The notes: generated by a model not told the origin, from the sequence alone. Positions 1 to 33,017 are shown, numbered from the stretch's first letter. The stretch: 33,017 nt of DNA from Alphaproteobacteria bacterium (GCA_019239835.1 JAFAZJ010000154.1:1-33017); one strand, 5' to 3'. Numbers and translations are program-made.

Positions 1-46
1 CCGCGCGCTTCGGTGCTGCCTTCTTCTTCGCTTTCGCGCCCGCCAT
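1..46 (-). CDS. N-terminus of a protein running off the left edge (MAGAKAKKKAAPKRA...)
   Basis: ATG (cat at 44-46) overlaps the TGA of the next upstream gene (tca at 46-48) as TGATG on the minus strand; Lys/Ala-rich start; truncated by the window. Confidence 0.45.
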   Translation of the reverse strand, partial: MAGAKAKKKAAPKRA

Positions 47-1092
47 CACGAATTCAGCCGCGCCGCCTGCGCCATGACCTCGATCGCCTCGGGCTGGCGC
101 GAGCGGACGCTGAGCGTATCGAGACCGCAATCCTCCCAGCGGCGATAGCGCTCCTTGATGCGCGCCGCGGGGCCGACCAGCGACTTCGCGTCGACCCATT
201 CGTCGGGCACCGTGGCGATCGCCTCGTCCTTGTGGCCGGCGAGGTAGAGCTCCTGGATGCGCTTGGCGGCGTCGGCGAAGCCGTTGCGCACCATCAGGTC
301 GTTGTGGAAGTTCTTGTCCTTGTGGCCCATGCCGCCGACGTAGAGCGCGACCTCGGGCTTGAGCTTCTGCAGCGCCGCCTTGACGTCGTCCTGCACCTGC
401 ACGTGCACCGAGGTCTGGATCACGAAGTCCTTCATGCTCTTGCCGTTGCCGGCGCGGCGGAAGCCTTCCTCGAGCCAGGGCTGATAGTCCTTGAGGAAGC
501 CGGGCACGAGGCCGGTCGGCAGCCAGCCATCGGCGATCTCGCCGGTGAGCTTCACCGTCGCCTCGTTGACCGTGGCGAGATAGATCGGGATGTCGGGGTT
601 CATGTGCAGGATGGACTTCAGCGGCTTGCCGATGCCCATCGCGCCTTCGCCCTTGAAAGGCAGCGGATATTCGCGCCCGTCATGCGACACCGGCCCCTCG
701 CGGCGGAAGATCTTGCGCATGATCGCGACGTAATCCTTGAGCTGGTAGTACGGCTTGCCCCAGGGGCGGCCATACCAGCCCTCGACGATCTGCGGCCCCG
801 ACACACCGAGGCCCGCGATGAAGCGCCCGCCGCCGGCCATCGCATCGACGGTCGCTGCCGACATCGCGGCATTGGCCGGCGTGCGCGCGGCGAGCTGCAT
901 GATGCCGGTGCCAAGCTTGATCTTCTTCGTCAATCCCGCGAGGAAGGCGAGCGGCGTGACGGCATCGGAGCCATAGGCCTCGGCGGTCCACACCGAGTCG
1001 TAGCCGAGCTCCTCGGCGCGCTGCACCAGCTTGACGGGGATGTCGAGATGGGCGCCGGAATAGCCGATCGACAGGCCGAGTTTCATGGTCAT
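46..1092 (-). CDS. LLM-class flavin-dependent oxidoreductase (luciferase-like monooxygenase)
   Basis: MTMKLGLSIGYSGAHLDIPVKLVQRAEELGYDSVWTAEAYGSDAVTPLAFLAGLTKKIKLGTGI...; typical LLM N-terminus and GWLPTGL region; start 1092 or 1086, not the 1230 of the longest ORF, which runs through a repeat. Confidence 0.9.
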   Translation of the reverse strand: MTMKLGLSIGYSGAHLDIPVKLVQRAEELGYDSVWTAEAYGSDAVTPLAFLAGLTKKIKLGTGIMQLAARTPANAAMSAATVDAMAGGGRFIAGLGVSGPQIVEGWYGRPWGKPYYQLKDYVAIMRKIFRREGPVSHDGREYPLPFKGEGAMGIGKPLKSILHMNPDIPIYLATVNEATVKLTGEIADGWLPTGLVPGFLKDYQPWLEEGFRRAGNGKSMKDFVIQTSVHVQVQDDVKAALQKLKPEVALYVGGMGHKDKNFHNDLMVRNGFADAAKRIQELYLAGHKDEAIATVPDEWVDAKSLVGPAARIKERYRRWEDCGLDTLSVRSRQPEAIEVMAQAARLNS

Positions 1093-1102
1093 TTCCTCTT
1101 TT

Positions 1103-1258
1103 GCCTTCTCCCCGCGCAGGCGGGGAGAAGGTGCCCGAAGGGCGGATGAGGGGCTTCGCGGAGACTCGACGACACGGACCGATGCAGTTGCGCGAGGAAG
1201 CCCCTCATCCGCCTCGCTGGCGCCCGGCACCTTCTCCCCGCCTGCGCGGGGAGAAGGC
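1103..1258. repeat. REPIN/BIME-like nested inverted repeat (two CCTTCTCCCCG-N6-CGGGGAGAAGG hairpins in inverted orientation)
   Basis: Hairpins at 1104-1131 and 1230-1257, each with 11-bp perfect arms; the flanks (gtgcccgaagggcggatgaggggctt vs aagcccctcatccgcc...ggcacc) also pair, giving one large imperfect palindrome. Confidence 0.85.
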
Positions 1259-1263
1259 AGTCG

Positions 1264-2289
1264 TCATTCCGTGCTCGCGTCGGCCAGCTCGGGGATCCAG
1301 CTCTTCTTCTCGCCGGCGTAGAGCCCGCCGGGATTGCCGTGCACCGTCGTGCGCCACATCACGCGGTTCTGCACCGATGCATCGAACCAGGTCGCGGCGT
1401 GCACCAGGCAGCGATTGTCCCAGACGATCAGGTCGCCCTGGTCCCACTCGTGCACGTAGATGAATTCTGGCCGCGTGTAGTGCGCCATCAGTTCGTCGAC
1501 CAGTGCGGCGCCGTCGCCATGCGGGCCGGGCTGCATGCCGACAAACGGGCCTTCGAACCAGTCCATCTGGCCGGACTCGCAGAGATAGAGCGCAGGCTTG
1601 CCGGTCACTGGATGGATGCGCACCACCGGCTGGCGCTGCGAGCGCTCATGCGCGGCGAAGGCGCGCGGCTGGATGCCGGCCAACGCCTTGTCGCGCGAGC
1701 GGCCCGAGCCGGGCTGCGCATGCAGACCCTCGAGCTGGCCGACCTTGCGCTTCAGCTCCGATGACAGCGCCTCGTAGGCGAGCGTGCCGCTGGCGAAGAG
1801 CGTCTGGCCCTGATCGCGCGTGACCGGCGCAACGGCAAAGAACAGCGAGATGTCCGGCGGCGGCCGGCGATAGCTCTGGTCGGTGTGCCAGCCCTTGCGT
1901 TGCGGGTACTGCACCGGGAACTTGCCATCAGCGGTCAGTGGCGGCTCGGGCCGGGGCGGCGGCATGCGGCTCACCGGCGGCACGTTGGAGACGATGAAGA
2001 TCTCCGGCACGGTGTCGTGCACCTGATGGCGCGGCGTGAGCGTGCGGCGATAATCCTCGACCTCGGGTCCGAACAGCCGGCTGAGCCGCACCAGCAGCGC
2101 GGCATCCTGCGCGATGTCGTGCAAGCCCTTCAGCAGCAGCACGCCGCCGCTGGCCGCGAGCGCCTTGGGCAGGGCGGCCGGCTGTGCCTCGGCGGCCTTC
2201 ACGACGGCCTGGGCATCGCCCGATGTGCGCGCAATGCCGCCGAAACGCGCGCCGGGCAGGGGAGTCTCGAGAGTGAAGAAGCTGCTCAT
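1264..2289 (-). CDS. TauD/TfdA-family Fe(II)/2-oxoglutarate-dependent dioxygenase
   Basis: WHTDQSYRRPPPDISLFFAV (HxD) and DNRCLVHAATWFD...NRVMWRTTVHG (distal His and Arg) motifs. Confidence 0.88.
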   Translation of the reverse strand: MSSFFTLETPLPGARFGGIARTSGDAQAVVKAAEAQPAALPKALAASGGVLLLKGLHDIAQDAALLVRLSRLFGPEVEDYRRTLTPRHQVHDTVPEIFIVSNVPPVSRMPPPRPEPPLTADGKFPVQYPQRKGWHTDQSYRRPPPDISLFFAVAPVTRDQGQTLFASGTLAYEALSSELKRKVGQLEGLHAQPGSGRSRDKALAGIQPRAFAAHERSQRQPVVRIHPVTGKPALYLCESGQMDWFEGPFVGMQPGPHGDGAALVDELMAHYTRPEFIYVHEWDQGDLIVWDNRCLVHAATWFDASVQNRVMWRTTVHGNPGGLYAGEKKSWIPELADASTE

Positions 2290-2304
2290 GGCGACATCCT
2301 GCCC

Positions 2305-2823
2305 CTATTTCGCGGCGGGATCGAGCGCGACGGCCATCAGCTTCTCGTCGTAATAGCGGCCATTCTGTTTCAGCGAGTGGACCTCGTGGCCATACACGAC
2401 GAAGCCGCAGGAGCGGTAGAGGCGCTGGGCGGTCTCGTTGTCACTGACGACCGACAGCTGGACCAGCTCGACGCGCCCGCGCGCATGCCGCAGCACCGCC
2501 TCGACCAGTTGCTTGCCAACGCCCAGGCCGCGCGCGGCGGAGCGCACGTACATGCCCCACAGATAGCCCTTGTGCTCGCGCTTCGGGCCGACCTGCGTGC
2601 GGTAGCCGGCCATGCCGAGCAACGCCGATCCGCGGAAGGCGCCGAAGACGTCCGAGCGTCCCAGCAGGTCGGCGAACTGCTCGATCGTGTATGTCCGCTC
2701 CAACTCGTAGGCGCTGCCGAAGGCTTCCGGCGCGGCCTGTAGCGCTTCCAGCCGGATCTCGCGATAGAGGGGAGCGTCGCTCGGCGCTATCCGGCGGGTC
2801 TCGATGTCGGAGCCGTTTGTCAT
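2305..2823 (-). CDS. GNAT-family N-acetyltransferase
   Basis: MYVRSAARGLGVGKQLVEAVLRHA...VVSDNETAQRLYRSCGFVVYG: acetyl-CoA binding R/Q-x-x-G-x-G/A type motif and C-terminal GFxxxG. Confidence 0.9.
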   Translation of the reverse strand: MTNGSDIETRRIAPSDAPLYREIRLEALQAAPEAFGSAYELERTYTIEQFADLLGRSDVFGAFRGSALLGMAGYRTQVGPKREHKGYLWGMYVRSAARGLGVGKQLVEAVLRHARGRVELVQLSVVSDNETAQRLYRSCGFVVYGHEVHSLKQNGRYYDEKLMAVALDPAAK

Positions 2824-2888
2824 GGCGTCTGACTACCATGTCGATGGCGTCGATGCGCTATGATCCCGCCCGAGCATCGGGGGAGCCC

Positions 2889-3767
2889 ATGAAATTCGCA
2901 CTGCATTTCGGCAACAACACCTATCCCGACCCAGACGGCGCGCGAAAGGTTGCGCTCGCGGCGGAAGCGGCGGGCTTCGACTCGCTGTTCGCGGTCGACC
3001 ACGTGGTGTTCCCCGACAACTACACCTCGACCTATCCCTATGCGCCCAGCGGCCGGTTGCCGGGCGGGCCGGAAAGCCCGATCCCTGATCCGCTGATCTG
3101 GATGACCTGGGTGGCCGCCGCGACCACGAAGCTGCGCTTCATGACCGGCGTGCTCATCCTGCCGCAGCGCAATCCGCTGGTGCTGGCCAAGCAAGTGGCG
3201 ACCATGGACCACCTCAGCGGCGGGCGCATCGAGCTGGGCATCGGCGTCGGCTGGCTGAAGGAGGAGTTCGAGGCGGTGGGCGTGCCCTTCGAGCGCCGCG
3301 GCAAGCGCGCCGACGAATACATCGCGGCCATGCGCGTGCTGTGGGCCAAGGATGCCGCCAGCTTCAAGGGCGAGTTCGTGAATTTCGACACCGTGAGCTG
3401 CAATCCCAAGCCCGTGCGCGGTGCGGTGCCGATCCTGGTCGGCGGCCATTCCGAGGCGGCGGCCAAGCGCGCCGGGCGGCTGGCCGACGGCTTCTTTCCC
3501 TCGATCGGCTCGTCGATCGATCCGATGGGGCTGTGGGACATCGTGCGCCGCGCGGCCGAGGCCAAGGGACGCGATCCGCAATCGGTCGAGCTGCTGATGG
3601 GCTGCCCCGACGCGCTGCCGGATTCGGGCAAAGATCCGCATGCCGCAGTCGAGGAGCGCATCAAGAAGGGCGTGAAGCGCATCGTCGTGCCGGCCACCGC
3701 CTTCCGCCGCAACCTTGAAGACGGTCTTGCACGCTTCGGCGAGACCGTGATCCGTCCCTTCTCGTGA
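2889..3767 (+). CDS. LLM-class flavin-dependent oxidoreductase
   Basis: MKFALHFGNNTYPDPDGARKVALAAEAAGFDSLFAVDHVVFP...LGIGVGWLKEEFEAVGVPFERRGKRADEYI; GVGWLKEEFEA is typical of LLM proteins; ATG at 2889 rather than the longer ORF start at 2691. Confidence 0.92.
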   Translation: MKFALHFGNNTYPDPDGARKVALAAEAAGFDSLFAVDHVVFPDNYTSTYPYAPSGRLPGGPESPIPDPLIWMTWVAAATTKLRFMTGVLILPQRNPLVLAKQVATMDHLSGGRIELGIGVGWLKEEFEAVGVPFERRGKRADEYIAAMRVLWAKDAASFKGEFVNFDTVSCNPKPVRGAVPILVGGHSEAAAKRAGRLADGFFPSIGSSIDPMGLWDIVRRAAEAKGRDPQSVELLMGCPDALPDSGKDPHAAVEERIKKGVKRIVVPATAFRRNLEDGLARFGETVIRPFS

Positions 3768-3779
3768 GTTGAGGATCGT

Positions 3780-4880
3780 GTGATGCAGTTTCCGCCGCCC
3801 GATGGGCAGACCTGGCCGAGCGTGACGCCGAAAGACGCCGGCTTCGATTCCGATGCGCTGGCCGACGCGATCAACTTCGCCCGCGGGCACGAGATCGGCT
3901 GGCCGCTCAGCCTGCGCGATCATCTGCTCGCGGGTCATTTCGAGCAGCCCGGCGATGCCGAGATCATCGGCCCGATCCGCGATCGTGGCGCGACCAACGG
4001 CATGGTGCTGCGCGACGGCCGCGTCGTGGCGCGCTGGGGCAACACGCGGCAGGAGGACTACACCTTCAGCGTCGCCAAGAGCTACATGTCGATCTGTGCG
4101 GGTCTCGCCTATGACGACGGGCTGATCACCGATGTCGACGAGCCGGTGGGCAAGACGGTGAAGGATGGCGGCTTCGACAGCGCGCAGAACGCGCCGATCA
4201 CCTGGCGGCATCTCCTGACCAACACGTCGGAATGGGAAGGCGAGCTGTTCGGCAAGAGCGAGAAGATCGATCGCGGCCGCAGTCTCGCCACCGAGGGCAG
4301 CCGCAAGAAGGGTGACCGCGTGCTGCAGGCGCCGGGCACGGTCTGGGAATACAACGACGTGCGCGTGAACCGCTGTGGCCTGTCGGTGCTGCGCCGCCTG
4401 AAGCGCGGTCTGCCCGAGGTCTTCGCCGAGCGCATCATGAAGCCCATCGGCGCGTCGAGCGGCTGGAGTTGGCGCGGCTATTCGACGTCGACGGTCGATG
4501 TCGACGGCAAGCAGATCGAGAGCGTCGCGGGCGGTACGCATTGGGGTGGCGGCGTGTGTATTCATGCCGAGGATCAGGCGCGCATCGGTCTGCTGATGGC
4601 CAACGACGGCATTTGGAACGGCAAGCGTCTGCTGTCGCAGGAGTGGATTGGCCTGTCGCTGCAGCCTTGCCCGCTGAACGTGAGCTACGGCTTCTTCTGG
4701 TGGCTGAACGCGCAAGGCGTCCGCATGCCTGCGGCACCACACAGCAACTTTTTCGCCGTCGGCGCCGGCGGCAACATGACCTGGATCGACCGCGAGCACG
4801 ACATCGTCGCCGTGATGCGCTGGCTCGACCCGGCGCACCAGAACGAGTTCATCGGCAAGGTGCTGGGCGCGTTGCGATAG
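3780..4880 (+). CDS. Serine hydrolase of the beta-lactamase/penicillin-binding fold (class C-like)
   Basis: SVAKSY (SxxK), YNDV (YxN-like) and GGTHWGGG regions; GTG at 3780 or ATG at 3783. Confidence 0.85.
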   Translation: MMQFPPPDGQTWPSVTPKDAGFDSDALADAINFARGHEIGWPLSLRDHLLAGHFEQPGDAEIIGPIRDRGATNGMVLRDGRVVARWGNTRQEDYTFSVAKSYMSICAGLAYDDGLITDVDEPVGKTVKDGGFDSAQNAPITWRHLLTNTSEWEGELFGKSEKIDRGRSLATEGSRKKGDRVLQAPGTVWEYNDVRVNRCGLSVLRRLKRGLPEVFAERIMKPIGASSGWSWRGYSTSTVDVDGKQIESVAGGTHWGGGVCIHAEDQARIGLLMANDGIWNGKRLLSQEWIGLSLQPCPLNVSYGFFWWLNAQGVRMPAAPHSNFFAVGAGGNMTWIDREHDIVAVMRWLDPAHQNEFIGKVLGALR

Positions 4881-4890
4881 GAAGAGGACG

Positions 4891-4961
4891 AACCACAGAG
4901 ACACAGAGGAAAACCAAGACGAGGAAAACCTCTCTTCCTTATTCTCTGTGTCTCTGTGGTT
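4891..4961. repeat. Long palindrome (aaccacagagacacagag ... ctctgtgtctctgtggtt) between convergent genes; possible bidirectional terminator
   Basis: Perfect 18-bp arms 4891-4908 and 4944-4961; the loop contains a direct repeat gaggaaaacc at 4907-4916 and 4921-4930. Confidence 0.9.
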
Positions 4962-4967
4962 AATCTC

Positions 4968-6143
4968 TTAGTAGAAGATTCCCGGCTGCTCGATGCCCAG
5001 CAGGATCTGGCCCACCGTCTCGAAATGCTGGGCGCGGGACTGGATCTGTTGCGAGACGGTGTGCAGGTCGCGCCAGCGGCGTTCGAAGGCGCTGCCAAGG
5101 AAGATCGAGGTGGTGCCGGCGGCCTTGTAGCACCAATCGGCGACCGACTCGGACGTGGTGATGGCGTGGGCGCAGGCCAGGCGCACGCGGGCGCGCTCGG
5201 GCGTGTCGATCGGCGCGATGTCGTCGGCGTGGGCGTAGATGTCCTTCAGGGTCTCGACGAGATAGGCGTGCGCGGCGTCGAGCTCGGCTCGGGTGCGGGC
5301 GACCTTGTCCTGGATCGTCGCGCTGTCGGCGAGGCGACCGAGGTAGCGCGGTGCCTTCGCCGTTGCCAGCGCCATGAACGCCTCGTGCATGGCGCGCGCC
5401 AGACCCATGGCGACGCCGGCGACGCCCACGGCGTAGAGGCCCTGCATGGTGAAGGCATAGAGCGGCCCGCGCACCAGTCGCAGCGCTGGGTCCTCACGCG
5501 TCGAGCTGAAGGCCTCGGGCACGAAGACGTCGTCGATGCTGTAGGAGTCGCTCGCCGTGCCGCGCAGACCGATCACGTCCCAGGTGTGGATCAGGGTCGC
5601 CTGGCCCACCGGCAGCAGCAGGGTGCGGATGGTGGGGCGGCCCCATTTGTTCAGGCGCAGCGAGCCGTCGGCCTCGACCACCTGGCAATGCGCGCCCATC
5701 CAGGTGGCCTGGCGGCAGCCCGATGCGAAGTCCCAGCGGCCCTTCACGACGTAACCGCCCTCGACTGCCTTGGCGCGGCAGGCATTGGGCGGGCCCCAGG
5801 CGATGACCGTGCGCGGGTCGCTGTAGATCGTGCGCGCGATGTCGGCCGGCAGGAACGGCGCGATCAGGGCGGAGCTGTTGGCGACGAAGAGGTTCCAGCC
5901 CACCGAGCCGTCGTGCTTGGCGATCTCCTGGATGGCGTCGAGATAGACCCAGGGCTCGACCTCGTCGCCGCCGCACATGCGCGGCAGCAGCATGCGGGCG
6001 AGGCGCGCGGTGTGGATCGAGGACAGCAGCGGCTCGGGGATGCGCTGCGTGCGCTCGATCTCGTCGGCGGCGGCATCGAGCTGCCCCGAGATGTCGCGCA
6101 CCCGCTGCAGCGGATCGATATGCGGTCGCGGCAGGTCGTCCAT
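4968..6143 (-). CDS. Acyl-CoA dehydrogenase-fold flavoprotein (group D flavin monooxygenase / HsaA-DszC-like)
   Basis: RIPEPLLSSIHTARLARMLLPRMCGGDEVEPWVYLDAIQEIAKHDGSVGWNLFVANSSA...GGYVVKGRWDFASGC...; GYVVKGRWDFASG typical of this subfamily; ATG at 6143 preceded by gaggag. Confidence 0.85.
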   Translation of the reverse strand: MDDLPRPHIDPLQRVRDISGQLDAAADEIERTQRIPEPLLSSIHTARLARMLLPRMCGGDEVEPWVYLDAIQEIAKHDGSVGWNLFVANSSALIAPFLPADIARTIYSDPRTVIAWGPPNACRAKAVEGGYVVKGRWDFASGCRQATWMGAHCQVVEADGSLRLNKWGRPTIRTLLLPVGQATLIHTWDVIGLRGTASDSYSIDDVFVPEAFSSTREDPALRLVRGPLYAFTMQGLYAVGVAGVAMGLARAMHEAFMALATAKAPRYLGRLADSATIQDKVARTRAELDAAHAYLVETLKDIYAHADDIAPIDTPERARVRLACAHAITTSESVADWCYKAAGTTSIFLGSAFERRWRDLHTVSQQIQSRAQHFETVGQILLGIEQPGIFY

Positions 6144-6161
6144 GACGGATCTCCTCAACCT

Positions 6162-6229
6162 CTGTCATTCCGAGCGTAGCGAGGAATCTTGAAGCCGGGA
6201 AAGATTCCTCGCTTCGCTCGGAATGACAG
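6162..6229. repeat. Long palindromic intergenic repeat, family B copy 1
   Basis: 29-nt arms 6162-6190 (ctgtcattccgagcgtagcgaggaatctt) and 6201-6229 (aagattcctcgcttcgctcggaatgacag) with one mismatch and a 10-nt loop. Confidence 0.93.
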
Positions 6230-6236
6230 GCGTGCG

Positions 6237-7811
6237 TTAGGGCTGGATGTCGAGCCCCTTGTAAAGCGCGGCGCCGTAGTTGCCGTGGGCGCGCACGTTC
6301 TTGATCGACTTCTTGGCGATCAGGTGCAGGCGGCTGTGCGCCGCCGGGATCATCAGCGCTTCATCATGCACCAGCTTCTGCACCTTGAAGAAGGCCTCGC
6401 GCCGCGCGTCCTCCGACGTGGCGCCGCGGCCGGCTTCGAGCAGCTTGTCGGTCTGCGGGTCGCCCCACATCATACGGTTCGGCACCGGCCGGTTCTTGGA
6501 GTAGTAGTACAGATAGAGCTGGTCGCCGGCCGAGGTGTAGGGCACCGACAAGGTCCAGATGTCGTACTCCTGCAGCGCGATCTTCTGGAAGAAGACCGTC
6601 GGGTCCCACATCTGGATCTTGATGTCGACACCGACCTTGCGCGCCGCGCCCTGCAGCACTTCCGACAGCTTGGGATTCTGGCCCACGGTGTAGGAATAAA
6701 GCAGCAGCTCGAGCTTCTTGCCGTCCTTGTGGCGGAAGCCGTCGCTTTCCATCGTCCAGCCCGCTTCGTCGAGCAGGCGCTTGCTGAGCTCGACGTCCTG
6801 CTTGGTCAGCACGTCGAGCGTCGCCGGATCGAAATCCTGCGCCTTGGGATGCACCAGCGAGCGCGCCACCTCGGCCTGGCCGAAGAAGATCGCCTTGTTG
6901 ATCTCCTCGCGGTCGAGCAGGTGGCTGAGCGCGGCGCGCACGCGCTTGTCCTTCATGTGCTCGCGCGTCGTCTTCAGGCCGTAGTAGTAGAGCGTGAAGA
7001 ACGCCTCGGGCTCGTAGACCGCGAGGTTGGGCGCCTTCTTGAACGCATCGATCGCCTGCAGCGGCGCCCAGTGCGTGAAATCGGCCTGGCCGGCGAGCAT
7101 CGCGGCCATGCGCGTGGTCTCCTCCGGTACGATGCGCCAGATCATGCGCTCGTACTTCACCGGGCCGGCATCCTTGTAGACGCCGGTCGGGCCCCATTTG
7201 TAGGCGGCGTGACGCTTCAGAACGAGGTCCTTGCGCGGCTCCCACGACTCCCAGCACAGCGGGCCGGTGCCGTCGAAACCCTTGACGCCGAAATCCGCCC
7301 CCAGCGCCTTGACGTTGTCCTCGTTGATGATGGTGGCGGCGAAATTGCTGAGGTCGATCAGCAGCTCCGAGTGCGGCCGCTTCAGCTTGTAGACGAGCGT
7401 GTAGGGATCGGGCGCCGTAAGGCTGTCGATCTCGCCCAGCCGCCAGTAGAACGGGAACTTGGCTTCTGGATTGGCGAGCCGCGTGAAGGAGTAGATCACG
7501 TCCGCAGCGGTGAACTTCTTGCCGCTGCAGAAGGTGACGTCGTCGCGCAGCTTGAACGTGTAGGTCAGGCCGTCGGCCGAGATGTCCCACGACTTCGCCA
7601 GGAGCGGATGGACCGACTTCAGGTCCCAGCCCATCGCCACCAGCGTGTCGCCCATCATGTACATCGGGTGGCCCATGCCACTCGATGTGTTGCTGTGCGG
7701 GTCGTATTTCGGTGCGTCCTGCGAGCGGATGTTGATGAAGGTCTGCGCCTGCAACGAGGCGGACGCAATGCTCAACGATGCAGCCAACGCCGCAACCCAA
7801 CGCAGCTTCAT
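6237..7811 (-). CDS. ABC transporter family 5 (peptide/nickel/opine-type) solute-binding protein
   Basis: Signal peptide MKLRWVAALAASLSIASASLQAQ; KSWDISADGLTYTFKLRDDVTFCSGKKFTAADVIYSFTRLANPE... is the SBP family 5 signature. Confidence 0.93.
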   Translation of the reverse strand: MKLRWVAALAASLSIASASLQAQTFINIRSQDAPKYDPHSNTSSGMGHPMYMMGDTLVAMGWDLKSVHPLLAKSWDISADGLTYTFKLRDDVTFCSGKKFTAADVIYSFTRLANPEAKFPFYWRLGEIDSLTAPDPYTLVYKLKRPHSELLIDLSNFAATIINEDNVKALGADFGVKGFDGTGPLCWESWEPRKDLVLKRHAAYKWGPTGVYKDAGPVKYERMIWRIVPEETTRMAAMLAGQADFTHWAPLQAIDAFKKAPNLAVYEPEAFFTLYYYGLKTTREHMKDKRVRAALSHLLDREEINKAIFFGQAEVARSLVHPKAQDFDPATLDVLTKQDVELSKRLLDEAGWTMESDGFRHKDGKKLELLLYSYTVGQNPKLSEVLQGAARKVGVDIKIQMWDPTVFFQKIALQEYDIWTLSVPYTSAGDQLYLYYYSKNRPVPNRMMWGDPQTDKLLEAGRGATSEDARREAFFKVQKLVHDEALMIPAAHSRLHLIAKKSIKNVRAHGNYGAALYKGLDIQP

Positions 7812-7840
7812 CCGACGCACCCTCCCGTTGCTGTCTTGCT

Positions 7841-8785
7841 TCACCCCCCGGCGACGCCCTGGGTGTTGACGTATAGTGAATACAAACTGTGGCTCGCCGC
7901 CATGAACAGGCGGTTGCGGTACCGCCCACCGAAACAGAGATTGGCGCAACGTTCCGGCAGGTCGATGTGGCCGATCGGCTGGCCGGAATTGTTGAAGATG
8001 CGCACGCCGTCGAGCTCGGCGCTGCCCATGCCCCAGCCACACCACAGGTTGCCCTCGATGTCGACGCGGAAGCCGTCGGGCGAGCCGCCGGCGCCGGCAT
8101 CGATCAGCACCTTGCCCTTGCCCAGCTTGGTGCCGCCGCCGGTCACGTCGTAGGCGAGGATCGTGCGATTGGGCTCAGCGCGCGAGGCTACGACGTAGAG
8201 GATCTTCTCGTCGGGCGAGAAGGCCAGCCCATTGGGGCCGGGGATGTCGTCGGCCATCACCGTGAGCTTGCCGGTCTTGCCGTCGAGGCGATAGACGGCG
8301 GGTTTGTTCTCGGACTCGTCCTTGTGGCCCTCGTAGTAGCCGAGGATGCCGAACACCGGATCGGTGAACCACACCGAGCCGTCCGACTTCACGACGATGT
8401 CGTTGGGCGAGTTCAGCTTCTTGCCGTTGTAGCTGTCGGCCAGCACGGTGATCGAGCCGTCGATCTCGGTGCGGGTGACGCGCCGCGCATCATGCTCGCA
8501 GGTCACCAGGCGGCCCTGGCGGTCGCGCGTGTGCCCGTTGGCGTTGTTGCTGGGCTTGCGGAAGATCGAGACCTGGCCGGTCTCCTCATCCCAGCGCAGG
8601 ATGCGGTTGTTGGGGATGTCGCTCCACAGCAGAAAGCGGCCATCGCCGAACCACACCGGGCCCTCGGACCAGCGGCAGCCGGTGTACAGGCGCTCGACCG
8701 ATGCCAGCGGCAGGCGGTATCGGGTGAAGGCCGGATCGAGGATCCGCACGGCCGGATCGGGATAACGCTCGCTGGGCTGCCACAT
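7841..8785 (-). CDS. SMP-30/gluconolactonase/LRE-family protein
   Basis: RWSEGPVWFGDGRFLLWSDIPNNRILRWDEETGQVSIFRKPSNNANGHTRDRQGRLVTCEHDARRVTR...LNSPNDIVVKSDGSVWFTDPVFGI. Confidence 0.93.
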   Translation of the reverse strand: MWQPSERYPDPAVRILDPAFTRYRLPLASVERLYTGCRWSEGPVWFGDGRFLLWSDIPNNRILRWDEETGQVSIFRKPSNNANGHTRDRQGRLVTCEHDARRVTRTEIDGSITVLADSYNGKKLNSPNDIVVKSDGSVWFTDPVFGILGYYEGHKDESENKPAVYRLDGKTGKLTVMADDIPGPNGLAFSPDEKILYVVASRAEPNRTILAYDVTGGGTKLGKGKVLIDAGAGGSPDGFRVDIEGNLWCGWGMGSAELDGVRIFNNSGQPIGHIDLPERCANLCFGGRYRNRLFMAASHSLYSLYVNTQGVAGG

Positions 8786-8806
8786 GGTGTCCTCCGCCTC
8801 GGTGTG

Positions 8807-10147
8807 TCAGGGCGGACAAATATAGCCCGGCCCGTTCGGATTGACGAAACAGCCGACCGACTGCGGCATGATCAGGCGCGGCAAGGCCAGCACCACAGAC
8901 GGCACGTAGATGGTGAAGATGATCGTGCCCAGGAACACGACGTAGATCGGCAGCGCCGCCTTGAGTGCCTGGAAGAATCTGACGCCGACGAATTTCGACG
9001 ACATCAGCAGCACCAGGCCGTAGGGCGGGGTGATCAGGCCGAAGGCCAGGGTGACGATCAGCACCACGCCCATGTGCACGGGGTTGATGCTGCCGGCCTC
9101 GGTCAGCACGTTGACCAGCGGCATGAAGATGATGATCGTCGGCACCGGCTCGATGAAGTCGCCGACCACGGTGAACAGCAGCACCAGCAGCAGCATGATC
9201 AGGTGCGCGTCATTGCCGGCCAGCGCGGTGATCCATTCGGAGATCACGATGGCGCCGCGCAGATAGGCCAGCATCCAGCCGAAGGCGGTGGCGGCGGCGA
9301 TGGTGATCAGCGGCAGGGAGTAGATCAGCCCGGCGTAGCAGAAATCGCGCGGCAGGTTGCGGACGTGCTTCGGATTGAGCGCCGGGATGATGACGAAGAT
9401 GATCCAGCACACCGCGACGACGCCGGCCTCGGTGGGCGTGAACCAGCCGGTGAGGATGCCGCCCAGCAGGATGATCGGGATCATCAGCGGCAGCGCCGAC
9501 GATTTGGCGGCGTCGGTGAACTCGCCGAAGGTGGCGCGGCGGCGCTTGATGCCGATCGGCCCGAAGAAGTAGCAGAACACCATCAGGCCGATGCCGATCA
9601 TGAAGCCGGGCACGAAGCCGGCCAGGAAAAGCCCGGCGATCGAGACGTTGCCAACGGCGCCGTAGACCACGGCGGTGATGCTGGGGGGCACCAGCGCGGC
9701 GATGGTCGAGGCGGCGGCGATGATCGCGGCGATGAAGGCCGGCTCGTAGCCTTCCTTGCGCATCGACACGCCGAGCGTGCGGCTCATCACGGCGGCGTCG
9801 GCGGTGGTCGAGCCCGACATCTCCGAGAAGAACATGCTGAACACGGTGACGACCTGCGACAGCCCGCCCTTGAGATGGCCGACCAGGGTGAGCGACAGGT
9901 TGATCACGCGCTGCACGACGTTGGCCGAGCTCATCAGCTCGCCGACCAGCAGGAAGAAGGGGATCGCCAGCAGCGCCTCGGAGTCGATGCCGTCGAACAT
10001 CTTCTGCACGATGGCCGCCGAGGTGACGTCGGTGAACAAGGTGCCGACGATCACGCCGGCGGTGAGCGAGAAGGCGACCGGCACGCCCATGTAGCCGAAG
10101 AACAGAAACAGGAAGGTCATGATCAGCAGCACCATGGGCGCGCTCAT
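8807..10147 (-). CDS. dctM: TRAP transporter large permease (DctM type)
   Basis: Hydrophobic multi-TM; MSAPMVLLIMTFLFLFFGYMGVPVAFSLTAGVIVG...AIPFFLLVGELMSSANVVQRVINLSLTLVGHLKGGLSQVVTVFSMFFSEMSGSTTADAAVMS; the longer ORF to 10648 overlaps dctQ. Confidence 0.93.
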   Translation of the reverse strand: MSAPMVLLIMTFLFLFFGYMGVPVAFSLTAGVIVGTLFTDVTSAAIVQKMFDGIDSEALLAIPFFLLVGELMSSANVVQRVINLSLTLVGHLKGGLSQVVTVFSMFFSEMSGSTTADAAVMSRTLGVSMRKEGYEPAFIAAIIAAASTIAALVPPSITAVVYGAVGNVSIAGLFLAGFVPGFMIGIGLMVFCYFFGPIGIKRRRATFGEFTDAAKSSALPLMIPIILLGGILTGWFTPTEAGVVAVCWIIFVIIPALNPKHVRNLPRDFCYAGLIYSLPLITIAAATAFGWMLAYLRGAIVISEWITALAGNDAHLIMLLLVLLFTVVGDFIEPVPTIIIFMPLVNVLTEAGSINPVHMGVVLIVTLAFGLITPPYGLVLLMSSKFVGVRFFQALKAALPIYVVFLGTIIFTIYVPSVVLALPRLIMPQSVGCFVNPNGPGYICPP

Positions 10148-10755
10148 GATGGCCTCCCTTCGCGGACGGTGTCCTGCGGCGGATCCTCGAAGCCGTGACG
10201 CCAGCCATTGACCAGCTGCTCGACGGCGAACAGCGCGATCAGCGCGCCGGAGATCGGGATCGCGCCGTAGAGCGAGGCGATCGGCGTCATCGAGGGCATG
10301 CGATAGCTGCCGAAGCCGCGCAGGAAATTGACGTAGCCGTACCAGGTGAGGAACAGCCCGACGCCGATGACCACGAGGCGAATCGCGGTCTCGATCGCCA
10401 GGCGCTTGCGGCCATGCATCGATTCGCCGATCGCGGCGAGATAGAGGTGGTCGTTGCGCCGCGTCGCCACCGCGGCACCGATGAAGATGCCGTAGATGAA
10501 GAAGGTCTGCGTCACCTCCTGCAGCCACAGCCACGGCGCCCCGATGGTGCGGGTGACGATGTCGAAGACCACCGAGGTCGAGAAGCCGAGCAGGGTGATG
10601 CCGCAGAGCACCATCAGCACGGCTTCGAGACGATCGAGCGCACGCCACTTGAGGTGGCGCTGGCGGTTGAGCACGAGCGAACGATCCTCATGATCGCCCG
10701 CCGGGTTCGCGTCCGTCGGTTCCGGCAGCGCGGTCAGATTGAACTCTCCTGTCAT
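10144..10755 (-). CDS. dctQ: TRAP transporter small permease (DctQ type); start codon uncertain
   Basis: LDRLEAVLMVLCGITLLGFSTSVVFDIVTRTIGAPWLWLQEVTQTFFIYGIFIGAAVATRRNDHLYL; 4-bp overlap with dctM; ATG at 10755 lies inside a palindromic repeat. Confidence 0.88.
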   Translation of the reverse strand: MTGEFNLTALPEPTDANPAGDHEDRSLVLNRQRHLKWRALDRLEAVLMVLCGITLLGFSTSVVFDIVTRTIGAPWLWLQEVTQTFFIYGIFIGAAVATRRNDHLYLAAIGESMHGRKRLAIETAIRLVVIGVGLFLTWYGYVNFLRGFGSYRMPSMTPIASLYGAIPISGALIALFAVEQLVNGWRHGFEDPPQDTVREGRPS

Positions 10756-10818
10756 TCCGAGCGGAGCGAGGAATCTTTCCGCCGACTCAAGATCCCTCGC
10801 TGCGCTCGGGATGACAGG
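10748..10818. repeat. Long palindromic intergenic repeat, family B copy 2
   Basis: 30-nt arms 10748-10777 (cctgtcattccgagcggagcgaggaatctt) and 10789-10818 (aagatccctcgctgcgctcgggatgacagg), 3 mismatches, 11-nt loop; same family as 6162-6229. Confidence 0.92.
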
Positions 10819-10833
10819 TCGGCGGATCGTGCG

Positions 10834-11841
10834 TTAGCTGACAGCGCTGATCAGCTTCTGGATCTTCGCTGCGTGCGGGCCGAGTTCCTTGGCGAGCTTC
10901 TCGAGATAGGGCTCGGCGATCTTGCTGAAGCCCGATTTGTCGACGTCGGTGACCACCTTCACGCCGATGCCCTTGAGCTTGGTCGCGGACTGGTGCTCGA
11001 GATCGAGCGCCTTGGCCGGTTGCGTGCGGCCGACCTCGTCGGCGGCGGCCTGGACCCAGCCTTTCTGCTCGGCGCTCAGGCTGCTCCACAGTTTGTCGCT
11101 GATCCAGATCAGGCTGTTGTTGGCCTCGTGCTCGGTCATCGACAGCACCGGTGCCACCTCGTAGTGCTTGTTCACGAGGTAGACGTTGACGCCGTTCTCG
11201 GCGACGTCGATCACGCCGGTCTGCAGCGAGGTGTAGACGCTGCCGAAGGGCATGTGCACGGTCTGCGCGCCGTAGGCCGGGAACATCATGTCCTCGGTCG
11301 CGGTGGCCTGCACGCGCACCTTCAGGCCCTTCATGTCCTCGACCTTTTTGATCTCCTTCTTGCTGTACATGTTGCGCAGGCCGAGCGTCGCCAGCGCCAG
11401 CACATGCGCGCCCTGCACGGTCTCGTCGATCATCTCGCGCACCGCCTTGACCACGCCCGGATCGGCCAGCGCCTTGATCAGGTGCTGCTCGGAACGGAAC
11501 AGGAAGTGCAGCGACATCACGCCGGCCTGCGGCGAGAGTGTGGCAGCATTGGCCGAGGCGCTGATGCAGAAATCGATGTCGCCCGACTTCACCAGCTGCA
11601 GCACCTGCGGCTCCTGGCCAAGCTGGGCGCCGGGATACTGGTCGATCAGCATCGCGCCCTTGCTGAGCTCCTTGAGCTTGTCGGAGAAGGTGTTGCCGAT
11701 GATGCCGTAGCCGGTGTTGACCGGCTGGTCGTAGGCGAACTTGAAGCGGCGCGGCGATTGCGCCGACACGCGGCCCGACATCACGAGAGCGGCGGCGGCC
11801 GAGACGGCCGGCAGTTGACGACGACGAAGCGTCCTGGTCAT
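10834..11841 (-). CDS. dctP: TRAP transporter solute-binding protein (DctP type)
   Basis: Signal sequence; FSDKLKELSKGAMLIDQYPGAQLGQEPQVLQLVKSGDIDFCISASANAATLSPQAGVMSLHFLFRSEQH...; KVEDMKGLKVRVQ. Confidence 0.93.
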   Translation of the reverse strand: MTRTLRRRQLPAVSAAAALVMSGRVSAQSPRRFKFAYDQPVNTGYGIIGNTFSDKLKELSKGAMLIDQYPGAQLGQEPQVLQLVKSGDIDFCISASANAATLSPQAGVMSLHFLFRSEQHLIKALADPGVVKAVREMIDETVQGAHVLALATLGLRNMYSKKEIKKVEDMKGLKVRVQATATEDMMFPAYGAQTVHMPFGSVYTSLQTGVIDVAENGVNVYLVNKHYEVAPVLSMTEHEANNSLIWISDKLWSSLSAEQKGWVQAAADEVGRTQPAKALDLEHQSATKLKGIGVKVVTDVDKSGFSKIAEPYLEKLAKELGPHAAKIQKLISAVS

Positions 11842-12051
11842 GGCGTTCTCCCCTGGCTTTGTTTGAGTCGCAGCTTATCCCGTCCAGCGGTCAATGACAG
11901 CGGGGAGTCGGGTGGAACAGGTCATGTGCCTGACCGCCCGCCATTTTGGGAAATTTTGGAATTCTTAATGATCGGTGAAGGTCTTCTTCATGGAAATCCG
12001 CCTGCCGACGTCTATCATCGGCGCCGCCAATCACTGAACGAGGAGGGTGTC

Positions 12052-12711
12052 ATGTCGCTGCAGATCGGACAGAAGGCCCCGGACTTCACTGCCGAGACCA
12101 CTGACGGGAAGATCAGTTTCCACGACTGGATCGGCGATTCCTGGGCGGTGCTGTTCTCGCATCCCAAGGACTTCACGCCGGTATGCACGACCGAGCTAGG
12201 CTACATGGCGCGCATGAAGCCGGAGTTCGACAAGCGCAACACCAAGATCATCGGCCTGTCGGTCGATCCCGTGGCCAACCACGCGAAGTGGGCCAAGGAC
12301 ATCGAGGAAACGCAGGGCACGGCGCCGAACTACCCGATGATCGGCGACACCGACCTTAAGGTCGCCAAGCTCTACAACATGCTGCCTTACGAGACGCCCG
12401 GCTCGTCGGAGGGGCGCACGGCGGCCGACAATGCCACGGTGCGCACGGTGTTCGTGATCGGTCCGGACAAGAACATCCGGCTGATGATTTCCTACCCGAT
12501 GACCACCGGCCGCAACTTCGACGAGATCCTGCGCGTGATCGACTCGATGCAGCTCACCGCCAAGCACCGCGTGGCGACGCCGGTGAACTGGAAGAACGGC
12601 GAGGACGTGATCATCGTGCCGGCCGTCACCGACGAGGAAGCCACAGCGAAATACCCGCAGGGCTTCAAGAAGCTGAAGCCCTACCTGCGCACCGTCGCCC
12701 AACCGAAATAG
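12052..12711 (+). CDS. Peroxiredoxin, 1-Cys (Prx6) type
   Basis: HDWIGDSWAVLFSHPKDFTPVCTTELG catalytic motif; long C-terminal domain with GWRVATPVNWKNGEDVIIVP-type segment; gaggaggg Shine-Dalgarno upstream of ATG 12052. Confidence 0.95.
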   Translation: MSLQIGQKAPDFTAETTDGKISFHDWIGDSWAVLFSHPKDFTPVCTTELGYMARMKPEFDKRNTKIIGLSVDPVANHAKWAKDIEETQGTAPNYPMIGDTDLKVAKLYNMLPYETPGSSEGRTAADNATVRTVFVIGPDKNIRLMISYPMTTGRNFDEILRVIDSMQLTAKHRVATPVNWKNGEDVIIVPAVTDEEATAKYPQGFKKLKPYLRTVAQPK

Positions 12712-12718
12712 TCGAAGC

Positions 12719-12735
12719 GCCGGCGTCTCGCCGGC
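12719..12735. repeat. Short hairpin gccggcg-tct-cgccggc just after the peroxiredoxin stop
   Basis: Perfect 7-bp stem, 3-nt loop; similar element at 16767-16783. Confidence 0.6.
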
Positions 12736-12758
12736 TCTCCTCTTTCCAGAAAGCCGAT

Positions 12759-14249
12759 ATGGCAGCGCGACTCGAGCCGGCACCCGTTTTCACATTGGTG
12801 ATCTTCGGCGCGACGGGCGATCTGACAAAGCGCCTGCTCGTTCCGGCGTTGGTCAATCTTGCGCGCGGCAAATTCCTGCCCAAGGATTTTGCCATCATCG
12901 GCATTGGCCGATCGGCGCTGGATGACGAGACATTCCGCAAGGAACTGGCCGATGGGCTGACGGCGTTTGCGAAACACCCTCGAGGGAGCTCCGATTGGAC
13001 GTGGCTCTCCCGGCGGATCACCTATCTGGGCGGCGATTTCTCCGACCAGAAAACCTATACGGACCTTGCCGCACGCCTCTCGGCGAGAGGTGGTGGCAAT
13101 GTCCTGTTCTATCTGGCGACGCCGCCGAGCGTCTTCTCGATCGTCACGGCCCAGCTCGGCAAGGCGAGTCTCCTGCGCGAAGACGGCAAGCGCTGGCGGC
13201 GTGTCATCGTCGAGAAGCCGTTCGGCACCGATCTGCGATCGGCTCAGGAGCTGAACAAGAAGCTGCTTGCCGATCTATCCGAGCCGCAGATCTATCGGAT
13301 CGACCATTACCTCGGGAAGGAAACGGTCCAGAACATCAACGTGCTGCGGTTCGGCAACGGCCTGTTCGAGCCGCTGTGGAATCGCAACCACATCGATCAT
13401 GTGCAGATCACCGTGGCGGAGACCGTCGGCGTCGAGACGCGCGGATCTTTCTACGATGCCACCGGCGCCTTGCGCGACATGGTTCCGAACCATCTTTTTC
13501 AGCTGCTTGAATTGATCGCCATGGAACCGCCGTCGCGCTTCTCCGCCGACGCCGTCCGGGCGGAAAAGAGCGAGCTTCTCGATGCGGTGCATACGTTCGG
13601 TCACCGGGACGCGATGCGCAACGTGGTGTGCGGCCAGTACGTCGCGGGCAAGGTCGACGGCAAGGCGGTGGCGGCCTATCGCCAATCGAAGAACGTGGCG
13701 CCAGATTCGGCAACGGAGACCTATGTCGCGCTGAAGATCATGATCGACAATTGGCGCTGGGCCGGCGTGCCGTTCTATTTGCGGACCGGCAAGGCGCTGG
13801 GGCGGCGTCGAAGCGAGATCGTGATCCGGTTCAAGCAGGCGCCGTTCGCGATGTTCCGGGAGACGCCGGTCGAGCAGCTCGTGTCGAATGATCTCGTCCT
13901 GCGGCTGCAGCCGGAGGAGAGCATCACGCTGAGCTTCGGCGCCAAGCAACCTGGCCCCAGTATCGTGGTCGACCAGGTCGAGATGCGTTTCGACTACAAG
14001 AATCATTTCGATCTCGTCGCCAGCACCGGATACGAGACGCTGATCTACGATTGCATGACCGGCGACAACACCCTGTTCAAGAGCGCGCAGGAAATCGAGA
14101 CGGGCTGGCGGATCGTGCAACCGGTCCTTGACGCCTGGTCGCGGCGGCGAAGCGCCGTCCCGTTCAGCTACGCGGCAGGTAGCAGTGGCCCCAAGGAAGC
14201 CGACGAGTTGCTGGCACGCGACGGGCGCCAATGGCGGCCCTTCGCGTGA
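12759..14249 (+). CDS. zwf: Glucose-6-phosphate 1-dehydrogenase
   Basis: VIFGATGDLTKRLLVPALVNLARGKFLPKDFAIIGIGR; VEKPFGTD; RIDHYLGKETVQNINVLRFGN active-site signature. Confidence 0.97.
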   Translation: MAARLEPAPVFTLVIFGATGDLTKRLLVPALVNLARGKFLPKDFAIIGIGRSALDDETFRKELADGLTAFAKHPRGSSDWTWLSRRITYLGGDFSDQKTYTDLAARLSARGGGNVLFYLATPPSVFSIVTAQLGKASLLREDGKRWRRVIVEKPFGTDLRSAQELNKKLLADLSEPQIYRIDHYLGKETVQNINVLRFGNGLFEPLWNRNHIDHVQITVAETVGVETRGSFYDATGALRDMVPNHLFQLLELIAMEPPSRFSADAVRAEKSELLDAVHTFGHRDAMRNVVCGQYVAGKVDGKAVAAYRQSKNVAPDSATETYVALKIMIDNWRWAGVPFYLRTGKALGRRRSEIVIRFKQAPFAMFRETPVEQLVSNDLVLRLQPEESITLSFGAKQPGPSIVVDQVEMRFDYKNHFDLVASTGYETLIYDCMTGDNTLFKSAQEIETGWRIVQPVLDAWSRRRSAVPFSYAAGSSGPKEADELLARDGRQWRPFA

Positions 14250-14259
14250 CCGGATGCGG

Positions 14260-15435
14260 CTATTCGGCCAAACCAGGCTGAGCGGCGGGCACCGCGCGGC
14301 GACGGTTGCGGCGCTTGGCCAACCACATCCATGTGCCGGTAATCGCGAACAGGGTCACGGCGATGCCGGAGATGAACACCAGCAGCTTCCACACCCAACC
14401 CAGGCCGTGGCCGGCGTGCAGCGCGTGCTGCCAGGCAGCGATCGACTCGCCGGTGTTGAAGTCGCGCGGGTCGCGCGTCTCGATCACTGCGGACTTCCAT
14501 GGATCGACGAACACGGTGATGAACGGCGCGCCGTCTGCCGCGCCGCGCACCAGGCCGATCCGCATTGGCTGATCCGGCCGCATCGGCAGGAAGATCGACA
14601 TCAGCTTCGCGTCGAGTGACGACGCCCTGGCTAGTGCTACGGCAGCATCGACGTCCATCTGCCGCTGGCCGCGTACCGGCTCGACCTTCATGGTTTGAGC
14701 CGAGGCGCGCAGGTCGCGACCGCCGAAGAGCGCGCGCGTCGCATCGCCCAGGCTCTGCGGGAAGGCGAGGTAGACGCCGCTGAACGACACCACGAGGAAG
14801 ACCAGCAGGTTCCAGATGCCGGTCATCGCGTGCAGGTCGCGCAGCAGCACGATGCCTTTCGCGCCGCGACGGATGCCGAAGGCCGAGCGCCACTGGGCAG
14901 GCCGCGGCCACCAGATCACCAGGCCGCTGCAGCCCAAGGCGAGCATCGCCACGCCCAGCCAGCCGATCACCTCGCGGCCGTCGCGGCCCGAGAGCAGCAG
15001 GTTGGCGTGCAGCCGGAAGATCCAGCGCATCGTTGTGGCCATCGGATCCTTGCGCTCGACGACCTCCAGCGACACGGGATCGATCCGCAGCTGCAGACCA
15101 CCGGCACCAGGCGCGCCGCCGCGGCCGCCAGGTGCAAGGCGCACGACGGCAAGATCGCCGGCTTTCTCGGGCGCGCGATAGAACGAGGGGTTGAGGCCTT
15201 GTGGCGCCGCCTTGCGGGCGGCGGCGATGATCTCGGCGATCGGCTTGGCCTCACCGACCGCCGGCGTGCGCGGCGGGGCGGGTACGAAGAGCGCCTCGAG
15301 CTCGTCGTCGAACACCAGGATCGCGCCGGTGATGCCCAGCATGCCCAGCGGAATGCACAGCGCGACGCCGATCCACAGATGGATGGTGCGCAGGGTGTGG
15401 CGCACCGAGAAAGACGACGGATCGGGCAGGGCCAT
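14260..15435 (-). CDS. PepSY-associated TM helix domain protein (iron-reductase/uptake-linked family)
   Basis: SFSVRHTLRTIHLWIGVALCIPLGMLGITGAILVFDDELEALF; RDLHAMTGIWNLLVFLVVSFSGVYLAFP; QHALHAGHGLGWVWKLLVFISGIAVTLFAITGTWMWL. Confidence 0.9.
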   Translation of the reverse strand: MALPDPSSFSVRHTLRTIHLWIGVALCIPLGMLGITGAILVFDDELEALFVPAPPRTPAVGEAKPIAEIIAAARKAAPQGLNPSFYRAPEKAGDLAVVRLAPGGRGGAPGAGGLQLRIDPVSLEVVERKDPMATTMRWIFRLHANLLLSGRDGREVIGWLGVAMLALGCSGLVIWWPRPAQWRSAFGIRRGAKGIVLLRDLHAMTGIWNLLVFLVVSFSGVYLAFPQSLGDATRALFGGRDLRASAQTMKVEPVRGQRQMDVDAAVALARASSLDAKLMSIFLPMRPDQPMRIGLVRGAADGAPFITVFVDPWKSAVIETRDPRDFNTGESIAAWQHALHAGHGLGWVWKLLVFISGIAVTLFAITGTWMWLAKRRNRRRAVPAAQPGLAE

Positions 15436-15449
15436 CACGCGCTCGGGCT

Positions 15450-15493
15450 GACTGGACAAGTTCTGCGATCTATTCGCAATCGCAGTCCCAGTC
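15450..15493. promoter_or_regulatory. Nested inverted repeats upstream of the PepSY gene; candidate metal-responsive (Fur-family) operator
   Basis: TGCGA-tctat-TCGCA at 15464-15478; ctgcgat/atcgcag (15463-15469, 15479-15485); outer gactgg/ccagtc (15450-15455, 15488-15493). Confidence 0.4.
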
Positions 15494-15523
15494 AATGGCG
15501 CGCAACGTTTCGCGGCGTGTCGG

Positions 15524-16738
15524 TCAGGCCTTTTTCGGCTGGTTGCCGTCGCGCGTCGCGCCCGAGGCCAGCATCGACTGGATGCGCTCCTCGCCGAAGC
15601 CAGCCTCGCGCAGCACCTCGACGCTGTGCTCGCCCAAGCGCGGCTGCAGACGGCGGATCTCCGCCGGCGTACGGCTGAACTTGGGCGGGATGCCGGGCAC
15701 GCGGATCTTGCCCTCGCTGGGATGGTCGAGCTCCTGCCAGAACCCGGTGGCATTGAGCTGCTCGTCGGCCAGCAGATCCTCGAGCGTGTTGACCGGGCCA
15801 TGCGGCACGTTGCTGTCCTTCAGCAGCGCGACCCATTCGGCGTTGGTGCGCGTGGCGCAGATCTCGGCCAGCGTGGCGTAGACCACCTCGACGGCGGCCA
15901 GGCGCGAGGCCAGCGACTGGAAGCGCGGATCGGCGATGATGTCCTTGCGGTCGACCAGTTGGCAGAATTCGCGCCAGTGCTGATCGGTGTAGGGCAGCAG
16001 CGCGAAGAAGCCGTCCTTGCTGGGATAGGGGCGGCGCTCCTTGTTGAGCAGGCGGCGATAACCCACGCCTTCCGGCGCCGCCGGCATGAAGGTCTCGCCG
16101 TAGAGATGCTCGACCATCACGAACGAGACCAACGTCTCGAACATCGGCACCTCGACCGACTGGCCCTTGCCCGACCGCTCGCGCTCGTAGAGCGCCGCGA
16201 GCACGGCGGAGACCACGCCGTTGGAGCTGGTCTTGTCGGCGACGATGGTGGGCAGGAAGCGCGGCGCGCCGGCGACCACGGTCTGCAGCATGGCCAGCCC
16301 CGACCCGGCCTGGATGATGTCGTCATACGCCGCCTTCGGCCCCATCGGCCCGGCGGCGCGATAGCCGTAGGTCGCGAGATAGATCAGGCGCGGGTTGATC
16401 TTCTCGAACACCTCGTAGGGCACGCCCAGCCGCGCGGCAGGCTCGGGCCGGTAATTGTGCATCAGCACGTCAGCATCCTTCGCCAGGTCGAACAGCGCCT
16501 GCCGGCCGTCCTGCTTCTTGAGGTCGAGGATGATGCTGCGCTTGTTGCGATTGCAGCCGAGATAGAAGGCCGCCATGTCGGGATTGCGCCGCGGTCCCAG
16601 CTGACGCGTGGTGTCGCCCTCCGGCGATTCGATCTTGATGATATCGGCGCCGAGATCACCGAGCTGCTGCGCCGCCCACGGCCCGAGCACCACCGACGTG
16701 CAATCCAGAATCTTCACACCCGCCAGCGGCCCGGCCAT
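15524..16738 (-). CDS. CaiB/BaiF-family (class III) CoA-transferase
   Basis: MAGPLAGVKILDCTSVVLGPWAAQQLGDLGADIIKIESPEGDTTRQLGP...ADVLMHNYRPEPAARLGV. Confidence 0.95.
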   Translation of the reverse strand: MAGPLAGVKILDCTSVVLGPWAAQQLGDLGADIIKIESPEGDTTRQLGPRRNPDMAAFYLGCNRNKRSIILDLKKQDGRQALFDLAKDADVLMHNYRPEPAARLGVPYEVFEKINPRLIYLATYGYRAAGPMGPKAAYDDIIQAGSGLAMLQTVVAGAPRFLPTIVADKTSSNGVVSAVLAALYERERSGKGQSVEVPMFETLVSFVMVEHLYGETFMPAAPEGVGYRRLLNKERRPYPSKDGFFALLPYTDQHWREFCQLVDRKDIIADPRFQSLASRLAAVEVVYATLAEICATRTNAEWVALLKDSNVPHGPVNTLEDLLADEQLNATGFWQELDHPSEGKIRVPGIPPKFSRTPAEIRRLQPRLGEHSVEVLREAGFGEERIQSMLASGATRDGNQPKKA

Positions 16739-16766
16739 TCGACGTTCCTCCAGAGTCTTTGGGAGC

Positions 16767-16783
16767 GCCAGCGTCCCGCCGGC
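16767..16783. repeat. Short imperfect hairpin gccagcg-tcc-cgccggc
   Basis: Similar to 12719-12735; 7-nt arms with one mismatch. Confidence 0.5.
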
Positions 16784-16866
16784 TCATCGCCTCGCAGACC
16801 ATTGACCAGCATGCGGCCGAGAGCAAGAGCATGGCCGGTTTGCGCAATCGCCTGTAAGAACCGCTC

Positions 16867-17493
16867 ATGACGCCCATCGAACACGCCCAGCTTCGCTTCG
16901 AGCGGCTGACGCCCCAACGGCGCGCCGATCTGATGGTGCTGCTGGGCATCGAACTCGCGAGTCATGCGCGCGCCGCGTTGGCTGCAGCAGAGCCGGACGT
17001 TGTCAGGGCCTGCGGCTTTCTCGACATGCTGCTGGCGTCGCAGAAGACTCCACTGCGGACGATCGGCTCATACTTGTTGCGCGATCCCTTCGTCGAGTCT
17101 GTCGGCACGCTCTTCCAGATGGCTGAGACGCTGGGTGTCGGGTCGGATTTCGAGGTGGCGTGGGACAGGACGTTATCCTTTGTCCGTTCCAGCGCGCTTG
17201 GTCCCGGCGCCAACAGCAACGGCAACGCACTGGCCGGCATCACCAGCCAGGCGAAGGCTCAGATCGCCGCGCGCATTGCGGCGTGGCCGATACCCGCGGG
17301 CGCAACACCGATCCCGCTGGTCTGCATCGACCATGGGCCGGATTTGGCAGGGATGTTTCACGACCGAGTCGAGGTCGAGGATGATCTGTGGACGGCGGAC
17401 GGGATTGAGCTCGTCATCTCACTCGCGAACAACGAGGCACCGCCGCGCGGCAAGACGCTCGACTTCGATGGCGAGCGGTTTGTCCTGATCTGA
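16867..17493 (+). CDS. Hypothetical protein (208 aa)
   Basis: Complete ORF MTPIEHAQLRFERLTPQRRADLMVLLGIELASH...; no family recognised. Confidence 0.65.
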   Translation: MTPIEHAQLRFERLTPQRRADLMVLLGIELASHARAALAAAEPDVVRACGFLDMLLASQKTPLRTIGSYLLRDPFVESVGTLFQMAETLGVGSDFEVAWDRTLSFVRSSALGPGANSNGNALAGITSQAKAQIAARIAAWPIPAGATPIPLVCIDHGPDLAGMFHDRVEVEDDLWTADGIELVISLANNEAPPRGKTLDFDGERFVLI

Positions 17494-17547
17494 GCAGGCG
17501 AAATGAAATCACTTTGATTCGATATTGGCGTTGCGCCGGATCGAGCG

Positions 17548-17602
17548 CATGATTGCCAAAAATTGTGTGTCTGCCTGAATCTGCACGTCAATCAATCATG
17601 AT
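17548..17602. promoter_or_regulatory. AT-richer leader of the P450 operon with inverted repeat CATGATTG / CAATCATG
   Basis: catgattg 17548-17555 and caatcatg 17593-17600; the right arm overlaps the palindrome atcatgat 17595-17602. Confidence 0.3.
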
Positions 17603-17634
17603 CTGAGTTCTCGCGTTCGGGGGGATGACACGAA

Positions 17635-18852
17635 ATGGCGATTACCGATATCGCGGCGCACGCGGCGGTCACCGCTGACATCGTAACGCCGCGCAGCAAG
17701 CCGAGCCTGTTCAACAAGCCGTTCCTGCCAGCTCTGGCGGCGCGCATCGGCGCCTGGCTCACCGCGCGCCTGGGCTGCGTGATCCGGGTTGGCGACACCG
17801 TGATCGTGGTCCGCCACGCGGATGTTCGCGAGGTTCTCGCGCGCGATCTCGATTTTTGCATCGGCCCGATCAACGCCGCGCGGATCGACGAGGTCAATGG
17901 GCCCTTCATCCTCGGCATGGATCGCGGCCATGTCCTGGACCGTGAACGCGCCACGCTCTACCGCGCCTTCCACCAGGTCGACATGGGCTCGCTGCGCGAT
18001 CAGATACAGGCCGAGGCCAGGAAGCGCGTCGCTGCCGCGGGCAATCGCACGATCGACGCGGTGGGCGATTATGCCCGGCCGATCGCCGCCCAGACCGCGG
18101 TGACGCTGTTCGGCGTGAGCGGCCCCAGCGAGCAGAAGCTGATGGATGTCGCGCGGGCGATCTTCGCGCACACCTTCCTGAACATCGACAATGACGAGGT
18201 CGTGCGCAAACGGGCGGTGGCCGCCGGCAAGATGATGCACGACTGGATCGCCGCGGAAATCGCCCGGCGTCTGACGCTGGCGGAGCCCGGCAACGACCTC
18301 ATGGGGCAGCTGATCCGCCTGCAGCAACCGGTCGATGCCGAGCTGGTCAGGCGGACGCTGGGCGGCATGCTTGTGGGCGCCATCGATACGACGACGAGCT
18401 GCGTCGCCAAGATCATCGCCGTGCTGGGTCGCGATCCCGCGCTGGCCGCGCAGGTCGCGCGCGATGTCGATCAGCCTGATCGGTTGCGTGGCTGGTGCTG
18501 GGAAGCGCTGCGGCGCTGGCCGCACAATCCCGTGGTGCTGCGCCAGGCGTCGGCGGCGACGACGCTGAACGGCCAGGAGATCAGGCAAGGCGATCGCATC
18601 TTCGTCTGGACGCAGGCGGCGATGCTCGACGCGACTGTGTTTCCAGATCCGGCAAGGCTGCGGCCTGACCGACCTCAGGGCAACTACCTGCACTTCGGTG
18701 GTGCGCTGCATGCCTGCGCCGGCCGTGTGGTCAACGGCTTCCAGATCCCCATCCTGGTCGGCGAGCTGGTCAGGCAGGGCATCGTTTCGGTCGGCAAGAT
18801 GGCGTGGGCCGGTCCGTTTCCCGACGAACTTCCCGTGGTGCTGGCCCGATGA
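17635..18852 (+). CDS. Cytochrome P450-like protein
   Basis: I-helix-like GGMLVGAIDTTTSC; ExxR in CWEALRRWPHNPVVLRQA; Cys-ligand loop HFGGALHACAGRVVNGFQI. Confidence 0.88.
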   Translation: MAITDIAAHAAVTADIVTPRSKPSLFNKPFLPALAARIGAWLTARLGCVIRVGDTVIVVRHADVREVLARDLDFCIGPINAARIDEVNGPFILGMDRGHVLDRERATLYRAFHQVDMGSLRDQIQAEARKRVAAAGNRTIDAVGDYARPIAAQTAVTLFGVSGPSEQKLMDVARAIFAHTFLNIDNDEVVRKRAVAAGKMMHDWIAAEIARRLTLAEPGNDLMGQLIRLQQPVDAELVRRTLGGMLVGAIDTTTSCVAKIIAVLGRDPALAAQVARDVDQPDRLRGWCWEALRRWPHNPVVLRQASAATTLNGQEIRQGDRIFVWTQAAMLDATVFPDPARLRPDRPQGNYLHFGGALHACAGRVVNGFQIPILVGELVRQGIVSVGKMAWAGPFPDELPVVLAR

Positions 18853-21800
18853 CCTCGACACCGCAAGCGCTCCTGACGATCATCGCGCCGCTGGCGCTCG
18901 CCCGCCTCGCCGATGCGGAAGCAGAGATCGATCGCCTCGGCAATCCAGCGTCTGGCGACCTCAAGAAGGCCCTGGACGTCATCGATGCCGAAGGCGGGGG
19001 TGGTACGCATTTCGCCAGTCTCCATGCCTTCGCCTCGACCGATGGCGCGAGCGCCTATCTGCTGTTCGAGTTCTCGGCCGATGGAACACAGGAGGCCGCG
19101 CTCGCGCGACTCCTGCGCCAGGACGCGATCAAGAGCGCGTTGCGGCGAATCTTTGTCCTGGCCAGCGACTGGAGCGATGGCGCCGATCTCGCCCAGTACC
19201 TGAAGTCTCACCTGGTTCCGGTCGGCGCGGGATACTGGAGCAATCCCGGCCTGGTTTTCGCCGGTGCGCCGGGTATGTCGGTCGGCCGCATCCGCCAGGA
19301 GCACAATCTCTCCCTGCATCTTGCGGCGCAGTTGGGCCATCAGCACGACGACGTTCCGGCGTTGGCGCGGCTCGCCAGGGTGCGTGCCCAGCTCAAGAAA
19401 GATCCGCAGCTCGCGAAGGCGCTCGAGCCCGCCGACGCCGAGATCCCCTGGAGCCAGGCGTCGGGCCTGTCGGCGGGTCTGGCGGTCGCCGGTGTCGCCG
19501 CGGTCACCTATCTCTGGCCGTTGGCGGCGCTCGTCGTCATCTGCGGCATTGCTACAGGTGTCTGGGACGCGATGTCGAAGCACGGCCTCGAGGCGATCCT
19601 GACGGCATTCGCTGACGGTTTCTGGGACGGGCTTTACGACGCCGGGATCGTCGCCGTCATCGTCATCGTCGTGACGGCGATCGCCGGCCTGCTGATCTTC
19701 CGCGCACGCGAGGCGCGCGACAGTACGGACGAGCGCGCGGCCGATCATCGCCTCAACGCCGCGATGTTCGAGCGTGAGAACCACATCGCGCAGAACCACA
19801 TGATCTCGATCACGCAGCGCAAGCCCGGGATTATCCGCGCCTTCACCTTGCGTGCCGTCTTCCTCGTCATCGGCACCCTGGCCGGCAGGCTGTACCGTCC
19901 GGGCTTCCTGAGCGGCATCGGCACCATCCATTTCGCGCGCTGGGTGACGCCGCCGAAGGGGCAGGATCTCGTCTTCCTGTCGAACTACGATTCGAGCTGG
20001 GAAAGCTATCTCGAGGATTTCATCACGCGCGCGCACGAGGGACTGACCGGCGTGTGGTCGAACACCGTCGGCTTCCCGCGCACCGAGAATCTGATTCAAG
20101 GTGGCGCGACCGACGGCGAGCGATTCAAACGCTACGCGCGGCGCAGCATGATTCCGACGCGCTTCTGGTACTCGGCCTATCCCGAGCTGACGGTCGCGGT
20201 GATCCGCCGCAATGCCACGATCCGCCGTGGTCTGTCGGGCGCGATGACGGAGGATGAAGCCAAGGAATGGCTCGCGCTCTTCGGCTCAGCCAACCGGCCG
20301 GCATCGAGGCTGATGAGCAGCGAGATCCAGAGCCTTGTCTTCGGTGGCATGAAGTTCATGCCCTTCGGTACCTGCCTGGTCTTCCCCGCGCTCGGTGGCA
20401 CGACGGCGGACGCCAAGGCTGGCCTGCGCGCCCTGATGCCGCTGGTGGCCTTCAACGACGGGCGGCTGATCGACCGACCGGCCGTCGTGACGCTTGCCCT
20501 GGGGCCCGGAGCCTTCCGCCGCCTCGGCTTGCGCAAGGACGCGCTCGACAGCTTCCCGTTCGCCTTCCTCGAGGGCATGACTGGCGGTTCGCGCAGCCGG
20601 ATCCTTGGCGACACCGGTGTGAACGGCCCCGAGCATTGGCGTTGGGGCAACACGACGCCCGACCTTGCCATCCTGGTCTATGGCGTGTCGCAGGAAGCCG
20701 TCGATAAGCTAGTCCAGACGGTGAAGGACGAAGCGGCTGTCGCGAACATGGCCGCGCCACACGCGATCGCGCTGACCGAGCTTACGAGCGACAAGCGGGA
20801 GCCCTTTGGTTTCATGGACGGCGCGTCGCAGCCGGTGATCCGCGGGACCTACAAGGGCTTGCGCAACGTCGATCCGATCCACCTCGTCGAGCCCGGCGAG
20901 TTCGTGCTGGGTTATCCCGACAATCGCGGCAATCTCCCGCCGGGTCCCGTGCTGGGCCCGCTCGACGACCCCGATAACATGCTGCCGCTGGTCGGCGGCC
21001 AGCACGGCTTCGACGAGAGCCGCGTCGATAACGTGCGCGACCTTGGTTTCAACGGCAGCTTCCTCGTCATCCGCGAGCTCGAGCAGGACGTCGCCGCATT
21101 CGAGACCTATTGCCGTGGTGAGGCGGCCAAGCTCGTCGACCGATTGCCGGCGCCCTATGTCGTCAACGAGGAGTTCATCGGCGCCAAGCTGATCGGACGC
21201 TGGAAGGACGGCTCGAGCCTCGTGCGCCACCCCTATGAATCGGAAACGACGGGACGCGCGCGGCGGCGCACGCACACCATGTCCAGACCGAAGGCCGCGC
21301 CCGACGCGGGCAAGCCGCCCATCGAACCGCCGCCCGACCCCAAGCACATCGAGGACAAGGCGGCACCGCAAATCGTGACGTCGAAGGTGGAGCAGCCGAC
21401 CGAGCCACCCCGGTATTATGGCGACAACGACTTCCTGTTCGGGACCGAGGATCCGGAGGGCATCCGTTGCCCTTATGGCGCGCATATCCGCCGGGCCAAT
21501 CCGCGTGACAGCCAGGACCCCGGTTCCGCCGATCAGATCGCGATCTCGAACCGACACCGGATCATGCGCGTCGGACGACGCTACGAGCCGGTCGACGGCG
21601 GCAACCCAGGCCTGCTGTTCATGTGCCTCAACGGCGACATCGAGCGGCAGTTCGAGTTCGTGCAGCAGACGTGGCTGCGCAGCCCGTCCTTCCACGGCCT
21701 GTCCTGCGAGAAGGATCCGGTGCTGGGCGATGCCGAAACCGGCGTGTGCAATTTCACCATTCCCAGCCGCAACGGCCCGGTCTCACTCTCGCCGCTGCCG

Positions 21801-21881
21801 AGGTTCGTCACCACCAAGGGTGGCGGCTATTTCTTCCTGCCCGGCAAGCGGCTGCTTGAATACCTGGCCCGGCCCGCATGA
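18849..21881 (+). CDS. Very large DyP-type (dye-decolourising) peroxidase fusion with N-terminal membrane-spanning and ferredoxin-like regions (~1010 aa)
   Basis: C-terminal DyP hallmarks: EPFGFMDGASQPVIRG (GxxDG), GIRCPYGAHIRRANPRDSQ, RHRIMRVGRRYEP; hydrophobic helices in SAGLAVAGVAAVTYLWPLAALVVICGIATGV and AGIVAVIVIVVTAIAGLLIF; ATGA overlap with the P450 stop. Confidence 0.88.
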   Translation: MTSTPQALLTIIAPLALARLADAEAEIDRLGNPASGDLKKALDVIDAEGGGGTHFASLHAFASTDGASAYLLFEFSADGTQEAALARLLRQDAIKSALRRIFVLASDWSDGADLAQYLKSHLVPVGAGYWSNPGLVFAGAPGMSVGRIRQEHNLSLHLAAQLGHQHDDVPALARLARVRAQLKKDPQLAKALEPADAEIPWSQASGLSAGLAVAGVAAVTYLWPLAALVVICGIATGVWDAMSKHGLEAILTAFADGFWDGLYDAGIVAVIVIVVTAIAGLLIFRAREARDSTDERAADHRLNAAMFERENHIAQNHMISITQRKPGIIRAFTLRAVFLVIGTLAGRLYRPGFLSGIGTIHFARWVTPPKGQDLVFLSNYDSSWESYLEDFITRAHEGLTGVWSNTVGFPRTENLIQGGATDGERFKRYARRSMIPTRFWYSAYPELTVAVIRRNATIRRGLSGAMTEDEAKEWLALFGSANRPASRLMSSEIQSLVFGGMKFMPFGTCLVFPALGGTTADAKAGLRALMPLVAFNDGRLIDRPAVVTLALGPGAFRRLGLRKDALDSFPFAFLEGMTGGSRSRILGDTGVNGPEHWRWGNTTPDLAILVYGVSQEAVDKLVQTVKDEAAVANMAAPHAIALTELTSDKREPFGFMDGASQPVIRGTYKGLRNVDPIHLVEPGEFVLGYPDNRGNLPPGPVLGPLDDPDNMLPLVGGQHGFDESRVDNVRDLGFNGSFLVIRELEQDVAAFETYCRGEAAKLVDRLPAPYVVNEEFIGAKLIGRWKDGSSLVRHPYESETTGRARRRTHTMSRPKAAPDAGKPPIEPPPDPKHIEDKAAPQIVTSKVEQPTEPPRYYGDNDFLFGTEDPEGIRCPYGAHIRRANPRDSQDPGSADQIAISNRHRIMRVGRRYEPVDGGNPGLLFMCLNGDIERQFEFVQQTWLRSPSFHGLSCEKDPVLGDAETGVCNFTIPSRNGPVSLSPLPRFVTTKGGGYFFLPGKRLLEYLARPA

Positions 21882-22636
21882 CCGGCAAGACGCCCGAGCT
21901 GCTGACATTCGCGCCCATGATCGACAGCGAGTTGGCGCGGCAGCTGCTGCGCCACTATGGCGTGGCCTATAGCGAGGACGATCATCTGTTCGGCTGGGTC
22001 TCGCTGCTGACCATGCGCAACGGCGGCTTCCTGCAGGTGCCCATGCTGCATGGCGGCGGCGTGCGTCTCGATGGCCCGCGCGAGATCGCCGAGCACTACG
22101 ATCCGACGATGCCTGCCGACAAACGCCTGTTTCCGCCCGAGCAGCCGCTGCGTACGGCAATCGATGCGGATTGGGAGCGCTACAACGGATCGCTCGCCGG
22201 CGATAGCGCCGCCGTCAGCTACTTCTACATGCTGCCGGAACGCAGCGTCATGGTCCCGCTGTTCCAGCGCTCGCTGAAGCCGGGCGAGGCGCGAATCGTT
22301 CCGGCCGTCTATGGCGCGCTTCGCTGGCTGTTCAAGGTTTTGCTGGGGCTCGAGCAGGCGAAGATCGACGACGCAGTGTTGCGCATCCGCATGGCCTTCG
22401 ATGCGACGGACCAGCGTATCGCCGATGGCCGACCATTCCTTGCCGGCGATCGTCTTACGCTTGGCGACGTCGCCCTGGCGACCGCCACGGCGCCACTGCT
22501 GCTGCCCGCCGGATATATTGCACCGGTGCCTGTCTATGGCCAGATGCCGACCGCGCTACGGGCGATCGTGGACGAGCTACGCGCGCGTCCGACCGCCTCG
22601 TTCGTCTCTCGGCTCTACGCCGGCTGGATCGGATAG
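21878..22636 (+). CDS. Glutathione S-transferase-fold protein
   Basis: LLTFAPMIDSELARQLLRHYGVAYSEDDH...LQVPMLHGGGVRLDGPREIAEHYD (thioredoxin-like N-domain with cis-Pro type VPML), ...GRPFLAGDRLTLGDVALATATAPLLLP (GST C-domain signature); ATGA overlap with the upstream gene. Confidence 0.85.
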   Translation: MTGKTPELLTFAPMIDSELARQLLRHYGVAYSEDDHLFGWVSLLTMRNGGFLQVPMLHGGGVRLDGPREIAEHYDPTMPADKRLFPPEQPLRTAIDADWERYNGSLAGDSAAVSYFYMLPERSVMVPLFQRSLKPGEARIVPAVYGALRWLFKVLLGLEQAKIDDAVLRIRMAFDATDQRIADGRPFLAGDRLTLGDVALATATAPLLLPAGYIAPVPVYGQMPTALRAIVDELRARPTASFVSRLYAGWIG

Positions 22637-22646
22637 AGTCCGTCGC

Positions 22647-23622
22647 TCAAATCGCGAAATGGCAGGCGGCGTTGTGGCCGCTGGTGACCGTGCGCAGCAG
22701 CGGCATCTCGGCGACGCAGCGATCCTGCTTCATCGGGCAGCGCGGGTGGAAGTGGCAGCCGGGCGGCGGGTTCAGCGCGCTGGCGATCTCGCCACGCGCC
22801 TTCTGCGCCTGTAGCGAGGCCGGCAGGAATGGATCGGGGATCGAGGCGATCAGCGCGCGCGTGTAGGGATGGCGCGGGTTCTCGAAGATCTCCTGCCAGG
22901 GACCGGTCTCGACCAGGCGGCCGAGATACATCACCGCGACCCGATCGCTCATGTGCTCGACCACGCCGAGATCGTGGCTGATCATGATGTAGCTCAGGCC
23001 GAGCTGCTCCTTGAGGTCGAGTAGCAGGTTGATGATCTGCGCGCGGATCGAGACATCGAGCGCCGAGACCGGCTCGTCGCAGATCACCAGGCGGGGACCC
23101 AGGATCAGCGCGCGGGCGATGCCGATGCGCTGGCGCTGGCCGCCGGAGAATTCGTGCGGGTAGCGGCTGGCGTGTTCGGGCCGCAGACCGACCTTGGCCA
23201 GCATGTCGGCGACGCGATGCTCGACCTCGGTCTTGTTTCCCATGCCGTGCAGGCGCAGCGGATCAGCCAAGGTGCGATGCACGGTCTGGCGCGGGTTGAG
23301 CGAGGCGTAGGGGTCCTGGAAGACCATCTGCACCGCGCGCGCCATCGATTCGCGGTCGGGCTTGTGGTCCTTGCCGATCGCCTGGCCACCGACATTGATG
23401 CGTCCGCTGGTCGGCGTCACCAGGCCCATGATCGCCAGCGCCAGGGTCGACTTGCCGCAGCCGGATTCGCCCACTAGGCCGAGGCACTCGCCGGCCTTCA
23501 CCTCGAGCGTCACGCCGTCGACCGCGCGCAAGGAGCGGCTGCCGATGCGCGTGCCGAAGCGGCCGCCGACCTCGTAATGGACCTTCAGCTCCTCGACGGC
23601 GAGCAGCGTCTTGTCGATGACC

Positions 23623-23630
<8 letters not shown>
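22647..23630 (-). CDS. Oligopeptide/dipeptide ABC transporter ATP-binding protein (DppF/OppF type)
   Basis: Walker A GESGCGKST, signature SGGQRQRIGIARAL, Walker B LVICDEPVSALD, C-terminal PPPGCHFHPRCP motif. Confidence 0.95.
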
Positions 23631-24599
<969 letters not shown>

Positions 24600-24603
<4 letters not shown>

Positions 24604-25421
24604 GCGCGGCGCTCCTGCGATTGCGGATCGAGGATGTCGCGCAGGCCGTCGCCCAGCAGGTTCAGGCCCAGCACGGTGAGGAAGATCGCCAGGCCCGGGA
24701 ACACCGACAGCCAGGGCGCGGTGGTGATCTGGTCGCGCGCTTCCGAGAGCATGCTGCCCCAGCTCGGATAGGGTGGACGGATGCCCAGGCCGAGGAAGGA
24801 GAGCGCCGCCTCGGCGAGGATCGAGCCGCCCATGCCCAGGGTCGCGATGACGATCAGCGGCCCCAGCATGTTGGGCAGCAGCTGGGTGAACATGATGCGC
24901 AGATCGCCGTAGCCGAGAATCCGCGCGGCCTGCACGTAGCCCTGCGATTTCAGCGACAACACCTGCGCGCGCGCGATGCGGCAGGAATAGGACCAGTTGG
25001 TGAGTCCCAGCGCGATCAGCAGGCTCACCAGGCCGGGCCCGAGGATCGCCATGATGGCCAGTGCGAAGATCAGCGACGGGATCGCCAGCATGAGGTTGGT
25101 GACGCCGCTGACGAGGTCGTCCCACAGCCCGCCCCAGTAGCCGGCGGTCAGCCCCAGGGTGACGCCGATGATCGTGTTGGCGATCTGCGACACCAGGCCG
25201 ACGGTGAGCGAGATGCGCGCGCCGTGCACGATACGCGAGTAGATATCGCGGCCCTGCTGGTCGGTGCCGAAGGGGAAGTCGGCGCCGGGCGGGATCTCGG
25301 CGTTCATCAAATTGGCGTCGAGCACCGGATCGGTGATCTGGATCCACGGCGCGAGAATAGCGACGACGATTGCCAGGCCCACCAGTCCGCCGCCGACGAG
25401 GAGATTGGTACGCAACTTCAT
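24600..25421 (-). CDS. ABC transporter permease (DppC type)
   Basis: PFGTDQQGRDIYSRIVHGARISLTVGLVSQ... BPD transport family signature; multi-TM. Confidence 0.94.
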
Positions 25422-25430
25422 CGCGGCGCC

Positions 25431-26366
25431 TCAGGCGTAGCGGATGCGCGGATCGATCGCGACGTAGGCGAGATCGATCAGCGTGTTGATGGCGAGGAAG
25501 AACAGCACGATCAGCAGGATGCAACCCTGCACCGCGGGCACGTCACGCTGAAACACCGAATCGACCAACAGCGAGCCGACGCCGGGCCAGGCGAAGAGCT
25601 TCTCGACCACCACGGCCTGGCCCATCAGCGAGCCGAACTGCAGGCCGATGGTGGTGATCACCAGCACCAACGCGTTGCGCATCACGTGCCAGGTGACGAC
25701 GCGCGGCTCGCTCATGCCCTTCGAGCGCGCAGTGCGCACGAAATCGGCGTTGAGCACGTCGAGCACCGCGGCTCTTGTCGTGCGCGCGAGAAGCGCCATC
25801 GGGCTGACGCCCAGCGCGATCGCCGGCAGGGTGAGATGGGTGAGCCCACCATCGCCGTAGCCAAAGCTGGGCAGCAGCTTGAGCTGCAGGGCGAAGAGAT
25901 ACATCAGCATCAGGCCGAGCCAGAACTTGGGTAGCGACAGGCCGGATATCGCCACCACCATCGAGGTGGCGTCGGTGACGCTGCCGGGCTTGAGCGCGGC
26001 GATAAAGCCCAGCGGCACGCCGATGACGATGGCGAACAGCATTGCCGCCAGCACCAGCTTCAGCGACGGCCACAGGCGATCGCCGATCAGCTTGGTCACC
26101 GGCTCCTTGGTGCGGAAGGAATTGCCGAGATCGCCGATGGCGAGGTGGCCGACATACTTGCCGAAGCGCTCGATCAGCGGATCGTCGAGCCCCATCTCCT
26201 TGCGCATCCGCTCCATCACGGCGGGATCGATCATGCCGCGGCCATCCTCGTTCATGGCCGAGATGAAGCTGCCGGGCAGTACGCTGAACAGCAGGAAGAC
26301 CACCGCGACGATGGCGAACAACGTCGGAATGACGTTGGCGAGGCGGCGGACGAGAACGGTGAGCAT
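25431..26366 (-). CDS. ABC transporter permease (DppB type)
   Basis: MLTVLVRRLANVIPTLFAIVAVVFLLFSVLPG...RTTRAAVLDVLNADFVRTARSKGMSEPRVVTWHVMRNAL. Confidence 0.95.
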   Translation of the reverse strand: MLTVLVRRLANVIPTLFAIVAVVFLLFSVLPGSFISAMNEDGRGMIDPAVMERMRKEMGLDDPLIERFGKYVGHLAIGDLGNSFRTKEPVTKLIGDRLWPSLKLVLAAMLFAIVIGVPLGFIAALKPGSVTDATSMVVAISGLSLPKFWLGLMLMYLFALQLKLLPSFGYGDGGLTHLTLPAIALGVSPMALLARTTRAAVLDVLNADFVRTARSKGMSEPRVVTWHVMRNALVLVITTIGLQFGSLMGQAVVVEKLFAWPGVGSLLVDSVFQRDVPAVQGCILLIVLFFLAINTLIDLAYVAIDPRIRYA

Positions 26367-26439
26367 CGTCAGTTCCGGGACGCGACGGGCGGCAACAGCG
26401 CCGCCGCCCGTCTGAAGACCACTACAAGGCCCATTCAGC

Positions 26440-28041
26440 TCACTTCACGGGCGAGCGCTCGTCGACCCAGACGTCCTCGACGTATTGATGGGTGATCTCG
26501 GTCGCGTTGGCCTGCAGGCCGTGGATCCACGGCTGATAGGCAAGCACGGCCTTGTTGTAGTTGAAGAACCACACCGGCGCCTCGTCGTAGAGGATGGCAT
26601 TGGCCTTGGCGATCAGCTCGAGCTGCTTGGCCGGGTTGACCTCTGCCGCCGCCGCTTCGAAGACCTTGTCGAACTCGGGGCTGGAGAAAAGGGTTACGCG
26701 GCAAGCCGAGCGCGGCGTCTTGGAGTAGAAGCAGCGCAGGGTGGCCAGCGAATCCGGACCCGTCAGGTTCGAGCCGATATAGGCCTGGAACTCACCCTTA
26801 AGCGCGACATCGGTAAGCACTGTGACCTCGACCAGCTTCGGCTTCGCCTTGATGCCGACCTTGGCCAGCATCGGCAGGATCGCCTCGACGATCGGCAGGC
26901 CCCAGCTCTCGTTCTGGCTGGTGGTCAGTTCGAACTCGAAGCCGTCGGGATAGCCCGCCGCCTTCAGGAGCGCCTTGGCCTTGTCCGGATCGTAGGCATA
27001 GGGCTTCAGCGCCTTGTCATAGGCGGGCGACGAGGAGGGCAGCCAGCTTGTAGCGCGATAGGCCTTGTCCTTCACCAGCCGCTTGATGATCAGGTCGGTA
27101 TCGATGGCGTGGTTGATCGCCTGGCGCACCCGCTTGTCCTGGAACGGCTTGTGCTCGGTGTTGAAAGTGAGCGCGCGGGTGAACATCTCCGCGACCTCGA
27201 GGATGCCCTTCGACAGCTCGGGATCGGCGCGATAGGCGACGTACTGTGCCGGGCCGAGGATCGAGGTGTCGATCTCCTTGTTGCGGAAGGCGACGTCGCG
27301 CGCCGGCGCCTCTGACATGATCTGCAGTATCATCCTGTCGGCGTAGGGTTTGCCTGCCTTGTAGAACTTCGGATTGCGCTCGAGCACGACGCGGCTGCCT
27401 GGGATATGCTCCTTGAAAACAAACGGCCCCAGGCCGACCGGATTGGCGGCGAAATTGCCCTTCTCGACTTCTTCCTTGGGCACAATCGCGGTGTTGTTCT
27501 GAAAGAAGTAGTAGCCGGGGTTGACGCGGTCGGTCAGCGTCATCTCCAGCGTGAAGTCGTCGATCTTCTTCAAGCCCGAGATTTCCTTGGCTTGGCCCTT
27601 CTCGACCTCGACCGCGCCCTTGATCACGCGCACGTAGCGCGCGGAAGGGTAGCCCTTGGTGCTGTCCATGATGCGCGTGAACGAATAGATCACGTCGTCG
27701 GCGGTCATCTTGCGACCGTTGTGGAAGAAGATGTCGTCGCGCAGCTTGAAGGTATAGACGAGGCCATCCTCCGACGGCGTCACCGAGGTCGCCAGCTCCA
27801 GCACGACCTTGTTGTTGGTCGAGTCCCAGCTGTAGAGGGGGCGGTGGATGGCCAAGCTGACGATGCCATCCTGGGCACGCGAGGTGGCGTGGGGATCGAG
27901 GCTGCCCATGCTGGCGCCATACGGTCCGGTCATCCGGATGGTGCCGCCCTTGCGCGGCGTCTGCGTCTGCTGCGCCTCCGCGGCCATGCCGACGAACAGC
28001 GCCAGCGCCGCGATAGCCAACCCGATTGTTCGCATTGTCAC
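26440..28041 (-). CDS. ABC transporter family 5 solute-binding protein
   Basis: Signal peptide; ATSVTPSEDGLVYTFKLRDDIFFHNGRKMTADDVIYSFTRIMD; first gene of the dpp-like operon. Confidence 0.94.
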   Translation of the reverse strand: MTMRTIGLAIAALALFVGMAAEAQQTQTPRKGGTIRMTGPYGASMGSLDPHATSRAQDGIVSLAIHRPLYSWDSTNNKVVLELATSVTPSEDGLVYTFKLRDDIFFHNGRKMTADDVIYSFTRIMDSTKGYPSARYVRVIKGAVEVEKGQAKEISGLKKIDDFTLEMTLTDRVNPGYYFFQNNTAIVPKEEVEKGNFAANPVGLGPFVFKEHIPGSRVVLERNPKFYKAGKPYADRMILQIMSEAPARDVAFRNKEIDTSILGPAQYVAYRADPELSKGILEVAEMFTRALTFNTEHKPFQDKRVRQAINHAIDTDLIIKRLVKDKAYRATSWLPSSSPAYDKALKPYAYDPDKAKALLKAAGYPDGFEFELTTSQNESWGLPIVEAILPMLAKVGIKAKPKLVEVTVLTDVALKGEFQAYIGSNLTGPDSLATLRCFYSKTPRSACRVTLFSSPEFDKVFEAAAAEVNPAKQLELIAKANAILYDEAPVWFFNYNKAVLAYQPWIHGLQANATEITHQYVEDVWVDERSPVK

Positions 28042-28092
28042 ACCCCTCCCGGTCCGTTGTCTCGGACGGGCGCCATCAAATCACCGCCGTTC

Positions 28093-28112
28093 GCGTAAAG
28101 CAATTGTTACGC
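28093..28112. promoter_or_regulatory. Imperfect palindrome gcgtaaagcaattgttacgc upstream of the peptide-transporter operon; candidate operator
   Basis: GCGTAA-N8-TTACGC with central CAATTG, 52-71 bp upstream of the SBP start. Confidence 0.35.
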
Positions 28113-28122
28113 CGGAGAGGAC

Positions 28123-28151
28123 GAGGTGGCGACGATGAGCGCCGCCACCTC
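28123..28151 (-). terminator. Hairpin 3' of the CmcJ-like gene; possible terminator or mRNA-stabilising stem
   Basis: gaggtggcg (28123-28131) / cgccacctc (28143-28151), 7 nt after the stop codon; no clear T-tract. Confidence 0.4.
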
Positions 28152-28157
28152 AGATGT

Positions 28158-28988
28158 TCAGCGATTCGGGAAGAAGACCAGCGCACGCACCTCGATGCTC
28201 TCGCGCGGCGGTGCATCGGGCGCCAGCGGGTTGTCGAACGAGGTGTGGAAGGACAGCCGCGCGCGGCCGTCCTCGGCGCTGTCGTGCACGCGGATCAGTA
28301 CCGCTTCGTCGGGCTGCATGTCGGAGAAATAGTACCAGCGGTGCGAGGGCTTGTACTCGACCGACGAGGTCTCGCCGCGCAGGTGCGGATAGACGAGATC
28401 GGTGGCGATCAGGTCGGCGTCGGTGAAGCTCTGCGCATCGCACAGCGCCAGCGGCGAGTCGCGCACCGGCCCGCGGATCGGCCGCCAGACGTTGACGATG
28501 CCGAAGCGGCCCTTCAACAGCTCCAGCGCGTCGCCGCCGAGATGATCGCGCACCCGGCGCGGCGCGGAGTTCACGGTGTGATCGTTGTGCACCCGCCGCG
28601 CGGGTTCACGTGCGCCCTTGCGCGCTGCGTTGCGAACGGTGTGATCGAAGATCACCACACGCTCGACGCCCAGCTCGGCGCGCAACAGGCCCTCGACTTC
28701 GGGGTAATAGGTTCTTGCGACCTCGCCAGCGTCGTAGAAGTCGCGCACCGTGGAGGCCGAATGAACCAGCTGGAAGCCGTTGCGGTCGAGCGTGAACTCC
28801 TGCTCATGGCCACGCGCATCCTCGATCAGGATCGAGCGCGGATCGTCGATGCCGTTCCACTGCGGCACGCCGGGTGGTGGTTCCTCGACGTAGCGCGCGG
28901 GCCGTTCGCCGGTGCGCTTGAGGTAGTTCAGCGTGGCGGTGAGGTGCTTGGGTACCGTCGCGGTGTCGCGTTCTAGAACGAGCGTCAT
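28158..28988 (-). CDS. CmcJ/NvfI (AsaB/GA4 desaturase-like) family putative oxidoreductase
   Basis: TATLNYLKRTGERPARYVEEPPPGVPQWNG...VVIFDHTVRNAARKG...RVHNDHTVNSAPRRVRDHLG...NVWRPIRGPVRDSPLALCDAQS...HRWYYFSDMQPDEAVLIRVHDS...SFHTSFDNP. Confidence 0.88.
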   Translation of the reverse strand: MTLVLERDTATVPKHLTATLNYLKRTGERPARYVEEPPPGVPQWNGIDDPRSILIEDARGHEQEFTLDRNGFQLVHSASTVRDFYDAGEVARTYYPEVEGLLRAELGVERVVIFDHTVRNAARKGAREPARRVHNDHTVNSAPRRVRDHLGGDALELLKGRFGIVNVWRPIRGPVRDSPLALCDAQSFTDADLIATDLVYPHLRGETSSVEYKPSHRWYYFSDMQPDEAVLIRVHDSAEDGRARLSFHTSFDNPLAPDAPPRESIEVRALVFFPNR

Positions 28989-29090
28989 TCGAAATCCTCC
29001 AGGTTGGAGATGTCAGGCAGATGTGTGGCCGCACCCGAACTCGCCAACGAGATTGTCTTGCGCGGCGCATAACCATTCCTGATGCGAAGG

Positions 29091-30047
29091 TCAGACCGAG
29101 ATCTTCGCTTGGCCGATGATGCGGCCATTGGTTTCGCTCTCGTGGCGCAGGCGCGCGAGGATCTGCTCCGACGACAGCAGGCGCGGCGCGAGGCCGATGC
29201 TGTTGAGCTGCCGTACCGTCGCCTCGTCGGTCAGGACACGGGCGAAGGCCGTGTACAGGCGCGCCAGCATCGGACCGGGTGTCGCCGCCGGTGCCACGGC
29301 GACGAAGCCGCCTTGGACCTCCCAGTCGGGCAGGCCGGCCTCGGCGATGCTCGGCACGCCGGGCAGGTCGTCGCGCAGATCGTTGCCGGCGACCGCAAGT
29401 CCACGCAGCCGGCCCGAGCGTACGTATGTCGCGGCAATCGGATCGATCATCAAGTGGATGCGTCCGGCGATGAGGTCCTGGGCGGCCGGCGCGCTGCCGC
29501 GATAGGGCACGTGCTGGATGTCGATGCCGGTGCGCAGTTTCAGATACTCGCCCGCAAGGTGACCGCCGGAGCCATTGCCGGCCGAGCCGAAGTTCAACTC
29601 GCCGGGATGCTTGCGCGCGTAGTCGATCAGCTCGCCCAGCGTGCTGACGGGCAGCGCGGGATACACGGCGAAGACCGAGCGCGATTCACCGATCAGCGCC
29701 AGCGGCGTGAAATCGCGAAAGGGATCGTACCCGGTCTGGATGAGCTGCGGCACAATGGTGAGATTGCCGGTCGAGGCGTTGAGCAGGGTGCGGCCGTCGG
29801 CTGCCGCCTTGGCAACGAAGTCGGCGCCGATCGAACCGCCGCCGCCGGCCTTGTTGTCGACGATGACTGAAGTCACCAGCGCTTCGGCCAGCCTTGATGC
29901 CACGATGCGGGCCGAGTTGTCGTTGGTCGCGCCTGGCGTGAAGGGCACGACGTAGCTGATTGGTCGCGCATCGGCGGCGGCGATTCGCGCGAAAGGCAGG
30001 GCGGCGGTGGCGCCGATGAGGGCGCGACGGTTCAACAAGACGGACAT
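29091..30047 (-). CDS. Tripartite tricarboxylate transporter (Bug/TctC family) solute-binding protein
   Basis: PISYVVPFTPGATNDNSARIVASRLAEALVTSVIVDNKAGGGGSIGADFVAKAAADGRTLLNAS...; Bug family. Confidence 0.93.
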   Translation of the reverse strand: MSVLLNRRALIGATAALPFARIAAADARPISYVVPFTPGATNDNSARIVASRLAEALVTSVIVDNKAGGGGSIGADFVAKAAADGRTLLNASTGNLTIVPQLIQTGYDPFRDFTPLALIGESRSVFAVYPALPVSTLGELIDYARKHPGELNFGSAGNGSGGHLAGEYLKLRTGIDIQHVPYRGSAPAAQDLIAGRIHLMIDPIAATYVRSGRLRGLAVAGNDLRDDLPGVPSIAEAGLPDWEVQGGFVAVAPAATPGPMLARLYTAFARVLTDEATVRQLNSIGLAPRLLSSEQILARLRHESETNGRIIGQAKISV

Positions 30048-30148
30048 GGATACACTCCTGGAAATGGGACGCAGGTCGACTGTCACGGCGATCGACGATC
30101 GCGGTGCGGATGGCCTGTTAAGGCGAAAGGGAAGCTTGCCTGTGGTGT

Positions 30149-30189
30149 GCGGCGAGTGAGCTCGCCGCGCCGCGGATCAGGCCGCGGCG
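30149..30189. repeat. Two tandem GC-rich hairpins in an intergenic region
   Basis: gcggcgag-tgag-ctcgccgc (30149-30168) and cgccgcgg-atcagg-ccgcggcg (30168-30189), both with perfect 8-bp stems. Confidence 0.6.
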
Positions 30190-30305
30190 GTGCTACAGAG
30201 TTGCAAGGGCAGGGTCGGCAAAAGCATGACGTCGCCTATATGGCGGCCCATCGCCGTGCGGCGAAGCGACGATTCCTGAATTTCGCGTTAGCAATTCTTG
30301 CCCGT

Positions 30306-30758
30306 CTAGGCCCTCCCCAATAACCCCAGCGTGCGCTGGTCGGGTACGCCGCCGTAGTACCTGTCGAGCGCCTGCTGAAACTCTTGCCGCGATGGTGCGT
30401 CGTGCTCGGCCGCGGCGATGAACAGGGTCAGGCAGGACCGGAATTTCTGAGCGTCGATACTGCCGAGCATCTCCTCAGCTGACGAACCATCGCCATGCGC
30501 ATTGATCGCGGCGACGCATTCGCGCAGACGCGCGCCAAGCACCGCGTGTTTCAGATAAGCCCGCGCTTCGTCCAGCGAGGTGATGCCGTAGCGTACAGCC
30601 ATGGAGCTGGAGCCCAGGCCGAGCAATTGCGGGAGGATGTACCAGATCCAGTGGCTGCGCTTGCGGCCGGCTTGCAGCTCGGACAGCGCTTGCGCGTAGT
30701 CGTCCTCCTGCGCCCGCACGAAGCGTGCGAGGTCGTAGGGATCGTCCGTCTGTGCCAT
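30306..30758 (-). CDS. DUF1810 family protein
   Basis: DPYDLARFVRAQEDDYAQALSELQAGRKRSHWIWYILPQLLGLGSSSMAVRYGITSLDEARAYLKHAVLGARLRECVAAI; HWIWYIFPQ-type motif. Confidence 0.93.
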   Translation of the reverse strand: MAQTDDPYDLARFVRAQEDDYAQALSELQAGRKRSHWIWYILPQLLGLGSSSMAVRYGITSLDEARAYLKHAVLGARLRECVAAINAHGDGSSAEEMLGSIDAQKFRSCLTLFIAAAEHDAPSRQEFQQALDRYYGGVPDQRTLGLLGRA

Positions 30759-30917
30759 GTGCTCACTATAGAGGCGTGGCGGGACCTGTGACCACGCCGT
30801 CATCGGATCGTAGCGCAATCGAAACTCTGAGATTGCGATGTTCAGTGCCACCTTCCGGCGTCGACATCGTTGTCGCACTGGTTGCGCGATCGGCGCGATC
30901 CCATATTGCGTGGAGTC

Positions 30918-31049
30918 ATGCCGAGCCAACTCCGACTGGAACGTGATCAGCGCAGTCACGTGCGCTGGCGTCGTCGCCTGAGCACCTGGGGCTTTGTCAT
31001 CCTGCTGCTGGGCGCGGTCGCAGTCGTGATCATCGAATTGCTGACTTGA
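30918..31049 (+). CDS. Putative 43-aa single-pass membrane protein
   Basis: MPSQLRLERDQRSHVRWRRRLSTWGFVILLLGAVAVVIIELLT; basic N-terminus followed by one hydrophobic helix; below the size cut-off of the supplied ORF track. Confidence 0.4.
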   Translation: MPSQLRLERDQRSHVRWRRRLSTWGFVILLLGAVAVVIIELLT

Positions 31050-31068
31050 GACTGCGCTTTGCCCGACA

Positions 31069-32085
31069 CTACAGCGAACCTGCAAGGCCGAGGCGGTGGT
31101 GGCTTGAACGGCCGAGGGTGTCGGGCGACGCAGCCAGCGCGTCCAGTACGGATTCCTGCGTGGCATCGGCGACAGCTTCGAACAGCAGGTCGATGCGCTG
31201 CTCGGCGATAACGCGCATGGGCATCAGGTCGGATGTCGCATCGTGCGACGTGCGGTTGGCGGTGGTGAAGCCGAGGAAGATGTCGCCGCTGCCGTGGCCG
31301 TAGAACGAGCCGAGCCGCGCGAGACCAGCGCCTGCGCGGCGGATGACACGCTGCAGCTGGCGGTGCTCCAGCGGGACGTCGGTCGCAACGACGATGATCA
31401 CCGAGCCGCGTTCGGCCGAGGTGGCCAGATCGGGTGGCGCCACGCGCCGTCCATCGGGCAGTCTCAGGTCGCCAGTCCGACCGAAATTCGCCAGCACCAG
31501 TGTACCGAGATGGAACGTCGCACCATCCAGGGTGAGCTGGCGCGATGCGCTGCCGATACCTCCCTTGAAGCCGAAGCAGCTCATGCCGGTGCCGGCGCCG
31601 ACCGCACCGACATCGAACGCGGTGGTTGTTGCGTCGAGCGCTGCGAGCGCATGCGCTTCTGTGACGGCGAGCGCCTGGATGTCGTTTAGATAGCCGTCGT
31701 TGCATTCGAACACGATTGGATTGACTGTGCTCGTCTGCCGGCCGATGCGCGGGTTCTCGGCGATGGCCCGGCGGATCAGCGCGGTGCCGCAGGCGCCCAC
31801 CGACAGCGTATTGGTGAGCAGGATCGGCGTTTCGAGCTGGCCGAGTTCCTCGACCTGCATCAGGCCGATGCTCTTGCCGAAGCCGTTCAGCACATGCGCT
31901 GCAGCCACGGGCCGGTCGCGGAAGACGTCGCCAGCGTGCGGTCGGATGGCGGTGACGCCGGTGCGGATCTCGCCATCCACCAGCGTGACGTGGCCGACCG
32001 ATACGCCAGCCACGTCGCTGATGAGGTTGAGCCGGCCCGGAGGCAGCCGGCCGCAGGCCAGCCCGAGGTCGCGGGCGCGGGTCAC
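31069..32085 (-). CDS. P1-family peptidase (DmpA/L-aminopeptidase-D-esterase type)
   Basis: NLISDVAGVSVGHVTLVDGEIRTGVTAIRPHAGDVFRDRPVAAAHVLNGFGKSIGLMQVEELGQLETPILLTNTLSVG...GTGMSCFGFKGGIGSASR...FYGHGSGDIFLGFTTANR; GTG start at 32085. Confidence 0.94.
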   Translation of the reverse strand: MTRARDLGLACGRLPPGRLNLISDVAGVSVGHVTLVDGEIRTGVTAIRPHAGDVFRDRPVAAAHVLNGFGKSIGLMQVEELGQLETPILLTNTLSVGACGTALIRRAIAENPRIGRQTSTVNPIVFECNDGYLNDIQALAVTEAHALAALDATTTAFDVGAVGAGTGMSCFGFKGGIGSASRQLTLDGATFHLGTLVLANFGRTGDLRLPDGRRVAPPDLATSAERGSVIIVVATDVPLEHRQLQRVIRRAGAGLARLGSFYGHGSGDIFLGFTTANRTSHDATSDLMPMRVIAEQRIDLLFEAVADATQESVLDALAASPDTLGRSSHHRLGLAGSL

Positions 32086-33017
32086 GCCGCCTTCGCGGCC
32101 TGTTTCATCATGTCGGCGGCCTTCTCGCCGATCATGATGCAGGCAGCGTTGGTGTTGCCACTGACCAGGGTTGGCATGATCGAAGCGTCGGCGACGCGCA
32201 GACCGGCGATGCCGTGCACCCGAAGCTGATCGTCGACCACCGCCATCGGATCGCTGCCCATCTTGCAGGTGCCGATGGGATGGAAAACCGTCTGTCCATT
32301 GATGCGCGCGAAGTCGAGCCATTGCTCGTCGGTCTTCACCTCGGGGCCGGGGCGGAACTCGAAAGCGCGGTACTTGTCCATCTTGTGATTGTCGATCACG
32401 CGGCGCGCGATCTTCATGCCGTCGACCAGACACTGGCGATCGACTTCCTCGGCGAGGAAGTTCGGCCGGATCGCCGGCGCGGCGAAGGGATCGTTCGACT
32501 TGGCGTGGATCGAGCCTTTGGATTCCGGCCTGAGCTGGCACACCGCCACCGTCATGCCCGGCTCCTTCTCGAGGCGCCGATCGGCGGCGCTGGGGTAGCT
32601 CGCGTGCGCGAAGTGGTACTGGATGTCGGGTCCGGCCAGCTCCGGCCGAGTCTTGACGAAACCGTGCACGATGCCGGCGGTGAGCGTGAGGATGCCGCGG
32701 CCCTGCAGGTAGTACTTCGCCAGCTCGGTGAGGAAGCGGATGCCGCGCGTCTGCTCGTTGAGCGTGATCGGCAGCTTCACGCGCCAGGCCATGCGTGTGG
32801 CGTAGTGGTCGCGGTAGTTCTCGCCGACGCCCGGCAGCTCGTGGTTCACGCCGATGCCCAGCTTCTTCAACAGCTCGGGCTGGCCGATGCCGGAGATCTC
32901 CAAGATGTGCGGTGACTGCACCGCGCCGGCGGCGAGCACGACCTCGCCCGACGCACGTACCTCCTTGGGCAGGCCGTTCTGGCGATAGCGCACGCCGACG
33001 CAGCGCTTGCCCTCGAG
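32082..33017 (-). CDS. GMC-family FAD-dependent oxidoreductase (N-terminus truncated by window end)
   Basis: VVLAAGAVQSPHILEISGIGQPELLKKLGI (GMC signature 2) ... TVFHPIGTCKMGSDPMAVVDDQLRVHGIAGLRVADASIMPTLVSGNTNAACIMIGEKAADM. Confidence 0.96.
   Translation of the reverse strand, partial: LEGKRCVGVRYRQNGLPKEVRASGEVVLAAGAVQSPHILEISGIGQPELLKKLGIGVNHELPGVGENYRDHYATRMAWRVKLPITLNEQTRGIRFLTELAKYYLQGRGILTLTAGIVHGFVKTRPELAGPDIQYHFAHASYPSAADRRLEKEPGMTVAVCQLRPESKGSIHAKSNDPFAAPAIRPNFLAEEVDRQCLVDGMKIARRVIDNHKMDKYRAFEFRPGPEVKTDEQWLDFARINGQTVFHPIGTCKMGSDPMAVVDDQLRVHGIAGLRVADASIMPTLVSGNTNAACIMIGEKAADMMKQAAKAA

Follow-up and report, generated by a model that had tools for sequence, protein, structure and literature searches.

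Do a cytochrome P450, a giant protein carrying a DyP peroxidase domain and a GST-fold protein, encoded side by side in an alphaproteobacterial genome (GCA_019239835.1), form one functional unit, and on what kind of substrate would they act? DyP peroxidases are abundant in bacteria and, to our knowledge, their natural substrates are mostly unknown. We analyzed the whole contig that carries these genes (JAFAZJ010000154.1, 33,017 nucleotides, hereafter the window), for which an earlier note had proposed a membrane-associated oxidative operon with some resemblance to fungal oxylipin synthases.

Organization of the locus

All three genes lie on the plus strand, to which every coordinate below refers. 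They code for the P450 (17635..18852, 405 aa; Pfam PF00067, E 9.8e-14), for the giant DyP protein (18849..21881, 1010 aa; identified by NCBIfam, PDB profile and AlphaFold2, mean pLDDT 84.5), and for the GST-fold protein (21878..22636, 252 aa; PF13410, GST_C_2, E 8.3e-06, above the cut-off). As the earlier note had described, and exactly where it had placed them, two ATGA stop/start overlaps join the genes, and both can be read in the sequence: one between P450 and DyP (18849..18852, context cccgATGAcc) and one between DyP and GST (21878..21881, context gcATGAcc). A single four-nucleotide overlap is common and by itself means little; an RTGA overlap between P450 and DyP genes is also present in six related loci (L002, L003, L004, L005, L014 and L017), and an overlap between DyP and GST genes in two (L006 and L004). 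Each of the three genes has homologues in other genomes, and they are therefore real genes. Ahead of the trio's second and third start codons no Shine-Dalgarno-like run is conspicuous, which would fit coupled translation.

The upstream neighbour, separated by a gap of about 140 nt, is an unrelated hypothetical gene (16867-17493) that belongs to no family and has no relative among the related loci, while the end of a convergent ABC-transporter gene lies 11 nt downstream of the trio. Scans for sigma-70 promoters and terminators gave no site upstream of the P450 gene on its strand, and totals close to the shuffled expectation. Elsewhere in the window, an apparent 838-aa peroxiredoxin fusion upstream proved to be a start called too long, the peroxiredoxin starting near 12055. 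A role in anti-phage defence was also considered and dropped, as PADLOC matched none of the four proteins tested.

A class-V-like DyP domain behind an apparently duplicated N-terminal half

The C-terminal half of the giant protein (residues 486-1010, 20304..21878) is a DyP peroxidase domain. The NCBIfam model Dyp_perox_fam matches residues 597-1000 with E 3.3e-19 and 69.4 bits, below its curated cut-off of 100.5, which marks a divergent member of the family, this cut-off being a score threshold and not a structural feature. The assignment is settled by a PDB profile search and a fold search, which both retrieve DrDyP of Deinococcus (DR_A0145, 8re2/8re3, class C/V) as the nearest solved relative: it is the best match of the giant protein in the former (E 9.9e-78), and of the DyP half in Foldseek (8re3, among class-V DyPs; E 7.9e-29, TM 0.83 on the target). 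The catalytic motifs are conserved: the distal GXXDG motif, GFMDG (residues 654-658, 20808..20822), has G654, D657 and G658 invariant in 46 sequences; the proximal haem histidine H879, in CPYGAHIRR (21468..21494), is invariant in 46 relatives; and so are H903, R904 and R907 in RHRIMR (21552..21569), of which R907 is by motif the distal arginine. By alignment, then, the domain is class-V-like with GXXDG, proximal histidine and distal arginine intact, whereas in DrDyP a methionine replaces the last glycine of GXXDG. At physiological pH DrDyP shows no activity (PMC10820274), and peroxidase activity of the window domain is therefore not to be assumed. Unlike the window protein, DrDyP is a single DyP, with neither a tandem nor a P450.

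In the AlphaFold2 model of the whole giant protein, two alpha+beta domains flank a long helical hairpin and precede the DyP domain; residues 1-489 modelled alone, from an alignment that left out three plasmid rows, reached a pLDDT of 91.6. The first repeat (residues 1-200, 18849..19448), delimited by AlphaFold2 and Foldseek, and the second (residues 300-480, 19746..20288), which carries the HFARW and NYDSSWESYLEDF motifs, enclose a hairpin (19464..19718) with hydrophobic segments at residues 216-234 and 266-284. This hairpin is conserved and is visible both in hydropathy and as helices in the model, and it lends weight to the membrane association that the earlier note had put forward. The second repeat is the best-conserved region outside the DyP domain, with G352, A363, W365, Y387, F391, G398, G419 and K427 invariant in 52 sequences.

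We could not find any Pfam family in the N-terminal half, nor a Pfam ABM match in either repeat. By fold, its best neighbour is WhiE-ORFI (9lmn, ABM/SchA-like; E 1.2e-3), followed by weaker matches to IsdG and Rv0793. The similarity with WhiE-ORFI, which has no DyP or P450 fusion, is itself weak (TM 0.46, 8% identity) and suggests an alpha+beta barrel of ABM type. An iterated profile of the second repeat retrieves the first, and a profile-profile comparison of the two aligns their HFA motifs with p 0.003 but a probability of just 10%; this is moderate evidence that the repeats are related, given that iteration is able to pull in the first repeat. Homology of the tandem to the DyP domain itself received no profile support. 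The N-terminal half is new: an undescribed domain, apparently duplicated, whose two copies are arranged around a membrane hairpin.

Conserved linkage and fusion of P450 and DyP

From 154 relatives we kept 80 loci belonging to nine phyla, a best-hits rather than a random sample. At 54 of the 80, a P450 lies within 1.8 kb of DyP or is fused to it, against a single case in the outer flanks, which hold 3.6 times as much DNA as the near zone (0.203 P450 per kb near DyP versus 0.0011 per kb far from it). In 25 loci the P450 forms the N-terminus of the DyP protein within a single ORF of about 1,400 aa; Novosphingobium aromaticivorans (pNL2) and Pararhizobium qamdonense, both culturable, are among the carriers of such a fusion. 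The P450 and DyP distances are correlated (r = 0.71 over 26 pairs of separate genes and 0.84 over 19 fused pairs, p 0.0002), shared ancestry accounting for part of this correlation. Neighbourhood, fusion and correlated divergence all bear out the idea that P450 and DyP are a conserved unit. The earlier note would have taken conserved P450 and GST neighbours of the giant protein as support for a functional unit; a P450 is present in 54 of the 80 loci, a GST is adjacent in ten. We consider it very likely that the unit is real.

Exceptions exist, some Rhizobium, Ensifer and Roseibium orthologues having neither a P450 nor a GST nearby, and in many P450-DyP fusions the place of the GST is taken by a nucleotide cyclase and a Crp/Fnr regulator. 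A class III cyclase is near 24 of the 80 loci and farther off in nine, and Crp/Fnr is present in about 25; for the fusions examined in L144-L150, which belong to the window's own family, the gene immediately upstream encodes a cyclase. In the DyP tree, the window falls in a clade of eight rows (support 99) in which the GST is kept in three different positions. Since this clade mixes Phenylobacterium, Caulobacteraceae, Sphingomonas, Rhodospirillum and Acidobacteria MAGs, it suggests horizontal transfer of the module, although errors in MAG binning may account for part of the mixture. Rarity marks the giant module: in a sample of 288 genomes from across the class, five have a match at E <= 1e-60, and just two of these five match the whole giant protein.

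Current annotation of the fused proteins goes no further than 'cytochrome P450', 'Dyp-type peroxidase domain-containing protein' or 'hypothetical protein', and we found no description of a P450-DyP fusion in open-access papers, an absence that is provisional given this scope. A survey of P450s in Alphaproteobacteria mentions in its main text neither a fusion nor a peroxidase (PMC8197338). The partnership is apparently undescribed.

A recurrent GST and two types of P450

The GST-fold protein has a VP (cis-Pro) motif at residues 54-55 and a C-terminal LTLGD box (N-capping box); P55 and D197 are invariant across the ten module GSTs. Adjacent GSTs occur at three places in the DyP tree, with none in the outer flanks, and their arrangement varies: downstream as in the window (L004, L006, L064), divergent upstream (L002, L010), or fused ahead of the P450 through a linker of about 40 residues in five loci (L003, L005, L014, L017, L064), with both Pfam domains, GST and P450, found within one ORF in L003 and L005. 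The fused GSTs have an SP motif that the window's copy does not retain. L074 appears to hold a GST-P450 fusion split by a frameshift. Relatives of the GST are also found in genomes without a P450 or DyP within about 1.5 kb, and it was therefore probably recruited to the module. The GST is a recurrent third member in a subset of loci, not a general partner, most relatives doing without it.

Among solved structures, the window P450 comes closest to bacterial enzymes of the macrolide type, MycG for example (E ~1e-15). Its haem-thiolate cysteine loop (FGGALHACAG, residues 354-363, 18694..18723) and its ExxR motif (EALR) are present, as is the acid-alcohol pair of conventional monooxygenases in the I-helix (GAIDTT, residues 248-253, 18376..18393). 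In an alignment of 63 P450 partners, this Asp-Thr pair, as in O2-activating monooxygenases, is kept in all ten aligned GST-linked P450s, whereas nearly all others have Pro-Thr or have lost it: the aspartate is replaced by proline in cyclase-linked fusions, and the whole pair is gone in Novosphingobium. Peroxide-using P450s can lack the Asp-Thr pair, and on that account the fused forms may be peroxide-driven; the window P450 has the pair of ordinary O2/reductase-dependent enzymes, so that peroxide use is not required, and it may be reductase-driven. We could not find any redox partner gene near it. The association of GST with Asp-Thr is striking by counts (Fisher 4e-9), yet it is not independent evidence, because each trait changes only four times on the tree, with at most two supported independent pairs.

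Distant relatives and their lipid context

Among distant relatives, the counterpart of the second repeat is a separate 'hypothetical protein' adjoining DyP. The simplest arrangement is a single such protein of about 200 aa plus DyP, with a catalase-family gene and lipid genes next to them. In Granulicella, DyP is accompanied by two small proteins of this kind, with katG near the module; a duplicated protein of about 450 aa plus DyP is found in Cyanobacteria, Armatimonadota, Acidobacteria and others; and Alphaproteobacteria have the fused giant, with the P450 either separate or fused too. This series reads as a stepwise fusion of a working set, although an unrooted tree does not prove its direction.

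The lipid context comes from these distant relatives with a split DyP; we could not find any lipid gene beside the window trio, and none was noted in its clade. Genes for oleate hydratase, 3-hydroxyacyl-CoA dehydrogenase, thioesterase and catalase-family proteins are present in Agrobacterium, Roseomonas and, in part, Acinetobacter. An animal-peroxidase-family gene occurs at five distant loci. All three that were tested resemble alpha-dioxygenases: the L056 gene aligns with rice alpha-DOX along its full length (E 2e-124), and those of L067 and L076 match with E values of 1e-57 and 1e-56. The product of alpha-DOX is 2-hydroperoxy fatty acids (PMC8720084). At L076, an alpha-DOX-like gene, a P450, a short unassigned ORF, the tandem protein, DyP and a catalase-like gene follow one another on one strand. 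Two of the catalase-like proteins were tested and are too divergent for a PDB match, so they need not be catalases.

Known systems offer two comparisons. Nostoc, as cited in PMC13049297, has a linoleate 10S-dioxygenase with a catalase-related hydroperoxide lyase; L056, L067, L076 and L079 likewise have a haem dioxygenase beside a divergent catalase-like protein, and differ in adding DyP and an ABM-like protein and in having, in the three tested, a dioxygenase of alpha-DOX type. The fungal Ppo enzymes, or linoleate diol synthases, are di-haem fusions of DOX-CYP type (reviewed in PMC13049297); they combine a haem peroxidase-type domain and a P450 in one protein, as our fused relatives do, and share a lipid context, present here in distant relatives. 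Their peroxidase-type domain has the cyclooxygenase/animal peroxidase fold, whereas the one here is a DyP; the order here is P450 then peroxidase, with an additional ABM-like tandem and membrane hairpin. A cyclooxygenase-like haem dioxygenase fused to a P450 is what characterizes Ppo, and the window module is not one, though it may work in a Ppo-like manner. The analogy, which the earlier note had drawn, gains weight because distant DyP modules adjoin real fatty-acid alpha-dioxygenases.

What the module may do

On balance we lean towards a single operon encoding a membrane-anchored oxidative complex, in which P450, DyP and GST would act on a hydrophobic or fatty-acyl (hydro)peroxide. The hairpin would anchor the large protein in the inner membrane, and P450 and DyP would most likely sit side by side on one substrate, because the P450 is the N-terminal domain in many relatives. 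The P450 would oxygenate or rearrange a fatty-acyl or similarly hydrophobic compound and its hydroperoxide, DyP would oxidize it further using an organic peroxide or H2O2, and the GST would conjugate, reduce or isomerize an electrophilic product. That P450 and DyP work together on one substrate is probable; a lipid hydroperoxide as that substrate, although our leading reading, is held less firmly, the case for it being evenly poised.

The strongest competitor, still unlikely, is the tailoring of a specialized metabolite, where the P450 would hydroxylate and DyP radically oxidize an aromatic, polyketide or terpenoid compound, the ABM-like tandem being a further oxygenase or substrate-binding part and the GST conjugating the product. 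The polyketide-pathway affiliation of the best N-terminal fold neighbours and the proximity of the P450 to macrolide-tailoring enzymes would agree with this, but that fold match is weak, and the trio is a short stand-alone set with no accompanying polyketide, terpene or transport genes. Less likely again is peroxide defence or detoxification, DyP clearing H2O2 or organic peroxides that leak out of membranes or an uncoupled P450, and the GST clearing electrophiles: the catalase-like neighbours of distant DyPs, katG in Granulicella and the GST of the window speak in its favour, but it leaves the P450-DyP fusion and co-variation unexplained, and so patchy a distribution would be odd for a general defence. 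A signal-making module, with a regulatory P450-DyP product, cyclase and Crp/Fnr as sensor and effector in related loci, and the window as a GST variant, is improbable, the recurrence of both genes elsewhere being offset by their absence from the window and by the different I-helix of cyclase-linked P450s.

Returning to the membrane-anchored oxidative complex, we tentatively propose that it represents a new bacterial di-haem family, P450 and DyP being bridged by a membrane-anchored ABM-like tandem, as a counterpart of the fungal dioxygenase-P450 oxylipin synthases; the window operon would be its split, GST-equipped version. The recurrent DyP-P450 fusion offers a direct handle on the role of DyP, which the P450 and the neighbouring genes narrow down. 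If the substrate is a lipid hydroperoxide, the module would constitute a bacterial oxylipin route built on a peroxidase fold other than the fungal and animal ones.

Genomic context of the DyP homologues

In Roseibium, Anderseniella, Ensifer and Rhizobium, the orthologues of the giant DyP protein (loci L007, L008, L009, L011 and L111) have neither a P450 nor a GST nearby. Around L111 lie a DpnII-type restriction system and genes for nucleases and for a CHAT protein; L009 has an endonuclease-family gene as a neighbour. A P450 is present in more distant DyP-accessory loci of other genomes from the family or class of the window (L091, L092, L093 and L104).

In the P450 partners of Novosphingobium (L028-L045 and L075), the I-helix acid/alcohol pair is gone and the Cys loop is partly lost, the Cys itself being kept.

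Divergent catalase-like proteins repeatedly adjoin DyP and its small partner, the separate counterpart of the N-terminal half of the giant protein (L056, L067, L068, L069, L071, L073, L076, L079, L081, L116, L117, L118 and L121). The two that we tested had no PDB match, being too divergent.

Elsewhere in the window, an 838-aa plus-strand ORF with a peroxiredoxin end (10195-12711) was rejected as a full-length protein, its start being overlong: the real start of this 1-Cys Prx gene lies near 12055 on the plus strand, and a glucose-6-phosphate dehydrogenase gene follows (12759-14249).

Finally, in many of the loci L012-L063 the single-ORF P450-DyP fusions of relatives have flanking genes for a Crp/Fnr regulator and for a class III nucleotide cyclase (with TPR or AAA_16); these genes possibly represent a cyclic-nucleotide control module.
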